The notes under the pieces: model-generated
Seen by the model: the letters and a program-made list of their open reading frames with translations, nothing else
The model's database searches: none
Told to the model about the DNA's origin: nothing
Program-made: the position numbers and the translations under genes
Source: Owenia fusiformis
Taxonomy: Eukaryota > Annelida > Polychaeta > Sabellida > Oweniidae
Reading direction: 5' to 3'
DNA length: 64,000 bases
Assembly: GCA_903813345.2 (NCBI GenBank)
Contig: CAIIXF020000004.1
Location: 4,359,525-4,423,524, forward strand
Part shown: piece by piece, positions 1 to 64,000 of the stretch
Layout: each line of letters starts with the position of its first letter
Position numbering within the stretch: position 1 is the stretch's first letter

Positions 1-127
1 ATATTACCACTTATACAGTATGTCATTTGCGAAATAGCTGTAAGACATTATGAGAATGAATATGGGAGTTTCCACGATAATGTTGTTCACATGATTTTAT
101 ACACATACCTGCACAACAATCGCAGAC

Positions 128-799
128 AGAAGTCTTAATATTGTCCAATAAAAAATAAGAATCTAACATTTAATGATACAAAAGGATTAATTGCTTAGTT
201 CTCTTTGTTTTAGTCTTTGTTTTCTTAAATGCGGAAGTGTACCAACATCACCAAGATTACATAAGAGATCATCTAACAGTCTAAAATTGCGTTTAATTGC
301 AAGTTAATGCATTCCGACCAAAATTTGTATACCTGTAATTTGGGGGGGGGGGGGCGATGTTACATCACATAACTACAACGTTCATATAGAAATATACAAT
401 AAGCATGTCCGTATAAAAGCTAAAATTATAAAAACTCATTTCAAAGTCATTCTGTTCATGGAAGCGTCAAGTTATGAAAAACAATGCTAAACACTCAAAC
501 AAATCGACTTGTTTACCTTTGAAAACTTCTTGAGAGGAAATGGACAAATGTATTTTTCTAACTCATTAGAGCGTCTGTCTGATTGAAATACTATTTTTTA
601 AATACAAACATAAATGATTTAATCTTGGTCAGAAGTCTGAACATTGTCCAACAAAATAATAAGAATCTAACATTTAATGATTACAAAAGGATTAATTGCT
701 ATATAGTCTTTGTCTTAGTCTTTGTTTTTCTAACGGCGGAAGTGTACCAACATCACCTTGATTACAGAAGAGATCATCTAACAGTCTAAAATTGCTTTT
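128..799. repeat. direct duplication of about 170 bp
   Basis: Positions about 128-297 and 626-799 are two diverged direct copies of the same sequence, sharing AAGAATCTAACATTTAATGA, AAAAGGATTAATTGC and GATCATCTAACAGTCTAAAA in order. They are about 500 bp apart. The copies differ by small indels, and no stable reading frame is kept between them. The function is unknown. Confidence 0.8.
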
Positions 800-3700
800 A
801 ATTCCCGGGTTTTAATTACATTTTATGTATAGACTTTTTGCCTCTATTCTCATTTTTAAACCTGTTTCTGTTTGCTTATTTAACAATTGTGATAAATTAT
901 TCAGTTAGTGTCGAAATCAAAACAATTTTCTACTTTATAGTCCCCTCCTCTTGCACTGACTAAATATTAAAATAAGCCAGTCTGATTGCGAATTTACAAA
1001 TCCTGTAAAAGTAGCTCCAAACCGCCTTTTAATCAGAGAAAACAATAAGTTAATTCATCTGATTGCGAAAATACGAATCAATCTGATTATCTGATCCCCA
1101 TGCTATTTGATTCGTGCATTATCTACAAGTCAGTCGGGCAAGGGTGAAATTATTTCATTTGAAAACAGAAAAATAAGGTACACAACTGATGAAGGGTCGC
1201 ACACAATGCACGCACCCCTCTCCTCCTCCTCGGTGTTTGCCCACACACGACCATATTTGACAATTTTTCTAAAAGCGTTTTCCCCGGGAATATAGGTGTA
1301 GCGGTTGCCAGAAGTCGCACAGCTTGGGAGTCAGGGTATCCTGATCAATGCCTCAACGCCTGACGGGTCTGATATTTAGAGGGGGCGCAAGAATTATTAG
1401 GGGGCGGGGTAAACGTGAAAGTTGCATAAATATCCATAGGCGTAGCCAGGAGGGGGGGGGGGGGGTGCGATGGGTGCGATAACAATAGGCTTTATATATG
1501 CTTTAATGTTTTATTTAGCATGATGCTTTTATGTAGGCTATTAATTACAGTTCTTTTTGCAATATAAAACTGGTATGTTTATGCAAATTCCGATTGGACT
1601 AATATAAAGGGATATTGTTTCATTATGTGGACTTGAGAAAGTCCGACATACTCATTGCTTTCAACCCAAAACTTTAAATAGGAAGTTATCAAGATTCCAA
1701 GAACACGATCGCTACTTAAACAATACGTTTGTAAAATCCCGGCGATCGAAATGCAATCAACCTTTCGCAATCAGGTGCCTAATTAGTCTTTTGATCTCTA
1801 AAGTTTTACGACTGAACGTTTCAATGAACTCGTGAGAAGCAAACGCAATCATCATATAAACATTTTTGAAAAGTCAGTCTCGGAAGAATTTTCCAAGCAT
1901 TCCCTGCTTCGATGCGTTTTTATTGCAAGGGCCGTTTAGCGCCGATATGAATTCATTATAGGGCATTAGGGTTGTGCTTTATTTGTTTTATTTATATAAT
2001 GTTATAAATGTGTACGACACTTTAATGAATTATTTTTAGGGTTACAATGCATATTTGACTTTTCCCTCTAAACGTTTAAAATTCATCTTTATACTTTTCT
2101 TAGTTTGCTTCAATAAAATTTAACATTGGATCCCAGACAGTTATCAAATTCTCAGACATTTGATTAATATAGATATTTGTACTTCCGTTGACCAGTGGTG
2201 CTGGTGTGACTGAGATTCGAATCTAATATGTTTCATTTTTATGTAAATTGAGAGGAATAAAATTTTATTTTAAGCGTTTTAACAATCTTAACGTTTAGCG
2301 TGCAGCTCAACTTAATACACAATCAAAGGTCAGAATACAGAAATAAGAACATGCCTTTTATTTGTTATTCAAGCTCCAGCAATATGAGGCCATCTTATTT
2401 CTAGGAATTATTTCTGCCTCTCATTCCTTAAACCGGCTTCGTTAAACAGTGCCAAAATATATAAGTCGGAGCCAAAAACAAGACTATTTTTATATTTAAA
2501 TCCCCTCACCTTGTCAATGTCTATGCCTGCATCTGGTTTTCCCACCTTTGGGAGGGAGCCAATATACACATAGATTACTTACTGGCCATGGACAGGGGGG
2601 GGCACAGAAACGAACATTCTGGGGTCATAAGGGATACTTGGGGAAGAGGGAGGGGTGGTGGTGAACAGTGAAGTCCGGGAGTGAAGTTAAGGGGTACTGA
2701 AATCTTTCTTTTGATATTTAGTGCTTGAATGGAGACTTGTTTCCACTCCCCGCATTCTAGTAGAATTTAAATATTTGATCCAAAGGAGTTATTTTCCCGG
2801 GGTTATTTTAAATCAAACTTGCATTCCGATTAATTAACACTCCAATGATTGTACCGCTTCACTATTGTCTAAGATAATTATAATGAATTCACGGGACACT
2901 ATAGTATATAGTATATTTAAACTTTAGTGGTTGGATGGAGACTTGTTTCCCAACCCGGTACACTAGTAAATTTGTAAATTTTAAATATTGGATTTAGGGA
3001 GGTATTTGCAATCCAACTCTGATGATGCAAGACTAGTCAACCAAGACTAAATTATGAACTTATTATCCTTTAGACTATTGAGTTCATTAAATTATAATTC
3101 CATAGATATCATATTTAATCCTGTCAACACAATAATGGTATTAATTGGCATGATATGTAGTCAGAGACGGTTTAAAAAGTTGTTTAGATTAATGATAGTA
3201 TTAGGAAAAATCCTAACTCAAAGTTTTTGTTCTCTCGCAATACAGAGCAAACCACTCGCCGGGCAAGCATTCTTTAAAAACGTGAAGTTTTCACCATGTT
3301 GAACAGTTTTGAAAATTGTCCAATTTGAACCATCGCCTTGTATATTTCTGTAACTGCCCCCCCCCCCCTTGACACTCGAGTGTAAGAATCCTTTCCACAC
3401 TGTCAATGGTTTTACAAAATAGTTCATGTCAGGAAGGGGGAGGGGTGAGTGTGGAGAACAATCACTGACTGCGATTTGTATGATTGAACATTATACACTT
3501 ATCATAAATTCGTAAAGAATAGTTTTAAAATAAACAGCTTGTTTTATTTTATGATTGGAGTGATGTATGCATAGAAGAATGACACTGGTTTTGAAATATC
3601 TTAATTATCCCATTGAATGAAGCCATCCGTCCCTCTGCCCATTCTTAACTCATACTAGTGGACTGATTTGATTTAAAGGAGAAGTCTCGGTGTAGAACGT

Positions 3701-4329
3701 GTACACACTAATGGGAACGAATTTTACTCATTTCTATTTAGGATTCGTTCATATACTAGCGGGGCTTTAGAGCATTTACAAACGCACGAATTGTATTGTT
3801 TTAAGGCAACTTTTATGACATATAATGTATTTAAAGCTGATTAATTTTAGATTATATTCGGTTCAATTTTACAAATAATGAATAGTATTACAGTATATCG
3901 AAAAATATACAATGATTTACATTAAATTGCGCAGACTGCAAACAATGTACATGGTTGGCGAATTTGCATGCGCGTTCTTGATAATAAGAATTAAAGGTTG
4001 AACTTAAAAATCAAACATTTTCTTTTTTAAACATAATAAATCTTTAAATCAAGAAAATAAAAATAAGATTGATGATTGAACTTTTCATAGTCAACTGCGA
4101 CTGTGTCGACGCATGTTTATTTACTTAGCTAATTAGATATGTAAAATTGTTAATGGCCGCAACGGATAATACGTACATGTAAGCTGTTCGGATAAGACAT
4201 TTCTATATGATTAATAACAAATCCCGGGCAGGATGTTATTCAGCAGTAACAGATCTTATTAGTTATTATTCAATTTGGATAATAAATCTATTATCTCGTC
4301 GTATTGATGTTTATTATATAGTGTTTCTC
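800..4329. other. no gene seen; simple-sequence runs and one small duplication
   Basis: I see no exon with a recognisable domain here. The stretch holds poly-G or poly-C runs (about 1451-1465 and 3357-3368). It also has a diverged direct repeat of about 80 bp at 2720-2800 and 2930-3010, recognisable by GGAGACTTGTTTCC followed by an AAATATTTGAT-like stretch. The short open frames are not supported by domains or splice structure. Confidence 0.5.
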
Positions 4330-6230
4330 GTTGTGGAAAGGGTTATGTGTGCCTAAAAGCATGTGGATATTTAACTTTCAATAAATAAATTACAATTTTG
4401 ATGTTTATATAATCTGAAGAACATCACCTTTACACATAATTATTTTAATAATAATTGTTCGATTTCTTTCATCATAAACTGCAATTTTAGACCTGACATG
4501 TATTAAAGAAGTATCGGACAATGTATTTAGGCCCACTGATTTTTAGGATAAAAGAAATGAGCAAAAGAAGAAAAGGTCACGTGTGCGCAAAAGCGTGTCA
4601 GTATTTGGATTTGAAGAAATGAATTAAAGTTTTGACATTAATATTATTTGTGAAGCATCACCTTAACATTGAATTATTTTTATAATTTTTGCTTGATTCC
4701 TTCCATGAGAAAATGCAATTATAGACCTGGCACGCGTATCAAAGAAGTATTTGGCAATTGCGACCAGTCTCATTGGTTTTCAAGGTAGATGAAATAAGCA
4801 AAGCTTGAAAAGGTCATGTGTGTGTAAATGCGTGTCAGTATTTAATTTTGAAGAAATGAATTAATTTTTGACATTAATATTATTTGTGAAGCATCACCTT
4901 AACATAGAATTATTTTTATAATTTTTGCTTGATTCCTTCCATGAGAAAATGCGATTATAGACCTGGCACGCGTATCAAAGAAGTATTTGGCAATTGCGTC
5001 CGGTCTCAGTGGTTTTCAAGGTAAATGAAATAAGCAAAACTGGAAAAGGTCATGTGTGCGTAAATGCGTGTCAGTATTTAATTTTGAAGAAATGAATTAA
5101 TTTTTTGACATTAATATTATTTGTGAAGCATCACCTTAACATAGAATTATTTTTATAATTTTTGCTTGAATCTTTCCATGAGAAAATGCAATTATAGACA
5201 TGGCATGCTTATCAAAGAAGTATTTGGCAATTGCGTCAAGTCTCATTGGTTTTCAAGGTAGATGAAATAAGCAAAGCTTGAAAAGGTCATGTGTGTGTAA
5301 ATGCGTGTCAGTATTTAATTTTGAAGAAATGAATTAATTTTTGACATTAATATTATTTGTGAAGCATCACCTTAACATAGAATTATTTTTATAATTTTTG
5401 CTTGATTCCTTCCATGAGAAAATGCAATTATAGACCTGGCACGCGTATCATAGAAGTATTTGGCAATTGCGTCCAGTCTCATTGGTTTTCAAGGTAAATG
5501 AAATATGCAAAACTGGAAAAGGTCATGTGTGCGTAAATGCGTGTCAGTATTTAATTTTGAAGAAATGAATTAATTTTTTGACATTAATATCATTTGTGAA
5601 GCATCACCTCTACGTAGAATTATTTTTATAATTTTTGCTTGGTTCCTTCCATGAGAAAATGCAATTATAGACCTGGTACACGTATCAAGGGTGTATTTAG
5701 AAATTGCGTTCGGTGTCCTTGGTTTTCAAGGTAAATTAAATGAGCAAAACTGGAAAAGGTCATGCGTGCTTAAAAGCGTGTGAGTATTTATTTTTGATAA
5801 ATTTTTTGACATTTTTGACATTTATTATATCTATGGGGAATCATCTTTACACAGAATTATTTCTTGATTCAAATTTAGTTCCTTCTATTAGAAAGGCATG
5901 GCTAAGATTAGTTCTTATGTACATTACTGTAATGAGATTTTTATGTTTGAATTGCACAAAAAGAGATAATGTCACATGTGCGTGAATGCATGTCAATATC
6001 TTATTTTAAAAACTGAATTATGATTTTGACATTTTCATAAGCTTTAAACCATTGCCTTTCCACATATTTATTCATTTTAACATGAGAACTTTAAACACGT
6101 TCATAACTGAACGGTCAATGTGAGTTGAATTAAAATAAAAAATATCAATTATCTGCGCATTTTCGTTATACATGTATTACGTCATACGGGATTTCGTGCT
6201 TTAAATGGGCTGAAAGTGGAAATGGCACGT
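4330..6230. repeat. tandem array, 236-bp unit, about 8 copies
   Basis: The marker AAAAGGTCA recurs at 4571, 4808, 5044, 5281, 5517 and 5754, a period of 236-237 bp. The central copies (4.8-5.7 kb) are nearly identical, while the outer copies (from about 4330 and after 5760) are diverged. Each unit contains a TGCGTGTCAGTATTTA-like box and TTTGTGAAGCATCACCTTAA. This is non-coding satellite or minisatellite DNA. Confidence 0.92.
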
Positions 6231-7900
6231 GTGCGAAAACGTTTGTTATCAATTCATCTTTCAAAACACATTTTTATTTTTTTTACATATCTATGATCTA
6301 TGATATATAAAGAATTATTTTCAAATTGATTGCTAGGTTAATTTAATAAGCAATTCTGAGGTATATTTGAACTTTAATTCCATAGCAGATGTAATTCGGA
6401 CAAAAGTTTTAAAATTCAAGAAGAGATTAAATCAATCAAAATAAATCTTATAATTCAAACAAGTCGACAATATTTGGTTCAGTTCTTTCATTTTCAATCA
6501 TACCACGGTCATAGATTAACATAAGTGACCGTTCGAAAACATACCATTTCTGTAGAAAATGAAAGAAAATCGCGTTATAACATGTATCGAGTAATTGTCA
6601 AGTTCACGTCTTAGTTTGATGTGGTAAAAAGCATTCTTCATTAGTCACACATTTAAGTTAAGGGAAGCCAAGATCATTTTAAAAATGAAACATTTGAATA
6701 GATATTTTTAACATTGAAATACTTTTAGAAAGTAAGCTTATACTAGTAGATTTGCTAGAACTAGCTGTTTGCCAGGAATTCATCAACTTTTTTCCACAGG
6801 ATCATTTCGTAGTACAAATGCAGGTCATTCAAAGGAAATATAGGTTTCAACATCCTCGTCTATGAATATTGATCTTTTTTAGACAGCAAAGGTAAGTTTA
6901 AAACAGAAATACTTCTTACGAATCCAAATTACATTTTAAACTTAGAATTGTGATCTACGATCTTATGGGTATGTCACAAATTTGATCAGATACATTCACT
7001 CAGCAGTCAGCAGGCCGTTAAACATGTAATTAACTTTACAAGCGTAACTAACTTCGATTTTAGTACGTTCAAGTTCAAGTTATGTAGTCTCGAGAGTCAA
7101 ACGATTATCATAGTTTATTTGGCCTGCTTTTAGAATTGGGAAAACAAAGGCAAGGTTTATGTTTTATGAACATTACGATTTGATAGCAAACTTTATTTTT
7201 GAGTGTAAAATCAAATAAAGCTTATTGCGTCGGGACCTGTACGTTCGCCCAATTAAAGGCAAATGTGCCGTCAATTAAAGAAACATGCACAGTGGTACAC
7301 CGTTTTTGGAAAACATTACACTGATAATAAAAATTAATCAATTGTTATGAAATTTGCACCATCATTAAAAAGAATCTCGAATTTCATGATGACAAAATAT
7401 CGGATAAATATGACAAGAAATAAAAATTTGTTACATTTTTTCCCAAAAAGTTGTAAAATAAAAATAAACTAAAAAAATAATATTTTCACGACAAAAAATA
7501 AATAGTTCAACTGTATTAATTATACATGACGTTTTCAAAGAGTAGAGAGCTAGATTCAAAGCACCGTTCCTGCAAGTTTCAAATGAAAATATTAAAAAAC
7601 GCGCACGTATGAGAACCGCAACTTTCTATGTCTGCACTGACAAAAACTTGAAATCCCCGCTGTAAAGATATAGTCCCACGCGGATGTGCACGTCATAAGA
7701 CTGATGGGTTAAGGCAATGTGTCCTCCTACTGAGAGGAATGAGGATTGTTTTGAAAAATCTGTAGGATGAACGTTAAACATATTTATTACAACTAATTTC
7801 CGAAAATTCGTCAATTAATTTGGCTAGTATTAGATAAAAAGGGGATCCATAGAATACTATAATTCTAAACGTCCACGTACGAATTCTCTTAAAAACGTAT
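6231..7900. other. no gene seen
   Basis: AT-rich sequence in which I found no exon, repeat array or element I can support. Near 7860-7900 a short stretch resembles the inverted end of the small element at 37223-37429, but no partner end was found here. Confidence 0.4.
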
Positions 7901-7907
7901 TGCTTCT

Positions 7908-8070
7908 CAACGGTTACAGTAGTTGCTACCAGCGGCATATTGTACGGTGAATCCGATGTCTACTTTTTGTATTTGTCACCCGCTCTGTCTAAGCGTAAAT
8001 TTACCAGTTCCTCTATCAGGAACGAGTGTTGCGTCATCAGCGTCACTGCTAAAATGATATACGATGGAAA
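7908..8070 (-). pseudogene. broken copy of the terminal (CBM2-like) exon of the LPMO-like gene
   Basis: Read on the minus strand, this stretch aligns with the last exon of the LPMO-like gene (12109-11927) and a little of its upstream intron. The shared peptide is RGTGKFTLRQSG, then QIQK, then DIGFTVQYAA. The copy is dead. The tryptophan codon after RQSG is TGA, a second in-frame TGA follows CNR, and the start of the exon has lost 2 nt, which shifts the frame and removes the first tryptophan. Its acceptor reads TTTTAG, where the live gene has TTTTAAG. No other exon of the gene was recognised beside it, so it is either a single-exon duplication or all that is left of a paralogue. Confidence 0.85.
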
Positions 8071-9671
8071 AATTCTAAAGAAGATCAACGCATCTCTGCC
8101 GTTACACTGTTAGATATGAAATAAGAGGAGGGAAAACCAATGAGTTCTAAGATGTCCTAAACTTCAATTGAAAATATAGAGATGGCTCTCATCGCTGATT
8201 GGTCGAATGACATAGGAGCTGATGAAGACAAAATGGCGTATTCAAAATTTTGTAAAAATGCTTCGAATATTATTACCAAAATAGCTCCGGACTGAACTAT
8301 TTTTAGAGTCTATGGAAGAAACATGAAGCCTCCTAGTGAAATACCATGGACTACTATAGTAACACAGGGCCTATTTATATTAGAAAAACGCTTCGCCCTG
8401 GCTCAGGAAAAAGTCTACCAGTGAACAACTGGTCATTAGGGGCTATTAGCAAACTACTTAAAAGGGTAACTAGGGAGCCACTTACTGGCCTAGTAATGTT
8501 CCGTTGGGGACTACTAGGTAACTACTTAACGAAGAGGTATAAGTGAACTAATAAGGCTAATTAGAGAACCACTAAAGCACCAGTAGAACATATTTAGAAA
8601 CCCAAATGAGGAGCATTCAAGAACTGTAAAAATCTATTGAAAAAATGATTGGACCATCTAGGAAACAACCAGCGAACCTAATATGGCTGTCCTTTATTTT
8701 TGCCTATCAAAGAGCGCATGTACCCGGAGCACTAGTTCTTCATAAATAATTTGTTAAGTTATTAAAATGGTTCCGTTTAATATGCTAAAACATTTTGCGG
8801 CAACCGCGCTAGCTTAAGTCATCAAGACTTGCGTTCAATATACCTTTATACTGGGCTATATACCTCTCATCACGTTTCAAAGCTATTTGTCTCTGCTGGT
8901 TATTATATGCAATTATTTTATATCCCTAGGTACTATATCTGACGCATATAAAATAGAATTCTAATATGATTAGTCGTATGTACCAGATAACTGCAACATG
9001 CGTGACAAAACTATTTCGTATATATCATACTGATTCTTTAGACGTATTATCTTAGACTAATTGATTTCATTTTCATATCTGATCACATGTGCCATCAGTA
9101 TTTAAAATTATGTAATCACATCGCCAAAAGGTTTAAGGCAAAGCGTATCAAAACGCTTATGGAAAATGAAGGTTGAAGACTACAAAAATGACCCCGAACA
9201 TACGTATCACGTTAATTACGTCCTCTCATTTAGAATAAATTAATTCACAGCCCCAAATCACACTAAAATTCCATCCATTGTTTGAAGGAAACCGCTATTG
9301 GCCACTCCTAGTGATTTTCAAACTATTTTTTCTATTATAAATTTAAATGAAATTTTGGCTATTTTATTTTATCTCATGTTGTATGATATTGATTTTGTTT
9401 TTATACATAACAGGATTCCCATTGACACAAGCATTTATAAATAATGTATGGGTTAGATACGCTAAGATGAATCTGACATAAGCGCAGTTATGATACCTTT
9501 TTTGTTTGGAAGTAAGTATCTATGGCAACCGCAACACATTGTGTATCTATATGATTTTGACATTCACTCCATAGCAATTTGATAATCAACTGCTCAGACA
9601 GTAATAAAAGAAGGGGCGGAGTAACACCAGCGTTTCCACGAATAGCCGCAGACGGCCAATTTACACCAACG
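8071..9671. other. no gene seen; upstream region of the PAN-WSC gene
   Basis: No domain-bearing exon is visible. Around 8340-8560 short CTACT/GGTAACTA-type motifs recur irregularly, without a clean period. The last few hundred bases presumably hold the promoter and 5' UTR of the PAN-WSC gene, but no clear TATA box or start element stands out. Confidence 0.4.
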
Positions 9672-11424
9672 ATGAATACGAACAGTTTGACATCAATAAT
9701 TTGGGTAATAACGTTTGCCCAAGCCTTGTTGGGCTTTTCAATTGCAATGAACTTTTATAAATTTAAAAACACGAGGCTGCTTAATGTAACGCGCGTGATA
9801 CCAATGTTGTCAGTAGACGAATGCGCCATTTACTGCGAATCAACGAAAGACTGTACTATGTTTAATTTTCGAAAGAGTAATGGCGACGATACATGTCAAT
9901 TGTTGGCGAAAAGTGGCACCCTTAAAAACGACCAATACGATTATGACCTTTGGCGACCTAATGAGCCAGGTATGTTCTATTATTCTGAAATAATTCAATG
10001 AGTTGTTATCGAATGATGCTGAAGCTTAACACACACACAATTTACATACTACTGTAGTACTTTAAAATATTTGAACGATACAGTTGACCGTAGAATTAAA
10101 AAAATTATAGCTCAACCATTCATATTTTCATACATATGATTTCATTCATGTATCGAAATTTACTTTTTTGCTGATTTTGATTTTATAGCACCGTTACAAT
10201 GTCAACTCCAAAATTCTCCGATTCAAAAGCTAGGCCTAACTAACAGCTTCATAAAAACATATAAAATAGGAATCTCAAAATTTGGTTTGATGAACCTCGA
10301 GACGAACATTATACTGTTGTTGGTTAACTTGTGTTACAGTTGGATTGATCTATGTGGGATGTTACAGGCAATTCTATTACGAATATTCGAATCGGAATAC
10401 ACCTTATGATAACCTCACACTGCAGCTATGTGTTGATGATTGCAGACAAAAAGGTAATACAACAATACTACTTGCAATTGATTAATGTGTCTAATTAATA
10501 TACGGGACGGAGTTCACCTTTTGACAACCTCACACTGAAGGGATTCATTGATGATTGCAGACAAAAAATGTAATACCACAATACTACTTGCAGTTGGTTA
10601 ATGTGTCTAATTAATACGCAGGTTGGGATACACCTCATGATAACCTAACACTGCAGGGATGTGTTAATAATTGCAGACAAAAAGGTAATTCCACAATACT
10701 ACTTGCAATTGATCAATGTGTCTCATTAATATGCGGGTTGGAAACCACCTCAAGTTAACCTCACACTGCAGGTATGTGTTGATGATTGCAGACAAAAAGG
10801 TAATACCACATTACTACTTGCAATTGATTGATATGTCTAAATAGTATGCGGATTGGAATACACCTTATGATAACCTCACACTGCAGCGATGTGTTGATGA
10901 TTGCAGACAAAAAGGTAATACCATAATACTATTTGCAATTGATTAATGTGTCTAATTAATATGCAAGTTGGAATACACCTTATGACAACATCACACTGCA
11001 GGGATGTGTTGATGATTGCAGACAAAAAGGTAATACCATAATACTACTTGCAATTGATTAATGTGTCAAATTAATATATAAGTTGGAATACACCTTATGA
11101 TAACCTCACATTGCAGGGATGTTTTGATGATTGCAGACAAAAAGGTTTCAATGTTTCATTTTTGCCAGACAACATTTGACTTTTGAAAGATTTTCATGAA
11201 ATGTCAGAAAAGTAGGCAAGATCTACATCCTGAATTCACACATTGATTCGTTTTGATCATTTTCAGGAAAAAAGTATGCGGGGGCGTTCGAAGGTTTCCG
11301 ATGTCTATGTGGAGATTTGTTACAGTATAGCAATTCTAGTATCTGCTCGATACCATGTAAAGGGAACGCAGCAGAAATATGCGGCGGAGAAGATTATAAC
11401 CACTTGTCTACATATCTTGTATAA
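9672..11424 (+). CDS. secreted PAN/apple-WSC domain protein, 3 exons, 189 aa
   Basis: The exons are 9672-9969, 10340-10453 and 11267-11424. All junctions are GT-AG, both are phase 1, and the joined frame ends in TAA. Residues 1-25 form a signal peptide with a hydrophobic core (IIWVITFAQALLGFSIA). Residues 26-97 form a PAN/apple-like domain with cysteines in DEC, YC, DC and TCQL contexts. Residues 103-187 form a WSC domain: YVGCYRQ at the start, LCVDDCRQKG and YAGAFEGFRCLCGD in the middle, and CSIPCKGNAAEICGG at the end. WSC and PAN domains bind carbohydrate or protein ligands outside the cell, so this is probably a small secreted lectin-like protein; the ligand is unknown. An in-frame ATG at 9579 exists, but the ATG at 9672 puts the hydrophobic segment at the N-terminus and is preferred. 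The gene converges on the LPMO-like gene, and the second intron is full of tandem copies of the exon-2 edge. Confidence 0.85.
10442..11150 (+). repeat. 115-bp tandem array amplified from the WSC exon-2 3' edge
   Basis: GCAGACAAAAA recurs at about 10442, 10558, 10673, 10788, 10903, 11018 and 11133, a period of 115 bp. Each unit carries the last 50 bases or so of WSC exon 2 (NLTLQ...CVDDCRQK), its donor GGTAATA and about 60 bp of intron. The first unit is the exon in use. Most of the others still encode the same peptide and keep a donor, but none has the exon's acceptor. The last unit has lost the donor consensus (GGTTTC). Confidence 0.9.
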
Positions 11425-11594
11425 TATTTAGTACGTACACTGTAGAAAACATTCTATTTTGAAATACATGGCTTATGTTTAATGACTACATCTGTATGAT
11501 CAAACTAGAACTATTTTTAGGACCAATGATTATCAAAAACTCAGAGAGATGCATAAGAAACACCTGTGAGAGTTGGACTACGTGTATGATTCCA

Positions 11595-11600
11595 AATAAA
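11595..11600 (+). terminator. poly(A) signal of the PAN-WSC gene
   Basis: AATAAA on the plus strand, about 170 nt after the stop codon. It lies in a segment (11573-11610) that is repeated at 12175-12213, where another AATAAA occurs. Confidence 0.55.
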
Positions 11601-11734
11601 GATACACGTTCTAATAAGTATCAATATTTCCTGTTTAATTATTCACTCTACAATACCTTGCATTTGGTGTTCATGAGCAGCCCATCAGCAATGATTATGT
11701 TATTTGTTTTTATGTGTCTGCTGCTTATGAATGG

Positions 11735-11740
11735 TTTATT
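11735..11740 (-). terminator. candidate poly(A) signal of the LPMO-like gene
   Basis: TTTATT on the plus strand, which is AATAAA on the minus strand, about 190 nt past the LPMO stop codon. It lies only about 135 nt from the poly(A) signal of the convergent PAN-WSC gene. Confidence 0.45.
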
Positions 11741-11926
11741 GGATGACTGCTAGATGTTAATAAGGTACTTTCAAAAAGATACTAAACAATACAATTAGAC
11801 AAACAGAATGTCTTATGGATTTCTTGGGGTTAGGTATAGTAGAGTGTATTATGATAAACAAATCCAAAGTACATGTAACACAACTGATGTATACGTCATA
11901 AAATACGATAAAATGGCGTCGTAGTT

Positions 11927-14900
11927 TCAGTTGCCATTGACGACATTAACTGCGATATGGCCAGCTTCTCGACGGTTGCAGTTGCTATCAGCGGCATATT
12001 GTACAGTGAATCCGATGTCTGCCTTTTGTATTTGCCACCCGCTCTGTCTAAGAGTAAATTTACCAGTTCCTCTATCAGCAACGGGTGTTACGTCATCGGC
12101 GTGCCACACCTTAAAACAATATACGATGGAAAGGTCATTAAAGGGAGATTGATTCATCTGAGCCAAACGGTTGGACTTTTGGACCACGTGCATGATCCCA
12201 AATAAAGATACACGTAGGGACACGGAAGGGACTTCTTTGTTGGTAAGTTAATCGGGGAATATGTGGTACGACTCAGCATTCAAAAAATTCATGAGAAATA
12301 TTGAATTCTTATCCCTACAATAGTCAGGGAATGTCTTCACAATCTCTGGCTAAAATACTCTGAAGATCCAGAAACCTGAGTCATGTTTTAAGTCCAAAAT
12401 AGCGGTGTATTGAGAATCATACAATATTTTTCATTATCAGAAAAAGTTACAATTTTCAAAGATGCTTGCGTGAATCCTACAACAGTATGTTTTTTACTAT
12501 ATTCTTTATAGACTATGTATTTGTTTAAAAAAAATTGTTCAAAAAATTCATGAGAAATATTGAATTCTTATCCCTACAATAGACAGGGAATGTCTTCACA
12601 ATCTCTAGCTAAAATACTCCGAAGATCCAGAAACCATGTTTTAAGTCCAAAATAGCGGTGTATTGAGAATCATACAATATTTTTCATCATCAGAAAAAAG
12701 TTACAATTTCCAAAGATGCTTGCGTGAATCCTACAATAGTATGTTTTTTACTATATTCTTTATAGACTATGTATTTGCTAAAAAAAAATTTGTTCAAAAA
12801 ATTCATGAGAAATATTGAATTCTTATCCCTACAATAGACAGGGAATGTCTTCACAATCTCTAGCTAAAATACTCCGAAGATCCAGAAACCATGTTTTAAG
12901 TCCAAAATAGCAATATATTTAGAATCATACAATATTTTTCATTATCAGAAAAAGTTACAATTTTCAAAGATGCTTGCGTGAAACCTACAATAGTATGTTT
13001 TTTACTATATTCTTTATAGACTATGTATTTGTTAATGTACTTTTGTTACTTGTAAATATGTTGAATAAATTATTTTATATTTTAAGTCCAAATCTGTCTT
13101 GAGTGTGCTTCTGCTATGGCAACATGCCTCTTTAAGAGTAACAATAATGACAGAATATACAACAGCAAATCTTCGCGATTGTGCTCTCAAATACACAAAG
13201 CTTTAACTCCATTCCCTTCATTACTATATCAAATACAATAGTACCAAGTACGTTAGATGTTTTGACTGCCTCTTAGTATTTTAAAAATGTATAATGACGC
13301 TACTTACGTTGAATGAAGAAGGCACGCAGGGGAACTGAAGCGTGATGAACAGTGATCCGGCGTTCCTGTTGGGAGGAAGTTTAATCTCACCATTTGCGCC
13401 AGTGTTCCATTGTGACGTAAACGAAACCTTTAGATCTGAAATACATGCCTTACTCAAATAGTGATGTATAAACCAAGAATACATCCCTGAGGAACGAACA
13501 CGGGAAAAGGTTGAAAATTGATATTTTCATAAGAACAGATCTAGACCAACTATCAACTCTGGTTATTGATATATTATTGCACTAAATGCAGGACAGTTCT
13601 TTATATTGTTTAATTAACATGACGATTGTACTAAGCGCCCAGCTCTTCCCAATATTATATTCACATATAGCTAGGCATGACTTATCACCTATCAGATATA
13701 AAACCGTACAATTGTTGTATGATTATAATCTTTGAATTTTGGATCCGTTTCATACGAGGTCTCATACTGTACAAGACCTGTTTTTGATTTGACAATGGGC
13801 TTAATTTCTAAAACTATTAAATGTCCGTAAATATACCTTCCCAGCTTCCGCTCTGGCATGGAGCAGCTGCACATGCGCGTCTCTCATTGTTGTTGCCCCG
13901 ACAATATGCGCCGCCATTTTGTGGGAAGGGACTGTCGCAGTGACGGATTCTGGTCTGGATTCCATTTCCTAAACGAAACAATACATACCATTTTTGACTG
14001 AATTAGAAACTGAATTGGAAATGTATTAGGACTGTTTAACCAAGTATAAAAACACTAATTACCTTTGATTGCCAAAATGTAGCGGTTGATTAAACAAATT
14101 GTACTCTTTTAATATAAATGGTACATTCTGATAGATATTTGAAGAATTGGAGTATTTGCTGTGTTAAACACTGATCGATGAAGATCGTTAAGCAGACCGT
14201 TACATTATTTTAAAATGTGTCCTTTTTGAAAAAACCAATGTCTTACCACATGATACTGAACAGGTGCTCCATGTTGACCAACTACTCCAGCCTCCGTTTA
14301 CAGAGGCGCCACCCGTTGGTCCAACGCTGGGACGCTGAGTCTGTCGTGTTGCTTCAGTTGGTGGTTGAGAGGGGCCGGGAGAAGGTCGAACAACTTGCCC
14401 AGCGACATTTACTAGAATAAGGTTAGATCAGAGACATATGAAACATGTTTTATATGTCTCTGGTTGCCCAGCGACGTTTACTAGAATAAGTTTAGATCAG
14501 AGACATATAAAACATGTTTTATATGTCTCTGGTTGCCCAGCGACGTTTACTAGAATAAGGTTAGATCAGAGACATATAAAACATGTTGATATGTCCCTGG
14601 TTAGATGCATGTGTAATCAATAACGCACTCAATTTTGTATCCCTAAAACCAATCGAAATTTTCCCAAATTTTATGAGTCTTTTAAAATCGCCTTGAACTC
14701 GTGATCCAAAGGATTAATTATAATTGGTAATGATTGTACACATACCTGGCGATGCAGTCGTTTGAGCACGTTGTTTCAAAATGGCGTCACGTTCTGTCTT
14801 CGATGCGACGATATCGGCTTCCCAACAACCGGTATAGAGATCAGTGGGTCCGTTAAAATACCATGCCCAGACGAATGTATAGCGTCCTAGAAAAGCAAGA

Positions 14901-17219
14901 TTGAATATCGAATCAACACAGAAATATCCAATGCAACTTATGATTACGATTATGGTGGTTGACGGCAGAGCCATCTTTCAATAGATGACACATTATACCT
15001 CTTATCTTCAGGTTATAACTTGTGCAATTATGCCTCATCAGTTCCCGTTGCAATTGATTTGAATAGAGTCGATTGGGCTGAAGAGTTGATTAAGTAGTGC
15101 ATTGATTGTGAATATATAAGCACTAGTGCCAAAAGGGAAAGGACCAAAAGTTGTAATGGAACTTAACAAGAAAAAGCAAACTCTAAGTGCATACCAGTCA
15201 AGAAAAACAAACTCCATATAGCCCAAAACCATGATCTAACGTGAACAATCTCTAATACCCCCTTTCCCCACACCATTCAAAAACCAATATCACAACCCAA
15301 GACCAGAAGACCAAGGGACATTTCATTCATACTGAAGTCATTACAATACATGTTGAAGAAAAAATTAGAAATTGATAGCCAATTGAAAGCCAATACTCAT
15401 AACCTCAAAAATTGTTGTAGATACAAGTACTCATACAAGATAGAGCATTCAGTCTTAAATGACATATTTTTCTAGATCGAACGATTTAAAAGAAAATTGC
15501 ACGGGATTGTGATGATAAACTGAATGTTCTGGTAACCGATCAAGCAGAATTAAACGCTCCTTTCGAAAAGGATTTTCATATTTCTAGATATAGAATCGTG
15601 ATGAGTATCATTAAGCAGATCCAGTAATAATAATATCGTGAGTAATAATGATCCAAGTAAATAAGTAAAGCAAAAGTCTTCTCCAACTAGACTTTTATAT
15701 TGGAGCACTTACCAGTCTCGAAATTTGCGGGCAAGTTGAATGCAAAGGTTGCGAGGGCTTTATCGGGATTCTCGCAGAATTTTGGAGCATTTTGGAAACC
15801 AGGCTTAGGGTAGGTCATGGTAACCTGATCGGAGACATCATAACCATAAGGTGCAGTACCGAGGTCGACAACCATGTTTTGTTGGAAAACGTTGAAGGGG
15901 ACATCGGTTTTGCTGTCTTTGGGCCCCGCATAAACAAAGTTACCGTGATCCGGAATGTATTTGTTGGTGCATCTGACGTCAGCAACGTGATTCTAAAAAC
16001 AAAACAACGACTTTTGATTGTGACACAAAAAGTGTTATAAATAGTCTTCAACAGTTTAGATGGATGCCCAACTTGATTGGTGCAAAATAGCATCACGTGA
16101 TCCAGTAAACCTTGGGGAACTATTCTAAAATTGGATGTTTCGAGAATACAATCGCGTGATTCAGAGTCCGATGTCATTTTGAATGTACATCCTCATAGTC
16201 ACAAGCTCAAGTATTACTGTTATATTGCTTATTGTATCTTGTTAGGGGTCAATCAAAATGCCTTGGTAAAAAGTCGCTATGAATGTCATATTGGCAGTCA
16301 TCATTCATAAAATTCAAAATGGCTGTCTGATTGACCAGTGGCAAATGTATTCAATGAGATGAGGATTAAATGATCTGATACGTACTGGTTTAATGTCATG
16401 ATTTGTCCACTAATAATGATTCCTTCATAAAGGCACTGGGCCCCGAGACACATTTTACTCGAGTGTACATGTACCTACTTTTGTTGGGTGAGTGACGACA
16501 ATTCTCTGCCCGGGATAATACACTGCCATTGGATGGGCACTATCATAGCTGGAGTCATCTCTCGCTGTCCTACACGGGGCTGACATGGGAGGATTATTTA
16601 TATTGTATCCAGTGTCCAGGCCAAATAGACCATCACGATGAGCGAATCTAAAATCACACAGAAAACTCAAAATGTAATGAGAAAGCGAAGTGAAGGCAAA
16701 AGCAAGAGCGCAACTGGAACAAGGACACCAACAACCCATGCTAATTACCCAAACCCACAAAATATAAGCGATTTTAAAGAAAAAAGGCCATGCTAATTTA
16801 GTCCTTATCCATGGCATGGATCAATATGACCAATTACTTTAAAACTATGCCCTTGCTTCGAGAACAGTCCAAGGGATGGTTCCAGGATTTTTAAGTCCTT
16901 CTCTCAGGCTACTAAGTCTAACATCACTGTTTTTTATCTTAATCAAATACAAGTAACTAGATAAGATCAGTCGTTTGCTAATATAGTAATTAACGGAGTT
17001 ATGCTCTACAAAGCTTATTACCAAAGTACTCCTTGTTCTTTTTTAAACAAAGATTATTGTCAACTAAAAAACGAATTACCTGTTTGCGTGACGAGGCCAT
17101 GCTCTACATAGCTTATTATCCCAGTACTCTCCGTTTTCCTCCAGGTAATCAGTGCATGTCAACCAGGAATGGGACACAACAACCCCCACAAGACAAGCGG
17201 CAATCACACACTTCAACAT
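11927..17219 (-). CDS. secreted LPMO-like copper monooxygenase with TSP1 and CBM2-like modules, 8 exons, 445 aa
   Basis: The exons in coding order are 17219-17080, 16647-16479, 15992-15713, 14886-14746, 14411-14247, 13968-13837, 13435-13308 and 12109-11927. All have GT donors and AG acceptors, and the phases join into one frame that ends in TGA. Residues 1-16 (MLKCVIAACLVGVVVS) are a signal peptide, and cleavage leaves His17 (HSWLTCTDY) as the N-terminus, as the histidine brace of lytic polysaccharide monooxygenases needs. PGQRIVVTHPTKNHV supplies the second brace histidine (His105). An aromatic strand, YTFVWAWYFN (199-208), is followed by YTGCWEADIV, an LPMO-like ending. A Pro/Thr/Ser-rich linker covers about 240-282. 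A TSP1 repeat follows (W285, W288, W291; WSTCSVSCG; six cysteines, to about residue 340). The C-terminal module (343-445) looks CBM2-like, with Trp352, Trp387 and Trp410. The protein probably oxidises chitin or cellulose outside the cell. The CAZy family is not assigned; the last acceptor is a weak AAG. Confidence 0.85.
12279..13040. repeat. tandem repeat, about 257-bp unit, 3 copies, in the last LPMO intron
   Basis: TTCAAAAAATTCATGAGAAA recurs at 12279, 12538 and 12793. Each unit continues through CAATCTCT(A/G)GCTAAAATACT and ends with ACTATATTCTTTATAGACTA. The copies are highly similar, so the amplification is recent. They lie wholly inside the intron between exons 7 and 8 of the LPMO-like gene. 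Confidence 0.9.
14391..14600 (-). repeat. 69-bp tandem array containing the TSP1-exon acceptor and a palindrome
   Basis: Three copies with a 69-bp period (anchors CAGAGACAT at 14429, 14498 and 14567). Each copy contains the first bases of LPMO exon 5 plus its acceptor (CTAG/TAAA on the minus strand), followed by an inverted repeat. In the middle copy, 14499-14530 is a perfect 32-bp palindrome with half-site AGAGACATATAAAACA. The first copy has one mismatch and the third is degraded. Confidence 0.9.
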
Positions 17220-17349
17220 CTTGCCTCTAGTCTGCCCTAACTGAAATGGCTCGATGGTCGAACAATCATTTAAATTCGGGAACACCCATGCATATAATGA
17301 CACAACTGATTTTGTTACAAGAATTTTGACATGATTTTTTGGAAGCAAT

Positions 17350-19651
17350 CTGATTAGGATATTTTTGTTCCAGATTTTTGATATGATAGTTTAATAGTTA
17401 TTATATATTATTTGAATTGTATAGTCATTAGGAATATTACCAATTGATATTTTTTCTAGAGGGCATTTTATAATTCTATTTATTATGAAACAGATAATGC
17501 AAATAGCATTATCAATGAAACATCTTATCTTAAGATAAATCGATAGAGAGGTCTAATATCTGATGTCAATTTGATAGCATTTTATAAACGTTTCGGGTTT
17601 CATTCTCCATATTTCACTCTTACCAAAAGGTACCATAAATCTGTTTTAAAACTTGTATTGATAACAATTGATATCAATAGATATTGATAGGTGCAAACAA
17701 ACGTTCATTTTCATATTAATAATATTACACGTTGTATGACCTCCTAATCCATTGTGGTGTCGCCTCGAATAGCTATCCCAGATACTATGCCGCGGCACTG
17801 GTAACCTTGTTGGCTATCACAGCGCATCCACGTATGCCTGAACGAAATACTACGGGAGGTTCGCTTTGAATTATTATTTCATTCCAAACATTTTTTAAAC
17901 TGATATGTTTGCAGTCTTACTGGTATTTCAAGGAGTGCAACACCTGAAATACCAGTATTTCAGACCAGCTCTAAAGTTGGAGTTTGATGGATTTCAGTTT
18001 TAGTGTAAGCCCCAAGTGCTACAAATAAATAAATATATGTTATATTATATATTCTTATGTTATTCATGTATTATTGATTGAAGGGAGCATAAGTTATGGA
18101 AAGACCTGGAATTATTTCTGAGAACACTTTAGAGGTTACCATTAAAAATAGTCCACTTTGATCAAATTTGATTTCAAAATAGCAGGCATATGATGGCACC
18201 CTGCTTGAAATCAAAAATTGCAAGAGAGAAGAACTTACTACACATTATAGTACTTTGAGAATTCAAATAATTTCAAAGATTTATCACTGTATTTATTTGA
18301 GTTTATCAGTTATCGTAAATTTGCCCACAGTCACATTCATCAGTTCACTCACAAACTAAGAACCATTTTATGTAGCATATTAATTATTAAGAGAGCAATT
18401 ATGATATATTACTATTAATGGTGAACATACTGTGGAAGAGATTTATCGCAGAATATATATCCTGTTTTGTTTCTAAATTTCCAGCTTTGGAGACATATTA
18501 CGACAACCCATGTAATAAGCTGCAAAATCCATCAAAACAAAACAGCAGTCACACAGGTCTATTTTATACGAGGTAGTTGTAGTGGACATCTTTTAATCAA
18601 ATACTAGTAGACTAAAGTGTATTTAACCCTTTTAACTATCAATTCTGAAATTAAATCGTTTTCTTTTTATAATAGTTTAAACAAGAATGACTATGTTCTA
18701 CTACTTATTTCTAGATATGTTTAAGAAAGTCCGTCGGTATTCAAATGATATGTCATCAGATTTTTCCATGGTTTATCTACCATCTGGTTATTTTTAAATA
18801 ACATTACGCGGTCCTGTATGGGAAACTTGTTTTGAAACTGGAGTAAAAAGCAGACAGAAGTACAAACGAACGTACGGACAGACGGACGGTGTGATAATAA
18901 TGCTACTTATAAGAGAATATAATAGTTGATGCATGTAATTTTAGTAAGTCCGTCACAAAGACCGGTCAACTGTCTTGTCTTAGTAGGCATAACATAATGA
19001 CATGTCATCTTAATGCTGTCACGTAACAGTAGTAAAATACAAAACGGATGACAGTGGTATTGTAACTAATTGTTTCTGTTTCGATAATTTACCTTTGCAT
19101 GGACACCTTACCCTTGTGATTGATTCAATTATAAATTACTCTTTCCAAGGCTGTTACTTCTACATGCGAATTAAACAATTTCAATGGTATATGACCTTAC
19201 ACAAAATTATGTTTATGCTACGTATTATATAACGAGAATCACGAAATTCTGATTTTACTTGGTGATTAAATTCTAGGGTATTACAAAGTATGGGCAAGTT
19301 AGATGACATTTCACACTGTCTTATCACTCAACTGTCAGAGAAATTAACCATTACAGAATATGATAGTAAAAATTGTAATGATATAATGGGAGAAGACGAG
19401 TAAAAATACATGGGTTTATCAGAGAATTGTCTTTCTTTATATTCTGAAATTTATACATAAGCTTCAAGATGAATTTACTATACATATATAAAGAAACAGG
19501 TCTGCAAGTCAAAATTTTATGCAAAGGAATCGCTTGCAAACCCCAAAATACCTTAAAAATATATGCATTTCAAATAAAATTCATCCCTACATATTGTAGC
19601 ATGTAAAATTACACTTGTATTAAAATAATTGTTTCTCACATCATCTTTCAC
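17350..19651. other. no gene seen; intergenic between LPMO-like and CBM14 genes
   Basis: AT-rich spacer upstream of the LPMO start. It contains a hairpin at 17919-17956 (stem ACTGGTATTTCA). Near 18850-18890 there is a degenerate GACGGACG-type simple repeat. No exon or array was found. Confidence 0.45.
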
Positions 19652-20543
19652 TGACGTGTCGCAAAAAGGTCGCGCACGCATTGTTACACATTTTCGCTTT
19701 TTTACACCACAGAATGTGACGTTTTTTGAGAAAAATGTACACATATGGAAATCCTTTCGTCCTCCACATTTGCCTCTATATCTCAAAATATTTAAGGCGA
19801 ATAACTCTGATATAGTATATGTATTAACAATGGGATAGGAGCTTCATAAAACACGAATCAATTGATATTTTAGGTGAAATAAATATACATGTTGCTGTGC
19901 TTGAAAATAGGCGAATGGCGTAAATTAGCCCTATTTTAATGAATTTTGAAAACCTTTCGTCCTCCACTTTTCCACATACAACAGAAAACACATGCTTTTG
20001 CGAACAAAATCAACTATTTATTAATAAACTAGAGTTTAAGAGCAAAATAATCATGTATGATCTATTAAAAATTGATCTCGTATTTTTTGTTTAATGTACA
20101 CCTGAAAAGTTAAAAGGTAACAAAAAATGAGCAAAAAAGGTCGCTGTCAACAGATTCTATTTTTCAAACTCTATGATGTCACAATATGGGACGCTTACTA
20201 AAATTCATCCTTTGAAATAAAACTTCCATCTACCTTTATCAAGACGAATAATAAGTATAATAGTCATATATTGTTTGAGTTATGAGCGTTTAAAGACGAA
20301 AAATAATTCAAAATGTAACGTGTCAACAGGGGATATTTGCCAGATGTTTTGGTAAAAAACTATTTTTTAAAAAAGAACGCGCAAGAATCGTGAACGGAAT
20401 GTAGTTGATCTAAAAACTTCATGGGAACAGCTTTAAAATGATATATAACTTTAATTAGAATATTATCTTATAATCCGGGGAATCAAAGTTACATTCACGC
20501 GATACCCTTAAAAACAAATGCGCCACCTTTTTGCGACACGTCA
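19652..20543. mobile_element. non-autonomous DNA element with inverted ends (892 bp)
   Basis: The left end reads TGACGTGTCGCAAAAAGGT and the right end is its reverse complement, ACCTTTTTGCGACACGTCA. The match continues more loosely inward (GCGCA, then TTGTT). There is no transposase-like reading frame inside. I could not define a target-site duplication with confidence. It ends only about 150 bp before the proposed first exon of the CBM14 gene, so it may contribute promoter sequence. Confidence 0.75.
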
Positions 20544-20689
20544 CTATTATCAACTTAACCATCGGCAATGCAGCTGATCCCAATGACCCATGTTGTGTCA
20601 AGAAAGGATAAAAGGTAGTAAATCACTCCAAAATGTCCTTGCGTCCTCGTGTTTTAGGCGAATTAGTCATTAACAAAAAGGAAAGCAGA

Positions 20690-23600
20690 ATGAGTGAGTA
20701 TAAACATCGCCAATATTATTACATTTGATAGTTTGCAAAAATATTTGTTTATTTCATTCAGTTTACATGTGTTCATAGTAAGAATATTCAATATTACAAA
20801 AATCTACAAATTAGTATTTCAGCATTACAAAAAGATTATTACATCTATATTAAATGGGCAAACGATGTCGTTTCTGATCCATTAAATTAACTACTTATTC
20901 CAATTTAAGGACTGAAATTCTCTACAGAATTTTGTATGTAACACAATAATACACAGCGGTGGTGTATTACACATCTGTCTGTAAAATTATCAAGTTGATT
21001 TTGAAAATATTAATTTTTTTTTTCTCGTGAATACACGTTTAAAAAGCGTACATAATCTCAAAATAACATTCTAAATGATTAAGAGAAAAAACATTTACAG
21101 CATGCATATTAACGGTTTTTAAATTTTGTTTTCACAATATTTGCCTTTTAAATTTTGATAATTATAATGGATATATTTTTGAAACATCATCTAGTGGAGT
21201 CGAAACACACTTACTGATGCGATTCATAAAGTAAGCATTAATGTAAAGACGGAAAGACCAAACAGTAGTACAAAACACAAGAATAACTTAAAGTACAACT
21301 AGAAATAAAAAAAACATACCCCAATATTCTAAATTATGGTCTTATTCACGAAGAAGAAATATCTAACAAAAAAAGATAACGTTTAATTCATGATGAAGTC
21401 AAAACAGTTGAGTTGAATAGCAAATTATGAGAATTAAATTAAATTTCCACGCACAGGAAGAAATTTCCCCAAATCATCCATTTTCTTAATTCTGAATCAG
21501 TTTTTCTTTTTTCTTAATTCCTCTTAGTTATTTGGTCTTTGATATTTCCAATATTCCATCCGTGTCAAAAAACAATTTTCAGAAAATTCAATTTCAGGAA
21601 CAATTGTAAAAGTGATTCCTGTATCCCTTGCGAAAATTCATGCATTTTCAAAAAGAGAGGAGAACGTTTTCTGGTCCACCCTCTATTTCTCTCCCTCTCT
21701 CTATGTTATTTGTTCTTTCAAATTGATAATTCCAATATTCGATCCGTGTCTGAAAACAATTTTCAGAAAATTCAATTTCAGGAACAATTGTAAAAGTAAT
21801 TCCTGTATCCCTTGCAAAAATTCATGCATTTTCAAAAAGAGAGGAGAACGTTTTTTGGTCCACCCTCTATTTCTCTCCCTCTCTCTATGTTATTTGTTCT
21901 TTCAAATTGATAATTCCAATATTCGATCCGTGTCTGAAAACAATTTTCAGAAAATTCAATTTCAGGAACAATTGTCAAAGCGATTCCTGTATCCCTTGCG
22001 AAAATCCATGCATTTTCAAAAAGGGAGGAGAATGTTTTTTGGCCAACTCTCTATTCCTCTCCCTCTCTCCATGTATAATATCACATTTTACTGTTTGCTG
22101 TTTAGGGTTGTTGGTCGTATTGGGATTTGTTGCCATCGCTAGCGGCTATAGGCTCGAGAGAAGTGGGGCCCCGGTTGTTCTTTCCGCCGAGCAGATAGGC
22201 AAGTTTAATTTAATTGCTTCATATCAAATTTAACACTATTTTAGCATGTAGTATTATTTATCATACAGTACATTTATAAAAAGTCAACATTTTTTGTAAT
22301 TCAAAAATCAAAATAAATTACAAGTTGTATTTTTAGGAAGTAACAATTTAAAAGATAATACTGAAAATATATTTTTAGTGTTTGAATTATTGCTGAAGAA
22401 CGTTATTATAAAAGTAATACTTTGTTTTATACGAGATACGGGTACAGTAAGGTAGACGTTATATATAACACCGCCATCTTTTCGATTGGGTAGGTTGTAT
22501 GGAAACGGATATATGTAAAGACCTAGACATTTATTCAAAACACGACGAGCAAAAAATATAAGTACAAATCCTTCCCACACTTTTCTGGAACCATTTTCAC
22601 GATCTAAACTACCGACCTTTGAAAATTTGTTCCGTACTAAAGTCATTACAATACACGTTGAAGATAAAGAAATACTAATCACCATCAAAAACCACACGGC
22701 CATAGGACAATTCATTCACAATTAAGTCAGAACAATACATGTTAAAAACAAATAATATTAAGTCGACAATTTGACAATAATATTTTAGCACTTTGTGGCT
22801 CTATTGACACACAGGGATATCTTCCCGGGGAGGACGCAGAGGGAGGCGACTGCTGCTCGTTCATCGTATGCAATGCAGCCAATCTAAACAAAACAGGTAA
22901 CAATTTTTTTTAGTATTTGGTAGACAAGGGATGACTTTATGTATGTATGTATATCTTTATTGCCCTTTATGAAAAAGGAGATACAATCAGCAAAGAACTT
23001 GAACTGACTCATTAATGGCTAAGACAGAAATCCCAATTTCAGAAAATTGATTTTTTGAACGATTTTGAAGATTTCATCGAATGCATGCCTGTACTGAAAA
23101 CGCAATATCTTGTGATGTATCGAGTAACGACAAACTTTTTTATTAATTGAGCACTATCTACATAAAAATCACGAAGAATATTTAATTAGTGAAAAAGTTA
23201 TATATTAATAGACTACTGTAAATGCGAGTAGAAATAAGTATGTGGAATTGATTTTAGGAATGTTGTTTTAAAACGTGTTTATCAACTTTGAAAATTTAAT
23301 TCTCTTTGAAAATGTCACTTCTCGGTCGGGAAGATTCCCCATCGACCCCATGTTATAAAATCACAAAAAGGGAAATATCTTCTCTTAGATTGGACAGATA
23401 ACTGGACATATAACTATCAGATACATAAGGGTAATATGAAAATTGAACCATCAAAACTGATGAATGTTCAAGTTTAACTTTTTAATAACCCTGTCATGTT
23501 ATCTACCCCGAGTTGGCCATTTGGTGGTGAAACAGTTAACTACATGTATGAATAAACACAAGGAGCACACGCGTCTCGAACTCGCAACCTCGTGGTTACG

Positions 23601-26600
23601 GCGCCCAATCGCCTAGCTCGAACGTGCCGGCGCTCAAGTACATACTCGCATCTAGGTATTATTGATTTCTTCCATTCTTTGTCAAAATGGAATACTCTAC
23701 TTTAGGTTACCTAGGTAAATGTATGGGAGGGACCGTTTGGAATAATGAGCAGTTGACATGTGATGACCCTAAGCAAGTCGCCGGATGTGACCCAACTACT
23801 TGTACAGGTATAAGGAGATCCAATGGAGATAAATATCGGCCATTGAACAGTTCAATCCATTTATAGTTCGAACTTTTATATTTTCCGTTATTTGATATAT
23901 GTGGGTTTTATGTATTTATTGTGCATTCATGCATAGGATTGGATGGGATAAAAATGTGTTGTTTTTATGTTTAGACTACAATGTGTTTTTATAATACTTA
24001 TTTTTAACAGATGGTATACCATCATACCCATTTTCATCCCACCATATATACTTTTCTGACAAAATATTATTACGCCGTTTTTATAAGAATTCGCAATGTT
24101 TTCCGATTGCGTTGTAATGTCTCATTAAACTGACGCATGTTTTGATACTATCGCCCTCAGTCCTAACTCAGACCACACCCGAGTATTGTTAATAGTTTAC
24201 TAAATAAAGTTAAATGGGACTGCCAACTTTTTGGACGGAATGTATAACACGATTTAAATGTTAAATCTAGTATTTAACGTTGTATTTTAGTTCCAATGAG
24301 AACCACGGCGTTATGCCCGGACGATCTAGAATCAGGTATTAAAAATTATTTAGTTTCTGTTTCTGTTCAAGTCAGTGATATAAGTTCTAGTTTTGCGTGC
24401 ACTGACCACATTCGTGACTTCAACGCACGCATTTACACGCCCGGTGATCGTACAAAATGGTTGGAGGGGGGGGGGGAGTTATATTTCTCTACGTCTTTAC
24501 GATGGAACAAATTCCCAAGAACTCGTGAATTTGAAAAAGCTAAACTCAGTACCCCAGTAAGAAACTGGATATTATATCTCTGGAGAATGAAAAATGGGAA
24601 AAACTTGGAGTTACAAGAATACATTTAAGTAGCATGTCTTATCATGTCTTCTATACACGTTACTCCCCCCTCCAGGCCTCCATCCACTACCCCCTCCATC
24701 CATATTGATTGATTTCAATTATTTTTTGTATAACGCATGAAAACTAACTTTAAAAAGTGAGCAATGTCATTAGTGTAGACCATTGTTGCCTGATTTATAG
24801 CAAGAACATTGACTTTTGCACGTTGATGATGATGCGCCTTTTTTAATAGATCTCATATCTTAGAAGCGTATCAGTTCAAAAAATACTAGAGGACCTAACA
24901 TATTTTGCCATGAACTGCGCCTATTCATTTGACAATTCAGTTGTAAATTTTCTCTTGAATAAATAATTATCTTCCAAATTTGTTGAGTTTTCTTGCAGAC
25001 TTCGCCTACTCCCCCCCTCCATCCATTTTGTACGATCACCGGGCGTTATTTATAGTATTTCTAATTCTTTATTTGTCGTGGCTTGTACGCCACTGCATTA
25101 TAACTTTTCTATTACAGGGCAATGTTGTATTGGTGGACGTGAGCCAATTTACACCCAGCTATCAGATTCAACCTACACACTCGGAGACGGAGAACACTCG
25201 TGTCCAGGTGGCCAACTCTTTAACGTCGAAGACTGCTGTTGCGAAGCTGAATGTAAGTTACCAATCCCCGGGAATAGTAATTACACAAAACGAAACTATT
25301 ATAATCGTATTGGGGAGAGGTTCGACAAGGTTCAAGTAAACCCAAGTCTAAAATAATTAATTTTTACAGATAGCATATTATGGTCGAACTAACCACATTG
25401 ATTTTTAACGTATACATAAAAATATTGGTCGAGACTTGAGATATATGCAGTGTCATTCAAAATTGAAACTTCTGATTGGGTTCGAAGCCGAGATGCCCGG
25501 ATATGACCGAGCAAAAGCCGGAATTCACGTGATTTTTCACCAAGAAGGGGCGGAGTTTAAGCGAGATTCATCGAGACTTCTCCGTGTCAATGGTGTCAAT
25601 CCCTGCATTGCTTGTTGTTAACTCCACCTTTTTGTTGTATATAAAATATATCAATTTTATTCGATATATGAGGCTTGAGTCATTTAGTGCACAAATTGCA
25701 CTAAATACACACATTGGGAAATAATAAAACTTAATATTTTCACAATAACACAGCGGGAATCATATGATGCAGAATAATCATAATACTGCGCCCAGCCACT
25801 TCATCTCGACAATTCATGAGATCAAAATAACTTCAAAGGTTTTAGAAATACATATTGATAGAATATTATTCAAACCGGCCTCATTCCAGTTTTATGTTGA
25901 ATTGTTGTTGATTTATTTTAATTCCATAGTTTTATTAGCTATCCGAACATGACTGCATTCACACCTTCTATAGACTGTGAACAAAGTCAACATTTCACCC
26001 GGGGTATATTCGCAAACAATACCCCTGGTGATACGAGTAATGTATGACGTCATAACGGCGAGCCGTATTTTGGTGAGTTTTCATGTTGGAATCGTAATAT
26101 AGACCTCAGAGCAGGGGTAATGTCGTCGAATACACCCCCTAGGGCTAGGCACAAAAGCTTTCGAACCCCTCATTCCCTTCGGGCGTTACGATATTACCCC
26201 TGCTCTTCGGTCTGTATTTCTTAATTAATAGAATATTATCCAAACCGGACTCATTCCAGTTTTTTGTTGTTATTGTTGTTGATTTATTTCAATTCCATAG
26301 TTTTATCAGCTATTAACTTGATGTCACAGGGCTTTGCAAATGATATTTTATTGCTATTACAATGCGGTCATTGTTGAGTTACTGAGCCTGTATTCGCGAA
26401 TGCAACTACGCCTGTCGGCTACCGGATTTTTCTTTTTAGTTACTACCGTTGTCAATGTTATGATCTGGTTTCAATTTTTTGAAATTTCGTTTCAGTTACT
26501 CCCGTTCTTCCATGTTATGCTCTGGTTTTATTTTTTGAAATTTCGTTTCAGTTGCCGCAGTTCCTCCATGCGATGATCTGGTTTAATTTTTTGAAATTTC

Positions 26601-29600
26601 GTTTTTGTTACTCCCGTTCTTCCATGTTATATTCTGGTTTCATTTTTTGAAATTTCGTTTCAGTTACTCCCGTTCTTCCATGTTATGCTCTGGTTTTATT
26701 TTTTGAAATTTCGTTTCAGTTGCCGCAGTTCCTCCATGTTATGATCTGGTTTCATTTTTTGAAATTTCGTTTCAGTTGCCGCAGTTCCTCCATGTTATGA
26801 TCTGGTTTCATTTTTTGAAATTTCGTTTCAGTTGCCGCAGTTCCTCCATGCGATGATCTAGATTCATTATACTTCACGCTCCCAGATACAGATCCATCCG
26901 GTCTACCAAATGATATCATGGATAAATGCTGTGCGTTTGCACAATGCTGGTCAAACAGGTATGCTAAACGCTGCAAATAAAGATAAATAAAGATGTGAAC
27001 CATGTCCTAGGACGTTTTTAAGAATGTAGTACGCAATTATGCAATTCTCAAATTTGACTTGAAAAAGGTACTTGACATTGACCTGCTTCAATTAATGACT
27101 GCGTTGGTGATTATAATCAGATGGTAATTGTTAAATATTAATTTGACCAAAATAGTAATATTAATGTATCAAAAGACTGGATATGACCTTGTACCATGTA
27201 TGCTAACATCAATTGTACCTGTATTTTATTGTTGTCAAAATAGTAATATTTATATATCAAATGACAGTATATGAACTTGCATTGTTCCATGCATGTTTGT
27301 TATTATTACAAGTATTATTATTAGTAATATAGTAATTCTGTTGATAGATAAGATAAGACTGAATATGACCTTATAGCATTCATGCTATGATCAATTTTAT
27401 GTAATTGTTGTCAAAATAGTTTTTATTTTAATACAAAGTAAGACCGAAAACCATGCATGCCAACATCAATTTTATGTTATTGTTGCCAAAATAGTAATTC
27501 TATTGATGTATAATAGGACTGGGTATGACCTTGTACCATGCATGCCCCCTAGCGTATGGAACGCGGAAGCTAAAGCTTGTGATATACGTGCTAATGTTAT
27601 GGAGTGTATGGACATCAACTGCGGAAGTGCGTACTATTTCAATATGCATACTAGTATATCTATTAGTTACATAAATTCTCATTTGTCACTTATTTTGACT
27701 TCACATATGTCGTCACTTTAAAATGAAGTTTCTACATTTTGATAAATATATCTTAATCATCCCATTCGGATTGCTTTCCATAAGTAGAATCGCTTATTGG
27801 TTGACTTTAAATGATCATTTGTAAAAGTCGTTGTCTAAAATATTTCCAATGACAAAATCGATTAAAACTGTAAAATCATGAAAAATATCCAGAGTCAGTG
27901 AGCTGGTTTGATTAATTTGATTAATGTCTATTATCGCATATTATTTCCAGTTGAAATGACTGACCCACCATGTCCTGGTCCTGAAGAACTTGAAGAAGGT
28001 AGGATTGGTTTTATCAATCAAGTTCATCATACTATTAACATGAGTTGACTTTGGATTGAGTTTTACTTACTGGGGTTGAGTTTTCCAGGGGTTGCGTTGA
28101 CTTGGGTTTGAGCTTTACTCAGATTGAGTTTTACTGGGTTGAGTTGACTTGGGTTTGAGCTTTACTCAGATCAAGTTTTACTGGGTTGAGTTGACTTGGG
28201 GTTGAGCTTTACTCAGGTTGAGTTTTACTGGGTTGAGTTGACTTGGGGTTGAGCTTTACTCAGGTTGAGTTTTACTGGGTTGAGTTGACTTGGCGTTGAC
28301 CTTTACTCAGGTTGAGTTTTACTGGGTTGAGTTGAGTTGACTTGGGGTTGAGCTTTACTCAGGTTGAGTTTTACTGGGTTGAGTTGACTTGGGTTGAGCT
28401 TTACTTAGCTTGAGTTTTACTGGGTTGAGTTGACTTGGGGTTGAAATGACCAAGAAGCGGCTTTTATGGACCTGCATTCCATTCTCAGTTCTAATCTAGT
28501 TTATGGTAAATATTGTTAAAAATTTCAGTTGTCGTTTTTGGAGATTTTAACACACAAACACCGCAATAGATTTGATATTTCTTTTCAGGTCAGTGTTGTA
28601 TGGCCGGCCAGGTATACTCTACTTTTGAGGATAAGACAATGTACATGAGAGAACCAGGGCCTCTGGCTTTAGGATTACTCAAAATCCAATGTTGTCCAGA
28701 GTAAGTGAAATATTTTAACTGGTATATTCAAGGGTAAATTAAAAAGATCAACTATGTTATTGGGTGCCGTAACCACGAGGTTGCGAGTTCGAGACGTGTG
28801 TGCCCCTTGTGTTTATTCATTTATGTTTTGAAGTGAATACTTAACAATAGGCCTTAATGTGTTTTGAGGTGTTGACGACATCTGTTATTGTAAAAATAGT
28901 TATTTTTAACTTTTTTGTCGGCATGATATCTAAATTTCTCTCGGCGCATTAAAACTAGGCGTCACGGAGCAACTCCACAAGAAGTTTCAGATGACTAGAT
29001 CAACTAGATGCACTTTTATGCAAAATAATTTATACTTTTGATATTAAGGGGGGGGGGAGAACATATTTATATGACACCCTGTGGATGTATGTCACCGGGG
29101 TATCTCCCATGGCCAACGATCACACGAATATACTTTGTAAACCCGCATAATAAACAAATACTGGATGATCAGGAGCTGGATATGGCAGAATACATATTCG
29201 AGAAAAAATATTGGGCGAGGCGGCAGCCGAGCCCAATATTTTTTCGAGGATAGGTATTCTGGCCATATCCAGCTCCTGATCATCCAGTATTTGTTTTATT
29301 ATGCACCTCCCAATCAAAGTTAAGTGGAGTACTTACGGTTTAGTTGACATTATTTTGACATTTATTTATTTTTTCTTTCAAAACTCACACGACTTCCGGC
29401 CAGTTTATTCGCTACACTGGACGAAAATATTTGCCCCGGGAATCTAATTTTTATTTATTCGAGACGTTCTTGCAGAATTATATGTAACTTTTGAATGATA
29501 AGGGTAATTGTGATTGATTAAGTGCATTTTTTCTTCTATTTTCCGCCAGTTTCAGATGTAAGCTTTAAGTAGTACTCCAGTTATTAAGAAATAAAACTCT

Positions 29601-29896
29601 GAAGTGGGAATGTTGCAAAAAAATAGAAAAAAATATCCGACCCTTTTTCTCGAAAGGGTCAGATATTAAAAAAATATCCGGCAGTTTTCAGAAAAGAGCA
29701 GAGTATTGCCAAATTACAAGCAACTAAGAACCAATCAGATTTGAGTATTTTAATGAGGTGCATAATAATATGAAATACCAAGGCCCATAAATATGTTTAT
29801 ATTACTTATTACAGAGTTGATGGTGTTCAGATGGTTTTCGACCCAACCGACTGTTGCTGTGAAGTACCAGATGTGGACAACATGGATGTCCCATAG
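20690..29896 (+). CDS. secreted protein with two CBM14 domains and two CC/CCC cysteine modules, 11 exons, 318 aa
   Basis: The exons are 20690-20693, 22106-22198, 22789-22896, 23706-23807, 24291-24335, 25118-25252, 26841-26958, 27517-27626, 27951-27998, 28589-28700 and 29815-29896. All phases agree, giving 957 nt ending in TAG. The first coding exon (ATGA before donor GTGAGT) is inferred: it supplies M to an N-terminus MRLLVVLGFVAIASG that reads as a signal peptide. CBM14 domain 1 has Cys35, 54, 60, 74, 87 and 96 with a GGTVWNNEQLTC core. Domain 2 has Cys166, 192, 198, 210, 223 and 232 with PPSVWNAEAKAC. Each is followed by a module running from GQCC to DCCCE (residues 111-160 and 246-308) that I do not recognise. 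Exon order and phases repeat, so the gene arose by duplication of a four-exon block. CBM14 domains bind chitin, so a role in chitinous matrix or gut lining is likely. One intron is GC-AG. Confidence 0.82.
21530..22075. repeat. 184-bp tandem repeat, 3 copies, in intron 1 of the CBM14 gene
   Basis: AACAATTTTCAGAAAATTCA recurs at 21571, 21755 and 21939. Each unit ends in a pyrimidine-rich tract (CTCTATTTCTCTCCCTCTCT). The third unit ends about 30 bp before the acceptor of exon 2. The 176-residue open frame across the array comes from the repeat and is not a gene. Confidence 0.92.
22199..22788 (+). other. GC-AG intron
   Basis: The exon ends CAG-ATA-G and is followed by GCAAGT, which matches the GC-donor consensus. 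The acceptor is TATTTTAG at 22781-22788. The nearest GT alternative (2 nt further into the sequence) runs into a stop soon after joining, while the GC donor keeps the frame. Confidence 0.75.
23290..23645 (-). mobile_element. tRNA-derived SINE
   Basis: On the minus strand the head reads TAGGCGATTGGGCGCC, then GTAACCACGAGGTTGCGAGT and TTCGAGACGCG, a tRNA-like pol III promoter layout. An unrelated body of about 280 bp follows. Two relatives occur in the window: a head fragment at about 28760-28830 (plus strand) and a body copy at 62335-62640. It lies in an intron of the CBM14 gene. Confidence 0.7.
25861..26313. repeat. direct 85-bp repeats flanking an inverted-repeat segment
   Basis: Positions 25861-25942 and 26231-26313 are direct copies (GAATATTAT, CAAACCGG, CTCATTCCAGTTTT in order), 370 bp apart. 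Between them, 26093-26125 and 26189-26217 form inverted arms (AGAGCAGGGGTAAT against ATTACCCCTGCTCT). This may be a foldback insertion accompanied by a local duplication. It lies in the intron before exon 7 of the CBM14 gene. Confidence 0.8.
26440..26840 (+). repeat. 56-bp tandem array carrying copies of the exon-7 acceptor
   Basis: TTTGAAATTTCGTTT recurs about every 56 bp seven times, at about 26478, 26534, 26590, 26646, 26702, 26758 and 26815. Several units continue as CAGTTGCCGCAGTTCCTCCATG, which is the acceptor and the first coding bases of exon 7 of the CBM14 gene. Only the last unit continues into the exon. Confidence 0.92.
26832..26841 (+). other. tandem acceptors 9 nt apart
   Basis: Both TTTCAG (exon from 26832) and CCGCAG (exon from 26841) are in frame. 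The choice adds or removes three residues at the start of the second CBM14 unit. I used 26841 for the 318-residue model; 26832 gives 321. Confidence 0.6.
28090..28440 (+). repeat. 47-bp tandem repeat, about 7 copies
   Basis: Units of GAGTTGACTTGGGGTTGAGC followed by TTTACTCAGGTTGAGTTTTA and CTGGGTT recur every 47 bp (for example at 28141, 28188 and 28235). The plus strand is rich in G and T. The array lies in the intron between exons 9 and 10 of the CBM14 gene. Confidence 0.9.
29145..29304. mobile_element. foldback (hairpin) element, about 73-bp arms
   Basis: The left arm starts GCATAATAAACAAATACTGG and ends AAAAAATATTGGGC. The right arm is its near-perfect reverse complement, across a spacer of about 14 bases. 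It lies in the last intron of the CBM14 gene. A further GAGGTGCATAATA at about 29755 faces the right end, so a larger element (29145-29770) is possible. A second small hairpin, GACCCTTT/AAAGGGTC, lies at about 29632-29667. Confidence 0.85.
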
Positions 29897-29937
29897 TAGG
29901 CCTATTTTGAGCAACTCATGTCTGAGTTAGTGTAGAA

Positions 29938-29943
29938 AATAAA
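29938..29943 (+). terminator. poly(A) signal of the CBM14 gene
   Basis: AATAAA, 42 nt after the TAG stop codon of the CBM14 gene. Confidence 0.7.
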
Positions 29944-30099
29944 ATCTTCACAAAGTTAACATGTATATTGTTTAGTAATGTTGATTCACATATTGATGAA
30001 AACTAAATACCGGTACCGGTAAATGAGATTGATCATCGAGGTACATTGTTCAGTAATTCACATATTTCTAAGAAATTAAATACCAGTAAATGAGACTGA

Positions 30100-31260
30100 T
30101 CACTCGATGAAAAAGTTCGTCCGTCCGTTCTTCCGTCCGGGCGATAACTCAAATATAGGTGGGCGGATTTGATTCAAATGTTATAGATCTATGCCTTGTG
30201 ATTGTAGGACCTCTGCGCGGGATGATATTTTCAATATGGCCGCTCAATTAAAAATGGCTGCGTAAAAATGTAATCTTTGATGACACAAATATTAGGTGAC
30301 GGACTTGGCTCAAACATATGCTGAAAAATGTAATCTTAAATAATTCAAGTACCAGTAGATAGGGACACACGGGCTCTGTTCGAAAAGGATTTCTAAGATG
30401 GTAGCCAAAGAGGATTGGCTCCCAGGTTCGCATTTCAATATTTTCCAACAATGAAAACGTCGAAATGTCGTTATTTTCTGTTTTAAGTGCTATAAATTCA
30501 AAATAAACAGTCCAAAAGATTTGAACCAATATCTCGATCATTTCATAATTCACGATTCAAATGTTGAAGCAAGCAAAATGGCAGCTGCTTGGATTCGAAT
30601 TTTGTAGTAACGACATATCCAAAACTGGGAAAAATATTGATGTTGCACTCTAGCAGCCAATCCTCATTGGATAGCAACTGGATTTCAAAATGGCCGCCAT
30701 GTTTCGTAAATTAACGTATATTCTCCGATAACTCAAATACCAGTTGACGGATTTGGTTCAAAATTAATCTTAGATAACATAAATATAAGTTGATGGACTT
30801 GGCTCAAAGTTCATATGCTTATGCCTTGGAACAAAGCAGTTTTGCTCAAGAAGATATTTCAAAGATGGCTGTCGAATTTCAAAATCGCCATCATTTTTCG
30901 TGAAAAATGCAATCTTAAATGATTCAAATATCAGTAGATTGATTTGGTTCAAAGTTTATATGCCGATTGCTAGGGACCCACGGGCAATCAGTAGATTGAT
31001 TTGATTAAAAGTTTATATACCATTTCCCAGGTTCGCAACTCAATATTTTCCAACAATGAAAACGTCAAAATGCCGTTATTTTCTGAAATTATTACGTGCG
31101 ATAAATTCAAAATAAATAGTCCAAAAGATTCCAACCGATATCTAATCATTTCTTATGAGTTTTGGAATTTTCGTTTGGAAATAAGACCAAAATTCACGAT
31201 TCAAATGTTGAAGTTAGCAAAATGGCGTTTGTTTGGATTCGACTAGGGAATTTCAGCAAT
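30100..31260. repeat. diverged repeat blocks with MITE copies
   Basis: The phrases 'AAAATGTAATCTT', 'AACTCAAAT' or 'TTCAAATA' and 'GGATTTGGTTCAAA' recur several times, as in a decayed tandem repeat. A MITE copy with both ends is at 30411-30670 (left AGGATTGGCTCCCAG, right CAGCCAATCCTCATTGG). An end-less copy lies at about 31025-31245. The minus-strand open frames here fall inside these repeats and are not genes. Confidence 0.7.
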
Positions 31261-32029
31261 TGAGAATATACTAGTTTATGATCCACTACTTTGACAGAAA
31301 GATTGACATACTAATTTAATTCGTAATTTATGCTCAATTCGTCAACTTCAGATTCGTTCAATCTACACTACGGAGCTTTGATCAAGCAAATAACAGTTAA
31401 CCACCAGAAGTTGAATAAATTTACGGAAAGCGAAAGGGGATATACCGCAGAATCTAAAATTCAATGGAGTTTTAACATGGGAGTGATATCACACACCGCG
31501 GCCCAGTCAGATATATTTCTGAGCACTTTATTTATTTAATTCACTTTGCACAACGCGCCCCCTGTAATTCATTCAGTGCGCAATTAAAATTGTTTATGAG
31601 TGATATCGCACACCGCGGCCCAGTAAGATCGATTTCTGCGCACTTTATTTATTAACACACTCAAAATATCGCGCTGAAGCTTGTATATGCTGGCGCGATG
31701 TAATTATAGTTTTCTGTTAATAAATGCCCAACAAGAAAGGGTAGCACAACGAATTCAACTTTTTTCGAAAGACTGCAGACTTGACCTGCGAAATTGTAAT
31801 TTTGGATCACAGTGATGCCTCTAGAGAGGATATCTATGAGAATTACAGATTATAGTGCGCAGAATTATAAAGTCAAACTGACCTCAAAATGGTAGTACAC
31901 AGTGTACACTGCCATCTTTCAATAAAGTAACTACAGACCTTCGTAAACAAAATACCAGAATGATTGATGTAATACCTGTATACCATTTCTTCTGGGAGAA
32001 GGAAAGTTCCTATATGTATTCCATGGTCG

Positions 32030-32215
32030 TAGCCAGGGGGCCTCACCCCCCTCCCCCTTGCCAAATATTCGTTCAAAATCATGCAGTTTTTCACCATTCT
32101 TAGCACTTTTCGCATGATTTTTTTGCCATAACTGTCAAAAAGCTCCCCCCTCTTGGCAAAATCTCCCCCTTGGTAAAACCACTCCCCCAGGTTAATCCAG
32201 GATACGGGTCTGTAT
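32030..32215. mobile_element. G/C-run dispersed repeat (copy 1)
   Basis: CGTAGCCAGGGGGCCTC, then AAAATCATGCAGTTTTTCAC and several short C or G runs. Its opposite-orientation relative is at about 36466-36655 (CCCGTAGCCAGGATTTGCCA, then GTGAAAAACTGCATGATTTT). This is a dispersed non-coding repeat with no transposase. Confidence 0.6.
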
Positions 32216-32404
32216 TCTTAGACGAGATTGTTCAAGAACATAAGGTAGACATAAGTGCCACCTGTTAAAAGCTAGATCTTTTCTAAGTTATTAAGTCATC
32301 AATCAGCAGACTGGTAGTTGTATCCCCCACCCACTTCAAACTCCATACACTAACATACTATTACAATTTTATCTGTGTTTATTTGACTGTAGAAGGTGTA
32401 CATT

Positions 32405-33545
32405 CATAGCATTGAATTGCATTTCATTGCATTGTATTGTATTGTATAGCACATCATTGTATTGTATTGTACTGCATTTTATTGTATTGCACTGCATTGT
32501 ATTGTATTGCACTGCATTGTATTCTATTGCATTATATTGTACTGTATTGCACTGTATTATATTATATTGCACTGCATTGTACTTTATTGCACTGCATTGT
32601 ATTGTACTGCAGTGTACTACATTGTATTGCGCTGCATTGTATTGTATTGCACTGCATTATAATGTATTGCACTGTACCACATTGTGTTGCACTGCATTGT
32701 ATTACACTGCATTGTTTTGAATTGCACTGCAATATATTGCACTGCACCATATTGTATTGCATTGCATTGCAGTGCACTGCATTGTATTATATTGCACTGT
32801 ATTGTATTGCACAGTATTGTATTGCATTGTCTTGAATTACACTGCATTTTATTACACTGCATTGTATTTTATTGCAGTGTAATGTATTGTATTGCTCAGC
32901 ATTGTATTGTATTGCACTGTGTTGTATTGCATTGTATTGAATTGCACTGTATTGTATTTTATTGCACTGCATTGCACTACATTGTATTGCACTGTATTGA
33001 ACTGCGATGTATTGTATTGCACTGTATTGTATTGCACTGCACTGAACTGCGATGTATTGTATTGCCACTGTATTGTATTGCACTGCACTGTATTGAACTG
33101 CGATGTATTGTATTGCACTGCATTGTATTGCACTGTACCACATTGTATTGCACTGCATTGTATTGAAATGAACTACATTGTATTGCACTGCACGGCATTG
33201 TTTTGCACTGTATTGCATTGCACTGCATTGTATTGCATTATATTGCACTGTATTGTATTGCATCGTATTGCACTGCATTTTATTGTTTTATATTGCACTA
33301 CATTGTATTGTATCATATTGCACTGCATTTTTTGCATCATATAACACTGCTTTGTATTGCATCATATTACACTACATTGTATTGCATCATATTGTACTGC
33401 ATTGTATTGCATCATATTGCTCTGCATTGTATTGCATCATATTGCACCGCATTGTATTACATCATATTGCACCACATTGTATTGCATCATATTGCACTGC
33501 ATTGTATAACATCATATTGCACTGCATTGTATTGCATCATATTTC
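32405..33545. repeat. pentanucleotide-based satellite (ATTGC/ATTGT/ACTGC)
   Basis: About 1.1 kb is built almost entirely of the 5-mers ATTGT, ATTGC and ACTGC. Most of it follows a 15-bp pattern (ATTGTATTGCACTGC). After about 33340 it changes to a 25-bp pattern (ATTGTATTGCATCATATTGC plus ACTGC). Few stop codons arise, so several frames on both strands stay open for 60-160 codons; those frames are not genes. Confidence 0.95.
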
Positions 33546-34172
33546 GTATTTACCATTTCGTTACAGTTTTATTACATAAAATGTTATTTATAAGATTATA
33601 ATTTTCAAACATTGAAAATATTTTATACAATATCAATTAAAAGATATGAAATGGCCCAAAATAATATATTTTCAATGGAACCCTTTGCAAGGGTCACTTC
33701 AACATAACGCCACGTGTAATCTGTATGCATACGCCCTCTTTTAATGAACATTATCTTTGAAACCATATTAGAATCGAATCTGATAAAAAAAAGTGCGCAT
33801 CATGGTCCTGGATGTGCTGCGCGCTAGAATCGGGAAATCTCAAAGTTCTCCTCGTTGGAGTCATAAATATTATCCAAAATTGTCATTTCGCTGGTTCACT
33901 CCGCAGTCTTTCGAAAAAAATCAAATTCGTGGTGCCACGAATTTTTATTCGTTATTTATTCACAGATAATCATTTTTTCATCGCGCACTGAATGAATACA
34001 TTTCTGCGCACTTTATTTTAATTAACTTTGCACAACGCGGCCCCTGTAATTCATTCAGTGCGCGATGAAATCTATCTGACTGGGCCGCGGTGTGTGATAT
34101 CACTCCCATGTTAAAACTCCATTCGATTTTGAATTATGCGCAGGTCCCCTATAGCTTTCCGTAATAAATTAG

Positions 34173-36465
34173 ATCTTTGCCCAGGGTTCTGTTTTTCGAA
34201 TGGTACATTATATGCCACCATGATACGTAAGAGAAACGAGTGAAACAATAACGGCGATCGTGGGATCTTCATTAGCCGCCATTTGGCGTTTGGTTTATAC
34301 ACCGTGACGTTGATGAGAGAAAAAATTATGGTCAGTTTCAACTACTCTTCCTTAATAATAAATGCCACAGCTGGAACATCGAAGAAGGAGAAGTAATTGA
34401 CTCCTAAGTCAAACGTTCTTTCATTTTATTACCAGATGTATGCATATTATGCGACTTTATTGTATCGTTCTGATGCACCATTCAAAGGTTAATAAGTTAA
34501 AAGAAAAGCCACTTCCTTTGTGGCGGTTAAGATGATTCTAGCTTTTTCTCGGGAGTCATAAACGTACATTTTCTGATTAATTTGGACATGGTATCACTTA
34601 ATTTGCATTTAGGATTTATATAACTAATGACTCTGGTCATAGGTTACGGTTATCATGAGATGCAATTATTGAACTCATCAGCTTTCACGGGATATATTGT
34701 TCTTAATATACATTTACTTCTCAATAGTTGCCCAAATCTTTAGTCTCTTTCGTAAGTTCCGGAACCTTTGATTGTATCATTTTATTCTGAATTATGACCA
34801 AAGATCAAGATACTTCTATACCGGTTCATATTTATGTTTTTGCTGTATTCAATAATTTTAGTGAATATATTGGTTTTACATGCTGATGATCAAAACTAAT
34901 CTGCAGATGCATTTTAGCATTTTTCAGAATTGTTCGGCTAGTTCTGTTCAAATATTGCATATTGTTCCATCCGACAGGTTGGGCATTTGCTAAACATGAG
35001 AGGGTTTCTTGTCGTCTGCTTTCATTTCCTATTGAATTCCATTAGTTAATAACTCATGGTCATTTGATAGCATCCTTACAAAATATCGTCACCAGTGAAA
35101 AGACTGATTGCTTTCTTGACATGGCATCTTGGGACAAATCGTGCACTGACAAGGTTTCATTTAGGGATTTATTCATTCGTTATGACGCATTACACATGAT
35201 ATTATGACGCACTGGACATTAATAGCACCTGTGACATGGCTTCATCTAGCGATAGTGGAATGACTTCTACTTCGTTGAATTAATCATGTTATCATAAACA
35301 CAACACCATTTGACTGGAATATCTAAAAGTTGGGGGGAAGTGTGATCGACCAAAAGTTCGGTTTTCAGTCGGGGGGTTCGATTGTGGCATAAACAAGCCA
35401 AAAAATTGTAAATACAAATTGTAAATACAAGTGCAAAAAGGTGAACGGCTCATAAACGTGTTATTATAGTCGACGACGGTATCTTGAATTCTACAAAAAT
35501 TGATGCAATTTCCTTCAAAATTGAGCGAGCAGCTTCAAATTAAAAGCATTTTAAAACTCTTTTCTTCTTCTATCTCATGATTATATTTCCATTGGTTATG
35601 AGGGGGGGGGAGGGTGCACCCATCGCACCATTGTAGTATTCAATGTTGAATTGTTTCCTCACTGTTGACCGAATAAATAACCTATAACTTTGTAAGTACG
35701 CAGAAAACACATTCCGAAATCATATACCAAATTGTAAATACAAGTGCAAAAAGGTGAGCGGCTCAAACGTGTTATTATAGTCGATGAAGCATATCAATTC
35801 TGGTGATAATTGTATTACAAATGAGGTACCATTGTCTTGAGACATCATCTTTCTTTCACTAATTGTCCAATTGTCCCCGCAGTCCGGAATATAATAAACT
35901 ATTGAACCTCAGGTATCTGTTGACAATTTGATATTAATTTGAAATTTTATATTGCTAGAGGTGGTAATATGATTCTGTAACTTACGCATAGTGTAGTTGA
36001 ATTCTTAGAAACAGCTACTTAATTGACAATCTATATATGGTCATCTAATCAACAGATACAAGCTGCAACTGTTCTGCTTGTACGTGAGTATGATTAAAAT
36101 GTTCCTGATAGACCATTTACATGTCAATATCAACATGTTTCTGAACTTAAAGACAATTCTTATGAATACTCTATATTCACTATGTTAAACCTCAAGACAT
36201 TTTCTTGCCAGTTTCATATTCTCATCATCTCTAAATTAAAAAAAATTCTTGATTATGAAATGCAATTATATCTTTAAAATTACGATGTTTATTCATTTAT
36301 TTATCAATATGAAGACGAAGGACAGAATACAATTGACAGAATAAAGTATCGACTACTTATAACTGTCATTACTTATCCTACCTTGACTTTGGGTCCACAA
36401 TGCAAAACTATCTGTAAAACCCAACTGCATCCATCTGTCACATATCATTAGGCCCGTAGCCAGGA
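34173..36465. other. no gene seen; one 58-bp direct duplication
   Basis: No exon was recognised. AATTGTAAATACAAGTGCAA recurs at 35418 and 35729 and continues through CGTGTTATTATAGTCGA in both places. A short G run occurs near 35600. Confidence 0.45.
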
Positions 36466-36655
36466 TTTGCCAAGGAGGGGGGGGGGGGGGGGGCACAAAA
36501 TTCCGAGGAGGTTCACTTGTGACAATTTTGGTCCAAAAATGGCCCAAATCACTTAAAAAGTGCTCAGAATGGTGAAAAACTGCATGATTTTGAACGTTTT
36601 TTGGCCAGGGGGGGGGGACCCATCGAACCCCCATGGCAACGGGCCTGCATCATTG
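36466..36655. mobile_element. G/C-run dispersed repeat (copy 2)
   Basis: CCCGTAGCCAGGATTTGCCA opens it, followed by a long G run, GTGAAAAACTGCATGATTTT, a second G run and a CAACGGGCCTGC end. It is related in inverted orientation to 32030-32215. Confidence 0.65.
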
Positions 36656-36999
36656 TGTGGAACAAGTGTCATGATCCCAATTGTAATGATCATTTAACAT
36701 AAACGCCAATAAGTAATTACTTGTTTTATCGTCAGATACATTAATCATAGGAATTCCCAAAGAAATTGTCAGAATTAATGTGAATGTTTTAATTGTTGCA
36801 TGACTATATGCATTATACCATCGGTAATAATATTAAACGATTAGTTTGGCATTAATAAATAATTGTTCGCAAAATAAAATATGAATTGCATGTACTATTC
36901 ACTGTTGCTCAAAAGTATGGAATATTTGCGATTTATCATATTTAAGCATACCCTTCAAGGGTAACGTTTTAAGACCTCAGCCGAGAATGGCCGAAGGAT

Positions 37000-37090
37000 G
37001 TTTCCCTTTTCGTGATATAAACAACTTCGGTCATCTTCGGGATATAAACATCTTCGGCAATTTCCGTGATATAAACATCTTCGGTTTTGG
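37000..37090 (+). repeat. short tandem repeat, about 30-bp unit
   Basis: GATATAAACATCTTCGG-type units occur three times in a row (GATATAAACAACTTCGG, then two GATATAAACATCTTCGG). The only open frame over it is short and repetitive. Confidence 0.75.
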
Positions 37091-37222
37091 TGCATCGGTG
37101 TTCTCTCTATATCCTTCTTTGTGCTCTAATTTCATGTCGCGTTTTGCATACATTTGTCACGGACACCTACCTCAAAATCGTTACAATAAATGATACGGTG
37201 ATGCATCAATAGGGCGATTAAT

Positions 37223-37429
37223 CTACACGTTTTAAGAGATCTTGTACATGGACGTTTAATTTTATGACCAGAGGGAACTGTCTACCTCTAAACGGTATTT
37301 TCCAGAGCAGTAATTACAACAATTTTCCTTATACCTTTAACTTGGTCGGGCAAGTAAAAACTACCAAGGAGAGAACTAGAGGGCCATAATTCCACACGTT
37401 CACGTACAAGCTCCCTTTAAAACGTGTAG
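37223..37429. mobile_element. small inverted-end element (MITE-like, 207 bp)
   Basis: The left end, CTACACGTTTTAAGAG then CTTGTACATGGACGT, matches the reverse complement of the right end over about 44 bp (ACGTTCACGTACAAGCTCCC then TTTAAAACGTGTAG). There is no coding content. A single similar end sits near 7860-7900. Confidence 0.75.
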
Positions 37430-39310
37430 CTCAACCTACCTACTTTTCAAGAAATTAACCTAATAACCATTCTTCTAAACATGGCATAATACAATATTCA
37501 CGAAACTGAGTTCAGTTTTTTATAATGCATTTCTCAACTACACTTCACTACACTACACACTTCAACGGCCATTGTACATGTACATCTTCTTAAACAAAAC
37601 ATCTTACAGAGTTTACGTTTGTTCAAGAAAAAAAAGAAATAATTGGGATGCCACCAATAGTGAAGCTACCATGATTCTATATGTAATAAGCAACGGTTTA
37701 TGTGTCCACCTTCGTCCATTTTACAATTGCATATCCATTTGCTCGTTAAGTACCACCTGAGGATATTTCCATTTTACCTCATTTGACCCATATGTTGCTT
37801 TTTATTAGATAAAATGTCCATGACATATTTGTCCATAAATGTAATGGACAAGTTATATGCAAAGGTTATATAAAAGCTATATACCCGGACACCCTAAAAG
37901 TAATTTACGATAACAAGGGAGCATTCTTTCATTAGTTGCACCTTTAGAGATTTATTTTTGCAAATTAAGTACATGTACCTACGCAAAATTACCCATAAAC
38001 ATATCAAAAGATACACTGGTGATCCACCCGATTACGCTGGTTACCGAAACGGTTCGTTTCGGTAACAAAATGTCGGAACATCGAAAGTACGATTTTTTCC
38101 TTAGTTCACATGTTGTAGGCAGAATTCCCACGACATTTTAAATACAAACGTGTATCAGTATCATATGTTTAAGAAAATGTACATATTTGCGAACAAATAG
38201 TTCAGAAGACAACAGAATCGTCGATTTAATTCCTCACTTAAGTTACAGAAACGGTTTTTCGAAAAACAGTTAAGATCTGCACTTTGCTAAACTAGATCTT
38301 AGGAAACATAATGTTCATCTTATTCGTATTGAATGAAAACTCCATCAACCAATTCCAACTTCATGACAATATGATGACTCCTTAGTTCTTTACACTATTG
38401 ATAAACGATTTCAGATTTCAAATCAGCATTTACTTCTCGTTGAATCGAAAATGACATCATTTCTAAACATCAATCCCCTAGAATCGGGAAAGCAATCTCG
38501 ACAGTGTAAATCATGTGTGATACAGTGAAATATACCTTTTTGGATTATGATAACTTTTACCAAATGATGGGGAAAGCGAGATACTCGACAAACTCCTTTC
38601 AGTTTCAGATTATAGGATGGGTCTTGCTATTTGGATTTGTTGCTATTTTACTGTTTTTATGTCACTACCAGAAGTAGTGACATATTGTTATAGTCTCCAA
38701 CGTTTTTTGTTGACTGTGTTCGGGGTTTTACAGTCGGTGTTCGGCGTTTGGCGGTCAGCGTCTTTAACAAATGTTGTGTGGTGACATTTTGCAAAATATA
38801 GGCCCAAACGGCCGAGTAATGCCCACATATATCTGGGTCAAATTTTTTGTGCCTAGATATCCGCCAGTGCATTACGCCCAATACTTTGGTAATATTTCAA
38901 CAATATATTGTACATGTGGTCATATGGGACTGCGTTATAAGAGGGGAGACCTGTTCCACACCAGTGTACAGAAATAAGGCGAGGATGAAATATCATGAAT
39001 TGTCCCAAGAACTCTCAGGATGACGTAACTATAAAATAAATGTTTCTTTCCTCTTTGATTTATATTTCCTATTAAGCTGTATTATTGATGGCTTATTTAT
39101 GCAACTCATCATCCTCGATGTGTCTTATTGAACAGCATCTTAGAATGGATTGACATTATTACTGCTCATTTGCTATAACTCCATACTATTCAAATACTAC
39201 TAAACTAAATGCTAGAATAGATCCCTCGCTCGGTTGATTTTAAAGGAAAATTTTTGTTTGTGTCAGAATATTTCAAATTAGTACTATATCGTATATTTCA
39301 CATGTATTAA
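37430..39310. other. no gene seen; two hairpins
   Basis: A perfect hairpin with a 12-bp stem (GTTACCGAAACG) lies at 38040-38066. Another hairpin, GTCACTAC-CAGAA-GTAGTGAC, lies at 38661-38681 and is followed by ATATTGTTATAGTC. No exon was recognised. Confidence 0.5.
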
Positions 39311-39582
39311 AGGGGGATTGGCTCCCAGGATTCCATCTCGATATTCTGCCATATAAGGAGTCATGTCCTTATTACAAAATTCGAAATCAAACAGCCGCCA
39401 TTTTTTTCACTTCAGAATTCCAATCGTGAGTTATGGTCTTATTTCCAAACAAAAAATTCAAATCTTTTTGATCGCTGATTATGAACTTATAATCAGTTAT
39501 TATGTCAGAAAATAACAACATTTTCGATGTTGTCAGTCAAGGTCAAATATCAAGTCTGAGGTCTGGGAGCCAATCCTCATTG
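39311..39582. mobile_element. MITE with GGATTGGCTCCCAG ends
   Basis: The left end GGATTGGCTCCCAG (39315) and the right end CTGGGAGCCAATCC (39563-39576) are perfect inverted repeats. The interior is related to 30411-30670, 31025-31245 and 58083-58290, sharing GGAAATAAGACC or its complement. It is non-coding. Confidence 0.85.
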
Positions 39583-42500
39583 ATATGTATTGAAACATTT
39601 AAACTGTTTAACTCGATGATATTGATATACTAAGCATGCACTCGTTCGCTTTGCTCTCTCGTGCAGATATCAAGATCACCTCGTAGATAAAAATGATATT
39701 CCTCAAAATCATATGTAGGATAATTTTCCATATGAAATTATTAAAAAATTAGAAAATGGTCGACAACCAAGGAATTACATGTATCTATAATACATCGAGA
39801 TGTGGTATTCAGAACAGAATTAATCATTTTTATCATAGCATTTATTTCATAAACTTTGCTCAATGCCCAAGGTTGATAATGTAAACCTTGCAATTTTATC
39901 ATTACTATATTGAGAAATGCTACCTTTGGGTATCTCCATATATACCGGGCTCTGTCATAATAATCGAACATTGGGGTCAGTAATAATGATAGTAATTATG
40001 AAGTTATACCTTGTTATAAAATGGACTATAAAGCTTTAGCATCCTTATAAGAACCACTTTTTGTGCTAAATAATAGACAATCTACATTTGATTGATAGCG
40101 TATCATGATTATTGCAATGTAATCTGGGGCTAACGCTCCAAATGATGATATATTTCGATTATTTTCTCTACAGAATGTAATTGAGAGGAAATAAGTCTTC
40201 AATTTTAGGCACAACTTTGAAATATTTAGAAAATATATCGTAACCTTTGAGCGTTGTCGTTTTTATATCAATTGATTCCACTTCAATGTGATAAGTAATG
40301 GGCACATCAAAGACTAAATTAGACTATATCTTATAACTGATCTGAACAACACCAAATCAAGTGACATTTTCGAAAAAAATATTAAAGAGACAGTTTCAGT
40401 TAAAGGGGAGAATTCTGCTTCTGAAACGGATTGTCTCTCACTGAGTGAATAGTTGTGTGTTGTTTAAAATATATCAATCGGTAAGAATATTTTAAGTCAA
40501 TAGTTTTTTTTGACTAGGAAGTGTTTTGCCTGAAATGTATCCAAAAGCATGTAAAATGACGTCATTAAACGGTTTTTTGTTGCTAGTTCTGAATAAATAC
40601 AATGCACAAATAAATACAATGTACCGGTAATGCCATTTAATTCATAAGTATCATCAATTCCTTGAATTACCTTCCAAGGAATGGTTCCTATATTCTGCAT
40701 TGGTTTTTATACAGTCTGTGCATTGTAAGGGTAGGAATATATACAAAAGAAGTCTATATTTTTATATTCCAGCTTTTTAATCTAGTACTTGTTCTAGTTG
40801 ACATTTATTATGTCAATAAAAATATTAATGTACTCAAGTAGATCTAAAGTAACTAATTTGACAATTATTTCTTTAAAATAGTCATTTATGACATAATTAT
40901 AGACTAAACTAGTCCCTTTGTGAATATTCCACGTCTCCAGATTCATTTTTACAGGACATCAGGTCTCCAGGCGTCGGTTTACGGCACATTTCTCCTACAT
41001 GGTCGACATAAGATAACTCCCGAATTCAATTATAGTCAATTCTCAACGCAGGACAATCAAGTTATGCCATATTTATTTGTAGGTGGGAATAATCGACCGG
41101 ATTATGACGTCATCATAATGGCCGTACTGACCGTGCTGTGGTCACGTAATTTGAGTAAAGATCCGTTTGCAGATCAAATGCAAGAGATTTTGAGTCTCGG
41201 GATTGGAGGATACATATAATACATAAATAAATACTCTCAGAACGAAAAGTCAACAATACTGTATAAGTGGTATTTAACCCGAGTGGTTAAAGTGGGAGTA
41301 TCGATTGCCGAGTCGTATCCAATGATCCTGGGCCTATCGTAAAATGAAAGCTTTGAATATGTTGTTGCCTTTAAAAATGTATCTATTTTCAATGTATGCT
41401 ACTAGAATTTGTGCACATACCTTATAACGATCGATAATGGCAAAGGAAAATCCTCTAATTCTTCGTCATAATTTCTCCTTCGACGTCCGCCATTTTTTAT
41501 TAAACCGGAAGTTTTTCTCTGACGTCCGCTCAATGTTTTTTCACTTTTATTTCAGATTACGCTTCGGATTCAACATTTAATGCTTTCTAATATTAATTAA
41601 GTGTTTTCTATCAGAAAGATTTCATGAAAAGACTCACACTATCAGAGATTTTATCGATTCGAGCAGCCAGAAAAATTAGTTTCAATTTCACCCGCTAGGT
41701 GTTTCGACGTCGACTTGGAAAGAATTTGAAAAATCTATGAGTGGGACTCCTTGTATGGAATTGTAGATTCTAAACGATTTGCCAGTTCTACTGGTTGATG
41801 AATATTGCCATATGCATACATTTTTATAAAATAGGATTAAGGAAGAAGATGTTGGACCAAACTTCACCCCGATAGCTCAGAAAAGGTAAAATTTCTCCAT
41901 TTTTCTCTCCACAGACCTTAGAGCCGCTTTAATTTGCCGAATGGTGAAATATTTCAATTTCCTAATTTTAATTTTCCTAATGACAAGAAACTTCCCATTG
42001 GATAACATTATGAGGACAAAATTTCCGACATTTAATTTTCCGAGCCTGTTAAAAATTAGGCAATATGCAAATTAAATGATTAGGCAAAATTACCACTTAT
42101 ACAGTAATCGTAAATGAGCAATGATACTCTGATGGTGTAAATCCTGAGCGCCCAGATACAATTATCGTACCATTGAGGGAATCAGACTAGTCTATTAGGA
42201 ATATAGATAAGATATCAGAATAATATAGAATATCAGAGAACAACATTTTAGCCAAAAGTATGTATAATCTGCGACGCATTCACAAGATTTACGCATTCCC
42301 ATAAAAACGATCTGTCTTCCAGAGAAAACTAAGATCTGTGGACATGTTTTGCTATCATTCCATCATACCCCAGTATGTCCTCTGTCAGTCAAAAAAGTTT
42401 GAATCAAAACTCCCCACATAAATCAAAAGATCTCACCTGTTGAAGACGCCATCTATAGAAAATGTCAAAAATGTCATTCTGGTTTTGACAGATGGAGGTA

Positions 42501-42655
42501 GGTCAATAAGGTCAAATTTTTTAAAGAAAATGCACCTTAATCACATCAAATCATGTCTCAGAGTTGGTCAATACATACACTTTTTCATTCATGTACTTAC
42601 CAAAATTAAACCACTAGTGATGCTAATGTACTTACAATAATTGGACTATATTTTT
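39583..42655. other. no gene seen
   Basis: About 3 kb of AT-rich sequence without a supported exon, array or element. A 99-codon frame at 40920-41219 starts without an ATG, has no recognisable domain and is not counted as a gene. Confidence 0.4.
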
Positions 42656-42659
42656 TATC

Positions 42660-44190
42660 GTACCTAACAAAAGGTACGATATTGTAGTCAGCTTGACGGG
42701 CAGGCGGCGGGCGGGCGGCGGGCGGGCGGGCGGGCGGGCGGGCGGCGTCTCACTTTTCAGCTTGTCTACAGGTTTCCAGCCAAACCATTTGAGGGATTCA
42801 TCTAAAATTTTCAGGGATGTTTCTACATATCAACGTCAAGAGCTGATTAGTTTTTGGGCATTCTGGGTAAATATTAAGGTGGCCATTTTGGATTTCCCGT
42901 CCTAAAATCTTCACTTTCAAGACTTGTCTACAGGTTTCCAGCCAAACCATTTGAGGGATTCATCTGAATTTTTAGGGATGTTTCTACATATCAACGTCAA
43001 GAACTGATTAGTTTTTGGGCATTCTGGGTAAATCTTAAGGTGGCCATTTTGGATTTTCCGCCCTAAAATCTTCACTTTCAAGACTTGTCTACAGGTTTCC
43101 AGCCATTTGAGGGATTCATCTGAAATTTTCAGGGATGTTTCTACATATAAACGTCAAGAACTGATTAGTTTTTGGGCATTTTGGGTAAATCTTAAGGAGG
43201 CCATTTTGGATTTTCCGTCCTAAAATCTTCACTTTCAAGACTTGTCTACAGGTTTCCAGCCAAACCATTTGAGGGATTCATCTGAAATTTTTAGGGATGT
43301 TTCTACATATCAACGTCAAGAACTGATTAGTTTTTGGGCATTCTGGGTAAATCTTAAGGAGGCCATTTTGGATTTTCCGTCCTAAAATCTTCACTTTCAA
43401 GACTTGTCTACAGGTTTCCAGCCAAACCATTTGAGGGATTCATCTGAAATTTTCAGGGATGTTTCTACATATCAACGTTAAGAACTGATTTGTTTTTGGG
43501 CATTCTTGGTAAATCTTAAAGTGGCCATTTTGGATTTTCCGTCCTAAAATCTTCACTTTCAAGACTTGTCTACAGGTCTCCAGCCAAACCATTTGAGGGA
43601 TTCATCTGAAATTTTCAGGGATGTTTCTACATATAAACGTCAAGAACTGATTAGTTTTTGGGCATTCTGGGTAAATCTTAAGGTGGCCATTTTGGATTTT
43701 CCGTCCTAAAATCTTCACTTTCAAGACTTTTCTACAGGTTTCCAGCCAAACCATTTGAGGGATTCATCTGAAATTTTTAGGGATGTTTCTACATATCAAC
43801 GTCAAGAACTGATTAGTTTTTGGGCATTCTGGGTAAATCTTAAGGTGGCCATTTTGGATTTTCCGTCGTAAAATCTTCACTTTCAAGACTTGTCTACAGG
43901 TTTCCAGCCAAACCATTTGAGGGATTCATCTGAAATTTTCAGGAATGTTTCTACATATCAACGTCAAGAATTGATTAGTTTTTGGGCATTCTGGGTAAAT
44001 CTTAAGGTGGCCATTTTGGATTTTCCGTCCTTAAAATCTTCACCTTCAAGACTTGTCTACAGAATTTCCAGCCAAACCGTTCAAATTTTTACATATGTTA
44101 CACAGTGATAAGTTCTAGAGCTGATTAACTTTTCTGCGGCCATCTTGCTTTCTTGGTCAACAAGACCACAATGCTGTGTTTTAGGTACGA
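42660..44190. repeat. 162-bp tandem array, about 9 copies, headed by a GGCGGGC run and a hairpin
   Basis: CTTGTCTACAGGTTTCCAGC recurs at 42761, 42923, 43084, 43241, 43403, 43565, 43727, 43889 and 44052, a period of 157-163 bp. Each unit carries GGGATGTTTCTACATATCAA and GGCCATTTTGGATTTTCCG. A hairpin (GTACCT...AGGTAC, about 42660-42677) and a GGCGGGCGGGC stretch (about 42700-42748) precede it, and GGTACGATATT appears at both ends of the whole block. Short frames beginning 'STGFQPNHLRDSS' come from the repeat. Confidence 0.93.
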
Positions 44191-44599
44191 TATTCTTCAC
44201 GTCTGTGCCTTGTTGTTTTTATAATGCCATATATTCGTCTTCCCACTCGGCGGAAGGATCTAATAGTTGTGTGTCTCCTAAACAAAATGCGGTCTCAGAC
44301 TGAGCTGTAACCCCTTGTGCGAATCCTCGTCATCATATTGTCTATTAAGATTGTGGATATATGGAAGGAAAATATCTAAGACATATAAACAATGAATATC
44401 AATTTTCCCTTTGCGATATAGCTTTTACATTTTTTCAAAGTCCTGTTTAAATGAGATTTTGAGCAAGGGATGACTCATCTCTTTCACCTCTCGACATTTT
44501 TAAGTAAAATGTGCATCCACAGAATTCAATTTGATAATTTAGCATAATTGACTTTTACAACGTGTATGCATCTATTTCGATATATTTGATTCTGTAAAC

Positions 44600-45640
44600 A
44601 TTATGTGACAAATATGTAGCTGTTCTTGACTTAAATAAATATATATTTAAAAAAGAATTCAATTTCCGAAGATTTTTTAACTTTCTGAAAAAGTCAGATC
44701 ACGAATCAAAAAGAATTTTGAGATTAAATGAATTTATGGACCGTTTTAACACAAAAATAAACTTCTTAGATTTTCTAAGTCTGAAAAACACAATTCCTGA
44801 AAAATGGAAAAAAATAATATCTGAAAATAATAAACCGCCTGAATATTATTCTGAATATAAAAAACATGTGTTAAAATTAATGGAAAAGAAAAAAATTTGT
44901 AAAATAATTTACTGGGAACTAATTAAAAACCTTGATTACAACGACAACTATGTGTATAAATGGAACGGTGATTTAGATATTAATATTGAAGACCATGAAT
45001 GGAAAAACATTAATAAAATTAATAAAATAAGTAACTATGAACCTAAATTAGCATCTTTCAACTATAAAGTAATCCACAGATTTCTACCGACAAATAAATA
45101 CTTAAAGATGTGTGGTATTAAGGAATCTGATAAATGCTGTTTTTGCAATAGACACATAGAGACCCTGGTGCACCTGTTTTTAACGTGTGAGGTTGTCGAA
45201 ATGGTAATTCAAGATATTAAAAACTGGCTTCCTAAAAAGCTTTCTGATTTATGTGACAAAAGTACAATCACTTTAGGACCAGTAATTATAAATACATGTA
45301 GTGAAACAATATTGATAAATACAATTTTATCTATATACAGGAGATATATATACTTATGTAAATGTCTAAAGGTGCGTCCAACCTTTCTGGGACTGAAGAG
45401 AAACATAGAAGAATACTATTTAATAGATGTAAAAGAAGGAAGAGGAGATAAATGGAAGGATATTAAAAATTTATTGTAATTACATGTACTACAAGTTTAT
45501 ACTGCTTCATATTTTCCATGTTGTATAATTTTCATACTATTGTAAATGCTAACAATGTTTTAGGGAAACGTGAACACGTCTGTGTTAGGCAATGCTTGCC
45601 AAGAGTTTAATAAAAGAGAAATAAAAATCCATTAAAAAAT
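44600..45640 (+). mobile_element. 5'-truncated LINE retrotransposon, 3' end
   Basis: One open frame runs from about 44595 (no ATG needed) to a TAA at 45479. The C-terminal 250 residues look like the region after the reverse transcriptase in non-LTR retrotransposons. They include a zf-RVT-like zinc knuckle, CCFCNRHIETLVHLFLTC (C-x2-C-x7-H-x4-C), and the typical SFNYKVIHRFLPT segment just before it. The reverse transcriptase and endonuclease domains are missing, as expected for 5' truncation. A short 3' UTR with AATAAA ends in an AT microsatellite at about 45635-45652. The intact frame suggests recent insertion. The clade is not assigned. Confidence 0.8.
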
Positions 45641-45649
45641 ATATATATA

Positions 45650-47804
45650 TATTATCATGCATGTCCATGTAAGTATTTTTGTCTAATTTTGGAATTTATG
45701 TTGTTTATTTGGTAGTTGGATTTCCTGTCGTCGCTATGTTAGGCGAGATACATTTTATCTTGCGATTCCGTCATTCCTGAATAATTTATAACAAAATTCG
45801 AATCCTAGTTAAAATTGCGTGTTCCCTTTAAATTGCAATAAAAATAATCAATTAACAGGGTAGACCCTGAACATTGAAATCAACTCGAGGAAAAGATATA
45901 AATGGATGTGAATTTGAAGTTTTTATTTTTTTAGATAGAAAAGTATGTTGGATTTTTATCGAAGTGGCGAGTCTATACAATGCAAAGTTTGAACATTAAT
46001 TTGGAAAGAAAAGAACGAGGTAAATTGGCCTGCAACCTTGAGAACATGTCAGTGGACATGATATTTTCTTAGGGAAAATAATCCCCTCATTAATTCCCTC
46101 ATGGGAAGTCAGCATTTGTATATGCAATAACATGGACCGGTATCTTATAGGCCTATTTATGTTATGGTTTAAAATAGACACCAGAGTGACAAATAATGTA
46201 TATTGCTAAGGAAATTATAGATGGCTTCCGGTATTGTTATTTTTTTTAGATTCCGTAAATGAGTCAAAACAGTAGGATTGTTGTTCTTACCATTATGTGA
46301 TGAATGTGTGCCGTTCACGAGATGATCAAGAAGACCTCTACAAATCACAATGAATTATATAAGCTTCATAAGCTACTTCCTGGAAGTTGAAAAAATCACG
46401 GAAATAAAAAAGTTGCTCAATATGAAATGACATATTTTATTACTAACAATAATAGTCCTCAACATAAGCCTGGTAAAACAAGAAAAATATCGTATTATCG
46501 ATACGTCATAAAGATTTTTCATTTTTCAATTTGTTGAGCGTTAAGCTTACATTTATGCGAAACGTATTTCGATCCGCATTACTCTGATTATTCTTCAACA
46601 AACAGTAGATTGATTTTGCAAATATTTATAAGCAAATGTATCTAAAACATTAATTAATTGACCAGATTTATGTACATGGCGTCACTTAATTTGAATGATA
46701 AAAGTGGATACGTCATGACCAACGTAATTAAATAAAAAACAACGTAACGTTTTCCATATCCCATTTCCACTAGTTTCACATAAAGGAGTGGCGTCACATA
46801 CATATGTCTGATTAATGCGTTGCGTAACTTTACGATGCGATGTGTGTCCGACGCCTCTCTATGATCATTTGCGTGCGTTACGCAGCGTACCTGTACATTG
46901 TACGCGAATTCGTGCTGTTTGGGAATAATGATGATGATGAAACCTCATAGACCGTGATATCTAGAAAAAGAGCATCGCTATTGTGTTATCGAAATTCATA
47001 CATGTCGACCTACACTTTCCTGTAAAAGTTTTGTAACATTACCTCATAGCCTGCTAAAGCGTGTTTGGTTTAAGATTTTCTCTAGTAACCCATGGTTAAA
47101 AGTATGGCAGATTTTAAATTGCTTAACGCCTCACTTTTGGATGAGAGTATACCGTTAAATTGCCCTTTGAATACTAATACATGTAACTAAAATAAATACA
47201 TCAATTTATCATAAGTTTATTGTTAACCAAATCAAAAACATTGAACAGCTAATGTTTTCGGTCACCAAGATAATTGTAAACATATGTGCTCATGAAAGTG
47301 TCCTGTAGTGGTCATATTATAATCGTTATATTTACATTTATTTATTATTGAAGAGTAACAACACTTACACTGTACAATCCCCCAAAATTGTAGCGAGAGA
47401 AACATTGAATAACTATGTGAGTGATGGAGAAATCTTTACGAAATGGTCTCATCTTTCAATTTAATTCTCAAAACATTTGAAAGTTTCATCTGGTAACTTT
47501 ATTTTTAGAGAAACGTTTTAGTATATACGAACCTCATTTTTACCAATTTCAACATTCACCTCAGTCATGAAAAGGGACATTTAGAACATGTCATATTTCC
47601 GAACGAGTAGTTTCCAAACTTCTATTTTACTGGCCATCGAGATATAAATTCTCTTTATCTTCTATACTGTTGAGCTTCTTTCGATGAAAGAATAACGAGT
47701 TGTCCAAGTTTCATTTTGATACAATCTGGACACCCGGTAATAAGGGAAAGAGGTCACCATATAAATCAATGGAGAGTAGGACCATAAATCAATAGGACCT
47801 CCAC
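45650..47804. other. no gene seen
   Basis: AT-rich spacer without a supported exon. Only short simple-sequence runs (for example ATGATGATG near 46927) stand out. Confidence 0.4.
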
Positions 47805-48044
47805 TAGCGGATCTGGGGGGGGGGGGCGGAGCCAAAAAAGTCCTTGAGGCCCCCAAAAGTGGGCCTTTTTGGTCATAAATGGGCCTTCCAAGGCCTTATT
47901 TTTAAATTTTAGGCCAAATTTTGAAGAAAATGGGCCTCAAATTTCTAAATTTGGGCTTTTGGTTTAGGCTTTAGGGGCCCAAATTTTTTTTCTCAGACAA
48001 GAAGTTTGCCCCCCCCCTTGTTGGTTCCCAGATCCGCCCCTGAC
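47805..48044. mobile_element. MITE with GCGGATCTGGG ends (copy 1)
   Basis: The left end GCGGATCTGGG is followed by a G run; the right end CCCAGATCCGCCCCTGAC closes the element. The interior has many GGGCC/GGCCC motifs (GGGCCTTTTTGG, GGGCCTCAAATT). A second copy in the opposite orientation is at 52381-52602. Confidence 0.75.
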
Positions 48045-48229
48045 CTCCTACCCTTTTACACCGGTATTCGAACGATTTTGTATTAATTTCACGTTCAGCT
48101 GGAAAGGTACACAGATAATAACTAATATTATGTGAATGAAATGGCCATGCATATCGGTTGATAATACGACCTAATGTTGATAGCTATTTTCTCAGTGATT
48201 CATACGAATGCTGTCAATGGTACCAAGTT

Positions 48230-48235
48230 TTTATT
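48230..48235 (-). terminator. poly(A) signal of the GPCR gene
   Basis: AATAAA on the minus strand, only about 10 nt after the TAA stop codon. If it is used, the 3' UTR is very short. Confidence 0.5.
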
Positions 48236-48244
48236 ATTCCCATG

Positions 48245-49564
48245 TTACACGTTTTCTGCTTTAGTAGGTATTTCTGTCATCGTTAATGGCGCGTGACTGT
48301 CATTTTCTGCTTTTGTTTGGTTATCATTCATCGTCATGGTAACTGTATTGTCGTTGCTATTCGAGACCACAGTATAGTCTGTAGTGGTATTTCCGTTTTG
48401 TACGTGCGAGCGTTCTGAGCAAAATATTTGCCCAAATATGGACCTATATTTTGCGTTAATGTCCGGAGAGCGAATGCTGTAAACGATAGGATCGAGGATG
48501 AAATTGATATATGGAAAATATGTTATAAAATTGTTGTAGACACTAATTATGTTTTGATCAAAATGGGCACTCCTGTAGACTTTTACTGCAATGTAGGGCA
48601 CTCCTGTTGATACCAGTATCACTAACAGAATTAAGATTGTAATGAAAGCGTGTTTGTCCTTTTCACTGTCTCGGATTGAATCATCATTTTTGCTTTTCGT
48701 CGACGACCTGAACGATGCAGTTCTCACGAACAAGTCTCGCGAAAGGCTGAGGTACAGGCACACGACGATCACGAGTATTAATGCCTTCCCTCCCGCCCAT
48801 ATGTATTTCCAGTTCGCACAAAATGTATAGGCGCCTTTTGTCATACATTCAATTGGCGTGGATGACGTATCTTTTTCAGCGTTTGTGTAATATGTTGCGT
48901 TTTCAGTTGATATGTTTGGCATTCCGACTAAATTGGAATCCATTCCAAACGTTGCCTCTCGATTATAAGCTTGCCTTTGTAAATGACTGCATCTCTGTTT
49001 CGCCTTGTCACATACGATAGTTGGTAAGGTAAAGCAAAGAGATATGAACCAACAAAGCACAATATACAGCGCCACCTTTTTCGTACTTTCAAAGAGAGGT
49101 TTGAATGAGTGTGGTTTAGTGATACCGATGAAGCGCATTATGGCGAACACGAGCAGCGTCACGGCTGACGTAAAGAAAAACAAACTGAAGCACGTGCCAC
49201 CAATTTTGAAGAGCATATTACACGTTTCTATCGCAACGTTCCAGTGGGTTCCAGCACGAAATGCTACATCGCCAACATAAATTGCAAGAGTTCCTAGTAT
49301 GTCACAAATCGCTAAATTCACGAACAACTTCGTGAAAGGTGTCTGCTTTGGTAGAAAGATGACGATCAACATTGTAGCGAAGTTGGCAATTATAGCAGTC
49401 GCACATAAAATTGTCGATAGTATCGTGAATGTGATAATAGAAGTATCCGACTCTAGTTTAAACATATCGAAGTTGAATGAAAAATTCCCATCACTACTGT
49501 TTGATAGGTTCCCAGCCATCATCGCAAAATTAAACGACTCCATCCTATGCAATGAAAATCTCAC
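48245..49564 (-). CDS. class A (rhodopsin-like) G protein-coupled receptor, single exon, 439 aa
   Basis: An uninterrupted frame with seven hydrophobic segments. N-glycosylation sites sit near the N-terminus (NLSNSS, NFSF). TM1 is about 43-70 with Asn61, TM2 about 77-98 with NLAICD (Asp88), Cys115 precedes TM3, Trp172 lies in TM4, TM5 is about 253-275, TM6 about 304-330 with VSTGVPY, and TM7 about 345-365 with DPIVY. These match the class A landmarks. The DRY motif is replaced by MRF (143-145), the TM6 CWxP reads STGVP and NPxxY reads DPIVY. The second extracellular loop is long (about 65 residues, four cysteines). The tail holds an imperfect repeat around TKAEN. Codon 8 is also ATG, so the start may be there. 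The DPIVY-type TM7 recalls receptors for lipids, melanocortins or nucleosides, but the ligand cannot be told. It is probably at the cell surface, coupled to a heterotrimeric G protein. Confidence 0.88.
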   Translation of the reverse strand: MRFSLHRMESFNFAMMAGNLSNSSDGNFSFNFDMFKLESDTSIITFTILSTILCATAIIANFATMLIVIFLPKQTPFTKLFVNLAICDILGTLAIYVGDVAFRAGTHWNVAIETCNMLFKIGGTCFSLFFFTSAVTLLVFAIMRFIGITKPHSFKPLFESTKKVALYIVLCWFISLCFTLPTIVCDKAKQRCSHLQRQAYNREATFGMDSNLVGMPNISTENATYYTNAEKDTSSTPIECMTKGAYTFCANWKYIWAGGKALILVIVVCLYLSLSRDLFVRTASFRSSTKSKNDDSIRDSEKDKHAFITILILLVILVSTGVPYIAVKVYRSAHFDQNIISVYNNFITYFPYINFILDPIVYSIRSPDINAKYRSIFGQIFCSERSHVQNGNTTTDYTVVSNSNDNTVTMTMNDNQTKAENDSHAPLTMTEIPTKAENV

Positions 49565-51706
49565 TTTCTCAGACTCAAATGTCTTGTATGGTTTCTTTAC
49601 AAGGATCTTTTCTTTTGTCGCTTTCTTTTGACTTTCGCAATAATGCCGTAATCCGAAGTAATCGAGCGTAAACTTAATTTCCGCGCAATAAAACCAAGCT
49701 CGAACGTTGATTGTATTATTCCGGGTAACTAACTTGATGAGATTCCACTATCACCAGCAAACACGAGAGTATTACAAATACACTGTCAGCCAATAGTCGT
49801 TCAATCTGAATTCAACTCCATTGACAATGTCACGGCTTCCTTTGTGATCACCAAGCTTTCCTCAATTTAATAAGAAAAATCGTGGCAATTCCTAAGTCGA
49901 AATAATCTCTATTGTCAAGTACAGATTCCTATTGTGCACCGTGTCTATTCTTGACGTCTCAATATGGCTATGTATCAATCCCAAGTCTTTCCACTTATGA
50001 TCAGTCACGGGGGATAAGCTGAGAACTCATAAACGTGTCAGCGTATAAATAATATATCCTCAGTTCCTTTTGGTGTTTCTTTGAAGTCTGGCAACCTCGT
50101 TCTTCTAGGCCCCAATTAGGGAAATTTAGACAAAAGCATCAACACGCAAACCCTCGTTGTCATGGAGATTGACACCAATAATGAACTTCTCTGGAAATAA
50201 AGGAAACAAGTTCATTTATTTTTCTCATTAACAACATCCGATATACCGTCCTTAGAAGTTCTTCAACTAAAATTGAATGATGAATTAATTAATATATGCC
50301 GATGGCCTTTTCTAGATTACATCGCGTGCAATGAGACAAAATTATAACTTGGCGTGACCATGAGAGGGACATTCCCAGATATTTTGTCTAGGCAAATGCT
50401 AGGTGTAGTAATACGATGGTCGTATATCGTCGGAGTACCGTTGGACATATAGCATAAGTTATATGTGACATCCGTGACTGTGATAGCAATACATTTAATA
50501 AAAATATGGTATCAAAGTATAAAGGTTAAACAAATCATCTGTAAGATTTGTGCCCTTTGTGTCATCGTTATTCAAAATACGTACATGACAGATCCTACAA
50601 ATTACTTTGTGTTTTGTGCTTCACAACACTTTGATACGTTTCACTAATTGTTATTTTGACAAAGCCAATTCGTCACATCAAACCCAAAGATGAGTTCCAT
50701 AAAACATTTCGAAGAATTGTCAGTAGATTTTTTAAGTTCGGGATGATATGTGAACTTGTGAAGATATCCGTTTCACTCAATTTATCCTAAAATGTTAACT
50801 AAAAACGATGCACTGATTCTCTATCTTTTTTAAATTGCAAAACCGAATCTCAAAAACAGTACAAATTTCCTTTTTAAATTATAACTTTGATTTGTTATGA
50901 GGTCAAATGAGTATATTTCTCCCTTTAAAACGCGCGAGTACTTAACTCGATTCCCTTATCCCTCATCAAATTATGATTTCGTCCTATCTCATTTCAATAG
51001 GTGGTCATTGACAATGAGTTATCATTTAGTTAAAAGTTGCATTACAAAGATAACAAGGCATTAACATGACAAAATGTCACAACCTGCAAACAGGAACAAA
51101 CGTGTAACAATTGAAAAATATGGAGGGTTAAAATTGAAATCTAAAGTCAGATTTGTTTTCCTGAGAACTTGCTGATGATTTTGAAATAATTTGGTCAATT
51201 TGTAGCAAGTCAAATCTGAAATGTAATCAGATTTGGACTCCTGGGAACTTGTAGACGATTTTAAAAAAGGTCAGTTTAAAGCAAGTTTGGAAAATAACTT
51301 TTTGACCTTGAGAAGAACATTGAAGGACATCTTTGATGATTTTGAAATAATGAAGCCAGTCCAAACAGTTAAAATTGTAAAATTTTGTTACAAGAATTTG
51401 TTACAAGAAATTTGGCCTTTTGATCTTCAGAAGGTCATTGAAGGTCAATTCAGTCAGATTTGAACATCTGGGAACTTGTAGATGATTATGAAAAAATTGA
51501 AGCCTGTCTAAACAGTGGAATTTATAAGATTGTGTTACAAGACATTTGTTACGGACGCCGACCGCCTTCCAGGAAAAAGTTAGATAGATAAAAGAATGAT
51601 ATTGTTAGCCCCTCCAATGAGATATAAAAGTTCATAAAGTATGGTAATCCACAGATAAGTCGAGTTGCGTTGGGCATAATACCAAATTCTTGGCCTTATT
51701 TATGTA
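49565..51706. other. GPCR upstream region, then unassigned sequence
   Basis: Minus-strand promoter and 5' UTR of the GPCR should lie just above 49564, but no clear core promoter is seen. From 51130 to 51560 a phrase of the type 'CAGATTTG..CTCCTGGGAACTTGTAGA.GATT' occurs three times in diverged form, suggesting an old tandem repeat. No further exon was recognised. Confidence 0.45.
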
Positions 51707-52273
51707 CAGGGTGTTTCGTAAAAATGGAACCCATCTAACGATGCATATCTTTGTAACAAATAGAGAATGACAAATCTTGTTTAGCAGAATTAAAGTTCGT
51801 TCAATTTCCTTTGAGTTGACAAAGTGTCATCACCGTAGCATGTGTTTATTCTATTTGTTGGCCATTTAAAGAACTTGTCCCAATTTCTACCACTTTTCTG
51901 AAGACAGACTTGCACACTTTGTGTAATGTTGTTGATAACACATGTGCTTTTATTGAAACATATGTTTCTTGTCCTGATCAGATAGTGTATTGGTCAAAAA
52001 CCCTAGAACCATTGCAGAGCTCAAACTATAGATAATACGAAAGATAAGGGCATTTACCAGTCTGTCAGAAGAGAGGTGGTAGCCATTTGGAGCACATTGT
52101 TTATATGGGCAGCAAATGGGTCATACATCAGCTACATTAATGAAACTTGCTCAACTTAAAGGACATTGAACTACCTTTACTTCTACCTAAAAAGATTGTT
52201 CATCCTCATTGGCTTAAAATACATGTATAGGCATTGTAAAGTATGTGGGTTGCATCTTTTTTGAAACACCCTG
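51707..52273. mobile_element. Tc1/mariner-type non-autonomous element (567 bp)
   Basis: The left end CAGGGTGTTTCGTAAAAATG and the right end (reverse complement CAGGGTGTTTCAAAAAAGAT) are inverted repeats of about 26 bp, both continuing to ACCC. Each side is flanked by TA (51705-51706 and 52274-52275), the target duplication of this superfamily. No transposase frame remains. Confidence 0.88.
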
Positions 52274-52380
52274 TATGTAGATAGATTGATTGCAATCTAG
52301 CTATTCATAACAATAGCAAGTTAATCTTCTTCGCCAGCATCATGATTTTCCCTCGATGGTGTAAGGGCACGTATTACGTC

Positions 52381-52602
52381 CAGGGGAGGATCTGGGAACC
52401 AACAAGGGGGGGGGGGGGGATTTTAGGTCAGAGAAAAAAACTTGCGGAAAATCTTTTTGGGCCCCTAAAACCCCAAAGTTGGCCCAAATTTTGAAATTTT
52501 GGGGCCCATTTTCTTCAAAATTTGGCCTGAAATTAAAAAATTAGGCCTTAAAAGGCCCAGCACCAAAAAGGCCCCCAGCCCCCCCCCAGATCCACCAGCG
52601 AC
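52381..52602. mobile_element. MITE with GGATCTGGG ends (copy 2)
   Basis: It opens CAGGGGAGGATCTGGGAACC and closes CCCAGATCCACCAGCG. The interior is the inverted relative of 47805-48044, with matching GGCCCAAATTTTGAAATTTT-type stretches. It is non-coding. Confidence 0.75.
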
Positions 52603-53249
52603 CTTTATTGATATAATACAGCAAAAGATTAAGAGTACTATATCCGTTTTGCAATTCGTTCTTTCTTTTAAAAGTATAACCTTATGCTTCCATGGTAAAT
52701 CATTGATAAAAACACTTGCCTCGGTTCGGTTCAATCCCAGACACTCTCTTTTCTAATTGCATTGGGCAATGTTAATAAATCGAGAGAATTTAAATTCGAC
52801 GCATACCTATGGGGCTAGGGATTCGTCTGGTGTATAATCTCAACATACGCAATACGTGACCTTATACCATCGAAAGAAAATGATGCTGACGATGCTGACA
52901 AAGTTAAACTTGAACTGTAAAACACGTAATGTAATGCGTGACCTCCACACAATTTCTCTAAAAAGAAAACTGTAATATTGACAAAGTTTAACCAGAACTG
53001 GAAAAAATCAAAATAATAAATAAATTAAGCCAAATGCGTTAATAATGTCATTTAATGAAATACGTGACCCCCTACACCTCTACCCTTGTCATGAAAAGAA
53101 ATTGTCATGTTGATAACGTTTAACTTGATCTGGAAAATATGAAATTCATCAGTACGTGATGATACTAATATTAGATAGGTTTCGCATAACGTTTTTAGCC
53201 CAAAATGTATCGAAAACCGTAACGCATTCATGCAATTCGATTTATTCAA
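52603..53249. other. no gene seen
   Basis: A spacer in which a loose motif, GTGACC plus AATGTAAT, AAATACGTGACC or ATACGTGACC, recurs three times about 80-130 bp apart. This may be a decayed tandem repeat. No exon was seen. Confidence 0.35.
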
Positions 53250-53560
53250 TCAAAACGAGATGCGATTGCGGATAACTATAACGTTGTACGAAACATCTCT
53301 AATAATCCATACGTTAAGTTGAATGAGTCAAACGGGATGCGATTGTGGATAACTATAACGTTGTACGAAATATCTCTAATAATCCATACGTTAAGTTAAA
53401 TGAGTCAAACGGGATGCGATTGCGGATAACTATAACGTTGTACGAAACATCTCTAATAATCCATACGTTAAAGTTAAATGAGTCAAATGGGATGCGATTG
53501 CGGATAACTATAACGTTGCACGAAACATCTCTAATAATCCATACGTTAAGTTAAATGAGT
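53250..53560 (+). repeat. 77-bp tandem repeat, 4 copies
   Basis: GATGCGATTG recurs at 53259, 53336, 53413 and 53491. Each unit continues with ATAACTATAACGTTG and CATCTCTAATAATCCATACG. The copies are nearly identical. Confidence 0.93.
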
Positions 53561-54182
53561 CCATCATGAAACCTGGATTAACGTTAGGGGAAGGGGAAAA
53601 GTGAAGAAAAATTCAACATTATTTGAGTAATTTGATATGACTCGAGGTAAACATTTAGGACGCCCCTTTTAAGCATTCAGAAGAATTTCTATATCATACA
53701 CAGAACGAATTATTCGATACATTTTGTAGTATATACCTAATTTGCGTATTACCATTTGTGCATAATCTGTAAAGCATTGTGATATTAAGAGTTATTGTAA
53801 CCTTGTTATATTGTTTTGTCATTGTAAATATATACATCTTAATGTTGTTTAACCTGAAATGAAAATTGTATAAAAAACAAGAGCAAGGTAAACCCAGCTT
53901 GTCAAAATGTGAATTTACGGAACTTCGAATTTCTACCCTGAATGTAAACCATGGTGCTGAACGTATAACTTGATCCATAATGGTATTGTACCGTACTGTA
54001 ATATTTCAAGCAATACGATACTAATGAAGCTTTTATCAAAAGCAATAATCAACACTAACGACTAAGATGTAATATTTAACGTTTATGATGATAATATCAG
54101 CTCGAGGAAAAAATAAATTGTTTGCTGCCGATCGGTAGAGCATCTTATAATAAAGAAAATCTGGATTATTAATTTATTAGTA

Positions 54183-54256
54183 CAATAACGTCATTTCGAA
54201 GGGCAATATTGTGAAATATAGATTTCACTATATTGCCCGCAGAAATGTCGTTATTA
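54183..54256. repeat. long hairpin
   Basis: AATAACG-CATTTC, then GGGCAATATTGTGAAAT, pairs with ATTTCACTATATTGCCC, then AAATG-CGTTATT, across a 4-base loop. The paired length is about 33 bp with a few mismatches. It may be a foldback remnant. Confidence 0.85.
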
Positions 54257-55575
54257 GTATTATGACCACCATTAATGACCAGGGCTGAAATAGCAAGAAA
54301 TTGCATTATTGACCGCTCAGGCGATATAGTAAAATGAATGCCTTCTAAACTAACACTAAAACCCCTAGAACTGGCCCGGCAAGGTGGTAATAATGCTTAT
54401 TTTACGTGTGACTTAAAATGTACATGCAAGATAAATTATTAAAACGATTTGAGGGATCCACTGGACGATTTTACAATGGTATATGAGCCTGGCCATAGGG
54501 AAACCGATCTTATTACAAAAATTAAAATTGTGCTACAGAGCCAAAAATGTGCCCAAAATTAAGAGGAAAATGTGCTGAATTAGAATCCGACTTTTTGGTC
54601 TATGTATGCAAGGAAAGGACATAAGCCAAAGTTTATTTGAAAGGTGTCTTTGTGCTTTCTAAAATGAAAAATCAGAATATTGAAAAATCTGTAATAAGAC
54701 CCCTTTTCCTGTGGTCTGACTCATATATTAACTTATAATACACGTTGCGTGATTTCGTTCTTTAACAAGGGCCTTGTTAAAAAAGAACCCTCGAGTTCTA
54801 TTATCGACAAAAAATTATAGCGCGTGTACCTTCATAAATACCTGGTGTTTATTTCATATTAAAACACCCATAAAAAGCCACTTCCTTTGGGGTCATTTCG
54901 ATCTTATCGGCAGCACAACTGTGTATTTATTTGATATTTATCTCATACATGTATTCGCATATAAGCAAAATTAATGCGAAAATTGATGCGGTCCACCGGA
55001 GCATAATAGAATTCAATATTAAAATGCTCAGAGCAACAGCTTCCCTTCTAACTGGAATATTCTATGTTTCTCTAACTTGATTAATTGCTTCATCGCGTCG
55101 GTGTTAATAATTCAAACATAACTTTTGGCAAGCTGTTATTTTTCTCCTCTTTTTGCAATATATTTTCCATGTAGAACACAAATTTAAACCAATTTGACTT
55201 ATGTTGCTGTCTTACTCAATGTTATCAAATTATGGTACATGACATTTGATTATTTCCTACCAATAATAAGACAAACTGGCGATAACTTTTTCAATATACG
55301 TAATACATATATTTTTGAAATGTTTTCGAAATAATCAATTATTTAATTGTTTGTGAAATGGGAAAAAATGGAACTTTAACAGTTTCCGTAAAAGAAGTGT
55401 CTGTCAACCTTTCTTATACAGAAACTGTCGATGTTTCATTATGTTCCAGTATGTACTATTGAAAAAGTAATCGCAAGTTTGTCTTGCTTTTGGCTCACTC
55501 TGTAGTACTGTATAAGCTTATATGTAAGTACTCCTTCGGAAAGCTTCGGAAGCTTCGGAAAGCTTCGGCCGATGG
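54257..55575. other. no gene seen
   Basis: AT-rich spacer. Near 55535-55570 the short unit CTTCGGAAAG repeats. No exon was recognised. Confidence 0.4.
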
Positions 55576-55816
55576 ATCGGAGCAAATATGACCCAGGCAT
55601 TATATCAATGTCAATATCGATGCTATTCAAAATATCCGGTCCAATTACACGACCTCAGTATGTCCCATCTAATGCCTGGGTCACATTTGCTGCGATTCAT
55701 CGCCTGGCGCCCGGCCGATTGATTATTTTGTTCAAAATTGAATACTATTTCTGAACAAAATACTCAATCGGCCGAGCGCCGTAGTGAAAATCTGAGCAAA
55801 TGTGACCAAGGCATAA
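55576..55816. mobile_element. foldback element with CCTGGGTCACATTTGCT arms
   Basis: The left arm, ATGCCTGGGTCACATTTGCT then CGGCCGATTGATTATTTTGT, is answered by ACAAAATACTCAATCGGCCG then AGCAAATGTGACCAAGGCAT, enclosing a short loop (55671-55816). A further inverted copy of the tip (GCAAATATGACCCAGGCAT) is at about 55582-55602, so the element is nested or doubled. Confidence 0.85.
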
Positions 55817-58082
55817 GTTAAAATAGTACAGCAGATATTTATACATCAATCACAGATAAGATATTTCCTCCATTCCAAGATAGAAGCTTTCCAGATTTAC
55901 ATTGCATTAGCTTTGCTACGGCATTGAATGAGGTTGATTCGCGATTGGTTCCTAATTAGTGATCACAATTAGCCTTATTCAATAGTCGTAAATTAAATTT
56001 ACATTATCGACGAAATCACTTTTATTTATCAGCTGTGATAGTACTATACGTTTCCCTGGCGGTTCTGGGGGTGGGGGGGGGGGGGGGGTGGGGGAAGAAG
56101 TTCCTCAAACTAGGTTATACTAATATCAATGAATGTGTATGGGGACCAAAGCAACCTTGTTGCTCGTGATCTGTGTTAATTTAATACATATGCTTTGAAT
56201 TCTTCACATGTTTAAAGTGCTTGTATTCATTTTCATTTCCTGCCCCAGCTGGGCGCAAAAACCATGAGCGCCGTCTTGTAAATGAACTGAGATCCATTTA
56301 TATAGATGTAGGTACTGATCTATACAAAGCATTTCCTAAGAGAAATGTTAAGTATTGTGAACCCTTATATTGTCCGCCTAGTTAAACATTTCTTTTTTAT
56401 GCAATATCAAGGGCAATTGTTTGGAATGTTATTATGACTAAATTAATCTGTTCTAGGTGTGCTTTCAACATATTTTGATCACCATTTCAGCACCTGGGCT
56501 TAAATACTTGCCGAACGCTATTTCCGTACATTTGCATTAAGGGAACTTCCTTTAAAGTTGTACTAAAACCATTTTACTGATTAAGATATATTTATGCCAT
56601 CTTACCGTATGAAGGCCACACTTTACGATGGTGATCCATCAACAATTCCAAAAGTTCATTTTATCATGATATCGGGGATATAAAGTCAGCACGCGGCAAA
56701 ACTGATTTCATTTTCAGAGCAGAAATTTTACGTCACGTGACATGACGTGTGTGGTTTGAAACAATTTGCCGCGAAATACGATTTTGTAGATAAAATGAAA
56801 CCCTGGCTTTCAATAACGAGTTATTCGCTCTTATGTTGAGCCAATTATTGCATGATTGAGGCTATTCTCGTCAATTTCAAAAAGGGTATAATATCACTTG
56901 CAATTGAGTGCGGAATCAATCGAGCTGAAACGCTATTGAAAGCATGTAAGTTATATAACTGCAAACATTGCCAGTGTTTGGGGATTACAACTTTTTATTC
57001 CGAATGTAATGGTGTAAGGCCAAAATATTATCATTTGGTTAACATTTTCAGTTATCGGTAAACGGTTTCACAAATGCATTTCGATCAATTCCTTGTATAT
57101 GTATTGAATCATGTCGCACTGCTATTTCCTCAAGAATTTCTTTTTGTGAAGTTCGATCAATTAAACATATTTATGTGGCTATTGAAATACGTGCGAATGT
57201 GGAACTAATGTATATTTCTACTTTGGTTCAGCCTTCATAGTAGTTTGCAACACTTTTCGATTTAGCGCCAGAATAACTTGGCATACGGTTCGTCATGGTC
57301 AGGTGACCTCAAAAAGTGCGCAAAATAACAACATTTCAGAGGTTGACAGTCTTATCTTGATAAATGGTGTTGTGTGGGGAACTATCACAAGCTTTGTAGT
57401 CGAGATAACAAAAGGGATGCTATCTGTGCTAAAAACAAGATAATAAGAGATTATGCAATTGGTTTTAGTACAACTTTAACTGATCGAGTGCAATAACTCA
57501 TAAGATAAGACACACTTTTATTGAAGAATGCAAATTCAACTTCAAAACTGTTTGTTGCTTCAGCACAGAGCGTTTATTTATCCATATTGAGTAATGATGT
57601 ACACGAACCAACACAAACATTAACGAACGCTTAAGTTTTCTCAAGAGAGTCATATCTCCCAAACTTGATTGATTTCAACCCACTATTCACATGTCAAATA
57701 TATTTTATTTAGTACTTAATTTCCTCAAGATTATTTTTTCTCAAAGCAAGCACGCACGCTCTTTATGTTATTTGTCTCGTTTTGAGTCCATTCTGGGATC
57801 GCAAACCCCCGATAGAGGTCACATGTGAACAAAAGTAATAAACAATTTCGGCCTGAGGAACCTTACACTCGCTAGGCCCAGACGACAAACTTGAATAGCC
57901 ACAGCAAATGATTGGAGTCAACCTACACGACATGATGCAAAGAGGGAAGAAAGTGCTGTCCGGTTATACTATTCAGAATAACTAGATTTACCATATAAGG
58001 CGATAACATCTGCCATCCCTTCATATTTTGAACCCAGAATTATTCGTTTTCAAACCGGTTTGGTACTTAGTACGCTCTCTTC
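55817..58082. other. no gene seen
   Basis: Over 2 kb without a supported exon. A long G run (about 56066-56095) is the only simple repeat. The short open frame at 56852-57061 has no recognisable domain or splice context. Confidence 0.4.
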
Positions 58083-58290
58083 AAGAAGGATTTGGTCCCA
58101 GGGACACAATTCGATATTTTCCAACAATGAAAATGTCAGTGTCGTTATCTTTCTGACATTATAACTGACTATAGATTCATAATCAATAATCCCAAAATTC
58201 GAACCTATATCTCGATCACTTCTTGTGTGTTTATGAATTATTTGTTTGGAAATAAGACCAAAACCCCAAAATACATTTAAAAAAATCCGA
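58083..58290. mobile_element. decayed copy of the GGATTGGCTCCCAG MITE
   Basis: AAGGATTTGGTCCCAGG, then GATATTTTCCAACAATGAAA and GGAAATAAGACCAAAA, follow the interior of 30411-30670. The right terminal repeat is missing. Confidence 0.65.
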
Positions 58291-58526
58291 TATCAGAGCT
58301 GCGCAATGAGACCATCATAGTGGTTGTGCCTGCTTTCAGGTAATATAATCTGTCATCAGTTTTAGTCCCCAAAACAGCGATGCCTTTATGTGATTTGCGG
58401 TAACGGTCCATGGTATGACTTCCAAATATGAAGGATCCGTAGCACACTATAGCGCAGCAACATTTGAAGCAATATTTAAGGAGGTGCATATGTCTTGATT
58501 CTTATAAAATACCATTTCCTGAAAAA

Positions 58527-59642
58527 ACTTCCGGCTTTCGGGTCGAAAAATGTCTTTCATCACAAGGGGTCAAAAGGCGAAAATATATTGATTTGAACTT
58601 TTATACATTTTATAAGACACAAACCGTTATTCTAAGCAAACGGACCAAAAAATAGATTATCATAATGTAAAAATTTACCTTTATTTTACTGTATATTTTG
58701 GTGTTTAATTAGTGTACTTGCATAAGTTTACTTTTCAGATTTTGTATGATTTCTACAAATATGAGCCAAGCAGATTCAGCAAAACTGTGTGGAATATTTA
58801 AGTAATTTATAATTGAGAAACAATATTTTTCTTACCATTTAAAACATTTTATTACCAAAATTTATCCATATTATCGCAAGGGGTCAAACAACAAATTATT
58901 GTTCATGCTCTATAAAACATAATACAACAACAAATAGGTAAGATTTATATCTAATTAAATGTTACAGAGGTATTGGAATGTTACTTTATTCCAAGGGCAT
59001 GTCTAATAATAAATTTGAGTCATATGCAATCGAACGCCTTACAATTCTCCCTCGAAGTTACTGATGGCTATTATCATGTTTTCTGATGGTTGTTTTTCTT
59101 TGACCTTACCGCTGGATATAATCAAACTTTAGGAAGATAATGATAACGATTTTTCTCAAATATTCATGAATTCGACCAAGTCTTGATGGTTGTTTTATAA
59201 GCAACTGAGTCATATCTAACTACGAGAAATAGAATTTTGGCTGAAGTTGCAATTAGTCAAGGAAGAGCAATAGACCCTCCTTTATTGATAATGTTCACAG
59301 CAGAATAAAAGTCCATATTTCAAAACGTATTGAAACCCATTTTAAGAAAAAACGAGCATAATTTAAGCGTTTGTCATTCTTATATAAAAGTGATTCATTT
59401 GTAGCATTTATCTCATTAATAGCTGAGAAAAAATACAAAAAACGTCGATACACTGATTACATATTTTTTGTATTGATAAGAAAAATAACCGCAATCTTAT
59501 AGCTTAGAAACCTAAATCATATATTTAAAATCATTTTGCATTATTTTCTGTTGCATTGTGTACTCCAAATTGTGATTTTATTTTTTTGTAATTTGTTGAC
59601 CTCTGCTAATGACAGGCATAATTCAACCCAAAAGCCGGAAGT
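58527..59642. mobile_element. non-autonomous DNA element with about 55-bp inverted ends (1.1 kb)
   Basis: The left end reads ACTTCCGGCTTTCGGGTCGA and the reverse complement of the right end reads ACTTCCGGCTTTTGGGTTGA. The match continues through ATG..TTTCAT and GGGGTCAA or AGGTCAAC for 50-60 bp. No transposase frame is seen in the AT-rich interior, and no clear target duplication was found. Confidence 0.78.
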
Positions 59643-60880
59643 ATATTAAACAGTTATAATAAAAATTATTAGGGAACATACGTAGGTATAGTAATGTTAG
59701 GTCAAATATCGCTGCGCTAAAGTGTGCTACCAGCTCCTTTATTAGACATCGTAGAGATTTCATACCATGGACTATAAGGCTACTATTGAAAACTGTTTCA
59801 AAGTGAAATGTTTGGGTGGAAGATCAATTGTAAAGGAATTAAGGGCAAGAGTTTCATGTTCCTGTAAATTATTATGAACAAATATACACTACATCCATGC
59901 TTTAAAGGATGGGATAATTATGTCACGGGACTAGGAGATAAAGCAATGGAAAAATATACAAAAGCATTTCTGCTAGGAAAAAACATTTTTTCCGACTGAA
60001 TTCGAAATAAGTGGCTTTTGCATTGATATTGAATTTTTAACATGCATTTTTGAATTTGTCATTTCTCACATGATATTTGATTGATCTCTTTAGTATTTTG
60101 ACAACTTGCTCAAGATACCCGGAGGCTACTCTAGAGTAATTTTCAACAAATTTGAGTCATCAGTTGGTGAGAAAATACTTGTCAAAAAGCAATTCACTTT
60201 TTCCGGGACACCGATATATGACTCTTATGATTTACTAAAGTCTTGAAACAGCAGTTCTAAGTTACACATGGTTCAAAAAGGGACTATAGGTTGCTAACAT
60301 TTTGGAGCGGAATATACATTGTAATTCTCTCTTACTCAGCGTCAAGTGACAAAATGACATATAAGCCAGTGGCAACATTGTAGTATCTAAAGCAGATTAA
60401 ATCAGATTTGGAGGATATACGTGCAGATAAATCAACGAGTAATCACCAACCCCGTCTTCAATGGACGCTTAGTTCCTTTAAGTTATAGACTATCTCTAAT
60501 CTGATCACACGTTCTTCGAAGCATCCTACAGATAATAGAAGCAAAAGACAGAAGAGATATTTTGGAACTTTCGATTTAATTTTCATTTATTTTGCAATTT
60601 TATCAATTACTGGCGATTGGTGTATGAGAAAAATTCATTCTAAATCGAATTCTTTAGTATTAGTTCGTAAGATCTGGAAGAGTTCAATGTGCCCTCAAAA
60701 ATAGCATTTGGTATTCTAATTGAAATTTTTCGAAGCAGAAGTGCCAGAGGTAAACTACCGAGATTATTACAAACATATTTACAAAACGAGTATTTTAGAA
60801 CGCAACCTGTCATAAGGAAACAAACTCCAAGTAAAATATTGTGTCTAGAATCTTAGGAGTATAAAAGCATTATGTTTTCG
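59643..60880. other. no gene seen
   Basis: AT-rich spacer. No exon, array or element ends were recognised. Confidence 0.4.
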
Positions 60881-60997
60881 CTCTACCAAGGGCTTATTTA
60901 ATACCCGGGGCTTAGTTGTGTACCGAACAAATCGGATGCGGTAAAAAACCGAACGCCAATTTGCGAACGTTCCGGGTATTACGTTCGCCCTTGGCTC
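60881..60997. repeat. inverted repeat (CCAAGGGC / GCCCTTGG)
   Basis: CCAAGGGC, then AATACCCGG, is mirrored by CCGGGTATT, then GCCCTTGG, with about 60 bp between the arms. This is probably a foldback remnant. A 60-codon frame over it is not supported as a gene. Confidence 0.7.
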
Positions 60998-62334
60998 TAC
61001 TGGTTCAATAGGAAAACATTGCACCATTCTGATACTCAGACAATCACTGCATTACTAAAACCTTCTAGAAAAAGACTTAAAAGAATTAATGCTGTGACCT
61101 TTCACGATGGATTGGTACCCATGAGGTACACCCCTTCCATAGCTTTGGCAACCCCAATTTTGATTACTTACTTATCATATATTTTGATTACTTACTTATC
61201 ATATATTTGGCGAGTAGAATAATTATCAAAGTCATAAATCTTTGGTAATTAAAGGGTTCCGATAAGCATCCCGTATAAAAACAATATGGCGGCTCCAGGC
61301 GAATCAACTGGATCAGTCCATTTTTAAGAAATAAGGGGAGTTCTGTAAAATCCAGTTTATTGAAATTGTCTTTGAGATAAAGTAATCCGTTTATAATGAT
61401 TTTGAAAACGTTATCCACAGAGTGATTGCGTTCAATAAGTACATGTACAACAGCCAATATAAATCCTTGTATTAGAACTGCTTTGTTTCATTTGTAGGAT
61501 ATTTCATATGCCAAGCTGTGTGCTATTACGTTATGGGGAAATTTAGATGCCAATTTTCCCTTATTATACACAAATAGAAGATCCTGAAACTTCACCCATA
61601 AATTTGGAATTGATTTGTCAAAATAAAAATCACCCTTTTATAAATTGTGACGATCTATAATATACTTATGCTATATAACAGTTAGAGGTGTTGACACAAC
61701 GACATCAAACCTGTGAACCCTTGAGTATTATTCCGGGATCGGGCCTTTTTATACTAAACGATGAGCAACACAAGAAACGAGCGTTCGATTTGCTAAACGA
61801 TATGCGTCACCCTTTAAGGAATAAAATTACGATTCAAACATAAATAGACTTTAATATGCCATCAAAATACAGAATGGGCCAAGAAAGGCAGCCCAAACAA
61901 ATCTTATTAACTCAGTCATCCAGTATGGGTTTGGGCCTATTGCACAGATAATGTGTAACCAACCAACCCTAAAAGCGTGTAGTCAGAATCAAGCTTGACC
62001 TAATTTGCCATCAACGTTGATTCAACCTTGATAAATGCTTACTTGGTAGACAAATGAAATTTGGTGGAATGAAAGAACATTGAACAAGGTTGAATTATGC
62101 CGAACATTCTTTGGCTCACCCTTATATCTCCCGGTTTCCAATTCCATGAAGGGTAGCGTAATTCAGGTCACAATTTTGTACTTACCAAGTGACTCAATGC
62201 CTCATCAATAGACTAGATGCAAGTAGAAATACTCTTGATTTACTTCATTAAATATTCAAAGCTATATCATATTTGAAGTCTACAACATGTGAAATCACAT
62301 CTACATGTAGAAATGTGGTTTAGTAATTACTTAT
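60998..62334. other. no gene seen; one short tandem duplication
   Basis: TTTTGATTACTTACTTATCATATAT is present twice in a row at about 61157-61205. Nothing else is recognised. Confidence 0.4.
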
Positions 62335-62640
62335 GTTTGAAAACTGTATCTTATTATTTATCTTTGAAAATGCAATTTACTTTCTAAGTATGACGTCTAG
62401 CTAGAATATATTCCCCATAGACCCCATTTATAAAATCAAATTTTCTTGCGTTGGACAGATAATAATTTCTTCATATCTTCATTTATATAATATTATCAGA
62501 CAAATAAAAGGGTTATATAAAATTGATCCATTAAAACTGATGAATATTCAAGTTTAAGGAAACCGTCTACCGTATCTGCCATATTATCTGGCCAGAATTA
62601 GCCACCTGGTGGTAAAACTTGTAACTACCTACTGGCATCT
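62335..62640 (-). mobile_element. SINE body fragment
   Basis: This aligns with the body of the tRNA-derived SINE at 23290-23645 in the same orientation, for example CTTTGAAAATG, CCCCATAGACCCCAT against CCCCATCGACCCCAT, TTGGACAGATAA, and AAACTGATGAATATTCAAGT. The tRNA-like head is absent or unrecognisable. Confidence 0.65.
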
Positions 62641-64000
62641 GGGTTATTACATCGCATTATAAAGCAACGTTTGACTTTTCTGTTTAGTAAGAGCCATCAT
62701 GTACGTTCAATAACTGACGGGAAACACTTGCAAAATTGTCTCTGGCATTAAGTACAGTTCAAGTGGGCTTACTACAGAGCTTATATAATCAAGTTAATTT
62801 GATACTTCTTTAGATTTATTTAGAACGCCTAGACGCAGACAGAATGTAGTTTAAGTCGGAGTCAATCTGAAAGCACTTCCTTGAGTATTGTAATCTCTTT
62901 GAAGATGTATCTTAAATTTACATAGTAACGACGTATCTTGATCCAAATTACATTTATTACATAAAATGTGATTTATAGAAACGCTATTACGAAAACAATC
63001 TTGTAGCTCTGTTGATGTGTAGATTAGTATTATTACGGAACATCCATGAATAAAAATAAAAGTTTTATTGTTACTGTCACTATTATAGAGTAATCATAAA
63101 ACAAATCAGTCAGAGATGTTAAAAACAGAAATGTTGGTGCGACTTTATATTACATAATAGTAATACAAGAGAATAACACTCTAATCCGTCTCTATAGAGC
63201 AGTTTAAAATGCTAAGTGAATGTTATAAGCGGGATGATTGCGTGTGTGTATCATGTTATCCCTATATCAATCAAATTGATAGTCAATTATCGACACAAAG
63301 GGAATGTAGAAGAATTACTTATACGGATTCAAAACTGGTACTGTTCGTTGTTATAACAAGTGATACATTCATAATTACTATTATTAGATAGACCAGATGA
63401 CCGTGCTTTGTAAGATAAAATGTGGAAGATGGATGCGTTTCATATAATAGTTGAATAACCATTATCCCGGTGAATAACACCCGGGAATAGACGAATTGTA
63501 ATTTCATCATCACATGCTCTGACATGGACAGTCAACGTCATAAATCTGAGCAATATGCGAATGCCCTGTGATGAACATGTAAACGGATTGTTATTTTTTA
63601 TATTGATGTGTTTATGTCATCACTTTGGCAGTGTAATTACAGTGCAGTAGCCACATCTTCTGTCTAGTTCTCCCCAAATTCAAAGTACCGTCTGAGGCTG
63701 CCGTAGCATATATGACTGAAATGGTTTGCGAACGCGAAAGTATTACGGCGGTCGCAGAGTTGCTGTAGAAATATCAATATGTACGACCACCGTAGCAAGA
63801 TTTAAAAGCGTTTCGGTTGTATTGAATCACGTTACTTTGGCAACGATGTGTGAAGAGAGACAATTACCTCAGAGGGCCATTGTGCATTGGACCTATTGTC
63901 TTTCTTATTAGTTTATGGAAAAGTTAACTTACGCTGCAGTTATTAACACGTTCTCGCCTGAAACAATACTCAAGACGCTATTAAGAAGGAAATTATCTAG
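62641..64000. other. no gene seen
   Basis: No exon with a recognisable domain. A small imperfect palindrome, ATCCCGGTGAATAACACCCGGGAAT, lies near 63463. The window ends without a gene boundary. Confidence 0.4.

Follow-up and report, generated by a model that had tools for sequence, protein, structure and literature searches.

Gene Structure and Domain Architecture

The window, a 64,000-nucleotide stretch of the Owenia fusiformis genome, carries on its minus strand a gene of eight exons that runs from 17219 to 11927 and, as read from the window sequence, encodes a product of 445 residues. From the N- to the C-terminus, this product consists of a signal peptide, His17, an LPMO-like domain, a Pro/Thr linker, one TSP1 repeat, and a C-terminal module. 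All seven introns are GT-AG and reading phases match across every join, and the joined frame proposed in the initial annotation is present. The elements it had named within that frame, namely His17 (HSW), His105 (KNHV), FVWAWYF, a Pro-rich linker, WSSWSTWSTCSVSCG, and three spaced tryptophans in the last module (at 352, 387, and 410), were all found in the translation.

Exon 1 (17080..17219; all exons lie on the minus strand) holds the start codon, the signal peptide, and His17 (mature His1) within HSW. The signal peptide (17172..17219, minus strand; residues 1-16, MLKCVIAACLVGVVVS) is a reading of the sequence, with cleavage predicted before His17. The leader ahead of His17, the predicted first mature residue, is hydrophobic and has V at -3 and S at -1, in agreement with the -3/-1 residue rule for signal-peptide cleavage. 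The LPMO-like domain continues through exon 2 (16479..16647; residues 47-103) and exon 3 (15713..15992), which contains the histidine put forward as the second of the brace, His105 (mature His89). Exon 4 (14746..14886) encodes GRYTFVWAWYFNGPTDLYTGC, with Trp203, Trp205, Asp212, the putative axial Tyr214, and Cys217, and is the part aligned to the AA11 structures 4mah and 9exj. The Pro/Thr-rich linker and the start of the TSP1 repeat lie in exon 5 (14247..14411) and the remainder of the repeat in exon 6 (13837..13968), residues 286-336 being spread across the two. Exon 7 (13308..13435), identified by its splice sites, phase, GC of 0.48, and a weak CBM2 profile match, encodes the first part of the C-terminal, possibly CBM2-like module, and exon 8 (11927..12109) the second part and the stop codon.

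Exons are well above introns in GC (0.47-0.56 versus 0.29-0.37). If stop codons occurred as often as in the introns, all eight frames together would be free of them with a probability of about 10^-12.9, a figure that is not an unbiased test because the exons were chosen for their openness. An alternative acceptor 48 nt upstream would start exon 8 at 12157 and give a 461-residue form. We did not prefer this form, given its poorer pyrimidine tract (0.59 versus 0.71 for the downstream acceptor), the intron-like GC of the additional 48 nt (0.31), and its lower CBM2 profile score.

Homology supports several of the joins directly: the DUF7492 match described below crosses joins 1/2 and 2/3 (residues 17-140) and 3/4 (residues 187-235), and the TSP_1 match crosses 5/6. 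Joins 4/5, 6/7, and 7/8 are left uncovered by these matches and are placed by splice sites, phase, and GC only, which would be compatible with an error in the gene model, whereby exons 1-4 (LPMO-like) and 5-8 (TSP1 and C-terminal module) belong to separate transcripts or exons 7-8 are extraneous. Such an error would also fit with intron 7, most of which consists of three 254-nt units repeated in tandem, and with exon 6, which if unspliced meets a stop a few codons inside intron 6. Against it, exon 5 begins inside the linker and lacks a Met codon, and splice sites are canonical, phase is kept, and GC is exon-like in all eight exons. We regard an error of this kind as quite unlikely.

The DUF7492 Match and Substitution Scan

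The 445-residue protein matched Pfam DUF7492 (PF24320) at 29.1 bits, a narrow pass of about 2 bits over the cut-off of 27, while an NCBIfam profile search of the protein gave no match. The 461-residue form scored 29.0 bits, and when the domain was trimmed to 211 residues the score, 26.6 bits, was slightly under the cut-off. The match is made up of two stretches, neither of which attains E = 0.01 alone.

Single changes were scored against the DUF7492 profile, with the unchanged domain at 29.5 bits. H105A and W205A each lowered the score to 23.2 bits (a cost of 6.3 for H105A), C217A to 23.6, and Y214A to 23.9; W19A cost 4.5 bits. H17A gave 26.1 bits, a cost of 3.4 that is bounded because His17 is the end residue. 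Among five control histidines, four cost at most 0.3 bits (H44A 29.3, H50A 29.2, H85A 29.5, H119A 29.7), and the fifth, H100A, cost 2.7 bits and so was not neutral. At position 212 the profile prefers Glu (D212E +1.6 bits, Q +0.2, N -0.1).

His17, His105, Trp205, Tyr214, and Cys217 thus lie on conserved DUF7492 columns, and the protein departs from the family in its Asp at 212 and in the TSP1 repeat and C-terminal module appended to the domain. Since the conserved columns include the full histidine-brace set (His17, His105, and Tyr214) along with Trp205 and Cys217, DUF7492 as a family appears to be of the histidine-brace type. The scan also offers a functional proposal for DUF7492, a family named by no paper in the literature searched. 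DUF7492 was found in neither of two prokaryotic sets (none of 3 genomes and none of 198, the latter from one phylum, with one genome shared by the two sets), but the 14 control genomes were also silent, so this result does not establish absence.

Relationship to AA11 and the Proposed Copper Site

A query of 284 residues, signal peptide and linker included, was searched against 177,635 PDB sequences, and its best matches were fungal AA11 LPMOs, chitin-oxidising enzymes (4mah, E = 3.2e-5; 9exj, E = 8.8e-5; 7p3u, E = 0.023). When the 229-residue domain was reversed exactly and searched, one unrelated match was returned (E = 0.068). The AA11 match covers 56 residues (183-238) near the domain end. 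Within it, Tyr214 falls on position 140 of 4mah, a structure for which His1, His60, and Tyr140 are given as the metal ligands, and Trp203, Trp205, Asp212, and Tyr214 align to Trp129, Trp131, Glu139, and Tyr141 of AfAA11B (9exj). The second histidine lies outside this alignment, and the candidate for it is His105, on its conserved DUF7492 column.

The domain resembles AA11 (AoAA11, 4mah/4mai; AfAA11B, 9exj; AfAA11A, 7p3u) in its N-terminal His, an axial Tyr on the corresponding strand and loop, a pair of core Trp, an acidic residue two before the Tyr, and a Cys three after it. It differs in that similarity is confined to the 56 residues close to the domain end and in the spacing between the second His and the axial Tyr, which is longer here than in AA11, at 109 residues (His89-Tyr198, mature numbering); among the entries listed, AA11 has 80, one viral AA10 has 83, and AA13 has 133. 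A third difference is the second-sphere residue 212, which is Asp where AA11 has Glu, so that the AA11 Tyr-Glu feature is replaced by Tyr-Asp. Likewise, for the pattern of an axial Tyr or Phe with N, Q, or E two residues earlier, Tyr214 fits and Asp212 falls outside N/Q/E.

The DUF7492 match, the AA11 similarity, and the placement of His17, His105, and Tyr214 on conserved columns support the proposal of an LPMO-like domain. The accompanying statement that no named family matches needs correction in part: the domain passes the DUF7492 cut-off and appears related to AA11. It is not AA15-like, as discussed below.

Given these results, the protein is probably a secreted animal member of the LPMO superfamily, from a DUF7492/AA11-related branch rather than AA15. 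With the signal peptide removed, a single copper ion would be bound by His105 and by both the terminal amine and the side chain of His17; Tyr214 would take the axial position, and Asp212 would lie next to it. Once reduced and given H2O2 or O2, this copper would oxidise a polysaccharide C-H bond, while the TSP1 repeat and C-terminal module may hold the catalytic domain on the extracellular matrix or a polysaccharide surface. Chitin or cellulose would be candidate substrates.

The same fold could instead belong to a copper-binding protein that is no polysaccharide oxygenase, tied here to the matrix by TSP1. Fungal X325 proteins, LPMO-like and suspected of a role in copper homeostasis (PMC8615602), provide a precedent; the literature searched gives no activity for DUF7492, and Asp212 occupies a Glu/Gln position. 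However, the axial Tyr, both core Trp, and the acidic second-sphere residue approximate the set of active AA11 enzymes. The E139D variant of AfAA11B is less stable and slower under apparent monooxygenase conditions (0.026 versus 0.088 per s), but it keeps its initial rate with H2O2 (2.2 versus 1.9 uM/s), which counts against this alternative. We consider a non-oxygenase role rather unlikely, if less so than an error in the gene model.

Comparison With Other LPMO Families

With AA15 (Thermobia TdAA15A) the protein shares an animal origin, secretion, and an LPMO-like character, as well as the T-x-N-H motif around the second histidine. The domain had no match up to E = 10 to LPMO_10, the Pfam model that recognises AA15, in a search limited by HMMER filters that discard most matches above an E of about 0.1. 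The literature describes AA15 as the mainly metazoan LPMO family, reports that Pfam recognised AA15 sequences as LPMOs (PMC5823890), and allows for extra modules, WSC included, on AA15 proteins (PMC5823890, PMC8615602). Moreover, the axial residue is Tyr214 here and Phe in AA15, and the domain has six cysteines versus the ten reported as conserved between the Thermobia protein and its best-matching sequences. AA15/LPMO_10 membership was rejected on the absent LPMO_10 match and the axial Tyr, and appears highly improbable.

AA16, formerly LPMO14, occurs mostly in fungi, with sequences from bivalves, sea anemones, and stony corals also reported as hits (PMC5320794), and it shares with the present protein an axial Tyr. 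Its described motif is Q-T/N-Y (PMC6420742), whereas the protein has D-L-Y, and at position 212 the DUF7492 profile favours Glu over the Gln or Asn scored above. By this comparison of described motifs, an AA16 assignment seems equally improbable.

CAZy lists AA families up to AA18. LPMO16 (A. niger An07g08250; PMC5320794, PMC6950343) is a further group of putative LPMOs, akin to AA11, AA14, and AA16, and is described as 78% fungal and 4% metazoan. It is possibly the same group as DUF7492.

TSP1 Repeat and C-Terminal Module

The identity of the TSP1 repeat, as initially annotated, is certain: PF00090 matched residues 286-336 over its full profile (1-49 of 49) at 57.7 bits against a cut-off of 21.6 (E = 1.4e-15), and the repeat has WSxW motifs and six Cys between 294 and 336.

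The resemblance of the C-terminal module to CBM2, as proposed earlier, is weak. Like CBM2 (C. fimi Cex, 1exg), the module has a QWNTG block and three spaced Trp, and it scored 8.3 bits against a custom CBM2 profile, a score reached by 20 of 5000 shuffles (p = 0.004; 70 of 5000 for the 461-residue form). Unlike CBM2, it gave no Pfam CBM_2 match up to E = 10. In the PDB search the 445-residue form of the module had no match, and the 461-residue form had three unrelated matches and no CBM2. Four Komagataeibacter plasmid records matched the module at E = 8, which we take as chance, and none of four pattern matches in viral contigs was confirmed.

Novelty and Significance

The combination of a copper-enzyme-like domain with TSP1 appears to be a new arrangement of a known kind of protein. 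No paper in the literature searched links LPMO to TSP1, nor was TSP1 found on AA11 proteins in the AA11 literature searched; additions described for certain AA11 proteins include an X278 module or a disordered tail (PMC8615602). A 2019 description confined AA11 to fungi (PMC6420742). The protein is not the first sign of non-AA15 LPMOs in animals, being preceded by reported LPMO14/AA16-like (PMC5320794) and LPMO16 sequences.

An AA11-related copper domain joined to a matrix-type module in an animal would enlarge the range of processes in which oxidative polysaccharide cleavage may take part, adding matrix remodelling to digestion and moulting. The natural Asp in place of Glu/Gln makes it possible to test the influence of this residue on copper chemistry. 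More speculatively, and with clear doubt, the gene could represent a further non-AA15 animal LPMO lineage, DUF7492/AA11-related and with a natural Tyr-Asp second sphere, that TSP1 has recruited to the matrix and that serves to remodel matrix polysaccharide of the animal itself and not to digest food.

Relatives and Other Features of the Window

By tblastn (E up to 0.1), the LPMO-like domain had no relatives in phages or plasmids. Searches reaching close relatives only found none in viral contigs, and in species genomes none of five pattern matches was confirmed. Scanning the window for Rfam families and tRNA genes gave no match. A second LPMO-like gene was not found within the window by tblastn, which returned nothing but a degenerate exon 8 copy (7902..8070, minus strand), a duplicated pseudo-exon 87% identical over 172 aligned columns and interrupted by in-frame stops.

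Gene Structure

The LPMO-like gene lies on the minus strand and is predicted from genomic sequence to run from an ATG at 17219 to a TGA at 11927, in eight exons that are in phase and divided by canonical GT-AG introns, which agrees with the joined frame of the initial annotation. GC content is 0.47-0.56 in its exons and 0.29-0.37 in its introns. At the intron stop rate, all eight exon frames would be stop-free by chance with a probability of ~10^-12.9, a figure computed on exons that were picked for openness. An alternative exon-8 acceptor would add 16 residues (461 aa); the 445-residue length first reported is the best-supported form, because the 461-aa acceptor has a poorer pyrimidine tract (0.59 vs. 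0.71), its extra 48 nt have an intron-like GC content (0.31), and its CBM2 score is lower. Two tandem repeats were observed within the gene: three copies of a 69-nt unit at 14395-14602, taking in the exon-5 acceptor and the first exon-5 bases, and three copies of a 254-nt unit that make up most of intron 7 (12279-13035).

The N-Terminal Domain and Its Putative Copper Site

In Pfam, the 445-residue protein scores 29.1 bits for the family DUF7492 (PF24320; cut-off 27). Scores were 29.0 bits for the 461-residue form, 29.5 bits for a 229-residue stretch comprising the domain and some of the linker, and 26.6 bits, slightly under the cut-off, for a 211-residue cut. The score sums two stretches (residues 17-140 and 187-235), neither of which alone reaches E = 0.01. 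LPMO_10 gave no match in this domain up to E = 10. In a phmmer search of a 284-residue query against 177,635 PDB sequences (E up to 10), three of the seven matches were AA11 LPMOs (E = 3.2e-5, 8.8e-5, and 0.023) and the remaining four were unrelated (E 0.47 to 0.68). The match at E = 0.023 carries little weight alone, since reversed-sequence controls reached similar values: one unrelated match at E = 0.068 in an exact control of the 229-residue domain, and unrelated matches as low as E = 0.015 in an inexact one.

We evaluated 23 single substitutions in the domain against the DUF7492 profile (29.5 bits unchanged). Costs above 2 bits were seen for His17, the predicted first mature residue (H17A 26.1), for His105, the proposed second brace histidine (H105A 23.2), and for Tyr214, the proposed axial residue (Y214A 23.9, Y214H 25.2, Y214F 26.3), as well as for W205A (23.2), C217A (23.6), C72A (24.5), W19A (25.0), G93A (26.5), and H100A (26.8). 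His100 was the exception among five control histidines, the others (H44A 29.3, H50A 29.2, H85A 29.5, H119A 29.7) moving the score by 1 bit or less, as did C111A (30.1), N104A (30.0), W41A (29.5), P42A (30.2), D212Q (29.7), D212N (29.4), and D212A (28.6). D212E raised it to 31.1 bits. The profile thus conserves the N-terminal histidine, the second histidine, and a Tyr/Cys motif favoring E-x-Y-x-x-C. These residues are, on evidence of profile rather than structure, the predicted LPMO histidine-brace set.

In the AA11 alignment, which leaves the second histidine outside its span, Tyr214 is paired with residue 140 of 4mah (AoAA11), whose listed metal ligands are His1, His60, and Tyr140 (PMC5094447). 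Likewise, Trp203, Trp205, Asp212, and Tyr214 align to Trp129, Trp131, Glu139, and Tyr141 of AfAA11B (9exj), described as core tryptophans, the second-sphere glutamate, and the axial tyrosine, respectively (PMC12186267). The Owenia protein thus differs from AfAA11B in having Asp in place of Glu139. The E139D change in AfAA11B left the initial H2O2-driven rate intact (2.2 vs. 1.9 uM/s) but reduced stability and the rate under apparent monooxygenase conditions (0.026 vs. 0.088 per s). By analogy, the natural Asp212 is compatible with catalysis, though not neutral. Most likely, the gene encodes a secreted LPMO-type copper protein, whose appended domains would hold it on a matrix; we infer copper binding, substrate, and anchoring alike. 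The strongest rival reading is a copper-binding protein without oxygenase activity.

Appended Domains and Occurrence in Animals

The TSP_1 repeat scored 57.7 bits across the full profile. The C-terminal module, initially called CBM2-like, had no match in Pfam, nor in the PDB for the 445-residue form; the 461-residue form gave three unrelated PDB matches (E 0.81 to 1.8). On a custom profile combining 80 bacterial CBM2 loci with four PDB CBM2 pieces, the module scored 8.3 bits, a value reached by 20 of 5000 shuffles of itself, compared with 6.4 bits (70/5000) for the 461-residue form and 0.7 bits (2548/5000) for the reversed module. The alignment spans only its QWNTG half. The CBM2-like label is retained as a lead.

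Published surveys describe AA15 as 95% metazoan and a putative LPMO16 group as 78% fungal and 4% Metazoa (PMC6950343), and report LPMO14 (later AA16) matches in bivalves, sea anemones, and stony corals (PMC5320794). Non-AA15 LPMO-like sequences in animals are therefore not new as such. LPMO16 may correspond to DUF7492. The AA16 motif, given as Q-T/N-Y (PMC6420742), matches neither the Owenia sequence nor the Glu that DUF7492 favors. A literature search with most subscription papers outside its scope found no mention of DUF7492 and no joint occurrence of "LPMO", "CBM2", and "thrombospondin type". Two papers mention both lytic polysaccharide monooxygenases and thrombospondin, but judging by their titles neither deals with a fusion of the two.

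Neighboring Features

Plus-strand pieces with PAN (31 bits, cut-off 21.4) and WSC (31.2 bits, cut-off 27.8) domains, perhaps of one gene, converge on the LPMO-like gene at 9561-11424. Here, a 115-nt unit in ~6.5 tandem copies (10394-11146, plus strand) contains a short WSC segment (CVDDCRQK) that resembles an exon and is bordered by splice-like sequence, a possible mini-exon duplication. A disrupted exon-8 copy is present at 7902-8070; neither it nor the PAN/WSC pieces were given weight as to the function of the LPMO-like gene. Two CBM_14-like (chitin-binding) pieces on the plus strand at 23666-27718 (22.0 bits, cut-off 22.1, and 12.7 bits) perhaps come from a peritrophin-like gene. A single minus-strand open frame at 48248-49747 matches rhodopsin-type receptors (7tm_1, 64.2 bits). 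This receptor match, the PAN, WSC, and TSP1 domains, and the splicing of the LPMO-like gene together point to an animal sequence. A 162-nt tandem repeat of 8.2 copies (42750-44078) has open frames on both strands, and a plus-strand frame at 44598-45476 with a zf-RVT match (42.7 bits) is probably a retroelement remnant.
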